Assembly (NCBI GenBank): GCA_035578155.1
Contig: JAPWDM010000006.1
Coordinates: forward strand, 10,742,305 to 10,806,304
Source of the DNA: Brachynemurus nebulosus
Taxonomy: Eukaryota > Arthropoda > Insecta > Neuroptera > Myrmeleontidae
Direction: 5' to 3'
Length of the DNA stretch: 64,000 nt
Under the pieces are notes generated by a model that was not told where the DNA came from, did not search any database, and worked only from the letters and a program-made list of their open reading frames with translations. Of this stretch, positions 1 through 64,000 are shown piece after piece. The stretch's first letter is position 1; every line of letters begins with the position of its first letter. Both the position numbers and the translations under genes were made by a program.

Positions 1-1040
1 GGGGGACGACTAGTGTGACCGCCTGAGAAAAAGTGGAATTTTAGGAATTTTTTTAAAGAAAACTACTGTATGGAATGTTTTAATATTTTCAGGATACATT
101 CGTTGATACGTAATAAATTCACGATAAAATTTTTGGACCAAAAAATTGAAAATTCAGTGAGTTATTCGAGATCTCCCAAGGCTCCAAAAGAAAATGTTCC
201 CCGACTGCTGCAGTGATAGCCGCCTTCACACTGCCTGAAATCAACAAAACCAAAAAGCCTATTAAACTAGAAGGTATGGTCCGTACCGTGAACCTCGGTC
301 GATAAAAAAAGTTGAAATTTAACAAAATGGCGGAGTTTTTTAAAATAAAGTTTCAAATTTTGCGCGAAAATTTGATGGTTTCTGACGTGCGAAAATTACA
401 TTTTTTATTCGATCGGAAAACTGGAGATTTATGGTACGAAGAAATATATATAAAAGAAGCTGCAATAAGAATCAAATCGATCGAATGATTTGTCTTCGAG
501 TTATAACTGTAGCAAATTTAAAAAATGTAGTTTCTCTAATTTTACCTATTAGTTTTAATCACTGAGAATTTTTACTAAAATTGTTTAAGATGTACTGACT
601 ATAACGGTCATAGTAAAACTAGATGAGTCGTTTAAATGTGCCATGGTCTAGCTTGTCCACAACATGTGACTGGCAGCCACTTCCAGAAACTCCCGAACTA
701 TCAACCTTCATACATTTTTCAATACCTCAAAGTTAACAATGAAAATCAGAATCCACTCTTCGGATGACTGTAACTCAAAAACTATTTGAGATATGCATTT
801 GAAATTTTAGTAGGTATGTTATTTTTAAAGATATAGACTATCGCTAAAAATTTTTCAGTTTTTTTGCAAACGTCACACTAGTGGTCTCCCTTAAGGTACC
901 ATCACAGAATGATTGGCTAAAAACTGGAAAAGGCTTAGCGATTAGAGATGTGCTCGTGAGTACATTTTTACTCACGATCACGCACAGTCACGAAATAGGT
1001 TTTGTACTCACGCCCAATCACGAACGAAAAAAATTATTTC

Positions 1041-1147
1041 TTTTCACACTCACGCACGATCACGAACAAAAAAATTAATACTTTCACACTCACGCACGAT
1101 CACGAACAAAAAAATTAATACTTTCACACTCACGCACGATCACGAAT
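1041..1147. repeat. 40-bp tandem repeat in hAT subterminal region
   Basis: Units begin at 1041, 1081 and 1121. Each contains CACTCACGCACGATCACGAA, and a more degenerate unit precedes them. Related TCACG motifs recur at 2017-2143 near the other end. Clustered short subterminal motifs are where hAT transposases typically bind; that role is inferred here. Confidence 0.85.
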
Positions 1148-2103
1148 TAAACATAAAAACTTTTAAATATAATCGTTTGAATTTTGAGTAAAAATCACTA
1201 GCGTTTTAACAGTCAGTAAAACTTATGTCCTCACGATAAAATCAGAAATACGGTTAGACGGACTACGGTTCACTGAGATTAATACTGATGCAAGTTATGT
1301 AGATGCTATTTATTTTTTTTTGGAAAGTGAGAAAATTTTCAAAATTTTTCACCTAGTGATTTATTGTTTAATTTTTGTTCTTATTGTAGGTACTGTATTT
1401 GTATATAAATATGATATTTCGCGCAACCAAACTAAATAATATATGTAGTTTTTTAACAAAATTGTGACAAAATATTCTTTTAGCAGGTACCCATAAATAC
1501 ATACATAAATAGTAAAATTGAAAAAAAAAATAATAATGACAATAAACAACTTAAAATGTTGAAAAAGATAATATTTCCTTAAAATTAACCCATATGTTGT
1601 TTATATTATTCCTTCATAGAATGATAGATCATACTATTGAAAGCTGTAAAACTGACCTTGTAATATTTTCAAATATACCCATTGACTGAGACCGAATATA
1701 TGTAGACAGGCCAATTTTAAGAATTTAAGGAATTATTTAAAAACGGAAGAAATAATCAAAACAACATCATAAACACAGTTGGACATTTCTAAATTGTAAA
1801 TCATTTTCTATACACTCCAAGTATCTCGGTAAAAAACTGGAATTTGTTAGTACAAAGGGTTATTGGATTTCTACCTACTCGTACTCATAAAAAGTACCTA
1901 ATATAAAAGGAACGTTTTTTTTGTAGTTAAAAAGTCAAATTAGTTTAGTTAATATTCCCTAAAATTGAAAAAAAATATTTTTAAAATTTTTTTATTCATG
2001 GTCTTTAACTTTTCGTGACTCACGAATTATTCACGGCAAGAAATTAAATGTCACGATCACGCCCACTCACGCACGATCATAAAAAATTGTTCACGATCAC
2101 GAT

Positions 2104-2119
2104 GGGTCACGCGTGACCC
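2104..2119. repeat. Perfect 16-bp palindrome near the hAT end
   Basis: GGGTCACGCGTGACCC is a perfect inverted repeat about 40 bp from the right terminus. A further GGGTCACGCGTGA copy follows immediately. It is a candidate dimer-binding site for a transposase. Confidence 0.8.
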
Positions 2120-2990
2120 GTCGGGTCACGCGTGAATTCACGAGTTTGGCACATCTCTATTAGCGATAGTCTATACCTTTAAAAATGACATACTAAAATT
2201 TCAAGTGCATACCTCAAATAGTTTTTCAGTTATAACCATCCGAAGAGTGGATTCTGATTTTCATTGCTAACTTTGAGGTATTGAAAAAAGTATGAAGGTT
2301 GATAGTTCGGGAGTTTCTGGACGTGGCTGCCAGTCACATGTTATGGAGAAGCTGGCACATTTAAACGACTCATCTAGTTTTACTATGACCGTTATAGTGA
2401 GTACATCGTAAATAATTTTAGTAAAAATTCTCAGTAATTAAAACTAAAAGGTAAGGTAAAGCAAAACTACATTTTTTAAATTTCCTGCAGTTATAACTCG
2501 AAGACAAATCATTCGATCGATTTGATTCTTATTGCAGCTTTTTTTGAATATATTGCTTTGCACCATGAACCTCCAGTTTTCCGATCGAATAAAAAATGTA
2601 ATTTTCGCAAGCCAAAAACCATCAAATTTTCGCGCAATATTTGAAACTTTTTTTAAAAACTCCGCCATTTTCTTAAATTTCAACTTTTTTTTTCGATTGA
2701 GGTTCACGGTACGGACCATACCTTCTAGTTTAACAGGCTTTTTGGTTGTTTTGATTTCAGGTAGTGTGAAGGCCGCTATCACTGCAGCAGTGGGGAACTT
2801 TTTGTTTTGAAGCCTTGGGAAATCTCGAATAACTCACTGAATTTTCAATTTTTTGGTCCAAAAATTTTATCAGGAATTTATTATAGATCAACGAATATAT
2901 CCTGAAAATATTAAAATATTCCATATAGTAGTTTTGTTTAAAAAGTTCTGAAAAATCACCTTTTTTCAGGAAGTCACACTAGTAGTCCCC

Positions 2991-3978
2991 CCTAAATAAA
3001 TTAATATTAGTTTTCAAATGATGCACCTCTTGCCCCCACCCCCTCCCCGACATTCGAACCGACATGTGCATATAAGTTTATAAATGTTCATATTTAAAAT
3101 CTAAAAGTTAATATTTAATTTAAAATTATACTATCCATTCCCCCTTCTAATTATTTATTTAACAAACGTAGTAATACACGGTTTAGTGCCTGTGCCGTGT
3201 TTACCGTCGGTTATACATATATCGGTACATATGTACATAAATCTAGTATTTCTATAGTTGGCCCACTGGCAACCAACACCACCCACTGTGGCCATAGTTC
3301 GTTTTATATGGTATTTATTTATTTATTTTTTTTTTTTAAATTACGTAATATTGTTTGATATTGCACTTTTTCTACCATTTGAATTAAATTAGAAATAAAT
3401 TCTAGGTACGCTTTTGTTCAAAAACATCGTGTACATTTTGACTCAATTAACGTCTTACCAATCGAACTATCATGCCGCTTGTAAGGTTACAAAAGTTTCT
3501 ATAATTGAATTACCTTAAAAATTTACTGATACAAGTTTATTATCATAAACCACTATGGTGGAAGTACGTAGCAATATAATTTACGACTGTCACTTTTTGG
3601 TAGCATGGATAGTATAGCTGTATGCACAAATAGGTGGCTGGCTCTTCAGTTTATAAACACAATTATGTCAATGGATATAACAAATTGTGTAAATTGCAAC
3701 AAAATGGCAAATGAATTGTACAAATTGTTCGAATTTTATACTTGAACAAAAAAATGTGTCAATAAAAATGTTGTTAGCAGAATAGTCAGTTATATAATAG
3801 TCGGTTAAGTGAATTGAGACAAATTTGTTATAAAATATATAAAATATTTTATTTATTTATTTATTTCGATAATAAAGTAACAAATTTTCAAGGCTATAAT
3901 AAATAATAACATTCGATTAAGGTGTTATTTACATCGTAAAAAATCGATTAAAAAATGTGTAACTTTCGAAAATGTCTC
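2991..3978. other. AT-rich intergenic DNA
   Basis: No supportable gene. Only short homopolymer runs, a small TTTA/ATTT-rich stretch near 3319-3337 and unremarkable AT-rich sequence are present. Confidence 0.6.
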
Positions 3979-4314
3979 TAAATAAAATAAAGTAAAAAAA
4001 ATGTTTTTTAAGAAAAAGCTTTTATTTAAAAATGGGCTAAAAAAAAATAAAATAACTTTTGAGTGAAGTTTGAAGCAATATGCAACATAATTTATAAAAG
4101 CTTGAGGCGTTATCATTAATTATTTCTGTTTTGGATATAAGTGTAGCTATTTTACTTTTCAGTACTTACCAAACTTAATTAAACGCCTCAAGCTTTTATA
4201 AATTATGTTGCATATTGCTTCAAACTTCACTCAAAAGTTACTTTATTTTTTTTAGCCCATTTTTAAATAAAAGCTTTTTCTTAAAAAAACATTTTTTTTA
4301 CTTTATTTTATTTT
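3979..4314. repeat. Long near-perfect hairpin, arms about 133 bp
   Basis: Bases 3979-4111 and 4182-4314 are nearly perfect reverse complements around a spacer of about 70 bp. The inner arm edges read CTTGAGGCGTT and AACGCCTCAAG. The few differences are mainly homopolymer lengths, so the duplication is recent or under gene conversion. It could be a foldback element, and a transcript through it would form a long double-stranded RNA. Confidence 0.9.
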
Positions 4315-4975
4315 CTACTTTTTGGTCTGATTACAATTAATTAAAAAAAAAAATAAAGAAGCAATTTTTTTGCCTTTATTTTAATCGGTTAATTTATCCT
4401 AATCAGACATAACTATGGAAACAAAAAATTGCAATATAAAATCAATGGACAATATTTGACAATTTGAAATGTCAAAAAGTTGCATAGGACTAAAAATCAA
4501 CAATTTTGGTTTGGGGCGATTTAGGGAAAAACTAATTATACAATATTGCATTGTAATCAAGGTTAGATACGTATGCAAAATTTAAAACCTCTACCTCAAT
4601 TAGAATCTGTCTAAACTTTGATTCCAAGATTTGATTTAAGCAGCATACTCACATAGCAAGTTAAATAAAAGCTTTTAAAAGAGTAACAATTTAAAAAAAA
4701 ATATTCGTGCAATGTTACCACTTGTTCTTAAACGTAATCTTGACCTTATTATTAATGAAATAGGTTTAGGTCCTTTAGGTTTTAACACTCCTTTAGATAT
4801 AAAAAAGCAACAAACACTGATTTTTAAATTTTTTTTTTTAGTTTACTCGAAATTTCGTCAAAGCTTTTGATTTCACACCATTCTTTGATGTGCTCTATGC
4901 TAACACCTCTCCCTCCCAGAAAAACATTGTTTTTTCTTTTTCAAAGCATCGATCCTAGCGCCACCAAAAAAGTCT
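4315..4975. other. AT-rich intergenic DNA
   Basis: No gene or clear repeat seen. Open frames are short and low in complexity. Confidence 0.6.
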
Positions 4976-5375
4976 TTTTTAGCGAATATTCGAATCGAAA
5001 ATTCAGCTATTACGGACACTGACATGACGCGACTTGAGTCCGGGACTATGACAGGATGATAATTCTCGAACGGAATATCCTACTTTTACGAAATGTTGGA
5101 AGTTCTAAGCCGTTGGACAAGTTTGTTAGCCGCAAACACGCCCGATGCCCGAAAAATGGTTTTTGGGGTATTTTTCGTGAAAAAAAATTTTTTTGCCAAA
5201 ATTTTTTACACCATTGTAAAGAGGAGAAAAAATCAAACAAAAAAGGCCTTTTTAACTATTTTTCTATGTTAACTAGTTTTCGAACAAAACAAATTTTTAT
5301 AAACGGAAATTCGGTATGTTATGCAGGATGCTGCGACAGCGGTATTTTTGACTTCAAATCCTGAATGACCTACTG
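4976..5375 (+). repeat. Interspersed repeat family A, copy 1
   Basis: This about 400-bp unit starts TAGCGAATATTCGAATCGA, continues through ACATGACGCGACTTGAGTC, and ends near ATGCAGGATGCTGCGACAG. The same order of segments recurs at 38335-38775 on the same strand. Its 3' part recurs in reverse at 60680-60800, and shorter fragments appear near 25875-25915. A 102-codon open frame (5056-5364) runs through it but is not preserved in the other copies, so I do not call a gene. The family type is unknown. Confidence 0.75.
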
Positions 5376-6320
5376 TTCAGTTTTTTGTCAACTGACACTC
5401 TTTATTCTCCTCAATGAGCAGTTTCACTGTATTTAAACTGCATTTTCACGTAACAATAACAAAAGACTTTTCACCCCCTGTGTCATTCCTCATTTTGGGA
5501 AAATCTTTCTCTTTATACCATCAAGATCAAAAGAAATGAAAATATATAATAATAATAATTTAACAAAAAAGCGAATATATTTCTCTTACGTTGCGATCAA
5601 AAGAAAAATTACATAATTTCTAGAAAAAAAAAGGCGGCGAATAAAATTCTTTTAAACTGTCATAAATAGATATAAAAAAGACAATGGCGCAACACTCTGG
5701 CATCTCAACGAAACAAAAAAAATACATAAAAATGTAATCACATTCAACACACTCAAAAAAAAAATTATCATTTTGAGCCGTTGATGAACGCTTCAAGTTG
5801 AGTGAATTCTATTAATTAACTACTCTATATATGGATAAAGGAATATAATTATACGACAGTAGCGTACCTAAAAAACACAAAAAAGGACTTGCAAATGATT
5901 TTTGATACGAAAGATGATGAAAATATTACACAAAGAAGCTCGCTGCAGCTTTTCAAAAAGCTCGAAATTCACAAACGTTTCTTCTTCTTTTTCTTTACAC
6001 AATGGCAATATTTATTTAAATGAAAAGTAACTTACTGCTCTAATGGCGGCACAATGATGTATTCTTTTATCATTATGTTCGGTTGGGTGTGAAAGGGGCG
6101 CGGTGGGGGGGGGGGGGGGTGAGGGAGGAGGTGAGTGTGAGTGGGGGTGTACGGAGTGGTGTGTGTTGGTCGGTTTTATTCTTTTCATTCAAATATCAAT
6201 GTTGTAATAATGTATTATGTGTAAAAATATGATACAAAAAAATATTAATATAAAAAAAAATAAACATTTATTTTATTCTTTTGTGTAAGTGCTTAAGTGA
6301 CTCAAAGGTCCTTATGAATA
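5376..6320. other. Intergenic DNA with a G-rich tract
   Basis: No gene seen. The notable part is about 6085-6170, a G/T-rich stretch with an uninterrupted run of about 15 G, followed by GAGGGAGGAGG and GTGGGGGTG. It could form a G-quadruplex on the plus strand. Confidence 0.6.
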
Positions 6321-7093
6321 TTAAGGGGAGATTCGCTTCGAAAAAAAGAAATCGATTTTATTTTCTTCATAATTATCTATGTTCCTTAAGGTGTTAGAAA
6401 TATTCTCCTGAAATTTTATTTTAAAAAAATGAAAAGTCAAAAAGTTATGGGCATTTTAGTGCATGCACTTTACTATAATTCAATTTAAATAAAAAACTTG
6501 AAATGCTTTTTTCTCGAAAGTACGTTTTTTGACATGGTTCCTCATAAATCAAAGTGTCTATTATTCCTCGATACCGTCATTTTGGCCGGAACTAGAATGT
6601 TTTGGTTCCGTAATATATTTTCAAAGAGCGGTGATTTGAAATTTATTTTCAAAATGTGATTTCACGCTGGTTTTTTATTTTTTTTTTCTTAGATCCTAGT
6701 TAGTGCCATTACTGAATATATGTATATTTTTAGAAAATTCTTGATTTTTTGATTTTGGTACACTGGGGATTTCAGAAAGCGAGGGACCATCAAGGCGGAA
6801 AAATCTCGTAGTGTCGACTTTAAAGCCACTTATACTCAGGTCATTTAGAATTTTTTTTGTAATCTCAAGACATGTAGAAACAATTCTGTATATTTAGTTT
6901 TTTAATAAAATATGTATTTGTATAAAAAAAAAAACCCGCAAAGAAATTTTAGTTTTAACAGCATTGTCATTTAATGTACGTCCAACACGAACTTGCCATT
7001 TCGTGAAGAATGCATAAGGGCTACAATAAAACAAATGGTCAATTTTTGATGTATTTTTTTTTCTTTTTTTTTTTGGGCAAATCTTCCCCTTAA
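6321..7093. mobile_element. TTAA-flanked piggyBac-like MITE
   Basis: The left end reads TTAAGGGGAGATTCGC at 6321 and the right end is the complement of TTAAGGGGAAGATTTGC, ending at 7093. A TTAA at both junctions and short TIRs are the hallmark of piggyBac-type insertion. The 773-bp interior has no transposase frame. A lone related end, TTAAGGGGAGAA, lies near 8179. Confidence 0.65.
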
Positions 7094-7214
7094 ACAATAT
7101 TCTGTTTTTCGTAATAAAGATTACCAAAAAATTTGTTTGTAACATTTTCGTCAAGCTTAAAAGCTTGTTGCATGGTGACGTAACAAGTGAAGTAAAACTA
7201 CTTTAGTAACATAG

Positions 7215-7643
7215 GAAGGGTACAGGGGAAAAACGATCAGAATCACTAAAAGTAAAAAATGCCAAAATCCATGCAGTTATATTGGCAGTATACAAAATAT
7301 TGACTCCGTGCTAACATTACACGTGAAAATCGAAACATAGTCCGTGATATGCAGGGGAAGAATCAAATTTTTTTGCTAAAAAATGCGCATATATTACATA
7401 ATTCGATGTCAAATTTCGCGAGAACGGCTAGCCGTCTATTTTCTGCTGGCATGGCGTTTTCTAGCTTACTATATTAGAAATAACCAACGAAAGTTTGAAC
7501 CAGATCCTATGCATGGTTTTCAGGCAAAAGACTTTTATGTTAAAAATGCGCCTATAATGCGTGATTCACACTTTAAAGTTTAAAAACGCTCCCCTGAAAA
7601 ATTTACTTTTTGTGACTCTGATCGTTTTTCCCCCGTACCCTTC
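7215..7643. mobile_element. MITE with about 42-bp TIRs
   Basis: The left end GAAGGGTACAGGGGAAAAAC and the right end, complement of GAAGGGTACGGGGGAAAAAC, are paired over about 42 bp. Total length is 429 bp. No coding capacity is credible, although a 66-codon frame runs inside. The target duplication is not clear, so the superfamily is not assigned. Confidence 0.8.
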
Positions 7644-8646
7644 ATATTCTACACATAATTAGCTTTGTAAAAATATAATTAAAAATTTTTTTGGCCGAGT
7701 GTTATGAAAACTTCATTTTAAAAATAATTTTTCTTTTTATTTTTCAAGAAGGTTTAGTAGGTTCTACCTTAGTTTAACCTAACCTAAACTAACCACCGTG
7801 TTTTCAAGTGAAATTTTGATTGTATAATTTTAACGTTCAAGTATTTTTAGATTTTCAATTTTGTAGGTATGTACTAGGTAGGAATATGAAATAAAAATTT
7901 AAATGCTTCTTTTTAAATTGTCGGAAATTAAATATTTAAATAGCTACTTTTCCGGCTTTCCATTTACAACCACTGTGCTTTGAGGTTACATTGTTGGGCA
8001 AACATGGGGTAAAAATGGCAACAATTTTTGTTGACACTATTTGCGTGATTGGATCACCAAATTGTGATGTTATCGTACATATTGTGGTCTGAACTGTGAA
8101 TGAATAAATGAATATAGTGAAAAAAATGTTGAAATTTTATTATTTTTTTTTGTAAAGAAAATATTATCTTTGTAGTGTTAAGGGGAGAAATAGTTTTAGA
8201 CAGGCAAAAACAAAGACAAATTTTGGGAATTTTTTTTAATAAAAGAAAAATTTATCTATATTTTTGAGGTTTGGGATTTTATTTACTATTATCTTAAAGC
8301 CTTATATTTTATTTTTTGTTTGTTTCAATATATATAAAAATGGTGGTTGCAGAAACTTTTTATTGGAGTGTGTGACTCCAAAAGTTTCTAAATGGTAGGC
8401 ACTCTAACAGCCAAAAATATTATTAGAAAAATTAAAAAGAATTCCATGTTGTTTACATCTAGGTAATATGTAGCACGTTGTTGAATCAAAAAATTCCAAA
8501 AGAGTGCAAACCTGGCGAATTTTCATGAAATTTTTGTCTATTTTTGCATTTAAAAAAATCCCTTTGTTCGGATATTGATATAAAAATTTGGTTCACCTAG
8601 AAGGTAATACAGAATACTAAAGAGTATATTTGGTCATACATAGAGA
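7644..8646. other. AT-rich intergenic DNA
   Basis: No gene seen. Near 7774-7786 there are only two CCTAA units, too few to count as insect telomeric repeat. Confidence 0.6.
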
Positions 8647-8954
8647 TATATACAGGGTGTAAAAAAAACAACTCTCGTGCTTAGGAGGGTTGACTCATTG
8701 CATCCTGTAGAAACTGAAACCACAGAAATTTTTTCGGAATTAACAGTTTGAGAAAATCTTAAATTGATTGGCTACATGGTGTTTCAAAATTTTTCTAAGT
8801 ACGGCTCTGTCTAAATTATGTATAAAGACCTTCTTAATATCAAAGGTAGAAAATAATTTTATTGACCACAATTCAATAAAATTTTGCAAACATGTAAAAG
8901 TTTTTTTTTTAGAGCAGAAAATTCATCTTACAAAGATGAGATGGTTAGAGCCGG

Positions 8955-9014
<60 letters not shown>

Positions 9015-9158
9015 TTTTAATCCAGGCCCCTTTTTTGGCCCATATTTTGTATCAAATTTTTTCTGTGGAAAAACAATTTTGTTAAAATATTAATTACATG
9101 GGTGAGATCTACCCACTGTTTTCGTAGCGAGATTTAAATACTTTACACCCTGTATATA
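8647..9158. mobile_element. ACAGGGTG-family TIR element with poly(A) tract
   Basis: The ends are TATATACAGGGTGTAAA (8647-8663) and its exact complement (9142-9158), giving 512 bp. The interior carries an uninterrupted run of 55 A at 8958-9012. There is no coding region. Two other elements in the window have ends built on the same ACAGGGTG core (25707-26584 and 62221-63210), and a solitary end lies at about 31980. Confidence 0.85.
8958..9012 (+). repeat. Poly(A) tract, 55 bases
   Basis: Uninterrupted A run in the middle of a TIR element. It may be the tail of an inserted retroposon, a slippage product or an assembly artefact. Confidence 0.95.
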
Positions 9159-10264
9159 CATATCATGCAGCCATACGAATAAGTCACAAATGCTATTACA
9201 CACTCTCGATCATCTCTTATGTTCGGAGATCAAACTATATATGAAGAATTTTGAGAATATTACTCTCTAAATTTTGGTGTGTATTCTTGACATGTTTTAA
9301 TAATATTCAACAAAATAAAAATGTTTCATTTTTTTTTCTCGTTCTAAACATATTCGCCCTTTTAAATGCAGAGAAAATAAAACGTATACTCGTGTGTGCG
9401 TATTTGAAATGGCTCCGGAAAATTAATTTTTCTTAGCGCATTGGCAATTTTGATGTTATCTTGAATCCCCCTATTCAGTGAATTATGAACTTTTTCTTAT
9501 TTTATTTTTTTACCTCCTTTTAGAGAATGTTCAAATAAACACTTAACAATTTTATGAATGTTAACTTCTGTGTGCATCTGACTGACTGTGGGTATTGCCC
9601 CTGCCGCCAAAACCTGCCCTTTCTTTGCCCTCGTAACTTTTTTCTAGTACTGTAAAGCCACGTGACCTTGTGCTTATTTACATAAATTTACAGATTACAT
9701 GTTCATTTCTGCACACAGAAATATAGGCGAGGTATGTATGTACTGTACGTACCAATTCTGGTGCCCACAGTACCTAACGGCGGCGGGGGCGGGGGAGCGG
9801 CACTTGAAAATTGAAAGGCACTGAGAGAAAAAAGGATGGAAGATGTATATATACAGTGCCAACGTAACAAAAGAAAGTAAGTAAATAAGGAAAGCAAAAA
9901 AAACGGAGGAAAAGGAATCGAGAAAAAATGATAATAACTTTTCTTGTATAATTAAAGTTAAGAATATATATAAACTGTTATTTGTAACTTAGGTACAGTC
10001 GATGTAAAAAATACGTAGAAATACAATCATTAAAAAAGGGTTTTACTTGTTTTTACAAGTGTGTGAAAATTCAAGGTTGACTTTGGGTCTCGTAAATATT
10101 TGTTTCCATGATCATTAGCAGCTCTTACGAAATTTCAAAATATTCTAGAAACACGAATAGTCGTAAAAAATGGGTGATACGTAAAATTGGTGACGTAAAT
10201 AATGTAACGAAACGTTTTTGTGTACTGACGACACAAAATTCTTTTGAATTCTCACATTAGATTA
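9159..10264. other. Intergenic DNA with a short GC-rich patch
   Basis: No gene seen. At 9777-9803 there is a GC-rich stretch (GGCGGCGGGGGCGGGGGAG) that stands out from the AT-rich surroundings. It matches GC-box-like sequence, but no adjoining reading frame supports a promoter. Confidence 0.5.
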
Positions 10265-11608
10265 CACTGACGATTCGAAATAGGGAAAAACAATTATATA
10301 GATTATTATCCGGAAAGAAGTTGGCGCCGAAAGTTGGAAAATCTTTCTGTTTTTTATATGGCTAAATTGCTTCCAAATTGCTCCTTTGGAATCAGTAATT
10401 GCTCCACCTGGAACTTAATTACTTAATTAGTTATTTACAAAAAAAAAAAACTTTTTTGTTTGACTATTTCTATTATCAAAATCTTGTCAAATAATGCATT
10501 TTTATACAATTACTTTATATCAAAAAATTGCTCCCAATTTGCTCCATCTAATTTAAAAGTTAGTTATTAATTTCTCTGAATAATAATTAAAATATATTAA
10601 AATAAAAAATATTATGAATTAGGTTATGTATTATTAAAACGTATAGGCAATCCATTATACCTTAAAGTCGTTTGCATATATTTAAGGATAATTGAATTTT
10701 GACAAGTTAAATAACATTATAAAAAAAAACAAAATATTTTAATAATTATTCAAAAAATTAAGATTTAGCTTTTAAATTAACTAGAGCAAACCGGGAGCAA
10801 TTTATTGACGTAAAGAAATTATATAAAAAAGTATTATTTTGGGAGATTTTGATAACTTAAATAACGGAAAAAAATTTTTTTCTTTATAAATAACTAATTA
10901 AATAATTAAGTTTCAGGTAGAGCAATTACTGATTTCAAAGGAGCAATTTGGGAGCAATTTAACCATATAAAAAAAAAAAAAGATTTTTCAACTTTCGGTG
11001 CTAACTTCTTTCCGGTTTTAAAATCGGATTTTTATATAGAATCCAAAAAAAAATTAATAATAGTGTTAAATGATTAACCCCTTTTGTGAACAATTCATTC
11101 AACATAAGTAGGTTTCGTGATGATTTTTCTTTTTTGGGTTGAAGAATAATTTTCTTTTTCGTTTTGATCGCTACCCAAAGTGATGAGGATTACAGGATTT
11201 GTGTAAAAATTAAATTAAAATTTTCCAACAAATTCCATAAGAGAAATTTATTTCGTTGTTCAATATATTTCGGCACAGTTGTCGCCATTTTCGAGAATAA
11301 GATAAATAAGGTAAATAATTAGGTTTCAAAATTTTTTTACTTTTTATACCTAGCGAAGTTCGTTTTCGATGTTATTGTGTTGTTTTAGAATCATGCAAAC
11401 TTTAAACGTTATATTGAAACAAATATCATGTTTTTTTGGATTTCGTTTAAAAATCATATTTTAAATGTTAGAGTAAAATTTTATCGAAATTCAGTTTTTG
11501 TGAGTTAGGCATGTGTTTACAAAAATTTTTCCTCTTTTACAAAAAAAATTATTATTATTATATTTTGTTTATAAACTTTGTATCTTTCCCTATTTCGAGT
11601 TGCTAGTG
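10265..11608. mobile_element. CACTA-type MITE hosting a nested MITE
   Basis: The ends are CACTGACGATTCGAAATAGG (from 10265) and the complement of CACTAGCAACTCGAAATAGG (ending 11608). They share the CACT start and a CGAAATAGGGAAA block. The dinucleotide TA flanks both sides (10263-10264 and 11609-11610), and the wider flanks also share GAT. A start in CACTA and a short duplication fit the CACTA/EnSpm type. Its TIR differs from that of the large CACTA-like element at 50.5 kb, so they belong to different subfamilies. No transposase is encoded. Confidence 0.65.
10310..11015. mobile_element. MITE with long TIRs, nested in the CACTA-type MITE
   Basis: The ends are CCGGAAAGAAGTTGGCGCC (10310) and the complement of CCGGAAAGAAGTTAGCACC (ending 11015). 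The TIRs extend about 160-180 bp inward and include repeated GGAGCAATT-type words. Total length is 706 bp, with no coding region. It lies wholly inside the 10265-11608 element, so it inserted later. Confidence 0.85.
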
Positions 11609-12557
11609 TAGATAAAAACAACTTTACTGTCTTTACAAATTACAATATTACTTTCTTAGGTATTTTGTAGGCGTACTGTACTGAAATAATTATTTTATTA
11701 GTGTACATACAGTTATGTTGATTACTGTATGTAATTTGCATTATCCTGTGTTCTCTTACTGTGCTCTACTTACGAATTGTGCGATGCTTAGGAAATGGAA
11801 CTTGGTCGGGTTTTTTTTTGCGCTCATAAAATACTCTTACCTATTTTTCTTTTTAATCACATGAAAAAGAAGGCAAAAAAATTTTTTTCTTCACGAACTA
11901 GAAACGACGGGAGATTTCACTAGAGGGTTGGCTTCTCTCTTCGTGTAGCTTGATAATTTTTAGTGGAAATAATTTTTTTTACATTAAATGCACATTTAAA
12001 AGTATTTATTACAAACAAGAGACTATTTAAATTTTATTATTTTTTTAATAATAAATCTTCTTTTATTGTTACTGAGTAAATTAGCAAATAAATACTGACA
12101 ACTTAATGTTTAGTTTAATATAAATTTCGCTTAATTCCGCTTAACATTTCGGTGAACAAAATTAACTGTCTCCTGTATAACACAAAAATATTATTTTATC
12201 TTTTTAACCTGTATAGATTGCAATGCTTCCTATGCTGGACAAACTTTCAAAACCAGTTATAAGGAACTAACACATTGGCACTCACGTAATCGCAATTTTT
12301 GGTGTATATCTATTAGAAACAAGTCCAAAGATATTGCGCATTTATCCAAGAGGCTGTAGACTTAACAATTTGGAAGCTTTGGAAATTAATACGTTGGATC
12401 AGAATTCAAATCATATCATCATTCTGTAATCAGATCGATTTGAACAAATTTCCTTGGTTAAATCGATAACATAACGTAACATTATTTGATTACGTGACAT
12501 TAACTCAATCCATTTCGCAACTTCTTTTGGACTAGGAGAGGGCAACAGATTTTGGTA
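11609..12557. other. AT-rich intergenic DNA
   Basis: No gene or recognised repeat seen. Confidence 0.55.
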
Positions 12558-13441
12558 TACCGTAAAGCCGTCTAGACCCGAACACTTTGCACCAATCTTC
12601 AAAGTAACTAATTTCTACATTAACCTACAACAATAAACATTTGTTCTTGACGTCATTAGAGAGAGAAAAACATCCTCTAAACAGCTGTCCCAATAAAAAC
12701 TACGGATTTCAACTTTTACTATCTTATTTTACAGGATTACTATCCTACAGTTTTTCAAAGAAATAAAATGTGTGTCTAACTTAGACATGTAGTAATTTTC
12801 GTCATAATTGTCATATTGTTCTAGTTTTGATGTGTATGTGTTCAGAATTTTATCGCGCATCATTTAATGATGTTTGAAGTTATATTCGATGTATATATAA
12901 AAAAAATACACTATATATATGTATATCCGTTTAGACCCGGACACATCAGTTTATTACACTATGGCCGCGATTTGCACCAGCTGTAACTCCCACTATTCAT
13001 ACGTTAATATTCCTGCCAGAATTACGCGGTTTATACCTCCTTCTGGTGTCATGTCGTATGTTTACTTCATAGAGAGGCATAGTATGCGTTGCCCCCTCTC
13101 CCTTCCCACAAAATATTTTGAAGTCTTTGACAGGTTCAAAGACATCAGACGATATAAAACACTGTCCTAAACCCGATGGAAGAGGTTAGTTTGCATGTTA
13201 TTACATTATTTAAGTAAGTGTCCGGGTCAAGAGCGATTTGGGGTGTCGACCCGGACTACTTACTAATTATATTTTTTTTATTTTTACTTATAATGAAACA
13301 AATGGGTCAGGGATATAACAAATAATAAACACTCTTTCTAATGGTAATACTTTTATTGGTGATATCTATGACGGAAACATGTATAAATATAAAATTAACC
13401 AAAAAATTTAAAAGTGTCCGGGTCTAGACGGTTTTACGGTA
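12558..13441. mobile_element. TIR element with CCGTCTAGACCCG ends
   Basis: The left end TACCGTAAAGCCGTCTAGA and the right end, complement of TACCGTAAAACCGTCTAGA, pair over about 30 bp and continue into CCCGGACACTT-type sequence. Total length is 884 bp. The GACCCGGACAC word recurs internally near 12935 in direct orientation, and GTGTCCGGGTC near 13215 in inverted orientation. An 83-codon frame (12919-13170, plus strand, several cysteines near its start) lies inside but resembles no family I recognise. I do not call it a gene. Confidence 0.8.
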
Positions 13442-13547
13442 CGTTCAATTGGCATGAGCATGAAAATCGTTGGAAATTTTATTTTCCCTTCACAAGTTCA
13501 TGTCACTTAAATTTATCTTTCAGTACTTAACGAAAATATCTTTGTAT

Positions 13548-13746
13548 TTTTCATGAATTTAGAATTTTTTGAGTTTTGTATCTTAAAAGCAAAAATTAGG
13601 GTTAGAAGACATTGAGTTATAGATTACCAGAAAACTATATGGGTAATATTCATAACTAAAAAAAGGTTTAATTTGGTCTATTGGCAGTTTACTGTCCGAG
13701 GCCCTAATTGTGCGAGCCCAACTCTTCCTTGGCCGACCACCTGAAT
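13548..13746. repeat. 3' part of a GGGTTCC-family repeat
   Basis: It contains GTCCGAGGCCCTAATTGTG and GCGAGCCCAACTC followed by CTTGGCCG. This is the closing segment of the insect repeat whose fuller copies lie at 23411-23858 and 52967-53550. The opening segment is not present here. Confidence 0.55.
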
Positions 13747-14048
13747 TATAATGTATTATCAGGCAATGATTTTTTCAAATTTAAAAAGAAAATATATTAA
13801 ATATTTTTCAGTTAGATAATAATCTTTATTTCCATGTTTTGGATTGTATATAGTACGGTTTTAGTCATTTAGTTTGTTAAAATTCTTACAAGCTTTTTTC
13901 ATTTCCTTTATAATGTTCACAACACAAAAATTTCTTATTATATTTTTTTTTATAAAGGCGCATAACACCCATAAATAATTCAAAAACATTTTTTTTTAAA
14001 GTGATATTTTTCCGCTGCTTATTATATGGTGAAATATTTCTGTATACA
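13747..14048. other. AT-rich intergenic DNA
   Basis: Nothing supportable seen. Confidence 0.55.
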
Positions 14049-15230
14049 ACAAAGCGACCAATATGATGAAAAAAAAAAAAGAAAAACTTTGAAACAAAAA
14101 GCTAACAAACTATAATAAAAACAAAAAGTGCTGAAATATTAAAAAAAAAATGAAAAATAAAAAAAAAACGAAAAATATATATATAATTTCTTTTATCCTA
14201 TTTTGTGAAAAATTTTCCGGAAAACACTGTGGTAGGTATGAGAAGTTATTTTGTAAGCCAACTATTTTTTTTTCATTTGAAACATTCCAAAAGGTAAAGT
14301 AACATTTTTTTCTAGTGTTCCGTACAAAAATTGACATCAACTAGTAAAAATACGACAGCGTAACTGGACTACAATTCTGGAATTGATATTTCTTTGAGTT
14401 AAATTGTTTTTCGACAATAAATTCGAGTTGCAGAAAATACAAATTTCACGAGAGGTTTGTATTTTTTCGAATAAATTTTGGGTTTTGTCCAATGAAAATT
14501 TGTTGTCCAGCAATTTAACAAGATCTTTCAACTGTCAAAAACGCAACAGCGAAGCTGAAGCGTTTTTATTAGTTGACAATTCTTCGAGTTAAATTGGTTT
14601 TAGGCAAGAAATTTCAGTTGTAGACAACACAAATTTATTCAGAAAACACAACAAAGCGACCAATATGATGAAAAAAAAAAAAAGAAAAACTTTGAAACAA
14701 AAAGCTAACAAACTATAATAAAAACAAAAAGTGCTGAAATATTAAAAAAAAAAAATGAAAAATAAAAAAAAAAAAAATTAAAAATATATATATATAATTT
14801 CTTTTATTCTATTTTGTGAAAAATTTTCCGGAAAACACTGTGGTAGGTATGAGAAGTTATTTTGTAAGCCAACTATTTTTTTTTTTTTTTCATTTGAAAC
14901 ATTCCAAAAGGTAAAGTAACATTTTTTTCTAGTGTTCCGTACAAAAATTGACGTCAACCAGTAAAAATACGACAGTGTTGCTGGACTACAATTCTGGCGT
15001 TGATATTTCTTTGAGTTAAATTGTTTTTCGAACTTATTATTACACGAGAGGTTTGTATTTTTTTGAATAAATTTGGGGTTTTGTCCAATGAAAATTTGTT
15101 GTCTAGCAATTTAACGAGAACTTTCAACTGACAAGCGTTGTTTTTAGTTGACAATTCTTCGAGTTAAATTGTTTTTAGACAAGAAATTTGAGTTGTAGAC
15201 AACACAAATTTATTCAGAAAAAATATAAAA
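14049..15230 (+). repeat. 602-bp tandem duplication (repeat family C)
   Basis: Copy 1 (about 14049-14650) and copy 2 (about 14651-15230) both begin AACAAAGCGACCAATATGATG within a base or two. Both include the blocks CACGAGAGGTTTGTATTTTT and TTCGAGTTAAATTG, and both end CACAAATTTATTCAGAAAA. Equivalent words are offset by 602 bp. Copy 2 has a small deletion near 15030 and differs mostly in homopolymer length. A third, diverged copy of the second half is at 61080-61440. Open frames inside are A/T-run artefacts. Confidence 0.88.
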
Positions 15231-15240
15231 CTCAAGTGTA

Positions 15241-15752
15241 TAATACGGTAAGACAATTTAACGAATAAAATAAATTAGTAGGTATAATTCATGCTCTTAT
15301 TTAATACATTGCTACTATGGTTCTGAAATCATTTAAATTTACCAATACGAATTTTTCGTTTCATTTTTATCGTGTTTACCTACGATGAAATGATCAATGA
15401 AATGTTTTGTACCATTTGTATCGCTGTAAAAATCTGTCCTAACTTTTTTTTTCACGACAAACGTGAAAAATTTACAACATTCTTATAGCACTTGATACAC
15501 ATGAGTTAAATTATTAGGAAAAATATAAAATTAGAGTTTAACATACGGTAAGATATTTTAGCGAATAAAATTGGTTAGTATAACTCAATAACTCATATTA
15601 TAATTTCATATTTCGTTACAATGGTTTTTAAATCTTCTTTATCTACAATAAAATGACCAATCAAAAGTTTCCAACCAATTTTTTGGATGTAAAAATCGGT
15701 CCTTACTTCTTTTTTCTCATGACAAAACTGAAAAGACTACATACACAAATAC
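15241..15752. repeat. Degenerate continuation of repeat family C
   Basis: Segments such as AATACGGTAAGACAATTTA (about 15242) and ACATACGGTAAGATATTTTA (about 15540) recur about 300 bp apart and match the repeat copy at 61310-61330. No gene is credible; an 85-codon frame (15653-15910) runs into the next palindrome. Confidence 0.5.
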
Positions 15753-15873
15753 TTTACTTTGAAAATACCACTTTTATTTTTAAAACTGTAACAATTCTGT
15801 TTGAAAATGAACTAACGGTTCGAAACAATATTGTCACAGTTTCAAAAATAAAAGTGGTATTTTGCAAAGTAAC
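15753..15873. repeat. Palindrome of repeat family B
   Basis: AATACCACTTTTATTTT near 15765 pairs with AAAATAAAAGTGGTATT near 15845, and the outer edges extend to CTTTG and CAAAG. The segment that follows, ending in ATATGGAATACCATAAAGT, recurs after the related palindromes at 18255 and 22473. Confidence 0.75.
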
Positions 15874-16789
15874 GTATTTGTTTATTATTTACAAATATGG
15901 AATACCATAAAGTAACGCTCAAATCTATTAATATTAAGACTACATACGGTTTAATAGTGCCGTTTATTACTGCAGGAAAAACGGGTGACTTGCGTTGATT
16001 CAATAGTGCAGACCACTATTTGCACAAGTGCACAACTTAAACTTGACGTCTTTTGTTTTTCGTTTGTCAAAAAAAACAAGACGCAATTGTGTTCCAGTTT
16101 TAAAAAAAAAGTAGCTGGATCATCTTGTACATTTTTATTATATTATTATATTTTCTAAAAAAAGAAAAAATTCATATCTGTGGCACATGTTGACGTAACG
16201 TGACGTCAAAATGGGGGCGTGCAGTGTGTGTCGGCGGCGGCGTTGGGGCCCATTGTTGACTTGATTTCATTAGTGCGTTAAAATGCGTGACAATTTAGTT
16301 ATCGCATTTGTTACATCTTTCTTTATAGTGATCGTTACACGTTATATTAACAGTAATAATTGTCATGTTGCTATCTTTTTCTACTTTTATAAGAGTGATT
16401 TCAATAATTGAAACGCATTTTATTTTTTTATCCTGATTTTTTTTTGTATGTTTTAATATAAATGTTAGGTAATTTCTGAAAATATTCGACCTTTTTATTT
16501 TTAAATTTAATGATCTTTAATATTTTATTTGATAATGATTATATTGATCGAAACATGTCATAAGAATTTCAGCAATAATAGTGGTTTTTTTTTTTTTGAA
16601 AAATTTTATTGAATTTTTTTTTTTTAAGTAAATTCAAACTAATCAAAATATAAATTAAAAATTAAAAATTAGATTATTGATGAAAATATTAATTAAATTA
16701 TAAATACATATAAAATCTATATATAGACGCTATATTAATATTAAATATTGGCACAGATATAGTATGAATAATTTGAGAGTTGTCATTTT
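15874..16789. other. Intergenic DNA with a CpG-rich patch
   Basis: At 16189-16255 a GC-rich stretch with TGACGTAACGTGACGTCA-type CRE-like words is followed by GGCGGCGGCGTTGGGGCCC. It could be a regulatory or promoter-like region, but no coding sequence follows on either strand. Near 16548 there is ATCGAAACATGTCATAAGAA, shared with the palindrome at 22473. Confidence 0.45.
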
Positions 16790-16880
16790 TTAGGGCCCCG
16801 TACCTTAAAAGGAGAAACGGAACCCTTATAAGATCACTCTTGTGCCGTTTGTTCGTCTGTCACAGAAATCAGCACTTTAT
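16790..16880 (+). repeat. 5' end of a GGGTTCC-family repeat
   Basis: It starts AGGGCCCCGTACCTTAAAAG, then AAACGGAACCCTTATAAG and a GTTCGTCTGTC block, matching the opening hairpin and the CCGTC-rich block of the copy in the 52.9 kb intron. No matching closing segment is seen nearby, so it is truncated or interrupted. Confidence 0.55.
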
Positions 16881-17156
16881 TTTGGGTTAAAATTGGGGGG
16901 ATAAGTATGGACTAAAAATAGGACAGTTTTAATCGTGTATATTCTGTTAAGCATACTTAAAGAGTGTGAAAATCTGAAAATATAAGAAAAACAATCAGCA
17001 GATACAATTATGGTAGGGAATGCCAAATTCTTGAAATAACAGTTCAGTTTGTTGAAAACAGTTAGTGAAAAGAGGTTTTTCGTTAATTATTCTTCTATTT
17101 CGAAGAGTAATATGGACAACATTTTGGTTTTCTAAACAGATTTAACAGACTATATC

Positions 17157-17509
17157 ATGAGTAATATCAAAGTTTGCGACAACCTGCATGAAAATTATTA
17201 GAAAAATTAAAAGAAAATTGTTGTACATATTTCAATCATTTAAATGATCATCTTCAGGAAATCAAAAAACTCAATTGTGAAACAATTGAGAAATAAGAAA
17301 AACATCAAAAGGACATAACCTTTAAAAGTTATGTCCTTTTTTAAAGGTTATGTCCTTCTGATGTTTTTCTTATTTCTCAGTTGTCTCACAATTGAGTTTT
17401 TTGATTTCCTGAAGGTGATCATTTAAATGATTGAAATATGTAGAACAATTTTCTTTTAATTTTTCTAATAATTTTCATGCAGGTTGTCGCAAACTTTGAT
17501 ATTACTCAT
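17157..17509. repeat. Large near-perfect palindrome, arms about 170 bp
   Basis: Bases 17157-17326 and 17340-17509 are almost exact reverse complements (ATGAGTAATATCAAAGTTTG at the left edge) with a loop of only about 14 bases. Each arm includes a self-complementary AATCATTTAAATGAT word next to CTGAAGAT-type sequence. It is a foldback element or a recent inverted duplication. Confidence 0.9.
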
Positions 17510-18254
17510 TCATTTTTACCTGCATTTGGATTTTGATAATTTAGATTATATCATATTATCGCTACTACTAAAAGATCGTATGTTTCTATATCGTTTGAAT
17601 TCACTCTCTCATGCGATTAAGTAGTATTTAATTGTATCAGTATTAAAATCTGTTAAAAATTTTAAAGATAGGCCCCCATATTTCGAAAACCGTAAGCTCA
17701 AAAACGTCCCTGATTATGACAATCGATTATATCCAGAGGCTCGTTACAACTTTTACTCAAACATCTTTTTGATTATGTCACAATAGTTTTAGCGTAATAA
17801 AAGTGGTAACTCCCAAATTACTCACCCGGTATATTGTATATGGAAGGGTAAATGATATAACCAATCCATCAATCAACATATAATATATAAGTAAAGTATA
17901 TATAATATTTATTGTATAAAACATTTAACTTACAAAAATAATATGAATTGGATATTATGTTTATGTACGTAACACAATAAAGGTTTTCCAACTTGTGTTC
18001 AGAATTTTGTTTACGTTCCAAATGTTATCGTTGATGTAGGATTATTGATTTGAACCATTACATACGTACATACCATTTTCTAAATCAATGTATTGTATAG
18101 TATACAAAAAAGAGATGGGGCATGAGTTACGATTTTATAATGTAAAAATCGAGAAATGGTGAATTGTAACTCTTGCGTGAATAATAGCTAATAAACGTTA
18201 TAAAAATCAAATTTTAACATTTTTCAATGAAGTATGCCTACATGTAAATAATAA
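17510..18254. other. AT-rich intergenic DNA
   Basis: No gene or recognised repeat. A few TATATA-rich stretches occur near 17880. Confidence 0.55.
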
Positions 18255-18600
18255 ACAAATATTTTACTTCGCAAAAATACCACTTTCATTTTGAAACTTT
18301 GACAAAATTGTTTCGAACCGTCAGTTCATTTTCAAACAGAATAAAAATTACATTCGATACATGGCTTATACACTAATTTTATCTACCTATACTTATGAAG
18401 GGGGAGTGGTATGTGATGTGGAAATGGAAGGGGTGGGCATAGTAGGAGAATCCGAAAATCAAGAAAAACACGATTACATTACATGTGACAAAAGACAAAC
18501 AAACACGTGACCAAAGATGCGAAAGATACAAAGTAAAATATTTGTTTATTATTTATAAATATGGAATACTATAAAGTAACGTTCAAATCTACCTATTAAT
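18255..18600. repeat. Repeat family B, interrupted copy
   Basis: 18255-18345 matches the reverse complement of the 15.75 kb palindrome (AATACCACTTTCATTTTGAA, then TTGTTTCGAACCGT and TTCATTTTCAAACAGA). 18530-18600 matches the tail that follows it (AAAATATTTGTTTATTATTT, then ATATGGAATACTATAAAGTA). About 170 bp of unrelated sequence separates the two parts. Confidence 0.6.
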
Positions 18601-19796
18601 ATTAATTTATTCTACTAAAAATTTACAAAGTTTACGGAATAAATCAAAAATATATTAAGAAAAATATCAACAACATTGTAGAGATAAATTCTAATAGTAT
18701 TTACAAGTTGAATATTTAGACAATCGCGTTCACTATAAATCAAATTGATCCCTCGTTTAATTCAAAATTTATCATCCACATCAGTTTGAAAAATGTAGTT
18801 TCGTAAAAAAACACATCCAAAGTTTTCTTTTGCAAATTTTCAGTTTTCACCTTCGCATGTTTATGACTAATCTGCTATTCTTGGATTGTACAATAATCCT
18901 TCTCTACCTCGTATTCTTCCATTTGCATCACGTGATCGACTTCATTTGATGTAGTAGCCGCTCTTGCGTAAAGTACGATGCTTAATTACCCAATAACTTA
19001 CTTTTTTCATTTCGATATAACGACTTTGGTAGGTAACATCTTCTAAACATAATCAGCTTCCAAAAACCATAGGAAAAAATTCAGGTAATTTCTAATCAAC
19101 GGCGGTTTTTGTGAGATCAAGTGGGTCTAGGATAAAAAAAAGAAGTTGGGTCATGTTCTTTTACTAGGTCGTAAAAGTCATAAACTTTCCTACTAATAAT
19201 CACATTAAATTGAGTTTCTTAGTAACGTCGACTGATCAATTGAGGAATCGAATCAACTCAAGTCTCATCACTAATGTGAACACTCGTTATGATAAATCCA
19301 TCTGTGCTTAAAATGTATATACAATACGAAACACAGTACTTATATGACAGCTAATACAGATGGAATACATAGTGAGGACGATATAAGAAGTCAGGACCAA
19401 TCAAATGTATTATACAGTCTTGAGTTGAATATAAATTGGCAGAAACTGTTTTTGAAAAGAAAAGAATGAAAAAAAAAGTACTATAACATTATTTCGAGTA
19501 AGCAATGTTACGATTTTTAACCTCAGTACACACGAAAGCAAACGAATTGATGGTTTCCAAAAAAAAACTCTCCCTTTCAAAATTGAAATCACTCGTAAGT
19601 ATTCATAAATTCAAATTTGGTAAAATAAAATTGGTATAATAGACCCCTTAACAATCGCACATGTTGTGAATTATTGTTTGATTCAATAAATTTTTGAAAT
19701 GGTCGCTGTTATATATGTGTAACTACAGTTAACTTTTACGTTTCAAAATTTATAAATAAAAAAAGTTTACCAAGTGCGTGGTAGACACGAATTAAA
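18601..19796. other. AT-rich intergenic DNA
   Basis: Nothing supportable seen. Short frames are scattered and unlike any family I know. Confidence 0.55.
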
Positions 19797-19900
19797 TTAG
19801 GACTCCTCAGTAGTTTAGAGTTTGTTACATGCTCTGAGATAGTCCGGTACAAAAGTATATCTCAGCGGAAAAATTTCCTTTTATCAAAAATTAAATAATG
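19797..19900 (+). repeat. Fragment shared with 41.7 kb
   Basis: TTAAATTAGGACTCCTCAGT followed by a TAGAGTTT word matches TTAAATTAGGACCCCTCAGT plus TAGAGTTTTC at about 41724-41755. Similarity beyond this is weak. Confidence 0.45.
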
Positions 19901-21060
19901 TATTAATATTCTTCAGTTATTATATTTGTTTTTTTTAAATTTCCGCGCGCTTATGTTGAAAAAGCGTTGTAAAAACGTTGTAAAATGATGTTTATAAATT
20001 ATATTTCAAAAACGGCGTAGTGAATAATTTTTATTTCTTATTAAATATGGTTTTGTAGCTTTGTATTTTATAACTTATTAAATTTTTATCAAATTCCTTT
20101 GACACGTTTTCATTTTATTCAAAAAAAAATAGAGTTTTCCCATAAGAACCCGTGTTAAATCTACAAAAATTTTAAATCGTTTTTCTCAAAACTGGGGTAG
20201 TCAATTCTTTTTTTTTCGGTAAGGGCTCGCATTATTGGTATTGAATTAAATAAATATCTAGAGAAGTTTCGTTAAAATCCTTTGAAAACATCGTTTTATC
20301 GACCAATTACTGTAAACACTTTTTTTGGTGTTTACGGTGGTTTATTAAATATATTCGATAATGTTACTTGTACATGTTCTACTAATGTTGTTATCAAGAT
20401 AAATTACGTAATAATTTGGTTCCCTGTGCAATGATATTTTCATTAAGAGTGATGAAAGAATGTAGGCTCGCGAACACATATTTATCGGCCGAAACATATC
20501 GAATTATTCGATTGTGACAAACAGATAGGCGGTTGGAAAAAAAAACAAAATTATACTCTTAAAAGACGATGCATCAGTCAAGAATCACTCCAAGAACTTC
20601 TTAAATAAGTTATGAATTGGATTTATTATAACCATACAAAGAGTAGTGTAACAATCGTCAAATCATTCGTTTAACAGACGTTAAAGATAAGTATACTGTT
20701 TTATTGGTTTATCGGACATTATGTGCGCCAATTTTTCTCCGGAACCCGATGGGGCAAGGGATATAAAACATTGAATAATATTTATGGCGGCCTTAAGTCA
20801 TCATAAACAAAATTTTTTTTATAGTTGGTACCCCTGTTGGTACAGTTTACACTCGCATACATACATATATGTACCCATACACATGAAGTCGTCATAACAA
20901 TAAATTTTATCGTTATTTTTGACCAATTTTTACTTTTCGATGTTGTAAGACACGCGTGGAATATGTTTCTGGCAATATATTATTCACATATGTGTGTATG
21001 TGATTTAGGGCAATAATAAAAATAAAAAAAAATGGCGTAATATTTAATGGGCGAGAGCGT
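19901..21060. other. AT-rich intergenic DNA
   Basis: No gene or clear repeat seen. Confidence 0.55.
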
Positions 21061-21790
21061 TTAGGTTCTAATTTTTTCTTGTATTGTGTCGTCCCAAAAA
21101 AAGTATTGGGTGTTTGCCATATTACATTCCCGTCCAAACAGGTTATATAGTGAAGGGAACGTTTCGGGAATCAAACAAGACTGAGCATATGTAATTTTCA
21201 CTAGTTTCTTGACATTTCCGGGTCTAAGGAACCAAAAAGAAAAAAAAACAAAAGATTCGGAGGGAAATGCTCCAGACTTGGGTTTTTTCCAGAGCTTTTG
21301 TAGGGATTTGTGTATGCTGATGTTTAAATTAATGAATTTTTCCCCAATCCATATTACCTTCTCGTTCAAATAGGTTATGGAGTGAAGGGAACGTTTGGGG
21401 AATCAAACAAAACTGAGCATATGCAATTTTCATTGGTTTCTTGACATTTCCAGGTCTAAGGAACCAGAAAAAAAAACCAAAAAATTCGGAGGGAAATGCT
21501 CCAGACTTGGGTTTTTTCCAGAACTTTTGTAGGGATTTGTGTATACTGATGTTTAAATTAATGAATATTTCCCCAATCCACATTACCTTCTCGTCCAAAC
21601 AGGTTATATTGCGAAGGGAAAGTTTGATAAACAGGTCAGTTTGAGCATATGCGGTTTTCACTAATTTCTTAACTTTTTGGGGGCTAAGGAACTCAGAATA
21701 CCAAAAAATGTGAAAGGAAATTCTCCGGATTTGGATTTTTTCCAAAGCTTTTGTACGTGTTTGTGTACGTTGGGGTCTAAATTAGTGAAT
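21061..21790 (-). repeat. About 230-bp tandem repeat, three units
   Basis: The word AGGTTATAT/G starts at about 21140, 21372 and 21601, so the units are about 229-232 bp. Shared blocks include GAAGGGAACGTTT, TGAGCATATG, GACATTTCC.GGTCTAAGG, GAAATGCTCC.GACTTGG and AATCCA.ATTACCTTCTCGT. The minus strand is unusually open across the array (frames of 138, 102 and 74 codons that repeat the same peptide blocks), but they shift frame between units. I treat this as a satellite-like repeat; a decayed repetitive protein gene on the minus strand is a less likely alternative. Confidence 0.85.
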
Positions 21791-22354
21791 ATTTCCAATT
21801 CTACTGAGAGTTAGAGCAATTAAACCAGGTTCAAAATAATTTTACACATCGGGCATTAAAAAGGACAAAATTTTGACATACTTTTGGTTAGTGGTTCTGG
21901 AGTTGATATTTTTAACCCTTTGGAAAAATTAGAAAATTTTGATTTTTCCGATTTTCTCTGAATTTTGTTTATGAAAATCACAAAGCTAAGGGCATTTTTT
22001 TTTTTTTTGTAAGACCCTCATTAATCTTCCATATCAGAATTGAAAAAATTTTGAAATTTTACAGCATGGTAAGAGCTGTAGCATACTTTCAGTCGGTAAT
22101 CGATTTTTTTTTTTGGAAAATGGTCTCAGAGTAGATAGGAGTGACTTTAAGTATAAACTTCTCCCTTTCCCAGGGAAACTGGGAACAAAATTTAAAAAAA
22201 TTCAGTTTACAAGAACTTTATTTCTGACAATAAAATTTCATTAAAACTTCAAAAAAATTTTTTGATTCTTTGTATAACCTTTGAACGGAATAATCTTTTT
22301 CATATCAATTCGTTATCAGTATAGATCGAATTAAGTAAAAATTTTAAGTGATAA
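21791..22354. other. AT-rich intergenic DNA
   Basis: Nothing supportable seen. Confidence 0.5.
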
Positions 22355-22401
22355 GATGGAAAGCGTTTGGAATCAGTTACTGATTCCAAACGCCTTCCAT
22401 C
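22355..22401. repeat. Compact 47-bp hairpin
   Basis: GATGGAAAGCGTTTGGAATC and GATTCCAAACGCCTTCCATC flank a seven-base centre that is itself nearly self-complementary. Only one mismatch is seen in the stem. It is too short to be a typical animal miRNA precursor on its own. Confidence 0.8.
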
Positions 22402-22472
22402 ACTCAGCAGACGCGAAAGTTCTACAACTATATAATACTAGTAAATAAAAACACTTTACTTAGCAAAATACC

Positions 22473-22579
22473 ACTTTTATTGAATATAGAAATACTTATG
22501 ACATGTTTCGGTCAATATGGCCATTCTCAAACGTGTGACCGAAACATGTCATAAGAATTTCTATATTCAATAAAAGTGT
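22473..22579. repeat. Palindrome with CCGAAACATGTC arms (repeat family B)
   Basis: The left arm (CTTTTATTGAATATAGAAAT, TATGACATGTTTCGGTCA) and the right arm (TGACCGAAACATGTCATA, ATTTCTATATTCAATAAAAG) are about 42 bp, with a central loop containing ATATGGCCATTCTC. It is followed by an ATATGGAATACCAT tail like the copies at 15.75 and 18.5 kb. Confidence 0.8.
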
Positions 22580-23001
22580 TTTTCTTTATTACTATCAAAT
22601 ATGGAATACCATGTTGTCAGCTTTTTTTAAGTAGTTTGAAACATCTTGCAACATCGGGAAAACACCATCATGGTGGTGGTGGTGGTGTCGGTGACGGTGG
22701 CATAATTAATATTGCAGTAACGTATGCTGCTGAAGACGTTAATCACAGCTAATTTACAAGCGTGTTGTATAGTTATACATATCTTTATGGTTGGCACTGA
22801 ATAGTATGTGTGCAAGTACATATACGATAGATATATATGCAAGCAGGTAATATGGAGCGCGGCATTATCGCAATATGTTGCTCGAAACAACCTCTTAATT
22901 GGTATAAGTGAGTAATTTAAGGCCGGCCATACACATACTATTATGGTGTTAAGATAACACGATAATAGTATTATAATATGTTGTAGTGTATTTTATTTTT
23001 A
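22580..23001. other. Intergenic DNA with a GGT microsatellite
   Basis: A (TGG)n run of about six units at 22671-22686. No gene seen. Confidence 0.5.
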
Positions 23002-23262
23002 AGGGGCCCGGGTGTTGGAAATTCCTCGCATTGGCTTACGTTGGGGGCACCTGAATATGGTTGCGATGGTGAAATCAGTTACTTTTTGCAGTGTTAGAGC
23101 AAAAATGGAGCATTTTTTTGCTCGTCACTTGCTTTTTGTATAGAGAAAAATTTAAAACGTATCGGTCCGACAAATTTTTTTTCATTCGCCACTTTTGCCA
23201 CGGAGGGCGCCAACAACAAAGTTTGTCCCACCTCGTAATAACTGTAGGTCCGGCCCTGCCCA
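23002..23262 (-). mobile_element. Probable hAT-type fragment with CAGGGCCGG end
   Basis: The complement of 23244-23260 reads GGGCAGGGCCGGACCTACA. This is the kind of end seen on the CAGGGCC element at 33906. The other end near 23002 (AAGGGGCCCGGGTG) is not a clean TIR. No target duplication is identified, so this is a fragment or a diverged copy. Confidence 0.4.
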
Positions 23263-23410
23263 TCATATTAATAGTGTAAGAAATAATTCAATTTTGGGGC
23301 ATATTTTGAGACCACAATGTTTCTTGGTGGACATTTTTAAAATTACGTTCATCTTTTTCCGTTTTGAGGAAAAAGAAACATTTTGGTAATATTTAGGTAA
23401 AAAAAAAAAC

Positions 23411-23858
23411 ATGTTTAGGGTTCCTTAAGATACCACGTAAGAATTTAACTGGTTTAGGACAAAGCGACTATTATGGGACCATTTTCAAACTCGTGTTCAT
23501 TTGTTTTATGAGGTATTATTTGAAAGAACTACCTCTAGACATTGTAAGTACTTCTAATTATATCGCTCAAAATTTGCGAGAAATATTAAAATTTTGATTT
23601 TAATAGGATTAGTAGATGTTGAGTCGTAAATTACCAGGAAACTACGGATTTTTTGGACAATGTAACAGTTCCTGAAAAAAAAATAAATATTAAATACATT
23701 AATAGACAATGTATTTACTAATATTTCATGCAATTATTACAAGCTTTGGATAAGATTTAAATGCACATAAGAAAAAAGTTTAATTTTGTCTGATTGACCG
23801 CTCACTGTACGGCACCCTAACTGTGCGAGCCCGACTCCTCTCTTGGCGAATTTGTTTG
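23411..23858 (+). repeat. GGGTTCC-family repeat, near full length
   Basis: It opens AGGGTTCCTTAAGATACCAC and closes with TGTACGGCACCCTAACTGTG, then GCGAGCCCGACTC and CTTGGCGAA. The order matches the copy in the 52.9 kb intron, although the opening hairpin is partly decayed. Confidence 0.65.
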
Positions 23859-25706
23859 GAAAATTTTCGTTTATAGCTGAATATATTTACCTTTTAATAT
23901 ATCAAACTTATTTCAGAAAAAAATTCTAATAAAATTATCTGATCTACCTATTTTATACTTTACATTCTGATTCTTGTACTCATATTTCTGATCGATTCGA
24001 TCAGTATCCCGTGTCCAAACCTTGCTGTGATATTTGCTGATCGTAATAAATTTCCTGCTGATAGCACCGACGTATTAAAATTTAACGCGTCTCGTTCCCT
24101 CGTCGTGTACTGTGCCGCACAGAAAAAGAAAATTAAACGAAAACAATGAATCGTATGTTCAAGGGAAAATTTATAACCCAATTATCGCTCAGTAAAAAAA
24201 AAAGAAATTATTTTACCCATAATGTTATTTAATGTGTTAAAAATATGTTGACTACTTGTACTACATATGTAGAGTCTCAGTGTAACCAGTATATGGTTGG
24301 CCTTATCATTGTCCGGACTGGTTGTAAAATGCTAAGTATCAAAGTATTGTAGGGATACATGAATGGGAACTTTGGGGTAAGTGTGGTCTGGAGAACGGCT
24401 CTGGACAAATCTACGGCATAATGTTAAAATTTGGTTTTTTTTGGCACTTAGCCTGTTTTTGAAGTTCAGTCTTCAAAGTGTGATGTATTTGTAGTAAATT
24501 ACTAAAATTATAATAACCAAATGCAATCTTTAAATAACATTTTTTCACTTTAATCGAATTCTGACTACATTTATTATTTAAGTCCCCCCTTTCCGCTTCT
24601 AATACGATAATTTAAGCTCCAAGTATTCTTACCGAAATAGCAGATGCGTTGGTTTCATGTGCTAATGCATATATTTACAATCAAACTTTTAATAATATTA
24701 AATCATACAAATCTAATAAAGAAGTAAAGTTTGTTAGTGTGTTAGTTTGTTAGTTTGGACTATGTTTGAGAATCAGCAAATCACTTTTCACTGGTGAATG
24801 GGTGATACCATATGTTCCACTATGGGGTACATTTTAAGGGTTAAAATAGTCCTGTAGGGCTCTGCGGCCTCAAAAAAGGTTCAGAATCTTGATAAAATTT
24901 TGCGCAAATACTATTCAGATCTTGAAAAACGATAAACGATAATTTAAAATTGTCCCCAAAATATTGGCGTTCCAGAAAGGGCCCAAAATAAATGATTGAA
25001 TTGATCTTTACCAAATTTTGCAAAATACTAATTTTGGATTTAAAACTTCTCCCCAGCAAATATAGTTGAGAAACGTCTCAAGATGTGAAAATTGTCTTTC
25101 GAAAGCAGATACAGTTAACCCTCGTATAACACGATTAACTCGTACCGCGAATTAGTAAAAACAAACTTTTCTGCATCTCGTTTTATTAAAACCGTGTTGT
25201 AAAAGACTTTTGTTCAACCATTAGGTACTTTCACTCCGTGTTGTAGGATTACCGCATTATCGCGGAGGGCTATCTCCGCTTTATACAGAGTTTTATAACC
25301 GTTACGGGTAACAGTAAAGAAACTCGTACTGGCTTGTCACGTGTTTAACCAACACTAACCAACTACACATTAACTACCGCAGTATTACTTACAGTACCAC
25401 ACAAAAATATGTATACCCACACTTTCGGAAAAATCGATTAAAAACTAATTCTATATTCAATATTATAAATGTTATGTTATATTTATGTCATGTACTGTAG
25501 ATACGTGGGAAACAGGTATGGGAATGAAACAGTTGAAGCGCAAAGATGCGGATAAGAATGGATGAAAAAAAAGTCCCGTAAATTATTTTAAATGTTGCCA
25601 GTGCTTTATCTTGCCATTGCTGCGCGTGTAGGATTTTCGACCAGCGTGCTTACAATGCTTACATTGCTTATATTATGTATTACACATATTTTATGTACGT
25701 GTGTAT
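23859..25706. other. Intergenic DNA, one possible TIR end
   Basis: No gene seen. At 25113-25135 the sequence TACAGTTAACCCTCGTATAA resembles the end of a pogo/Tigger-type element (TA followed by CAG), but I do not find a convincing partner; the GTGTTGT and CGCGGAGGG words near 25240-25270 are only loosely similar. Confidence 0.4.
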
Positions 25707-26354
25707 GTATACAGGGTGAGTTTTTTGAGAGTTGCCATTTATATTGCAGCTAAACGGTTGATTTCACCATAAAAGCCATAAAGCTCTTGACTATAGCAAT
25801 AATTGATTGCCGCCGTTGATATCTACAACTTTTATTTGAACAATTTTTATTTGGCTGCAACAAAAAATACTCCTATCGCAGCATCTGCACAACATAGTGA
25901 ATTTCCATCAAAGACTGAACACTGGCGGATCTCATATAACAATTTGTATCCGTTTAAAATAGTTTAGCTCTCTAACAGTGAAAAAATTTTCGAAATCGGT
26001 TGAGTAGTAAATTTTTTAACGGATCTCATATAGTGTAGTATATATGTATTTAAATGAAATTAAATTTTTAAAGGTGAAAAATGTTTCGTGGGATAGTTTT
26101 ATTTTTGACTCTTTGAGACCCCCGGACCCTAGCAGACTTCATACAATATAACTTATATCCATTTAAAATAGTTTACCTCTCGAACAGTAAGCAAATTTAG
26201 AAAATCGGTGATGACGCGTTCTTGAAAAGTTAGTTAACTTTTATTTTGAAAAATGAAACAGATATAAATATTGTTATTGTAATGATAAAAACAATGAAGT
26301 TTTTATTGTAAAGAAATTCAGCTATTTTCTTAATTTTCTTATTATATACGTATA

Positions 26355-26443
<89 letters not shown>

Positions 26444-26584
26444 GGTTTCTCGAGGCTTCAAAATGGATTTCTGCCATAGTCCCGGGCTCAAGTCTTTTCA
26501 TGGCACCCGCTGTAATAGGTGGATTTTTTCCAAAATGGAAATTCACTTAAAAATAGCAACTCTCAAAAAACTCGTACGGTATAC
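25707..26584. mobile_element. ACAGGGTG-family TIR element with (TA)n core
   Basis: The left end reads GTATACAGGGTGAGTTTTTT with GAGAGTTGCCATTT after it. The right end is the complement of GTATACCGTACGAGTTTTTT with GAGAGTTGCTATTT. Total length is 878 bp. The interior contains a fragment of repeat family A (near 25875) and a (TA)n tract at 26350-26440. Two long frames through the tract translate as Tyr-Ile repeats and are not genes. Confidence 0.75.
26350..26440. repeat. (TA)n microsatellite
   Basis: About 45 uninterrupted TA units inside a TIR element. It can extrude as a cruciform, and its length is likely unstable. Confidence 0.95.
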
Positions 26585-29500
26585 GTATATATATGTATAT
26601 TTCAGTTGCTGAGCTTGTAAAAATAATTCATTCGCTCGTAGAACAGTCGACTGTAAACAAACTAACTACTATCACATAATATATCCTCAGTACGTATATA
26701 TCTCTCCTGTATGGACATAAAAAATAATTTAAATTTAAATTACGGTTTATACACGACCAACAGAACTGTGCTGATTGGGGAGGACGGAGGGATAACCGAT
26801 GGTGGTAGCGCTGAGGACAGGTGGGGAGAGAATTTCCATACCTACCCACCTTATTTGTAATTGAATCAGAAAGTTTTTGGTTAAAACTACTATTTTCGAA
26901 ATTTCATTACATTTATTTATAGCTTCGTGTGCACATGTTAATTAACTTGACCCAGGTAATGTAATGTTTTGTTAGAAAAAGATAACAGACAACAGTTGTT
27001 GTCCTCTTTTTCACTAATTGATGTTTAGTTTTGTTGTACTGTTGTGATTTTATTTTAGTAAATACAACAAATGCTGTGCACAAGTTCAACTCTGTATGTC
27101 AACTTTTAGCGAATTTCCAATTTGGAAATTCAGCTATTTTTTTTTTCTAGAACAACTAAAATTGAATATTCGATAAAATTTTGACGATTTAGAAAAGTGA
27201 CTAATTGCTTAAGGAGGTACCTACTTATTATTTTCGAAAATATCGTTATTTCTTATTGCATTTTCTTTGAGTAATTCATACCAGAAAGATTTCTACAAAA
27301 ATTCGAAAATTTCCAAAAAAGTGACTTTGAGTAAAATTTTTTAGTCCCTTCTCAGCGTGAAATTGTGGTTGCTAAGCACAGCTGTCGTATACACTTAAGT
27401 GTACCTATAATTTACTCTTGAATTGATGATTCTGTTTAAGTTAAAAAATATCAGCACTTTTTTGTTTATAAAGAATTTGAGTCGAGATTTTTTAACAGTA
27501 CGATGTGTATGAATTCCCAAAAATTACTGCATCAGTTGTTTTGAAATTTTGCACCCATATTTGTTATTAAGTAGCCGGTCCCAGTCCGTCAAGGAAGTAT
27601 TTTTGATTCTGAGGATTAATAATTTTCTTTCAAAAAAAAAAAAAAAAAAATGGAAATGAGAATTTTATTGTAAGAAAATAAAATTTTTTAGGCCCTTAAC
27701 AAGTAAATGTACAAAATTTCCAAGCAATCGTGTCAAGAAAGGAATTTTTTTCAAGCTAGTTAACTATAAAGTTAACCTTTTAATTCAAAATTACAAAATA
27801 AAATAGCCAAAAAAGATAACGATCTGTGAATTAAAAATATTTTAGCATGATGACGCTAACCGGAAATTTTTTTGTAGTCAAAATTTAATAGCTACAATCG
27901 ATTGTAGGCCGTTTGTAGATGTTTATAGTATATTTATTTTCGTTTGTAGCCCTTTAGTTTATTTGTAATTAACAAACAAAATTTTGTACTGAAATTAGCC
28001 GTAAGCAATCGTGAATGTAATTTTTTTTGGAAACAATAGAAAGATTATCGCTTGTAGTGTCTAAATATAACGGTAAAATGTTCGTAGGGTCGCCTGATAA
28101 AGCATAAATAATTAAAAAGTTATTTAAAAAAGATGCGCATGCGTACCATTTTAAATTTGTTCCGTATTAGTTCGTTATTTTAAATTTGGCGCATCTATAG
28201 GTCTTATTGCATTATATTATTCAAAATTTAACAGATTGCGTTTATGATTACAATAAAATTTGGTCTAAAAGTTTTTTATTTTTAATTAAATATGAAAGAT
28301 AATAATAATAAACTCTTAAAAAGGAAAACTTCTTAAAATGTAAGAAAATTGTTTCATTTTTAAACGTTTAATAAAACTATATTCGTCAATAACGAAAAAA
28401 ACGTGTAATTTTTCGGTTTTCTTTAATAATAAGAACTACTCTCATCTTTTTTATTATATATATTTTGGTAGATATATATTCTAATGTAAGTTAGGTACTT
28501 ATAGCATTCTTTTGCTTTTACACAAAGATTGTGTTACTTCTTTGTTGTTCAAAACAGGTTTAGCATTTTTATTCTGTTAAATCGAAATTTTTGTTAATAT
28601 TTTCATTTAACACAAACACGAAATGTTACATTAACGCAGGGTTGTGTTACTTACTTAACACAAAAATTTTAACCACTAATTTCTTTTTTGCGCAGAACAT
28701 AAATTTTTTTACTGTCTATCAAACCCTGTAAGCAAACGAATAAAGGAAACAAAAACAAACAAAACAGGAGTGTATTATTAATTTTGTTTTATAGCATTTT
28801 TTTTATTGTTACAATTTATTAAACGGTATTGTTAATTGCATGACAAAGTATATAATAAAAATAATTATTAATAGCTAAATATTATGGAAACGGTAAAACA
28901 CTGTAACACATTGTATTGTGTTATTATAGCATTATTAGAATAATTTGCAATTGTTATAATATTTTCATTTATAATTTGTCGGGGTGTTGCTTTATTTTTT
29001 TTTTATTTCGCAGCCATTTAAAACAATAGAATGCAAATAATGAAAAGTATGGTCGAAACAATGGCGCAGGTGTACAGGAGAAAATTTTATTATTTGCACA
29101 TATTAACAGTATTGTTGTTTTCATATAAATTAGCTGCTTTTTGTATTTTAGCTACTAGTTTTATTTTTTAACCTAATTACCTGACTATAGACAGGAATAA
29201 AATATTTATTAGGTAAATTAATTTTTAAAACTATTAATTAATATTCAGGCAAAATATTTAATTTTTTGTTGCTGAAAATTCTGTTAATCCATTTTTTTGG
29301 GGTGCCGAAGAAAGAATTTTGCTATGTTTTCCGTTCGTTTGTTACCCCCCCCCCCGTAATTTCCACAATTTTCTTTTGCTTATAAACATTAAATTTTCCG
29401 TTTATGGGATCTTAATCAACACTCTAATGGCCGCTCACACAACAAGTGTGTGTGTGATGCTACCGTGGACTGGTGTTGGTCGGTATAATATAATATAATT

Positions 29501-30000
29501 TTTTAGAAGTGTTCTCCATTTTTTAAGAATAACGATTGCCGGACTCTGGCCAAGTTCTTAATATACAGTTAAGAAGGAAAATTTATTAATTTTTTGAGGT
29601 AGGTACTTTTCCATATTGGAAAATGAGGATGGAAAATTGTTTTCACGTCCCACCATTGCGTGGGAAATCGTTAGAGAGTGCTCTCAAATAAAGCTGAGAT
29701 TCGTTTTATCATTTTTCACTTTGAATCTTCGTTTGCGAAATACTGAACTTCAAATTGAGGTTTTCTTTGTTTCTTGGTAACTTTTAAATTAAAAAAGAAT
29801 GAAGTTAAGGAAATTGGTCCACAATAAATGAAATGTTTGATTTTCACGTAATTGTCACGATTGAAATTATCACGTAAATGACCCTCATAGTAACCTATGC
29901 GCCAGCAATATTGATGAATATATTTGTATATTTTTATGATTAATCGTAAAAAATCTACTTAAATATCTTAAATGTATTTCACCGCGAAAACCTTTACTCA
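26585..30000. other. Long AT-rich stretch without recognisable genes
   Basis: I see no coding region, RNA gene or complete element. Minor features are an A-run at 27632-27650, a fragment with TAGCGAATTTCC.ATTTGGAAATTCAGC near 27108-27134 related to the start of repeat family A, and a C-run at 29345-29355. Confidence 0.5.
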
Positions 30001-30055
30001 TTAAGGAACCCTGACACGGTGCGTGTCCACTATGCACTTGGCCAAATTTTAATAT
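30001..30055 (+). repeat. Closing segment of a GGGTTCC-family repeat
   Basis: AAGGAACCCTGACACGGTG followed by GCGTGTCCACTATGCACTT and GGCC matches the end of the family. No opening segment is seen upstream. Confidence 0.5.
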
Positions 30056-30514
30056 TAATTAACTTATGTATATTGCGACTAAAAAAAATTTTTTTATTAT
30101 TTATGTACTATATACTGCTTCTGTATACTGAGTTCATTTACTTCAATTTTTTTTTTGGTCGGTGTCAGGCAGTGGGGAAGTCCCTATGAGCATTATTTAA
30201 ACTGCTTCCCTAACGACATGTAAAGTTTTTAATTAAATGCGATGTCAAAAACATAAAATTATAATTAAATTTGAATAAATCTTTGTAATTCTGTTATTTT
30301 TTTCCGTTTTTTTGTTCTTGTTAAACAAAGTAGGATGATACAATTAATGTACAACGTCATCATGCGCACACCTGTATTCAAAAAATTCGGGAGCAGAAGT
30401 ATAGATGGAGCTACGATCGAGCAATTTCTGGTAAAGAATAACTAAATATTAAAGAATAAGTAAAAATTTTTTTGTCGCGGATTAATTGAGATTTCAATTT
30501 GAAGCATGATACAA
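30056..30514. other. AT-rich intergenic DNA
   Basis: Nothing supportable seen. Confidence 0.5.
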
Positions 30515-30781
30515 TGGGCCACTTCGTACCGGCGTAAGCGGAAGCGGCTTGTGCTTAAATGTAAGCAATATGCGCTTGAAAATAAGCACTTTGGCTTGCT
30601 ATTGATATGTACGTATATTCCTGTCTCATTTTTCTTACCCTTCTCACTAGAACATGGAAAGTGAAACAGGAATATACTGTACATACATATCAGTAGCAAA
30701 CCAAATGTGCTTGTTTTCAAGCGCATATTGCTTACACTTGAGCGCAAGCCGCTTCCGCTTACGACGATACAAATTGGCCCA
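30515..30781. mobile_element. Foldback element, arms about 120 bp
   Basis: The left arm (TGGGCCACTTCGTACCGGCG, AAGCGGAAGCGGCTTG, TAAGCAATATGCGCTTG) is mirrored by the right arm to TGGGCCAA at 30774-30781 on the complement. The loop is only about 25-30 bp. The whole 267 bp could fold into one long hairpin. The two overlapping minus-strand frames of 101 and 68 codons are mirror images of each other and not genes. Confidence 0.85.
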
Positions 30782-31980
30782 ATGTATAAAAATGTTGTTT
30801 AGAATTTTAAAAGATAGCTTCTTTTCCATTTGAATAATATAATAATAGTACAATTATCATCTGTATAAGTTTATTATTTTCATTTAATTTCTGTATAAAA
30901 AAAATTTAAAATCTTGTGTACCCGTAATTCACTAGGATGAAATCAAATTTGAAAATTTTGGATTCGTTAGCTTAATCTCATTTATAGAAACCCATTAAGT
31001 TTCCTTTTCCCTAATTCTATTTCGAAATTCTGAAAGTATGATTAGACTGACTTGATGAAACGATAAGGATTTCAACCACAGACCAATGAATATATTATAT
31101 AGATTAATTATATCAATGTATAATTGAGGCAGCCAGATACGACCGGATAATATTCTTTAATATAGTATTCAATGCAATAACTAATGGTATCCGTAGTAAC
31201 GTATTCAAATAATTATTGTCAAAATATAATATTGATAATAAAATTTTACTTTTTGAGAAGAAACTGGAAAATTTTGAAAGAAAAGAAAGTGATATTCGTT
31301 TTATTTTGAAAATACGTACGTATACAAATTATGTCCGGTAATAATTATAGTCGCATTTGCTCAAAAATTGACATTATATTATATTCGTTAAATCTCACCC
31401 GTCTCACCCTGTTACTTGCTTCAAGAAAAATGCCTACAAACTGTCTTTACGCTTTGTCTAGTAGTATAGATAATATAATGGTATGTTCATTGGTGTGTGG
31501 TTTCAACCTTCCGGAACCTCAAAAAATGAAAATCCGGAAACCTAATGATTTTGTACATACGGTACCTTTAATGTTGATATTATGTATATAGATATTTCGT
31601 TTTTAGTATATACATATAGATGACAGGCATAGCATTACATTGTAACGGTTTAGTTACTTTGGTGGTATTGTATGTGGTGGTGTTATTATCAAGTCACATA
31701 GAGTTATATTATTATAACGAACATGTGAACCGCCCTACCCGTCTGCTATATAACTCTGTGGTGGCCGCGGCAGCGGTTGTCGACGTCAGTGGGTGTAGGG
31801 GGTGGGGGGCGCTACTACATACATCGAGAGCTACATAGTCAGTTTATAAAAACTGTAGACATTCCACCATTCATTAGCCTATTCTCTCTCTGTCTCTCTC
31901 TCTCGCTGCATGGTATCTACAACTGTTGTAATAGTGATTTGCAATGAAAATTACCAGACGTACAGTTGCCACAGTTTTCT
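30782..31980. other. Intergenic DNA with a GC-rich, pyrimidine-rich segment
   Basis: At 31730-31810 GC content rises sharply (GGTGGCCGCGGCAGCGGTTG, then GTGTAGGGGGTGGGG). Downstream are a TATAAAA word at 31843-31849 and a CTCTCTCTGTCTCTCTC run at 31879-31905. The arrangement is promoter-like, but no reading frame or splice structure follows, so I do not call a promoter. Confidence 0.4.
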
Positions 31981-32010
31981 ACAGGGTGAGAGTAATTACG
32001 AGAGTTGTCA
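31979..32010 (+). repeat. Solitary ACAGGGTG-type end
   Basis: CTACAGGGTGAGAGTAATTA followed by CGAGAGTTGTCATT resembles the left end of the 25707 element (ACAGGGTGAG, GAGAGTTGCCATT). No matching right end is seen within the next few kb. Confidence 0.5.
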
Positions 32011-32089
32011 TTCGATTCATTTCTAAAGTAAAAACAAACTTCTAGGACTTACCGACTAAGTTAAACTACCAAATTCGTACACTGCTAAA

Positions 32090-32620
32090 AAATATGTATT
32101 ATTACAATAAAAAATATGGTAATTTTTTACAATATGTGTCTTGAAAATTACAAAGTGTTAGTAAATTTAAATAATTTAGTTGTAAAATATGAAATTTTTT
32201 GTAAAAATAAACATTCACTGTAATTTTAAATACTTTGATACAAAAAATTACATATAAAAGTGGTATTTTACATGCTAAAATAGTAAAATTACATTTTGAA
32301 ACGAAAATTTACTGTAATTGTATGTAAATTACTGGTCTTTTTGATGTAAATTACCGGTACTACGTGATTGATTCTGCGCAATTGACGGTGTCAGTTGAGT
32401 TGACAATGTAATTTTATATGTCGTACGTAATTAATTTACACTGAGTGGAGTAAAATTACAGCCGAAATGTAAGGTAAAGCATTCTGCAATGTAATTTTAC
32501 ATAGAAAAATGTTCTAAACATTTCGAAATGTAATTTTACAATACTTAATGTTGTCAATTAAATGCCAACATTAAATGTTGTAAAACTTTTTAACATTGTA
32601 GTAAAAAAAAATGTGTCCAG
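32090..32620. repeat. Region dense in TGTAATTTTAC-like words
   Basis: TGTAATTTTA or its complement occurs many times (for example near 32148, 32218, 32284, 32406, 32450, 32498 and 32528), with spacers of 30 to 80 bp. It may be the repetitive subterminal region of a transposon or a low-complexity repeat. Confidence 0.55.
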
Positions 32621-32640
32621 TTTCACTGTAGTTCTGATAA

Positions 32641-33485
32641 CCAACACGAATGTTGCTAGTGTCGAATTTGAACGGTTGGTAATAGCTGAGACATAAAAAT
32701 GTCTCAGCATTTGTTACTTGGACGAAAAAAAAAGGTAGGTATTTTATATTAAAATTTTTATTAGGTAATATTTATATTAGGTAATTTATATTAAAATTTT
32801 GAATGCAACACTGAAAAGATACACAGTACACAGGGAAAAAATAACCATACCTCCGAAAATAATTCGAATTTCCGAAAATCCTTTTAGAGGCTTATTCTTA
32901 AATGTCTGAACTTTGAATATATAAAAAAAAAAATTGATTTTTTCGAATTTCTAAACTAGAATACCCCCTCATGTTTTCTACGAATGCACTACATTATTTT
33001 ATTGTTAAAAGCAATGGATTATCTCTACCGGTGGTAGCTATAGAATTCTGATCTAAAAATGACCACTTACAAATGATTCAGCCTGTATATGGATGTCTGT
33101 CTGGGTGGAAAACGTTCGTATTCGTACAAAGGAATTGTACGAAAAAATATTATTTTAACGTTCGCTCTATTTACATATATGTATACTCGTACATGCTAAA
33201 TTTTTTTCGAGTGCAGAAAATGCGATGTGAAAAGTGTGGAAATAGCAGGTAATGAAGTAACCGATAATGCACCAGGCTTATCTGCTTTATCTGTTCATTA
33301 CACTCATTAATGTTGGCATAAGTTTCGAAATTTTAGTATTTTCCGACGCGACTGTAATGTAATGTTGGATTAAGCTGGCATTCGTCGAATTGGCGGGGGG
33401 GGGAGGATTCTATAGTGAAAAACTAGTTGGTAGAATATTCTATTTGAATGGAAAGCTTAATCTCGTTTTGAATATCCAATACTGG
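32641..33485. other. AT-rich intergenic DNA
   Basis: Nothing supportable apart from the 8-bp hAT target duplication at its right edge. Confidence 0.5.
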
Positions 33486-33891
33486 TAGTAATGAGCAAAT
33501 GCAAGACCAAGATTAAGATTTGGCAGTCTTGGTCTTGGTCTTGTTCTTGCATTAAGAATCTTGGTCTTGGTCTTGCTAGAGCAGTTTGAATCTTGGTCTT
33601 GGTCTTGGTATTGCTAAAAAATCTCGCACTTTCTTGCATTTTTATATTAGCGAATTTTTTCTTCTAAAATCAGAATTTTCTCTGTTTACGGTATTAATTA
33701 TACTTTCAAACTATTTAAATAGTTTAGAAATAGTCTTGCTTTTTTCTTGCTTTTGTCTTGGTCTTGCTCACTTGAGTCTTGGTATTGGTCTTGCAGCCAT
33801 ACTTATAGTCTTGGTCTAGGTCTTGCTTTTGGTATACATAGTCTTGGTCTTGCAAAAAATGCAGGACCAAGACTAATTTTGCTCATCACTA
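33486..33891. mobile_element. Non-autonomous hAT element with 8-bp TSD
   Basis: The ends TAGTAATGAGCAAA (33486) and complement of TAGTGATGAGCAAA (ending 33891) are flanked by a perfect 8-bp duplication AATACTGG (33478-33485 and 33892-33899). The 406-bp body is built from two clusters of a hexamer-like TCTTGG repeat around an AT-rich spacer. The open frames translate as Leu-Gly repeats and are artefacts of that repeat. No transposase is encoded. Confidence 0.93.
33513..33870 (+). repeat. TCTTGG minisatellite clusters in hAT subterminal regions
   Basis: Runs of GGTCTTGGTCTTG at about 33525-33610 and 33755-33860 lie just inside both ends of the hAT element. Their position suggests transposase-binding arrays (inference). 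Confidence 0.8.
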
Positions 33892-33905
33892 AATACTGGA
33901 ATTAT

Positions 33906-34138
33906 CAGGGCCGGATTAACTCCAAGTTCCCCGCTAGGTATCGTGAAAAATGCCGCCCCTACCTTTTGCTTAAAAAGAGAAAAATTTTCCTACTTTTTTC
34001 GAACTTTTTCTTAAAAAGAGTTGCCGACGAGACAAAAAAAAAAAAACGACAATTACAAACTTTTCCCACCCGGTTTTCAAAAATCTTCTGCCCCTAGGCC
34101 ATGGGCTAGGTTTGCCTATTAGCTAAATTCTGGCCCTG
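33906..34138. mobile_element. Short hAT-type element with CAGGGCC ends
   Basis: It starts CAGGGCCGGATTAACTCC and ends with GCTAAATTCTGGCCCTG, an imperfect inverted repeat. The flanking octamers GGAATTAT and GAAATAAG agree at only 5 of 8 positions, so the duplication is decayed or the borders are slightly off. It begins only 14 bp after the neighbouring hAT element. Confidence 0.6.
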
Positions 34139-34399
34139 GAAATAAGTATCACTCTTTTGGTATTTTATCGGTAGAGGATTGTAGGGTTTGGAAGGTATGT
34201 CTATAGCCACATTTTTAGAGGAACTCTATCGATATTACCTGCTCAAGTACTGGTGCCTTAAGGCATTCGATCACTATTCATCCAAAACCTGAGAAAAAGT
34301 CTGATTAAACTAACTTCATAAAAGAATTAGACTGGCCACTGCAAAACTGGATATCGTAATGACGGAAATCTAAAGGCATTTTCAATTCGATCGCGGTAT

Positions 34400-35045
34400 T
34401 TGAAATTTTGACATCAAGTAAAACAAAATCAACAGTGACGGGAGGGAACTTTCTAGCCTTAATAATGGATTTCTGGAGGTTCTTCGTTAAAATTTCAAAA
34501 CCTGAGAGTGCAAGTAAAACACACTAAAATGGAAGACATTCGAACAAAATGACTGATCTGGTTTGTCCATGTACAGAGAATGGATCCTCAAAGATTACCT
34601 CAACGTATCGTGAACTGAATTCACCCAGGCAGAAGGAAAAAGGTGGACACCCAAGAAAAACTTGGATTGACGGAATCGATTAAGCTATAATTCTTGGCAT
34701 TAAAATCAACGGTAAAGGGAGGGAATTTCCTAGCCTTGGAAATGAATTTCTGGAGGCTTTCTGCTAGAATTCCAAAACTAGAGAGAGTGCAAGTGAAAAG
34801 CACTATAATCGATGGAATCCAAGTAAAACGACTGATCTGGTTTGGCCATGTCCAGAGAATGAATCCTCAAAAACTATCTTAGCGTACCATGGACTGAATT
34901 CACCCAGGCAGATGGAAAGAGGGCGTTACCCAAGAAAAAGTTGGATTAACGGAATCGATGAAGCTTTAGCAGAGAGGGTTCTTGAATAGGGACGTTGGAA
35001 AATGCCGATAGATAGCCGGGGAAAAAAGCAACCTATATCCTTGCT
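34400..35045 (+). pseudogene. Degenerate LINE reverse-transcriptase C-terminus, two tandem copies
   Basis: Two copies of the same segment start near 34439 and 34717 (GGGAGGGAA followed by TAGCCTT), offset about 278 bp. The plus-strand translation of copy 2 includes RVQVKSTIIDGIQVKRLIWF and GHVQRMNPQ, then a stop and IHPGR. This is the C-terminal block found downstream of the reverse transcriptase in many insect non-LTR elements (WFGHV.RM, then P.GRR.RGRPR..W). Copy 1 has the same block with two in-frame TGA stops, one where the intact copy has an Arg codon. A 62-codon frame (34694-34882) is all that remains open. Clade assignment is not possible from this fragment. Confidence 0.7.
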
Positions 35046-36139
35046 CGATTGGTTAAGCTATTAAGTCATGAAAGCAAAACATACTCCTATAAAACAAACC
35101 CACTTTAAATGCAGACAGTGTATTTTAATGACAATTTAGTTTTTCGTTTGTGCCAATTGTGAATTTTCGTATTGTTTAATTTAATAAAGTTAACCGGAAA
35201 AGGCATATACACAATATACAGGTAAATTTTGTAAATATAAATAAATATGTAAATAACCAAAAGAAAATTTTATAATAGAAAATGGAAATAAAATTATCAT
35301 TTCTCTTGGAAGTTTATTATTTTAATTGTGACAAGCATAAAATAATCTGGTTCGCCTTCATACATAATTAACTTTATACCTGTATACAACACAACCCCCC
35401 GTCCTTACAGGGTCCTTTGTATATGTTTGCGTTAATCCTTTTCAGATAATTATTTGATATCTTTTTGAATCTAACCTTAATGATTTGGGTTGAACATTAA
35501 TATACATACATACATAGGTACCTAATATAAATATACTCTACCAGCAGTAGGTCTTGTTGGCTTTTACCTAAAAATAGCCGTACACACTCCACCAGCCAGA
35601 TAAGGATGAAAAATTGTCAGTGTTCCATGTTGTGTTTTATACGAGCAAACAAATAGGGTGAACCCACGTACAAAAATACAGTCATTTATACACTACCGCT
35701 ACAAAAATTTAGAAACGACATCAATAAGCGCGGTAGCGCGTCGGCAAGTTCTCACCAGCCGTACGTGCACCAAGCTATATTTACACGAACCATTTCAAGC
35801 CATTGTTGACCCATTTAAAACTCTAGTTCTATTTGTTGTACTGACTTAAAATTTTTCATACACAATAACACACTTGAAATCACTCTCAATTTCAAATTTC
35901 AGCGTTCTAACTTTAATAGTTCCTGAGTTATAGGCCTCCAAAAATCGATAATTTTGGCACTCACTCACTCATTCAATCACTGACGGATCATCAAAACCTC
36001 TGGCCTATTTCCAGTGGACGTAGGAAATTGATGTTTGGTCAGAATATTGATCTTAGTCTAACAGTAAAGGCAAATCTAAACTCATAATATTTTTCGTTAT
36101 TTTCGTTATTTGTGCCCTTTCTTTTGAAAAATACAGGAC
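35046..36139. other. AT-rich intergenic DNA
   Basis: No gene seen. A TCACTCACTCATTCAATCAC stretch near 35961-35980 is a word common in insect repeats. Confidence 0.45.
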
Positions 36140-36145
36140 AATTTT

Positions 36146-36169
36146 ATATATATATATATATATAAATAA

Positions 36170-36252
<83 letters not shown>
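36146..36252. repeat. (TA)n microsatellite with a TAAA interruption
   Basis: Two TA runs separated by AAATAAATAAA near 36165-36175; the longer run is about 75 bp. Confidence 0.95.
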
Positions 36253-36255
<3 letters not shown>

Positions 36256-36430
36256 CTCAAAGCCTTCTTAAATATTCAAATCTACAAGTTGCCAGTATCT
36301 ATGAAAAAGAAGTAATTTTATTATTTATAGCAACAAATTGCCTACTATTATTGCCTATTATAATTAATAAATTCCTAAACATTTAAATTGAACAAGTTTG
36401 TATTAAACTACATTTCCTACAAAAAGTGAG

Positions 36431-36873
36431 ATCCCACCAAAAACATAAATGTGAAAAATGGGCAAGTTCTTTTTATTGTGTTAGCCTGAAAAACAATTGA
36501 AATCAAAATAAACTGTCAAATTCCAAACAAATTTTTCGTGCAGAATCGGAATAAAATAAATTGTTTTAAGAAATACACATCAAGCTTTTTTAAAGTAAGT
36601 AATAGAAATTTTTCATTAGAATTTGGGAAGTTTTTACTCATTTATCATGTATATTAAACTTGGTGTTGAAAACAGCCCAAGTTCTAATGAAAAATTTCTA
36701 TTATTTTCTTTAAAAAAGCTTGATGTGTATTTCTTAAAACAACTTATTTTATTCCGATTCTGCACGAAAAATGTGTTTGGAACTTGACAGTTTATTTTGA
36801 TTTCAATTCTTTTTCAGGCTAGCACAATACAATAGAACTTGCCCATTTTTCATATTTATGTTTTTGGTGGGAT
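36431..36873. repeat. Large palindrome, arms about 195 bp
   Basis: Starting at ATCCCACCAAAAACATAAAT and ending with its complement, the arms pair almost completely (including CAATTGAAATCAAAATAAAC and ATACACATCAAGCTTTTTT) around a loop of about 50 bp near 36630-36680. No coding potential. Confidence 0.88.
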
Positions 36874-37384
36874 ATAGATTTTCCTGAACAATTTTGGTTT
36901 TGTTTTTGTCTGTCGATCCGTCTGTGTGTCCGTAGATCCCACTAAGGACAGAACTTTTTTTGGAAATTGTGGGGTTTGGTTCCCCTAGATGGTCCCCTAC
37001 GAAATTCATCGCAATCGGAGTAATGGTAGCGACGACACTACCATAAAAACCCATTTAATGTCGATATCTTACGTACTACTAATTCAATTTCGTTCAAATT
37101 TTGAGAGAATTTAGGCGTTAGACCCAAACGTAAAACATGTTAATGCTGGGTGCATCGAATGGACTCCTTGAAACGCCAATTGGTTTCCTCATTTTTAAAA
37201 AGAAAGCTACGTAGTCAGTCTTTCTGTAATTTCGATAATTATTTAGCCGATTAGAAAAAGTAAAGAAACAGTTCATTCTATCCTTGTCCTAAAGTTATTC
37301 CTGTTTCAAATACGACGTTAATAATAAACGCGAAATTTAAGGTAAGATACAATTTAAGCACAAAATCACTGTAATTTGTCTAAT
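36874..37384. repeat. Probable fragment of an insect repeat with GTCTGTC/GTCCG words
   Basis: TTTTTGTCTGTCGATCCGTC and TGTGTGTCCGTAGATCCCAC near 36904-36943 recall the CCGTC-rich block of the GGGTTCC family, but its terminal segments are absent. No gene seen. Confidence 0.35.
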
Positions 37385-37387
37385 TAG

Positions 37388-37452
37388 CCATGATGGTATG
37401 AGTGACGGCTTGCAGTGTCAAGGTTGTGGGTTCGATCCTCACTATCAGTGAA
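37388..37452 (+). repeat. tRNA-derived (SINE-like) fragment
   Basis: GGTTCGATCC near 37429-37438 is a good RNA polymerase III B box, preceded by GATGGTATGAGTGACGGC as a weak A-box region and followed by a run of about 10 T that could terminate pol III transcription. I cannot fold a normal acceptor stem or anticodon arm, so it is not called as a tRNA gene. Confidence 0.5.
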
Positions 37453-38334
37453 TCTTTTTTTTTTAAACAGGAAATAAATAATTTTTAAAAATTTTTGTAA
37501 CGGTAGTGTTTGTATACATACACTATAAGTACACTATATGTATTATATGTACATACGAAGCTTTCGTGGAAGGTTTATTTCCGTAAGTGGGCATTAAGCC
37601 GTTTGAGGTTAATGAAGAAAGTGTGGAATGAGAATTGAAAACTACAGTGCAAGTCGCCTAATTATTCAGACATATTCAAATTTTGTACTTTCAACGTTTA
37701 TTAATTCAAAATTTGGATTTTTACTGTACTCAATGTTGGAAAATTGTAGACTTTTTTCTTTTGAAAATATTTTTTTTTAAATCCCTGGAGACACAAATCT
37801 GGTTCCGTTCCCCAGATATTTTTGTGTCAACAAACTTTTCAACGAACGAAAATTCGACAAAATTTAGTTTATTTAGATTCTTATATTTTTTTTTTTTTTG
37901 AGAGGCAAAATGTAGAAGGTGGGAAATAGTTAAACATGATTCTCATTAACTCGAAGGTAGTAGAGTATTTTGTTGTGTTTACTTTAAACAGACAAATTGA
38001 TGTTTTTTGTAATAATCCATCATATAGAGGTGAAACAAGTTTAAAGTTGTTACGTTAAATATTTATTTAAGATAATGAATTAGTTGAGTAGGCAGGTAGG
38101 TTCTCATCAAGACTGTAATTTATGAAATTTTATGTGATAAAAGTAAATAATATGTGTGCTTTTAGGGTGGAACATTGCGCTACTATGGTTGTCAAAATCG
38201 CGATTTATCTTTTTCTTTTTTTGAAATTTACACCAGTGATTCCAAAAATTTTCCAAGAAAATAAACCAAGTTTTGTCAAATTAAATATTTTTTACTTCAA
38301 ATGAATGATGATAGTTGATTGTCATAATATGTTT
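37453..38334. other. AT-rich intergenic DNA
   Basis: Nothing supportable seen. Confidence 0.5.
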
Positions 38335-38775
38335 TAGCGAATTTTCGAATCAAAAATTCAGCTATTACGACCACTGTTATGACGCGACTTCAGTCTGGGA
38401 CTATGACAGAAATTTATTTTGGGGTCCCTAGAAATCAAAAATAGTATTCATTAAAATTTATATATAGGTACATATGTCTGCAAGATAACTCTCGAACGAA
38501 ATGTCCTACGTTTGGACAAGTTCGTTAGCCAAACATGTCCGATGCCACAAATATAGTTTGTGGGGCATTTTTCGTGAAAAAAAGTAGTTTTTTTGCCAAA
38601 ATTTCCACTTATTCAAAAATTTTTGCGAATTTTTTTTTACCAATGAAAAGAGTAGAAAAAACAAATAGAAAAGGTCTTTAAACTATTATTCTTTGTCAAC
38701 TAGTTACCGAAAAAAACTAATTTTTATAAACGGAAATTCGCATTATTATGCATGATGCTGCGACAGGTGTATTTT
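38335..38775 (+). repeat. Interspersed repeat family A, copy 2
   Basis: It starts TAGCGAATTTTCGAATCAAA, includes ATGACGCGACTTCAGTCTGG, and ends ATGCATGATGCTGCGACAG, matching the 4976-5375 copy in order with many substitutions. About 70 bp around 38415-38485 is extra relative to copy 1. Confidence 0.75.
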
Positions 38776-39414
38776 TTTCTAGAATGAGTGGTGTCTAAAT
38801 CGATATTAAATTTCAAAATACAGTGAATGAAAATAAATCGAGAATGATTATATCTGTTCGATTTATCTTGTAACACGCCCATCTTTAGTACAAATTTTCA
38901 TCCCCTCTTCTCTCCTCATAGCGCTATTAGTATTCTTTGCTACGTGAACGAGTAGTAGTTTCACCATCAACGACATAAAAACGCGGCGCTTCCACCATTT
39001 TTAACCGTTTATAGTTTAAAAGTTTAAAAATGTATCTGTATATTATACATTTGAGAACAAATTTTAATATAATATACATTTCAGAGATATTGTAAGTTGA
39101 TATTTCATCTATGTATATATGTATATATGTGCATGGAGCTATGTTTTTAAATTAAATTACAAAGCTTGTATAGTGAGAGCTAGCTAGTACGGGCACAGTG
39201 TATAATACAATCAAAAACAGTTAAAAAAATATGAAATAAAAGTAATTATAAGTTAACTTGACATGTTTCACTTCTCCCATGCTGCGGTTTTTCTCTCTTT
39301 TATAAAAATGATACTTACCGTGTGTCTATTTTCATGCGACACATGTATGCGATTCCTGCCAGAAATGGTAACCAAACTTAATATTAAAACGTTTACGGAA
39401 TGTAATCATATTGT
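38776..39414. other. AT-rich intergenic DNA
   Basis: Nothing supportable seen. Confidence 0.5.
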
Positions 39415-40095
39415 TAGGGTACTTTTGTCAGTGTTAGAAACTTGAAATTTAGTAACAGATATAAAATTGAAAATAAAAGTAAAACTATATGTGACCGCCG
39501 ACTTTTATGCATATTTTAGCTCGTTTTAGGTCATGTCTAACACACGGAACTGGAAATTTTCCAAAATTTTACTTGGCACGGGTATTAAGAAATTGCCATT
39601 TTTGTTATAAATTTCAAGGTATTGTAGACTAAAATAAAATTGGTGAAAATTCAAAAATTGCTGTCCATACCGATTTCACAGGTTTAATCTTTTCATTCGC
39701 AAATTTGATTCAAAAATTTCATTTCGCAAATTTTTTGAGGGTATTTTTACTAACTAGCGTTAGAAATTTGAGATTTGGTAACATAATACATAAAATAGGA
39801 AATAGAAGTAAAACAAAGTGTGTCCGCTAAATTTTTTGCACATTTTCATCCATTTTAGGTCATGTCAAATATACAAAACTAGAAATTTTCCAAAATTATA
39901 CTTGGCACGGATATTAAGAAATTGCCATTTTTATTATTATAAATTTCAAGGTATTGTAGACTAAAATAATATTTGAAAATTCAAGAGGTACTGTTCACGC
40001 CGATTCGAAAAGTGTAATTTCGGGAGAATCGCACTTAAGGTTTTTATTCGCAAATTTTTTGATTTATTTTTATAATTGGTTATTTAGGTGGATGT
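39415..40095 (+). repeat. About 330-bp tandem duplication
   Basis: Two units, offset about 322-331 bp, share GTTAGAAA.TTGA.ATTT.GTAACA, TTTTAGGTCATGTC (39526 and 39857), GAAATTTTCCAAAATT, TATTAAGAAATTGCCATTTTT and AATTTCAAGGTATTGTAGAC. Divergence of roughly 15-20% suggests an old duplication. No coding potential. Confidence 0.8.
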
Positions 40096-41719
40096 ATGAA
40101 AATTGACACTTGGTGTTAGATGAAACACTAAAATTAACAGTGTGACATATTGCATTATACACAAAACCTCCCAGAACGTTGAAGTTACAGTAAATAAAAT
40201 AAAAAAAAAAACCTCGCTCTATTATATTTTTCATAAAATTAAATATTAGTTTGTGACATTATTTTTAATTGAATCAAATACAATAATTGCCGCATCCGAC
40301 ACGATATGTAAAACTTGCACCTTTTCTATCTCTATCTATTTTATTGTACTAGACAAGGATACAAAATTGTGTAATTGTATTAATTTTTTTTTGCGTACTG
40401 GTTGGGACAAGTCCGGACACATTGGATGGGTATGGGGGTCGTGAATAAAGAAAATTGTAGAAAAATTCAAGTTTACTGAAATGTTTCGTTTCTTTGCAAA
40501 AATTATTCAAATTCAACCAGTTACTCTAAATCAGCTCATTTCTGTAAAGCGCTTGATTTGGATTGATTGTAAGCGAATTGTAAATTTTCGAAACCACTCT
40601 TTTCATTTTTACCAGACATGTGCGATTTTTCTAAGAAAGGTTAAAATTTTTTTGGAAATTCCAGTAAATTGTGAGTTTTACAATGGTACCAATTATTTCC
40701 GCCAGACAAGTGAAAGCCTACAATATATTGATGCAAAGAGTTTATTTGAACATGTATTTGAACAGATGTTTGTAATTATGTCGTTTCTCACGTATACTTA
40801 ATATTTTAACATGTTTCGACATTGTATGTAATGTTATTGTTAAATACCAAACATGTTCATTATATAATTTTCGAAATTTTGTACGTATTGTTACGAATCA
40901 ATCAACCGGACATCAATTTCGAAACATCGATAATATTGTCCAAGTATAGAATGATTTAAAATACCCTTAATTTTGTAATAAAGAGAATTTAAAAAAAACC
41001 CTGTATGTCGTTTTAAGGTTCCCTTTTGGTAGGTAAAGTTAAAAATTCTCATAATGATATTTAAACAATATTAGTAACAGATAATTATGTTCAATCTTTT
41101 TCGTTTTTTTTTTCTAGGATTTCGTAGGTTCTAACAACGAAATCCTTATGAATTTGTGATTTCTGTCGTTGCTTATGTGCCCTACTCGCACTTGGTTACT
41201 TTATTATAATCAGTGTTGGATCTTACATTGTGCAAAACTCTAGCTACTGAACTACGAAGTCTTAACTTAATGCGTGTCTAACACAAACTTGCCGATTATT
41301 TATTTTTTTTTTTTTTGGAAATTCAAAATTAAATGCGATGGCGCGGGGGGGATTGTTAAATTTTCGGATATTTGTAGCTAATAATAAATGGATATTGTAT
41401 ATAAGTAGGTAGGGCAGGTGTGGTAGCTGCTGTAATTATAGCTAAATCGCCCTGTTTGCAAAATTTTACATAAATTTAATTATGCTTGCATTAACACAAC
41501 AAAGTAATACTCTAAATAAAATTATGTTTACATTAATCACAATACAGTCATGTACGCATTCAAAATGTACCTATATGTCGTACATACACGTACAAAAGTT
41601 TGAGACACTCCATGCTAAAATAATTTTTTTTTAGTTAATTCCAAAAGTAATATATATCTGATCAAAAAAATATTTTTATTTTTAAAACAAAAAAATTGTC
41701 AAGTTCATGTTGAACATGC
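40096..41719. other. AT-rich intergenic DNA
   Basis: Two frames of 63 and 106 codons (40253-40444 and 40481-40801, plus strand) have no recognisable domain. The second is the longest unexplained frame here, but it lacks splice or composition support and I do not call it. Confidence 0.45.
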
Positions 41720-41830
41720 TTTAAATTAGGACCCCTCAGTGGCTAGAGTTTTCTACAACTTTTTAGATAAAATTAAAAAACCTTTCAGACGCTATCCCAC
41801 ACGAAAAAGTACATTGAATTACTCCTAAAA
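41720..41830 (+). repeat. Fragment shared with 19.8 kb
   Basis: TTTAAATTAGGACCCCTCAG with TAGAGTTTTC matches the 19797 fragment. It is a minor interspersed repeat. Confidence 0.45.
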
Positions 41831-44007
41831 ATTATAAGACCCAATTTTTTATTTAAAAAAAAAAATGATTCAAAATAGTTACAATTGTTCAAATGGAAAA
41901 AGCATACTCCACTTTATGCGCAATATATTTATGAACAAAATAAAAAAAAATTACGTCTCTATCTTTTCTAGAACTTGAGATATGATTTTCCTTGTCGGGA
42001 AAAACACAAGTTTCGGGAAACGGTAAAAAACAAAAATAATAACAAAAGAAGCGGTTTACTCACTGTTTATTAAAACGTCTACAAAGGCATACAAATAAAA
42101 GAACATTATCTCAGTGCATACTATAAACTCGTGTACACCCCAAAACTAAATATTACTGATCAAATCGCGGGGGGGGGGCGAGGCGAGCGTTATCTACAAA
42201 GGAACAGTAACTTGGCTGTGCAGCGGTTCACAAATAAATATTTTTCTACTTGAAAAAAAAATTTGTGCCATATTTTATATATCACCGTGTTTGTAAAGAA
42301 CCACAGAACGAAATAAAAACAAAAAACGAGATTCGAAAAAAAATTAGCTTATTAGCCATTTCTGGTGTGAACTCCCCCCTTAATTGGTAATTTAGCCATG
42401 TGTATATTTGGGGTTATTCATATTCGAAATTTTTTATACCTATTTTTGCGAAAGTTTTCTGGTCTTCTTGTGAGTGGTCCCAAACTTTGCACAGTTAGTG
42501 TAATTGATAATATAATATGTAAATATGTAGGTATTGTATAATGCGGCATTATATTGTATTTTAATCATTTTCTATTGCAAACTATTTCCATTGAATTAGA
42601 CATAATTTGTAACGAATTAAAGCATTATATATCGAAAATACTTCACACCACAAACCATTCTGCACTCCACTTATAATAATTACCTGCCTACGTAAACGTA
42701 CCGCCACTGGTTTAATAACTAATTGAACTGAAAATGTAATAGCCGAAAACATAAACGTAATATATTTTGTGATTTAATCTTGAGCTTTGAGTTTAATTCA
42801 TTGCCCGCTCTATATTATCATTAATCAACTAACAGCTATATATTTAGTGTTAACCAAAAGCTTTGATGGCTTTAAAATTTGTTTTTTAATCCGTATATTT
42901 AAAATGAGTTATTAAAAGATTATAATAAAAGTTTTTTGGAACTTTGATCTGTAAATTTTCGGGAAAATTTAAATTTTGAAATATTATAACAGTGTGTTCG
43001 GTTGTTTTTAAGGTGGTTAGCACGCTATTTATTAAGGGGTAATATCACTTTGTGTTCATAAATTCACATAGTTTAATATTTTTTTATAATTAGATAGTGG
43101 TTGCAGAACAATAGGATCGATTTAAAGACGTTCGAGCGCGTCCACAAAACACTACAGAATAATGTTATGTAGCTACCACAAAACACTATACCTGTATGTT
43201 ATGCATACAGAGCTTGTACTTGTTCATGTGTCATATCGTGTCGTGTATATGAGTGATTGCTATACGTACCACCTATATACTGATCTATGACATCAATGCA
43301 TACACAGTTGTTGATTGAAATTTAGTAGTCTGATTTGACCTTGTATGTATATTATGTACGTTTACACATCAAAATCTACCCGAATATTAATTTCAATAAT
43401 TAATATTTCATTTTAACGTTCGTCAACACGATGTTTTTTGTGCAATTATATAAATTGCATATTTCAAAGAATATTTTTAAACATTTTTTATTGTGGTATC
43501 TACTCTTATAATATACTTACTATAATTTTTAAAATGAAAAAATGTGTTTAGAATATTTTTTTCTAATAGCTCTGTGTTAAAAATTTGATTTTTAATCGTC
43601 AATTACTTTAAGAAATGATCTATGAAGGCCTTAAAATCTTTGAGGGAAGATAACTATGTAATTGAACTTGTCAATTCTTTGAAATTAAAATTTTTATCTA
43701 CTATTAGGTTTGACGCACGAAAGTCCTTAAAGAAAAAAAATTTGTTTTTCAAAAAATTTGTCGAATGTGTCACAAAATCGTGACGGTTTTAATTAATCTA
43801 AAAAATTCGACAATTTTCACTAAACAAATTCATTGTTAGGCTACAATTAAAATTTGAAGTTAATCGGATAAAAACTAAAGGATTTAGAGATCCGGCAACA
43901 AAGAAAAATGTAATTGTTTCGTGAGTTCAAAAAAATTTAGCTCAATAGAGCAAAGCCTTTTTGTTCGAAGAAAAGAAGATGGCAGGGCTAGTTTGGTGGG
44001 GACATTT
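41831..44007. other. AT-rich intergenic DNA
   Basis: No gene or clear element. A G-run lies at 42169-42178. Confidence 0.5.
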
Positions 44008-44375
44008 GGTCGACCAAATGGTCGAAAGACGACATTTCATACTACACGACCAAATGTTATTTTCAAGTTAACGGTGAAAATGATATCTGGCCACAAGACT
44101 TCTATTTAAAAGATTACAGAACGGCTTTTAAACATTTCCCTTATGCTTAAAAAAGTGTCGATATTTATATGAATTATATTAGGCCAATTGGTCGGAAAAC
44201 GTCATTTCATATTACACGACCAAATGTTATTCCAACTATTGGAGGAAATGATTCCAGGCTACCAGAATTCTATTTCAGATTATAGAACGGTTTTTAAACA
44301 TTTCTTTAATGCTGGAAGTGTCGATATTTATCTGAAAATTATTACAGGGCCGGCCAAATGGTCGGAAAATTATTT
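44008..44375 (+). repeat. 170-bp satellite array, orientation 1
   Basis: CCAA.TGGTCG words end units at about 44020, 44190 and 44360, exactly 170 bp apart. Each unit holds TTTCATA.TACACGACCAAA, ATTATAGAACGG or ATTACAGAACGG, and GTGTCGATATTTAT. The same unit occurs inverted at 63690-64000. Confidence 0.85.
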
Positions 44376-44386
44376 TTTATTACTCA

Positions 44387-44468
44387 TGCGGGAGAAGTAC
44401 TAACTTGGCGCACACATTTATGTACGCAAAATAACAGTTTGCCCACTGTACTCTTCCCGCATACTTTT
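44387..44468. repeat. Hairpin with TGCGGGAGAAGTAC arms
   Basis: CATGCGGGAGAAGTACTA pairs with the region GTACTCTTCCCGCATA at 44449-44464, with further pairing TTGGCGCA / TTTGCCCA-like inside. Together with the next hairpin it brackets an AT-rich segment. Confidence 0.6.
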
Positions 44469-44711
44469 TTGCACAAGTAACTTTCCACACGCAAAATTTA
44501 ATCAAAACACGCAGAGCCGCCTCTTGATTTTTCATTTATTAAATATTTCATAATTATTTCTATAGAAATCACCAACAAAGTAATTTAAACGATAATTAAT
44601 TCAGAAAAAAAAGATGAACACTTAAAAATATTATTTTAAAAAGTAATAAAAATGTCAAAAATAGTGATAGTAATAGAAAAAAGTATGTGAATTTCGTAAT
44701 AAAAAATAATA

Positions 44712-44830
44712 TGCGCAACTCGTGCGGGATTTTCGGTTGCCCCACTCAAGTGAATGAGCGCACTTACTACGTTGGTGCGTTCAACTTCACTTGCGTGGGC
44801 AATCGATAATTTCCCGCACTAATTGCACAA
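44712..44830. repeat. Hairpin with CTCGTGCGGGA arms
   Basis: CTCGTGCGGGATTTTCGGTT, GCCC and CAAGTGAA.GAGCGCAC pair with GTGCGTTCAACTTCACTTG, GGGCAATCGA and TTTCCCGCACTAA. The loop is about 10 bases. It shares the GCGGGA word with the hairpin at 44387. Confidence 0.75.
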
Positions 44831-45983
44831 TCTACAATTTCATATAAAATATAAATGTAATTTAGAAAATTGATAATCATTATATTATGACATCCTACGA
44901 AATTATCAAAGATTTTCGACCCCGCCACAACTGAAAAAAAATGGTTAGGAAACGTTACTTTAGAGTATGCGAACCACCTTAAAAAAAAGACGAAATCGCT
45001 CGGGGCATGCAATGGGGTGGATTCGAAGGAACAAGGGAACAGAAGTGGATAAAAAATTAATTTATTTACGGAATAATGATCTCATTATTGTAATTTTTTT
45101 TGTAGGACATCGGTTGCTCCCTTTCACTCTTTCAGTTTGGTTGTTTTCAAATAATTTATTTATAATAAATTTTACCTCATTCCAGCTGGTTGCGCGTGTG
45201 TCACCGGTTATGTACCGGTGCCGTAACCGGTTCGCTTGCTCGTCCACTCGTTCGCACACCGGGCATGCAATGGACGAGTTTTTTTTTTTTTTTGTGTATC
45301 TCCAGTCTATACACGGCTACTTACCATTTTTGTTGGTTTGTTTGTTCGTTGTATGTGGTTTGTAGGAAAAAATTTGTTTTGTTTATTTTTTAAATAAAAA
45401 AAAAACATTTTGTTGGCTTTGCTACTGGAGCGAAATAAAAGCCTACATTTTTATTGTACCTCAACATAAACAAGAATAACAGTGGCGATTGTTCGAAAAG
45501 TGGTTAGTTGTAAACTTAGTACTTTTGTTACAGAATCGTTGTAATGTAAATGTCTATGAATATTTAAAACCATAGATTCAAAAATATATACGTATTTGAT
45601 ATGCAAAAATGTATTTTTAGCTTTGGTATAACGTAAAAGCCCCTATACCGGAAACACTTTTAGGTGTACATTTTTAGGTGTAATTAAACTGGCTTATAAA
45701 AATTGACAAATAAATTAAACACCCATTTTTTTCTAATCCAATGAATATGTTTTTAAAAAAATACAACCCAAAAATGTTTATTTATTAAAGATTTTTTGTT
45801 TTTTTTTTGTTTTTTTTTTTTTTTTTTACAAAATGTCTACATCTATATCCAAACAGGGAAATATTAATGACACTAGAAGTTGGGAATCGATATACAAACA
45901 GACGTGTAATATGAGTAATAAGACACATAGAGTGACATTTAGATGTCAAAGTAGGAAACAGTAGAAACAAAAAAATTAATAAT
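44831..45983. other. Intergenic DNA with a GC-rich island
   Basis: A CpG-rich block at 45188-45275 interrupts AT-rich DNA and contains the ACCGGT cluster. A 13-bp word GGGCATGCAATGG occurs at about 45003 and 45261. Frames of 132 and 65 codons overlap here on opposite strands, and neither shows a known domain. Confidence 0.45.
45203..45232. promoter_or_regulatory. Three phased ACCGGT sites
   Basis: ACCGGT occurs at 45203, 45214 and 45226; the last lies in a perfect AACCGGTT. Starts are 11 and 12 bp apart, about one helical turn. AACCGGTT matches the consensus of Grainyhead/CP2 transcription factors (known for that family). A role here is inference, as no gene is identified nearby. Confidence 0.4.
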
Positions 45984-46089
45984 TTTAGTCATTTAGTCGA
46001 AGGTCAAATAGTCGACTAAAAAATGACTAAAAGTAAACAAAATTAGTCGACTAAAGCGATTAATCGATTAATCGTCCGACATCACTAAT
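45984..46089 (-). mobile_element. Solitary hAT-type end
   Basis: The complement reads inward from 46089: TTAGTGATGTCGGACGAT, then ATTAATCGATTAATCG and TTAGTCGACTAATTTT. TAGTGATG matches the start of the hAT element at 33486, and dense TAGTCGACTA and ATTAATCGAT words are typical of subterminal arrays. No partner end or target duplication was found. Confidence 0.5.
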
Positions 46090-47176
46090 TCTAATAATAT
46101 ATTTACTTTGTCGAGAAGATACTCACAGTATATGGTTTTTGTGCCGAGCCAGCTATAATCTTTATTTATCCTGATTTAATTTTTCTGAATGACCGCCACT
46201 GATTATGACTGTTATTTACTATTTTTTGAAAATGTCGTGTTCAAGTTATTAAATATATTTTACTCACTACTCGGTCGCTCGGCATATACGACATGTTGAA
46301 TTCGGATTTTTCCCCCACCCCTTATTTATTTATTTATTTTTATTTCCTTCGTAGATATTTTCTGATGCGTAATACGTACGAGTCATGGCCGTTTTTGTTC
46401 GATGGTAAGTCTAACAATAAGTATGTACCCCCCCCCCCTCACCCCCTCATCACTCACCCAAAAAATATAATAATAATGATAACAAATACTTTTTAAATCT
46501 CAATATTCATTGACCTATATTTTCACAAGTTGGGATCAGCACCATCGCAGTCATCAGCGCCCCTAGTGGCCTATGCTGTAAAGTGAGGAAATCTACAATA
46601 TATATATATTATAAAAAACAAAATGTTCTTCTTTTGTTTAATTTATAAATTGGATAAAATTTATAATAAATTTAAAATATGTCAAAAAATATTCGTGTAT
46701 AATAAATAATTCTTTAGCTCAATGTTGCTCGTTCATATTATTTATCAATGCGGGCAAAACCATATTTTATATTATATAAAAAAAAAAACAATAATTATAA
46801 TTTAATACCTTAGTACGTTCGTTTGGTTCGTGCCTCTTCTTTCCCCCGTACCCCACCTCGTTGGTGTACTAGAGCCTCACCTACTTGCCATTTTGTTTTT
46901 TAATATAATAAATTATTCGAAGATAAATGTACATGACTTTTTTCTGTTGTTTTGCCCCAATATACGCACGTATATTATGGCCATCGTGGGGGAAAGGCTA
47001 CATTAATTAAAACATTACGGTACTCTCAGCTACCGTTTCTACCGATTTTCATCGAAATTATTAATTGAAATTTATTTCTTTGTCGATAAATGGGAAATAT
47101 TGAGAGTAGCTCGGCTATGCGGGTTCTAGCACCCGAAAATGTGGAGTAAAATAAGAATAGGTCTTGATAGAATCTT
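46090..47176. other. AT-rich intergenic DNA
   Basis: No gene seen. A C-rich run at 46429-46450 and repeated TTTA at 46323-46340 are the only compositional features. Confidence 0.5.
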
Positions 47177-47771
47177 ACAAGGAAAGGTATCCAACTGTAT
47201 CTCCCAAAAATTTTTGAAACTTTGATGAATTGTAGATCTTATAAAAACTAATCACGAGTCATATTTCGTTCGTGTCCATAAGCGGCTTAAGCGGGTGAAA
47301 GTCACCCCTGAAAATTTGTTTTTTTTTTTTTTTTCAATTTTCTTAAATATCTTGAAAATGGTAAGAGCTTTGGTAGGGAAACTATATATACTTGTAAATG
47401 ACACTTTAAGATCTTTATTATGATATCAAAATTAAAGTTATAAAATCATTGGAGTTTCATCCCCCACGCCAACCCCTAATTTTATCAGGTATTTTTTGGT
47501 AAAAGAGGAGGCTGTTATGTGTAAATAAAAGAATTTTTAATTAATATATTTATTTCTTTTTCCATATATACACTCTTTGCTAATATTAACTTCGGGAAAA
47601 TTTTAACTTTTTGATTTAATAATGAGCAAAAATTTTCAGGGGTGAGTTTCACCCCCTTAAGGCGCTTATGAGCACGAACGAAATATGGCTTGTGATTAGT
47701 TTTAATAAAATCTACAATCCACCAAAGTTTCAAAAATTTTTAAGAGATACAGTTGGATACCTTTTCTTGTT
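47177..47771. mobile_element. TIR element, arms about 140 bp
   Basis: The left arm (ACAAGGAAAGGTATCCAACT, CATATTTCGTTCGTG, GTGAAAGTCACCCCTGAAAA) is mirrored by the right arm (TTTTCAGGGGTGAGTTTCAC, CACGAACGAAATATG, AGTTGGATACCTTTTCTTGT). Length is about 595 bp. No transposase is encoded; the 72-codon minus-strand frame lies within the right arm. Confidence 0.85.
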
Positions 47772-49058
47772 AGCTTAACGGAACGGAATGAAAATGTTCC
47801 ACCTTAGGCAAATCATCAGTGGTGGGTAATATTTTTAAACTTGATAGTATATTATGTAATTAAGGTTGCCATGCAATGTTTGTCACGCTACTGGGGTTAA
47901 GAATCGAATGTAGCTTCAAAAAACCAAATTTGATTTTCTTTACTTTCAACTGTTTACTCTATGGTGTATATATACTCTGATTAGAAGTGTGCAATACATC
48001 TGTCTCTATGAATGTGAAATCTTCGAGAATATATCTCTATACTTGTGCGATGTAAACGTAGCATTCATATTAGATTGGTGACGATGGTATAATGGGAACT
48101 CTGCATATGTTCGTGTTGTTGATGATATAAATGAAGCACATTGATAAAATAAATGCAAATTCACTGTTGACTGAATTTCCATAAAACGCATAATTCATAT
48201 TTGAATTAATAAACCGCATTTGTGTAAGTATATTATTTAGATGATAAATTTAACTTTCATTATTATTATAATTCACATATATAAATTGTTAATAGTTCCT
48301 ATTTAACATTAATAATAATAAATAAATCGATTATTAGATATTTTCAAAATATACTATGTCAATAGCGGAAGTAATTTGTAAGTGTATTGTGTCAAGCTTC
48401 CAAAATTACTTTAATTTTAAAATATATTATTTTCAATTTTATTAATTGTATTGATCCAAAATTTTACCTCCCCGTTCCGCCCTTTCCGAGAAAAAGCATT
48501 TTAGCATCAAAAAGTAGACGATCGAAGACTTGAAATACTTTGTTTTAGATTACTGTTGAGGTACAGCCTCTTGGAAAAGAATACCAATAATTTTAAAATC
48601 TATTCTGCTAAATTTTCCTGGTTAGTTACTTTTTGTTTGATATTTTTTCGCCCAGTTTTGCCTGCGCCTGATAGAAATGTACGCATTCGAAACATTGTTA
48701 CGTACCTTTGCCTCTCTATACAATGTTGAATGAAATCAATATTAATAAAATATTTAAACTTCTATTATTGTCTCTGGTTAAATTACATATAGCTACATAT
48801 TCTGGCATATTTACAAATAGACAGATAACAAACAGTAAACGACAAAAATATATAAATAAAAAAAAATTCTAGAAAATCTAATTCTAAAGATCTTTGGGAA
48901 AATAGAATACATCGAAAAGCTCAATTCAAAACTATAGGGATGGTTATCATCAATTCTACACAGGGTTTACAGAACCTTACCATCTCAGAATTTGATAAAA
49001 TTTGGTCGGATGGTTATGGGTATGTAAATTTTCAAAATACTCTTTGAAATGACCAGAC
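47772..49058. other. AT-rich intergenic DNA
   Basis: Nothing supportable seen. Confidence 0.5.
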
Positions 49059-49383
49059 TTAACACTATGAGGCCCGAGCACTTTCACAGTAAACATCCCC
49101 GGAAACCGACAATATTTTCAAAAAAAATTTATATAAACAAATACATAAAATGAAAAAAATAGGAAATACTTTTATTAGTATTTATATTGTTTATTTTAAA
49201 ATTTTTTAAAGAAACCAAGAGAGTAGTGCGTGTTGGTTTTTGTGTGAGTTGAGTATATACACATCGGTGTGGTAACATCGCACACATACATAATACGTAT
49301 GCAATTAATCATTGATCGCGATCGGCCTCTGCGGTTGTTTTGATTATTTTCGGATGCCGAAGCCGTAGGAGTGAAAGTGTTAA
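49059..49383. mobile_element. piggyBac-like MITE flanked by TTAA
   Basis: TTAACACTATGAGG starts at 49059. The right end is the complement of TTAACACTTTCACTCCTACG, ending at 49383. A second GCACTTTCAC lies just inside the left end. TTAA at both borders plus AACACT starts fits piggyBac-type insertion. The 325 bp carry no coding region. Confidence 0.6.
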
Positions 49384-49851
49384 TTGAGATACAGAATTCT
49401 AAGGCTTTAACTAGGATATACTAAAAAAAAAAAAAACAATTTTCTGGAAAATGACAGTTTGCAAGTGTACTTAGCTATTTCATTCTGGAACTAGTTTTGA
49501 TTTCAAATTTGACAATTGGATTTTATTTTTTAAAATGCTGTAGATTGACGCTTTCAATATGTTTTGTATCTCAATTAGAAGAGTTTCCAGAGCGATTTCA
49601 AAAATTTGATGTGTGGAGTAATTTTTGTCGTGGACTATAGTTATGTTTTATAAACATAACAATTTTTCTCTTTATTTATTAAACTTGCTATTATATGTAT
49701 AGTTGAGTATATTGAACTCTATTTTATGTATATTTAATCAATTGTGTTTTCTTTGATCAATTCCGATTGTAATTGCGGAAAAAATTGCCATGTTTCAGGA
49801 CATTGTACCGGTAATTGTATTGCTTCAGGTAAATCTTAGGTAATTCTTCCA
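49384..49851. other. AT-rich intergenic DNA
   Basis: Nothing supportable seen. Confidence 0.5.
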
Positions 49852-50381
49852 GTACCCGGAGAGAAAAATCATATAATTTTTGTAGATAAAATTTCAGAAA
49901 AATTACCATGCTCTCTTATAATGCGTGCGCGATCTATTTTACGATCATGTAAATATTATTAAATTGAAACGTAAAAAGTATTAGTCATGGCTTCATAAAA
50001 ATTGCTGTGCTAACACAACTTCTATCACACTCGTATGCATATAAGTTATAGTTTAATTCTTGTTGTCGTACTCTTTCATTTGCGCATCTGACCCGCAACC
50101 TTATGTTGGTTGGGCGGTACGGGCTGTACGCACTGAGAAACAGTATACGTAAGAAAAACAATTAAAAAATATTTTTCTGTCGGGAATGGAACTTTTTTAC
50201 TGTGCTGTTTTACAAATTTCACGGAGCTAATATTACGGAAAGGATATTCTATCCTTTAAATTTTCTATGATTAATTATAATTTTTATATTTTTACCGTAC
50301 AAAATTGAATATGTTCGCCTTTTACACGTCGATTGTAGTGCTGAGCACAGTAATTTTTCTATGAATTTTCTCTCCGTGTAC
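49852..50381. mobile_element. MITE with GTACACGGAGAGAAAA ends
   Basis: The left end GTACCCGGAGAGAAAAATCA and the right end, complement of GTACACGGAGAGAAAATTCA, pair over about 40 bp, including AGAAAAATTAC. It is 530 bp and non-coding. The TACACGGA core resembles the TACACGGAAAA end of the large CACTA-like element that begins 172 bp further on, so it may be a distant non-autonomous relative. Confidence 0.7.
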
Positions 50382-50553
50382 GATATCGAAAAGACTTCTA
50401 AAAAAAAAATCAAATAATTTTATAGTTGAAAGTTTATACGAAGGCGTATCACCTATGATCTGCGCAAACTTTTTGAATTTTTGATTTACCTTTGGCTTTT
50501 ATAACTCTTAAAGTTACTCATTGGAATCAAAAATTCTGTTTTTTTAGCAAGAC

Positions 50554-50568
50554 CTACACGGAAAAAAA
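50554..50568 (+). repeat. Left terminal inverted repeat of the CACTA-like element
   Basis: CTACACGGAAAAAAA, followed by CGATTCAGTTCAATGAAATA. The two bases before it differ from the CACTA expected from the right end. Confidence 0.8.
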
Positions 50569-51090
50569 CGATTCAGTTCAATGAAATAAAACTGAATGTT
50601 TGAAAAGTATTATTTTGCCCAAATAAAATTTTGTCCAATGAATTATCATACAGTTTACCTAATCATTTCTGTTATTTCCAAAAATTAATTTTTTTGTTTG
50701 CATTTTTTAATAAGTTCCAAACAAACACATTATTTCAGTTTTAAAAACCATTTGTTTATTTAATTTTATTTGAATGAATTTATTTTAAAAGTTATGCAAA
50801 CGACATTTAATTTCAGTCCAGTATATTTTATTCCAGTTGAACACAACTTAAATATGTTCAACACATTTGAAACTGCGCATGTAGAATATGGTCATGTGAT
50901 ATACGATATACATATACATCATTATGTACTGTTTCGGCATTCGCGTCGGTTGTATTGAGTAGTTTAAAGTGATTTAACATTAAAAGAAATATTTAAACGT
51001 TCCGTTCTAAACATCCAAGTGACGCCATTGTATGTTTTTGTATTTTTTTCTATATATGTAATAGGTATATGTTTAACATTAGTTATTAAA
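50569..51090 (+). other. 5' subterminal and presumed leader region of gene 1
   Basis: It carries repeated TGAAATAAA, CAAATAAA and TTATTTCA-like words that also fill the 3' subterminal region, as expected for transposase-binding sequence. The frame of the gene 1 ATG is open back to a TAA at 50965-50967 and has no earlier ATG. Confidence 0.6.
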
Positions 51091-54056
51091 ATGGATGAGG
51101 AAACAAAGACCATTTTGAAAAATTGGGGTTTCGAAGAGTATATATCTGTTTTTATCGGTAAGTAAAAAAATAATTTTTTTAACAAATAGTAGGTACATAG
51201 TACATATACATATCTTTATCAGCCATATTGTTCTAAATAAAATCTGTTGTTTTGGGTTTTTCATTTATTTCAAAGATATTAGTAATTAGCACCTGCCCAA
51301 ACTTTTTTACATTTATACTAATTATGAATTTAATTTGATTAAATTAGTTTATTATAATACTAAATCATTTTTAGGTAACGAAATAGATATTACGTCATTA
51401 TTATTTTAACAAACAATACCTAAGTTATCAGCCGTGTTGTTGTAAATTAAAATGTATTGCTTTTGGTACATATTTTTTTCAAAGCAATAAATAATTAATA
51501 TGTGCCTAATCTTTATGCATTCATAATATGAATTTAATTTTATGAAATTAGTTTATTCAGTAGTATAATACTAAATTGTTTTTTGTTAGATAACGAGATA
51601 GATATTACGTCATTATTACATTTAACTGAAGACATGATAGCTGAAATATTTAAAAAAATAGGACCACGTAGCAAGTTTATTTCCAAATTAAATGCCTTTA
51701 AACGGGAAAAATTACCTGTAACTGTTCTGGTAAATTCAATTAATTTTAAATAATTGAAAGAAAAAAAATAGACGGTTTTTTTTTGTAATATAATATATAA
51801 TATATTATTTTAGCCAAATAAATATGAAACCAGTTCCAGTTGCTCGACTGTATCTACTAATTTTTCGGATTTAGAAAATTTTGATCCAGTAGAAGTATCA
51901 CCAGCAAAAATAAAAAGATATAACGCATGTTACGGAGACGAATTAATACAAAAACTAAATAATTGTCAACAGTTAGATTTTAATTTAAATGATATTTTAA
52001 ATAATACTTGTAACGGAAAAATTATTCTAGCAACTTATGCGGGAAACCGAATCTTAGATCGAAAATCACGAAATATTCTTTGTGATTTAATCATATCAGA
52101 AATATTTAAATCGACTACACGGTATTTTTCAAATTAAAGTTGAATATTAATTATATAGAATTAAAAAAAAATTTCGTTATTAATTTTTAGAAAATTGGAT
52201 GCAAGCCATTTTGAAAAATTGGCTCAAGATATTATTGATATTTTCCCAAATGAAGTTAAAGAAACTTACTATGTACCATCACTAAAAAAATCTTCTACTG
52301 GAAAATGTACGCCAGCGAAAGGCCGTTTAATAGATAAATATAGAAACAAATTACGTTATTTCAGAACTTCAGGTCTTTGGAGTCCTACACCGCCTAGTGA
52401 ATCCTTAAGTGTGGAGTCTGATGAAGGTAAAATCATACTTTTTTCGTTTTTACAATCTAACAAATATTTTTTGTTTATTTTTCACTTAATTTTAGGTGAA
52501 TCAAAAAATCTTGTAAATTTTAAAACATGGTTGGAATATAATACTGAACCATTTGATCAAGTTATTGATTTTTGGAAAAAAACTTTTCCGTTGAGGAAAC
52601 ATGAAAGTAATCAATTATTAACCGTAAATGAGTTTATTTCACAATGGCCTATTCTAAAATGTTCTTTTGGATTTACTTTGGTAAAAAATTAAAAATATAT
52701 TTCATATTTGGAAACTGTAATGTAAAAAACGTTTCAGTTTTGTTTTTTTCTTAAAATTTTACAGATTGAAAAAGATTTTGCAGAACTTTTCCCAGAAAAG
52801 GAGTTATGCCTATTATCAAATTTTTCCAGTTTTATTGAGTCTTTGTTAAAATTAAAAAGGAAGTATTTACCAGATGAGGCTCGGTGTACACTCAAGGAAT
52901 TAGACAACATTAACTTATCTGAAAGTAAGAAACATTTCTTTTTATTTACTATTTTTCTGTTGTTTTTAGGGTTCCGTAAAAAAATAAAAAACGGAACCCT
53001 TAGAGTGAGACTTCAATGTCCGTCCGTATAGAAATCGTTTGTCTACATCTATTACAGGTAAATTAATTTCAGAAATCCTTTTATTTTTATTTGAAAAGGG
53101 GTTAGAAATGGACGGTTGAAATTTGTAAGTGCGAAACCAAGGTCAAGTGGGATATCATTTGAAAGGGCTTTGTTTACACATTTCAAAACTACTTTTTTTA
53201 AAAGTTTAAATTACGTAGGTTCTTGAGTTATGGCCAAAAATGTGCGAAAAAATACCGTCCCCCTTTCTTATCTTCGAAGTTTTCGAACCGAAAACTTTGA
53301 AAAAATTCATACAAATAGGAAATTCCATATATATTACAGGAAAAGTAAAACGAACTTCGTCCAAATGTCTATAGTTTTTTTTTTAGATAAAATGGAAAAA
53401 TTTTGGCTGGAGTTCCAAAAACCATATAAATATCTCCGATTGAGCTGAAATTTTATTTACATAACCTTTTTGGTTTAGGAAGTTACCCTTTAGGAAGGAA
53501 GATATTATACGAAACCCTCCGTGCGTGAGTCAGACTCGTACTTAACTTATTTTAAATACGTATATTTTCTTTTTCAGATAGCAAAACAACATTAAAAATA
53601 TCATTATTACCATATCTAATACAATCCAGAGCAAGAATATTCAACAAAAGAAAGCAGTGGAAGCCAACAATACCCGAAATTTTAGAAGGACTACTGTTAC
53701 ATTCAACAACGCCATCTGAAATTGACGTCACTATAGAAAATCGTCGCACCCGTATGTTAAAACATGGACTTACAGTACAACCATTTATACTAGTGGTAGG
53801 ACCAAATTTAAAAAATATTACCGAAACATACGTAATTATAGACAATATTAAGTATCAAATAAATTCATGTTTAAAGGCTTTTGACATTTGTTTTAAAGCT
53901 TATCATGTTTTAAACGCACGGTATAGTTCTGAATGTAGTCACATTTTAACTTTAATACAACGTTATATATATAACATTGAAACAAAATGGGATTCCGAAA
54001 TTCCATCAATTTCTGAACTTATTTCCGATTTAAAGAATAACGAAAATAGACAGTGA
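51091..54056 (+). CDS. SAM-domain protein, SAMD3-like, seven exons
   Basis: The exons I infer are 51091-51157, 51590-51729, 51814-52121, 52191-52426, 52496-52680, 52765-52924 and 53578-54056. They sum to 1,575 nt (524 aa plus stop), every junction is GT-AG and the frame is kept. The ATG is the first in frame after an upstream stop and has a good context (AAAATGG). Residues 5-65 form a SAM domain (W12, then NEIDITSLLHLTEDMI and GPRSKF), a helical protein-interaction module. The middle is basic. The C-terminus (QPFILVVG, then a VIIDNIKYQIN block and YSSECSHILTLIQRYIY) resembles the C-terminal part of SAMD3-like proteins, which are also about 520 aa; that comparison is from memory. Its place beside a transposase in one TIR element suggests an accessory role in transposition, such as DNA binding or assembly, which is inference. 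The upstream exon-2 decoy and the weak donor near the stop are odd features. Confidence 0.82.
51216..51624 (+). repeat. Tandem duplication of intron 1 end plus start of exon 2
   Basis: Copy 1 (51216-51407) and copy 2 (51425-51624) share TTATCAGCC.T.TTGTT, a run ending in TTTAG or GTTAG, and TAACGA.ATAGATATTACG. Copy 2 is the real exon 2 acceptor (AG at 51588-51589). Copy 1 has its own acceptor (AG at 51373-51374) and keeps the frame for 12 codons, then stops with TAA at 51408-51410. It is a decoy exon that would truncate the protein inside the SAM domain. Confidence 0.85.
52967..53550 (+). repeat. GGGTTCC-family repeat inside gene 1 intron 6
   Basis: It opens AGGGTTCCGTAAAAAAATAA followed by AAACGGAACCCTTAG, a hairpin with 8-bp GGTTCCGT / ACGGAACC arms, then GTCCGTCCGT. 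It closes with ACGAAACCCTCCGTGCGTGA, then GTCAGACTCGTACTT. It accounts for most of the 653-bp intron; the other five introns are 69 to 432 bp. A 72-codon frame inside is noncoding. Confidence 0.75.
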
Positions 54057-54841
54057 AAGTCCATTTGCATTTGTTTATTACAATATTTAAAATTTTGATA
54101 TTTAAAATTTCAAAGTTACTTTTGAAATACATTTATGATTATTTTTGTAATGTAAATACATTTGTTTACTGTCAATTTGAAGAATTATTTATATATCCAA
54201 AATTGAAAATTCATTTCCGAAATATTTTTATATTTGTTTTTACACTTATTGAATTAAATATGAAATACTATTATTCAGAATGGAATGTTTAGAATGTAAT
54301 ATTTCTTTTAATGATATGCAAATATTTTTTTCTCATTTGAAGTTTTCACATCAATATTCTTCAAATTTTATATATTTGTTTTTACACTTATTGAATTAAA
54401 TATCAAATACTATAATTCAGAATAGAATGTTTAGAATGTAATATTTCTTTTAATGATACGCAAATATTTTTTTCTCATTTGAAGTTTTCACATCAATATT
54501 CTTCAAATTTTATATATCTGTTTTTACTTATTGAATTAAATATCAAATACTATTACTCAGAATGGAATGTTTAGAATGTAATATTTATTTTAATGATATG
54601 CAAATATTTTTCTCATTTGAAGTTTTCACATCAATATTCTTCAAATTTTATATATTTGTTTTTACACTTATTGAATTAAATATCAAATACTATTATTCAG
54701 AATAGAATGTTAAGAATGTAATATTTCTTTTAATGATACGCAAATATTTTTTTCTCATTTGAAGTTTTCACATCAATATTCTTCAAATTTTAGATATTTG
54801 TTTTTACTTATTGAATTAAATATCAAATACTATTATTCAGA
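54053..54841 (+). other. Spacer between gene 1 and gene 2; possible alternative intron
   Basis: 54052 is the second base of the last gene 1 codon, followed by GTGAAAGT, a weak donor lacking the usual G before it. An acceptor TATTATTCAG ends at 54840. Joining 54052 to 54841 puts the gene 2 ATG in frame directly after the gene 1 C-terminus, removing the stop. The resulting open frame is 1,334 codons. Whether it is spliced is unknown. Confidence 0.5.
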
Positions 54842-54930
54842 ATGGAATGTTTAGAATGTAATATTTCTTTTAATGATATGCAAATATTTTTTTCTCATTT
54901 GAAGTTTTCACATCAATATTCTTCAAATTT
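54229..54930 (+). repeat. Five-copy 140-bp tandem repeat of the gene 2 start
   Basis: Equivalent bases of the start codon fall at 54280, 54422, 54562, 54702 and 54842, i.e. spacings of 142, 140, 140 and 140 bp. Each unit holds the TATT/TATA-TTCAG acceptor, the start-codon region and about 30 codons of gene 2 covering the first zinc finger, then ends before the second finger. Copies 1, 3 and 5 have ATG; copies 2 and 4 have ATA. Copies 1-4 run into stops after the AAATTTTATATAT or AAATTTTAGATAT junction. Copy 5 is the real gene start. Confidence 0.93.
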
Positions 54931-57274
54931 TCAATGCAGCATATGTTTACGTTTGTATAAAGATATATGGAATTTCAAAAAACATTTAATTTCTAAGCAT
55001 TCAAATGAAACAACAAATATAGAAGATTGTTCTTTAGTTACTAAAAAATATGTAGATTTAAGCAATAAAACTGAAAAATTTAATAAAAATAAATTATCTG
55101 AAACTTTTGAAAGTTTTCCATTGAATCCGGATATAACATTCAAACAATCAATACAGAAATTTATTTCAAAACTATATAACAATAATACTGTTACACGATC
55201 AGTGATACAAGATATAATTGAATTCGTAAGTGAAATATTTAACTGTAATGTTGTGACACAGCTGAATACTAAAATTAACTTATTAAATTCTGTTAGAGGA
55301 CAGACTGATTCTTTTGAATCCATATTGGCTGATATTAAAAATATTATTTCTGAACTACAATCTCCTTTTAGTGGTTTTGAATCAGAATATTTAAGACTTC
55401 AATATTTTGAACGTTCAAATTTTTTAATTAAACCAGTTCCGTTTGTTATTGGAACGTCTGAATTTCAAAAAAGTAATCAAGAGGTTTCATCTATGCAAAT
55501 AAAGGATAATTTAGGACAATTTGTTTCTATGAAAGAAGTGCTTAAGTGTTTTTTAGAGTTACCGTTTGTATTTCAGTCAATAATTAGTTATATGGAAGAT
55601 TGTTACGATAGTGAAAACGTACAAAGTGTTTTTAATGGAATAGTATGGAATGAATTAAAATGTAATTTTTATGATAAAACTGTTTTGCCGTTATATATTT
55701 TCTTTGATGATTTTCAAATTGGAAATGTATTGGGTAGCCACGCATCTATATACAAGTTAGGTGCAATATATTTTTCATTAGCTTGTATTCCACCAAAGTA
55801 TGCTTCACGTTTAGAAAATATATTTCTGGCACAGTTGTTTTTTTCACAAGATCGAGTAAATTTCGGCAATAGAGCAACATTTTCTAAATTAATTAACGAA
55901 TGTGTAGAACTATATGAAAAGGGAATTGAAATTATTGTTAATAATAAAAAATATCAAATATTTTTCAATGTAATACTTATATTAGGAGATAATTTAGGAT
56001 TAAATTCAATATTAGGTTACAGTGAAAATTTTTCGGGTTCTTATTTTTGTCGTACATGTAAAGCTGATAAATCTCTTACACAGAGTCAAGTGACAGAAGA
56101 TAAGTCACTATTAAGAAATAATATAACTTACAATACAGACGTTAATTGTAAAACAAACGGAATTAAAGAAGAATCAATTTGGAATCAATTGTCTCATTTT
56201 CATGTAACTAAAAATATATCATGTGATGTAATGCATGATTTATTGGAAGGAGTTTGTAGATATGATATGGCAAAGATTTTAAAATATATAATAAAAGATA
56301 AAAAATTTGTTACATTAAAACATTTAAATAATAAACTCAAATTTTTTAATCATTCTGAGAATTGTAATGTTGGAAATAAAATTCCATTGTTGTCTAAAGA
56401 ACATATAAATAATGAGTATGTCATTATGTCAGCATCAGAAATGCTTGCATTTGTTACTTATTTTGGTATTATTGCTGGAGATTTTGTACCTATTGACGAT
56501 AATGTGTGGGAACTTTACTTGATATTAAAAGAAATTGTTGCTATTTCATTTAGTAATACATTACATAAAGGTGCCATTAAATTATTGGCAACTTTAATAC
56601 AAGAACATCATGTACTGTATTTAAAATTATTTAACGAAAAACTCAAACCAAAACATCACATAATAATTCATTATCCTGAAATTTTATATCGTTTTGGACC
56701 TTTAGTAAATTTTTCATGTATGCGGTACGAAGCAAAACATAAGGAATTCAAAACTAATGCTAATGTAATAGCATGTCGAAAAAATATACCATACACCTTA
56801 GCTCTCAAACATCAACTAAAATTTTGTTATCGTCTCTCTAGTAATTTGGGATTTTCAGATAAAATAGATTACAGTACAGATGTGACGTTTATAAAATCTT
56901 TAGAGGATTATATTTTCTTTTATAAAAAATTACCTTTAAATTTCCAGGAAAATTGTCTAAGTTATAATCGATATAAATTGAATGGTATGTTATACAAACC
57001 TGGTTATATTTTATTAATTAGTTTTATAGATGAAGATTATCCTTTATTTGGTTTAATAAAATATATATTAAGTAGTAAAAATAAAGAAATATATTTTGTT
57101 TTAAAAATACTAAAAACTATTGGTTATGATTTACACAGACAAGCATATGAGGTAGTCATAAATCATGAAAATGTAGAATGGGATATTAGATGTGTAAAAG
57201 AACTGTACTCTTTATTTCCACATAATTATCATACCATTGGTAATGGCAAGAATTTGATTTCTTTACGCATTTGA
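54842..57274 (+). CDS. CACTA/Tnp2-like transposase with N-terminal C2H2 fingers
   Basis: 810 aa, uninterrupted. Residues 3-24 and 32-53 are two C2H2 fingers (CLEC...HLKFSH and CSIC...HLISKH), a likely DNA-binding region. The core follows the order known from plant CACTA Tnp2 proteins: an acidic pair in YIFFDDFQIGN (D289/D290), then ILGDNLGL (D383) followed by CRTC (403-406), then CDVMHDLLEGV (462-471, compare the plant DVMHIEKNV motif), then KPKHHIIIHYP and a late RYEAKHKEF block with E630. These suggest an RNase H-like DDE/D nuclease; D289 or D290, D383 and E630 are my candidates for the catalytic residues. It acts presumably in the nucleus on the element's TIRs. The start is the ATG at 54842, which also lies one base inside a good acceptor, so it may be initiator or internal. 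No stop or frameshift is seen, so the copy may be active or preserved by selection. Confidence 0.8.
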   Translation: MECLECNISFNDMQIFFSHLKFSHQYSSNFQCSICLRLYKDIWNFKKHLISKHSNETTNIEDCSLVTKKYVDLSNKTEKFNKNKLSETFESFPLNPDITFKQSIQKFISKLYNNNTVTRSVIQDIIEFVSEIFNCNVVTQLNTKINLLNSVRGQTDSFESILADIKNIISELQSPFSGFESEYLRLQYFERSNFLIKPVPFVIGTSEFQKSNQEVSSMQIKDNLGQFVSMKEVLKCFLELPFVFQSIISYMEDCYDSENVQSVFNGIVWNELKCNFYDKTVLPLYIFFDDFQIGNVLGSHASIYKLGAIYFSLACIPPKYASRLENIFLAQLFFSQDRVNFGNRATFSKLINECVELYEKGIEIIVNNKKYQIFFNVILILGDNLGLNSILGYSENFSGSYFCRTCKADKSLTQSQVTEDKSLLRNNITYNTDVNCKTNGIKEESIWNQLSHFHVTKNISCDVMHDLLEGVCRYDMAKILKYIIKDKKFVTLKHLNNKLKFFNHSENCNVGNKIPLLSKEHINNEYVIMSASEMLAFVTYFGIIAGDFVPIDDNVWELYLILKEIVAISFSNTLHKGAIKLLATLIQEHHVLYLKLFNEKLKPKHHIIIHYPEILYRFGPLVNFSCMRYEAKHKEFKTNANVIACRKNIPYTLALKHQLKFCYRLSSNLGFSDKIDYSTDVTFIKSLEDYIFFYKKLPLNFQENCLSYNRYKLNGMLYKPGYILLISFIDEDYPLFGLIKYILSSKNKEIYFVLKILKTIGYDLHRQAYEVVINHENVEWDIRCVKELYSLFPHNYHTIGNGKNLISLRI

Positions 57275-57317
57275 TTTTATTAATTGGTACTTTTGTGTAA
57301 TTTTGTTATTATGTAAT

Positions 57318-57685
57318 GGGCGATTCTCGCGTGACGCACAGGACATTTTTACAACAAAAACATTTAAAAAAAAATGCTATTAATAATAAACAAAACAAAA
57401 TGTTTATAATACGCAGAAAATGAAGTAAACTTTTTTGAGCATATTCTAATTTTTATCTGAAATTCAGTACTCAAGATATAAGGCATAAACTCACGTGACG
57501 CACGGGACATCGTACGAAACGAAGTTTATGTCTTATATTTGGAGTACTGCATTTCAGATATAAATTAAAATATGTTCAAAAAATTTTCATCCAGTTGCCT
57601 CGTGTTATAAACTTTTTGTTTTGTTTGTTATTAATTTAATTAAAAAAAATTTTTTTGTTGCAAAAATGTCACGCGAGAATCGCCC
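57318..57685. mobile_element. Palindromic MITE in the 3' region of the CACTA-like element
   Basis: The ends are GGGCGATTCTCGCGTGACG (57318) and the complement of GGGCGATTCTCGCGTGACA (ending 57685), flanked by TAAT (57314-57317 and 57686-57689). A second inner pair of arms (AGTACTCAAGATATAAG with AAACT.ACGTGACGCACG, and its complement) makes the whole 368 bp largely palindromic. It lies only 43 bp after the gene 2 stop and pushes any downstream poly(A) signal about 370 bp away. Confidence 0.88.
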
Positions 57686-57755
57686 TAATATTATTTGATT
57701 GTCATATTATTAATAATAATGTAGTACATCTTACAAACAAAATACAATATTAACA

Positions 57756-57761
57756 AATAAA
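57756..57761 (+). terminator. Candidate poly(A) signal
   Basis: AATAAA, about 480 bases after the gene 2 stop and about 70 after the inserted MITE. Other AATAAA words lie inside the MITE and in the 3' repeats, so the true site is uncertain. Confidence 0.35.
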
Positions 57762-57826
57762 CGCGTTTTATTTATTGTATCCAATACATGTTTATTTATG
57801 TTTCAGATAAATAAGAAATACAACTT

Positions 57827-57996
57827 AATTCAAATAAAAATAAAATACAGTGGATTAACAATAATTGTTAACTGAAATAAATTATTTATTTCAGTCAAAT
57901 AAGAAAATGAATTCACTTAAATAAAAATAAAATACAGTGGATTAACAATAATTGTTAATTGAAATAAATTATTTATTTCATTCAAATAAGAAAATG
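57827..57996 (+). repeat. Two-copy 83-87-bp subterminal repeat
   Basis: Both units contain AATAAAAATAAAATACAGTG followed by GATTAACAATAATTGTTAA and a self-complementary TGAAATAAATTATTTATTTCA-type core (quoted without its last base). Starts are at 57827 and 57910, with a third partial at 57997. Position inside the right end of the CACTA-like element suggests transposase-binding sites. Confidence 0.8.
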
Positions 57997-58332
57997 AATT
58001 CACCTATATAATAAAATGTTTAGTTCAAATAAAATCCTTATTTCATTGAAACAAAATATTATTTCAACAGATCGTTATTCAAATTCATATAAGCAACATC
58101 TTTGTTTTGTGCAAACTATAGAATTATTTCATTTAAATATGTTAGTAATTGTCTGAATTATACTTTTTATTTGATTAAATTTTTTCTTAATTCTAATGAA
58201 CTGATTTTCTGTTTGAAACTGAGAATAATTTCAAACAAAAAAATTAATTGGTTGAAATAAAAAGCTTATTTGACGGTATGCAAACAAAAATTTTATTTGA
58301 CTGGAATAAAATTTATTTGATGGGAATAATTC

Positions 58333-58347
58333 TTTTTTTCCGTGTAG
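58333..58347 (-). repeat. Right terminal inverted repeat of the CACTA-like element
   Basis: The complement reads CTACACGGAAAAAAA. With the two adjoining bases it is CACTACACGG, the canonical CACTA start. Confidence 0.82.
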
Positions 58348-59092
58348 TGCGTTCTGAAACAACCACTTAAAAATTACGAATTGTGGCACAATAAAAACGT
58401 CACTTTGAAGCCGAATATTTTGCAAATGGGGCTTAAAAATGGAAAATGGTAAACGAAACCTCAATAAGTATACACCAAGAAATTGAATTTCAAAATTTCA
58501 TCTTTATTAACCGAAAAATGTGGAAACTATGACGATAACCGTAATTAGAGAGACAGTAATTTTAATTTTGAATTACAGTCGCCAATTAAACATCTATTAA
58601 ATGCGCATTTATTTATTTAAATTGAACTGAATTTACATTTTAAATTGTACAAATTGTATTAGTACAGACACCAAATAGAGGGCACCTAGTATTTAGAGTT
58701 ACGAACACATAGTGTAGGTATAGAGAAACTAGATGAAACAGAGTTAATAGAAAATATGATAGAGTCAGAGAATACATCATTTATATGACTGGGGCGTTTA
58801 CACGTTCGCAATTCAAACGGTAAATTAGTATACATTATTTGTGTTAATATAATATACATACGAGTATACGAAACACAGACAGGGACGATATTGTATACAG
58901 ATAAGTTTGGTTTAAATCAAAATTTTATAATAAATACACGCTAATAAAAATAAATAATTCAAAAATCCAATTTATTTTATGGATACGCGAATATTGGGGT
59001 TGTACCTACCCATGTGAATTTGTAAAGTTTTAATTATAAAATTTATTGCGATACGGTTCTAGTTTTAGCGTGGTTAGTTCAAATAAAAGGGG
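58348..59092. other. AT-rich intergenic DNA
   Basis: No gene or clear repeat seen. Confidence 0.5.
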
Positions 59093-59960
59093 TTACCTGA
59101 AAAGTTTTCCGGGATTTTTGAAAATGGGTGATTTTATAGATTTTGAGGTGCTTTTTTCGAATTTCCACTTTGCCACCTCGTATCTTTGCTGCTCGCGCCG
59201 CCATATTGGAAAATGGCGTTGAAGAGCAGTTTTTTAACGATATCTCCTTTCCGGGTCATTTTACGAGGAAAATATCTATATACAAAATTAAACTAGAGAA
59301 AATTTCCTACAATTTATGTCTTAATAAGTTTTTCGTAAAATCAATAGTTTTGGCCAAAATGTTACTAAATACGCGTTTTTGCGGAATAACTCGTTTCCAC
59401 ACCACCTTGAGGTAGAGTAAGCGGCACGTTCTTTTAATGTCGTTTCCCCAGTAGGCCTAATCCACTTGTCATGTATGATTCAGAAATTTAGCGTAATCTT
59501 TTTCGTTTAGATCTTCTTGATGAACCGGGTGTTGACATTTCATCATCTTCAGTACCTACCAAGGTTACCATTCTAGTAACCTTGATACCTAGAACTCATA
59601 GTTAATATTTCGTAAATTATTCTCATTCCTCAGGTAGTGTGTAAACGAGTTATTCAGCATAACCACGTGTTAAATAACAATTTGCGGCGCTCGTACACCG
59701 AAACTATTGATTTTACGAAAAAAATTGTTAAGACATAAATTGTAGGAAATTTTCTCTAGTTTAATTTTGTATATAGATATTTTTCTCGTAAAATGACTCA
59801 GAAAGGAGATATCGTCAAAAAACTACTTTTCGACGCCATTTTTCCAATATGGCGACGCGAGCGGCAAAGATACGAGGTGGTAAAATGGAAATTCGAAAAG
59901 AGCACCTCAAAATCTATAAAATCACCCATTTTCAAAACTCCCGGAAAACTTTCCAGGTAA
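59093..59960. mobile_element. TIR element, arms about 325 bp
   Basis: TTACCTGAAAAGTTTTCCGG at 59093 and the complement of TTACCTGGAAAGTTTTCCGG ending at 59960 start arms of about 325 bp, including GCCATATTGGAAAATGGCG and ACAATTTATGTCTTAA. The spacer (about 59420-59630) is unrelated and contains a small hairpin (GGTTACCATTCTAGTAACC). The 90-codon frame in the left arm is not preserved in the right arm, so it is not a gene. Confidence 0.88.
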
Positions 59961-60679
59961 AACTACCAGATGAGTATACTACATAGGTTGTATATCCAAC
60001 AATTTGAGTAATGAAACCGCCACTGGATACTTTCTGTTTGTGATTTGACCGTGTCTCATTTGTTATTAGCGTCACTTGTGCGCGAATCAGATTGAAACTT
60101 GTTTAAATTTTGTAATTGTAAATTATATAGTGTTAAATAATATGTTTATATACTGTTTATCGTTATGGAGGTGTTTAGGGAATAAATTGTTGCAAGTAGT
60201 TTTGAGAAAAATTGAGAAAAACACTAGAATTTGAGATGATTTCGTGCGGCTTTTCATGATTTGTACCGTTCTGTTTGACTTGTATTATTTAATTTGTGTA
60301 CAAGGGAGTTCAAATTTACATACGAAAGAGATGCAGTGTTTGCCTTTTATTGATTTGGTTTGTGATTTTGTGCTTTTAGAACGGCTACTGTTTGATTAGT
60401 TATGGTCGCCTTAGGTTATTAAATATGTATAGATTTAACACTGTTTATAAAGTTTATTACCAAGTTTATGGTGGAATCGATAGTTATGTAACTTGTACGA
60501 TTAGTGTGTTCATTTATGGTCAGTAAAATAGAATTTATGACAGAGACTTCAAAAAAAAATGTTGTTTGCTTATTAAATTCTGTTATTTGTAGAAATTTTA
60601 CAATTTTTTGGTAGTAAAAATAAAAATTTCATACCAAAGTTTGCAAAAGAATCCATAAACAAGTCCAACTGAAACCAAA
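59961..60679. other. AT-rich intergenic DNA
   Basis: Nothing supportable seen. Confidence 0.5.
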
Positions 60680-60800
60680 CTACACCATAAAAATTCAAAA
60701 TACCCCTGTCACAGCATCCTGCATAACATAGCGAATTTCCGTTTATAAAAATTAGTTTTTCTCGGAAACTAGTTGACATAGAAAAAAAGTTTAAAAACCT
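60680..60800 (-). repeat. 3' fragment of repeat family A, reverse orientation
   Basis: CTGTCACAGCATCCTGCATA then ACATAGCGAATTTCCGTTTA and AACTAGTTGACATAGAAAA is the complement of the end of the 4976-5375 copy. It is truncated. Confidence 0.7.
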
Positions 60801-61079
60801 GTCAGAAACCTGTTAATGTCACAATAGGGGGCTCACAGGTTGAATACGGAGCCCGGAAAACGTTAGATGAAGTTGAAGAAAATATGTTTAAAAAATTCTC
60901 ATTTCTCTTGTCGGCCCTGAATTTTTTATGGATGCTTACACGTCGGCATTCGTCATCCAAAATATTAAAAATTTTCCTTACCCCCAGTTCTAGTCCCCCC
61001 CCTTCTACAAATTTTCATGTGGAACAATTGCCCACAGACATTGCCCTTGTACTGAAACAATTAAAAAAGTTTATAAACA

Positions 61080-61545
61080 CTTATTATTTATTACACGAGA
61101 GGTTTGTATTTTTTCGAAAAAATTTGGGTTTGTCTAACGAAAATTTGTTGCCTAGCAATTTAACGAGAAGAATTGTCAACTAACAAAAACGCGACAGCGG
61201 AGCTGAATCATTTTTGGGTTGAGAGTTCTTCGAGTTAAATTGCTTTTAGGCAAGAAATTTGAGTTGTAGAAAACACAAATTTATTCAGAAAAAATATAAA
61301 ATTCAAGTGTAATACGGTAAAACAATTTAACGAATAAAATAAATTATTATAATTCATATTATTATTTAATACATTGTTACTATGTTTCTGAAATCAGTTA
61401 AATTTACTAATACGAATTTTGTTTCATTTTTATCGTGTTTTTTTCGCTGAAAAAATCTGTCCTAACTATTTTTTCCATGGTAAAAATGAAACAACTACAA
61501 TATTCTTATGGCACTTGATACACATAAGTTAAATTGTCACTGATA
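61080..61545 (+). repeat. Diverged third copy of repeat family C
   Basis: CACGAGAGGTTTGTATTTTT, GAAAATTTGTTGCCTAGCAA, TTCGAGTTAAATTGCTTTTA and AACACAAATTTATTCAGAAA appear in the same order as in 15045-15230. It continues into the AATACGGTAA.ACAATTTA block seen at 15242. This is 46 kb from the tandem pair. Confidence 0.75.
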
Positions 61546-62220
61546 AATATTAAATAATTTGTAAGCACATATATAATTGTTATTCGTATCGAAATAAAGC
61601 ACGTATTGCGTATTTAGAAACATCTGAATAAAAAGAATGAATACAACAGTTAGTCTTTTGTTTAACAATTGATTTTATTATATTAATTTTAATGTGACAG
61701 TGTTTTTTTTTTTTTAATAATAACCCGCTTAAAATTCAAAATATTAACTCTAATGATACTTACTATAGAGAATCACTTCTGCTAACACTATTTATGGACC
61801 CATGTACAACATTTTGGTACACAGCACATGATGCTTGGTCAGGGTAGTTGATACAGAAATAATATATATTACAATTTTTGTTTTGCGGTTTAAATTAAAG
61901 CGGTATGTAGTTTAGCCAGACACATATTTTGGTAAACATATTATCCAAAACGTACATATGCATGTAATACATATACCTACATATATGATATATGCAATTT
62001 TGTTTGGGCATGGTACAAAATTTCGCCGCTATACCGCATAATATAATTAAATGCCACAACAAATTTGTATATAATAATAATCTATTCCAATATTCATTTG
62101 CATTTATACATTTAACTCGAATATATACATACATTTATTGTGGAAATGGGAAAATGCGTTCAGCTGTTAAGAGGAAAATTGGTTTCATAAATATTCGTAC
62201 AGCGTATCATATGTGTGTGT
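61546..62220. other. AT-rich intergenic DNA
   Basis: Nothing supportable seen. Confidence 0.5.
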
Positions 62221-63210
62221 GTACAGGGTGTCCCATTTTCGAAATATTCCTGGCGCAACAATTTATGTAGGTAATGTAGCGAATTTCCCAGAATTTCCTC
62301 TTAAAGGAATCACTTCCTGTCAAAATACATGACGTAAATTCCTTTCACTAGTGTGTTCGACTTTGTTTGGACGTTATGGTACACTCATTTTTTGTCAGCA
62401 GTGAATTTCCGATTACAAAAATTACCATTTTTCGAAAACCCTTTTGCATAGGACATTGGCTCAAGTCTATCATTCATTTTTTTAGACGAAAAATGTTCAG
62501 TTTTCTCGAAAATAATTTTACATAGGAGAATGGTTAAAAAAATTATGTTATTCGCTCTTTACCATGTCGAAAAACTTTTGAATTCTGGCAAACTTTGGTA
62601 GAAAAATCAAAACGAAAAATGCCCCCAAAATATCCAGTTTTTGTCATAGGACGTATTCTAACCTTTTTACCAAATTTCGTAATAGGATGTTTCGTTCGAG
62701 AGTTATCGTCTGAATGCATACATCACACACACACACATATACATAAATTCTGGTGAATGTCATTTTCGAGGTTCAATTAGAGACCTCAAAAATAATTTAT
62801 ATCATAATCCTAGATTCAAGTCCCACCATGACCAAGTGGCTGTAAAAACTGAATTTTCCGTTTGGAAACTTGCTTAAAAACTTATTTCTCGAGGTTATTG
62901 TTTTTAACCGTCAAAAATATTTGACGTAGCACTGTCGTAAGCCTAAAATTTTGTTAGTACAATAGGGCCTGTATGCCCCTCTATAAATTACAAGATTTAC
63001 TTTCTTTATATTCCGTATAAGTGTATAAAAATCTCGTAAACATAGAATAATGACTCAAAAACATTTTATCTCTTGTGACTTTTCCCGATCTTTACGATAG
63101 TGTTATAGAAAATTAGAAAAAAAATTTTTTTTTTAAATTTGTTTACCGTATCTTCCTGATCTAAATTAAAACGTTACCAACAACACCATCGAAAATGGTA
63201 CACCCTGTAC
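62221..63210. mobile_element. ACAGGGTG-family TIR element
   Basis: GTACAGGGTGTCCCATTTTC (62221) and the complement of GTACAGGGTGTACCATTTTC (ending 63210) bound 990 bp. Inside are words related to family A in reverse (AGCAGTGAATTTCCGATTAC, GTTCGAGAGTTATC) and a CA microsatellite near 62724-62738. No coding region is credible. Confidence 0.78.
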
Positions 63211-63689
63211 GTCAAAAATTTTCCCGAAACTATTAAAATTAGAATTTAATGAAAAATTAAAAGCATATTATATCTATCCATCGTACTATTTTATTGGATG
63301 CTAAACTTTCCATCAAACTTTTTTTTTTTTGAAATTTCATCATGGAAGTGTACGTATAAAGTTTTTAATTTATTTAAAACTATTTTAAAATATATTGAGT
63401 GTTGAAAATTTTATCAAACTGTCCGTCCCAGTTCGTCCCAGTTCGTCATAGTTGCTCTGATTTATTTATAAATATCGTACGCGGTTAAGTTATTTGACAT
63501 ATTGCGAATTAAATAATTAAATTTTCATTTTTACAAAAACCATTACAAACAAACCAAAACCATAGCTCGTCTATACTAATACCAATCTACGATATTTTAT
63601 AGGAGCTTGACAGAGTTTATGTAGATATTGACCGTATTATTTTCTTTTTCAACGATATAGTAACTTTATAGTGGAGCACTCTGTGAACT
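63211..63689. other. AT-rich intergenic DNA
   Basis: No gene seen. GTCCCAGTTCGTC and a near repeat occur in tandem at about 63424-63450. Confidence 0.5.
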
Positions 63690-64000
63690 CAAAAATTTTA
63701 AAAGTTCAGACAAATTTGTAATTCAGACAAATATCGACACATTTTTAAAGCATTGGAGAAATGTTTAAAAGCAATTCTTTATCTCTGAATAGATTTTTTT
63801 ATAGCCCGAAATCATTTTTGCCATTATCTGGAATAGTGTTAGGTCGTGTAATACGAAATGTCGTTTTCCGACCACTTAGTCGACCATATGTAATTCAGAC
63901 AAATATCGAAACTTGTTCAGACATTAGAGAAATGTTTGAAAGTAATTCATTAATTTGAAATATAATTCTTGTAGAGTGAAATTGTTTCCGTCATTAGCTG
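63690..64000 (-). repeat. 170-bp satellite array, orientation 2, runs off the window
   Basis: AATTCAGACAAATATCGA starts at about 63720 and 63892, 172 bp apart. The complement matches the 44.0 kb array (GGTCGG.AAACGACATTTCGT, ACACGACC, AACATTTCTC.AATG, GTCGATATTTGTC). The second unit is still in progress at the window end, so the array probably continues. Confidence 0.8.

What the first reader, a model, noticed from the sequence alone, without database searches (positions are those of the whole stretch)
50554..58347. Two-gene CACTA/EnSpm-like transposon pairing a SAM-domain protein with a zinc-finger Tnp2-like transposase
Seen: matched TIRs, two long intact genes in the same orientation, intron-rich gene 1 and single-exon gene 2. 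Known: plant CACTA elements also carry two genes (TnpA-like binding protein and TnpD/Tnp2-like transposase). Inference: the SAMD3-like protein is the animal counterpart of the accessory protein, and animal SAMD3-type genes may derive from such accessory genes. That would be a notable evolutionary link.
Basis: partly seen in the sequence, partly recalled or inferred. Interest (0 to 1): 0.9.

Follow-up and report, generated by a model that had tools for sequence, protein, structure and literature searches.

The report
Young two-gene RAG1-like jumping gene
A jumping gene in what is likely an insect genome, with at least 50 nearly identical unbroken copies of its enzyme gene, pairs an enzyme predicted to fold like RAG1 (the enzyme that rearranges antibody genes) with a second, SAM-domain protein that likely helps it move, and matches to both proteins also occur joined in predicted beetle, butterfly and ant proteins.

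The parts
50555..50556 (.). left copy of the target dinucleotide TA
   Evidence: same dinucleotide on both sides in 37 of 37 copies with both ends read; single TA in an empty site
50557..58344 (+). whole element, 7,788 bp, CACGG...CCGTG
   Evidence: 20 of 20 other copies fetched whole begin and end here
50557..50568 (+). left terminal inverted repeat CACGGAAAAAAA
50557..50857 (.). left subterminal region, 3 of the 19 T(G/C)AAATAA motifs
51091..51157 (+). gene 1 exon 1 (start of the SAM domain)
51590..51729 (+). gene 1 exon 2 (rest of the SAM domain; homologous to the SAM part fused in P0038)
51814..52121 (+). gene 1 exon 3
52191..52426 (+). gene 1 exon 4
52496..52680 (+). gene 1 exon 5
52765..52924 (+). 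gene 1 exon 6
53578..54056 (+). gene 1 exon 7 with the stop codon
54224..54931 (+). five 140-bp tandem units; the last holds the acceptor-like TTCAG/A, the ATG and the first zinc finger of gene 2
   Evidence: one unit fewer in copy L019
54842..57274 (+). gene 2: transposase, 810 aa (two C2H2 fingers, predicted RAG1-like core at 100-669, predicted BAH-like domain at about 673-807)
57801..58344 (.). right subterminal region, 16 of the 19 T(G/C)AAATAA motifs, part of them inside an 87-bp tandem duplication
58333..58344 (-). right terminal inverted repeat
58345..58346 (.). right copy of the target dinucleotide TA

Best explanation
This is a 7,788-bp two-gene DNA transposon, with at least 50 unbroken, nearly identical copies of its transposase gene in the host genome, that likely moves by cut-and-paste: its zinc-finger transposase, predicted to fold like RAG1, would cut at the CACGG ends and join them to TA (or CA) dinucleotides, and the SAM-domain protein of its first gene likely assembles with it on the ends. 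Shown: the boundaries, the 2-bp target duplication, the near-identity of the copies, both reading frames intact in 21 of 21 whole copies, invariant DDE and C(2)C/H(3)H residues, and co-occurrence of the two genes in a second family of the same genome and in single predicted proteins of other insects. Predicted: the RAG1-like fold and the BAH-like domain. Inferred: catalysis by D289, D383 and E630, binding to the repeated T(G/C)AAATAA motifs near the ends, SAM-driven oligomerisation, and the need for gene 1 in transposition.
Against: No transcript, protein or transposition was observed. 114 of 120 listed transposase relatives show no gene-1 segment at E <= 1; separate genes would not show it, but their contigs could not be read. 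P0083, P0103, P0085 and P0061 are automatic gene models, P0103 clearly chimeric, and P0061 holds only 46 matched gene-1 residues. The SAM end of gene 1 was not detected at L069, whose transposase frame is broken. Pfam sees SAM in 1 of 17 gene-1 relatives, several of which are truncated. The end motif was picked from the data; the fair control is the commonest 8-mer, 10 observed against at most 7 in 500 shuffles. Two related non-autonomous elements with the same CACGG ends show no matching 2-bp duplication.
Confidence: 0.8

Rival explanations
1. The SAM protein is a passenger or regulator carried by the element (for example acting against host silencing) and takes no part in the cut-and-paste complex.
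For: No function was tested; SAM domains serve many roles (recalled). 114 of 120 listed transposase relatives show no gene-1 segment in the same protein.
Against: Repeated co-occurrence with diverged transposases, intact in 21 of 21 copies, and a SAM part joined in frame to the zinc-finger transposase in P0038.
Confidence: 0.25
2. The two genes are one transcription unit: SAM exons are also spliced to the transposase exon, so that the SAM domain works as part of the transposase itself.
For: Exons 1-3 join in frame to an acceptor-like site before gene 2 (one chance in three). P0038 and P0039 have such a joined protein. Alternative splicing is described for maize Spm and SmTRC1 (PMC1636069, parts 1-3 read).
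Against: No RNA evidence; gene 2 has its own ATG after the fifth tandem unit; gene 1 continues through seven exons with its own stop. Compatible with the best explanation rather than excluded by it.
Confidence: 0.35
3. Gene 1 is a host gene and the repeat ends flank it by accident.
For: The 8-mer CTACACGG also occurs once inside gene 1 (52115), so short matches do arise by chance.
Against: 20 of 20 other copies hold the whole unit at other sites with 2-bp duplications.
Confidence: 0.01

Closest known systems
EnSpm/CACTA elements (maize Spm with TnpA and TnpD), as summarised in PMC1636069 (parts 1-3 of 6 read)
   Same: Two proteins, one with the transposase; repeated motifs near the ends; CAC at the ends; weak Transposase_21 signal in relatives
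   Different: CACGG instead of CACTA; 2-bp duplication; accessory protein with a SAM domain; zinc fingers and BAH-like domain on the transposase
Animal TRC elements (SmTRC1; PMC1636069)
   Same: Animal, CACTA-related, 2-bp target duplication, tandem repeats inside the element
   Different: TRC ends start with CCC; no SAM protein described in the parts read
ESTA, fungal EnSpm-like transposons with TA duplications (PMC12730594, passages)
   Same: CMCT-type residues, RAG1 similarity, TA duplication
   Different: Fungal, found with TET/JBP genes; here TA 34 and CA 3; sequences could not be compared
Transib, ProtoRAG and RAG1
   Different: 5-bp duplication in ProtoRAG against 2 bp here; that the partner is RAG2-like there is recalled; here it is a SAM protein

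Membership tests
[quoted passage not shown]
   D289, D383, C403xxC406, H606xxxH610, E630 in 66 of 66 aligned proteins
[quoted passage not shown] as defined in PMC12730594) | CA...TG termini (most cases) | tested here: met
   CACGG...CCGTG in 37 of 37 copies with both ends read
[quoted passage not shown] as defined in PMC12730594) | Target duplication of 2 to 5 bp | tested here: met
   2 bp
EnSpm/CACTA, canonical | Ends begin with CACTA | tested here: not met
   CACGG
EnSpm/CACTA, canonical | 3-bp target duplication (the value PMC12730594 gives as consistent with EnSpm) | tested here: not met
   3-bp match in 0 of 21 copies, 2-bp in 21 of 21
EnSpm/CACTA, canonical | Transposase_21 domain | tested here: inconclusive
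   no hit in the window protein; 10 of 51 relatives at E <= 1, best 0.0022
EnSpm/CACTA, canonical | Repeated short motifs near the ends (recalled) | tested here: met
   commonest 8-mer 10 times, at most 7 in 500 shuffles
Animal TRC elements (SmTRC1) | CCC at the ends | tested here: not met
   feature from PMC1636069
ESTA | TA target duplication | tested here: inconclusive
   TA in 34 and CA in 3 of 37
ESTA | Transposase groups with ESTA in a tree | not testable with these tools
   no ESTA sequence at hand
Transib / ProtoRAG | RAG1-like transposase core | tested here: met
Transib / ProtoRAG | 5-bp target duplication | tested here: not met
   5-bp match at the element ends in 0 of 21
SAMD3 | N-terminal SAM domain | tested here: met
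   SAM_2 23 bits, cut-off 20.5
SAMD3 | Homology to SAMD3 outside the SAM domain | not testable with these tools
   no SAMD3 sequence reached

The most novel reading that the evidence does not exclude
Insects harbour an old, still moving lineage of RAG1-type transposons whose second subunit is a SAM-domain polymer: the SAM protein coats the repeated motifs near the ends and builds the paired complex, a partner invented independently of RAG2 and in some lineages fused into the transposase itself.
Probability: 0.35. Interest if true: 0.8.

Novelty: new variant of a known kind. Interest (0 to 1): 0.62.

Why it matters
It offers a nearly uniform, apparently competent animal transposon whose enzyme is predicted to share the RAG1 scaffold but has a different partner protein and a 2-bp target. 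That makes two open questions directly testable: what an accessory subunit does for RAG1-type transposases, and what sets the length of the target duplication in this clade. It could also become an insect gene-transfer tool. Five searches of the held paper library for a SAM protein in such elements gave no paper or only papers unrelated by title and start of abstract; Repbase Reports and most subscription journals are not in that library.

Tried and rejected
Chance terminal repeat: rejected. Boundary at CTACACGG as first read: rejected; three copies with CA on both sides show that TA is target sequence. Domesticated single-copy locus: rejected.

Searches that led nowhere: transposase in viral contigs and in prokaryote contigs, gene 1 in viral contigs: no relative confirmed. 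NCBIfam: none. BAH and transposase papers: 4 listed, none on this by title (listing only). Foldseek on the gene-1-family model: no match at E <= 0.001; in the second look only the SAM part stands out. A 14-bp inverted repeat around the second family (L069, 2352 and 7817) was not checked in other copies. The second family's copy number, and a genome search with the gene-1 relative P0126, did not complete.

Full report
WHAT IS THERE. The only exact matches of CTACACGGAAAAAAA in the window are the two ends, in inverted orientation, and the terminal 350 bp resemble each other beyond shuffles (score 40; shuffles 17.4 +/- 2.8, largest 29 of 300). Gene 1 reads as seven exons with GT/AG borders, 51091-54056, 524 aa. 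Gene 2 is a single exon, 54842-57274, 810 aa. They lie on the same strand.

COPIES. A search of the window's own genome (960 Mb, 138 contigs, unnamed) with the left end scored 40 of 237 candidates, all 99-100% identical, the window's copy included. I fetched 20 of the 39 others whole: 20 of 20 span the element end to end at 99.2-100% identity; one, L019, lacks a single ~142-bp tandem unit. Fifteen of the 20 differ from the 21-copy consensus by at most one substitution (the window's copy by 14, the two most different by 20); 36 of 7,805 alignment columns hold substitutions. Gene 1 (frame and all splice borders) and gene 2 are intact in 21 of 21. A protein search scored 56 of 811 candidates: 50 are full length, ~100% identical and stop-free (window included), three are partial, two are 95-96% identical with stops, one is a 40% relative with one stop. 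Such uniformity means very recent spread (inference).

TARGET SITE. In the 21 whole copies the two bases outside CACGG...CCGTG are TA on both sides, and no 3- to 5-bp match is shared there. For the other 19 copies I fetched only the ends; both ends were seen in 16, of which 13 have TA and 3 have CA on both sides; in 3 of 19 the right end was not in the fetched stretch. So 37 of 37 have equal dinucleotides. The joined flanks of copy L020 match, over 513 columns at 97%, an uninterrupted stretch beside copy L009 with a single TA. Hence a 2-bp duplication at TA, sometimes CA.

RELATIVES. The transposase search found 192 proteins at E <= 0.001, 120 of them listed, among 7,995 scored candidates. Those with a species name in the list are insects: beetles, ants and wasps, moths and butterflies, aphids. 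The host is therefore likely an insect; it was not identified.

WHY THE TWO GENES BELONG TOGETHER. (1) 21 of 21 whole copies carry both intact. (2) The 40% relative in the same genome, L069, has gene-1-family matches at 3091-3627 and 4394-4846 (best E 1.6e-24) and then gene-2 matches at 5283-7666 on the same strand; its frames are broken and no SAM end was detected. (3) A gene-1 profile matches 6 of 120 listed transposase relatives at E <= 1: P0083 and P0103 (beetle Holotrichia), P0085 (butterfly Brenthis), P0061 (ant Vollenhovia, 46 residues only), P0038 and P0039 (jgi contigs); P0049, close to the last two, matched only at BLAST E 0.011. These are predicted proteins, P0103 a chimeric model. 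In P0038 a homolog of SAM exon 2 runs directly into the zinc fingers. (4) The carriers fall on separate branches of a quick tree of 66 proteins; several deep nodes are weakly supported. The simplest reading is an old pairing, sometimes fused.

HOW IT LIKELY WORKS. Inferred: the transposase pairs the CACGG ends, cuts them by DDE chemistry as RAG1 and Transib do, and joins them with a 2-bp stagger at TA or CA. T(G/C)AAATAA occurs 19 times in 845 bp of end sequence (3 left, 16 right, part of them inside a tandem duplication); shuffles give 0.86 on average, at most 4 in 500, and 58 other 845-bp pieces of the window at most 1. As the motif was picked from the data, the fair control is the commonest 8-mer: 10 observed, at most 7 in 500 shuffles. 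These are candidate sites for the zinc fingers or gene 1. The SAM protein probably oligomerises on the ends or on the transposase; in maize Spm, TNPD interacts with TNPA and stabilises its DNA binding (PMC1636069, parts 1-3 of 6 read). Splicing of exons 1-3 to gene 2 in frame is possible but unproven.

PLACE AMONG KNOWN KINDS. [quoted passage not shown] PMC12730594, passages). It is not a canonical CACTA (ends, duplication length), not Transib or ProtoRAG (duplication length), and differs from animal TRC elements (ends CCC). ESTA shares TA duplications, but its sequences could not be compared. A RAG1-like fold is thus expected for the clade; the SAM partner, its repeated linkage, the in-frame SAM fusion and the BAH-like domain are what my paper searches did not show (seen as listings except the papers named here). 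The SAMD3 origin idea stays untested.

Noticed in passing
window 54224-54931: Five 140-bp tandem units, each repeating the start of gene 2 (acceptor-like site, start region, first zinc finger); copy L019 has one unit less.
   Followed up: partly
window 52925-53577: Intron 6 holds what looks like an inserted repeat with ACGGAACCC-type ends; since all 20 fetched copies match across it, it travels with the element.
   Followed up: no
L029 8812 to 9818 with L020 right flank; L030 (reverse) 8694 to 9882 with L009 right flank: Two non-autonomous relatives (about 1.5 and 2.3 kb) with CACGG/CCGTG ends, about 74% (left) and 86% (right) like ours; our element has inserted into both, and neither shows a matching 2-bp duplication.
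   Followed up: partly
G000 C2:16140474, C1:18088993, C109:638128: Three copies sit at CA instead of TA, with CA on both sides.
   Followed up: yes
protein P0135 (Phaedon cochleariae): A gene-1 relative joined to a Myb/SANT-like DNA-binding domain in one predicted protein.
   Followed up: no
gene-1 relatives in A5: 3 of 17 match Pfam DUF4769 at up to E 0.00047, a possible name for part of gene 1.
   Followed up: no
L069 2352-7830: A 14-bp inverted repeat GAGGCTACTCAGAG encloses the second family's two genes and may be its ends.
   Followed up: partly
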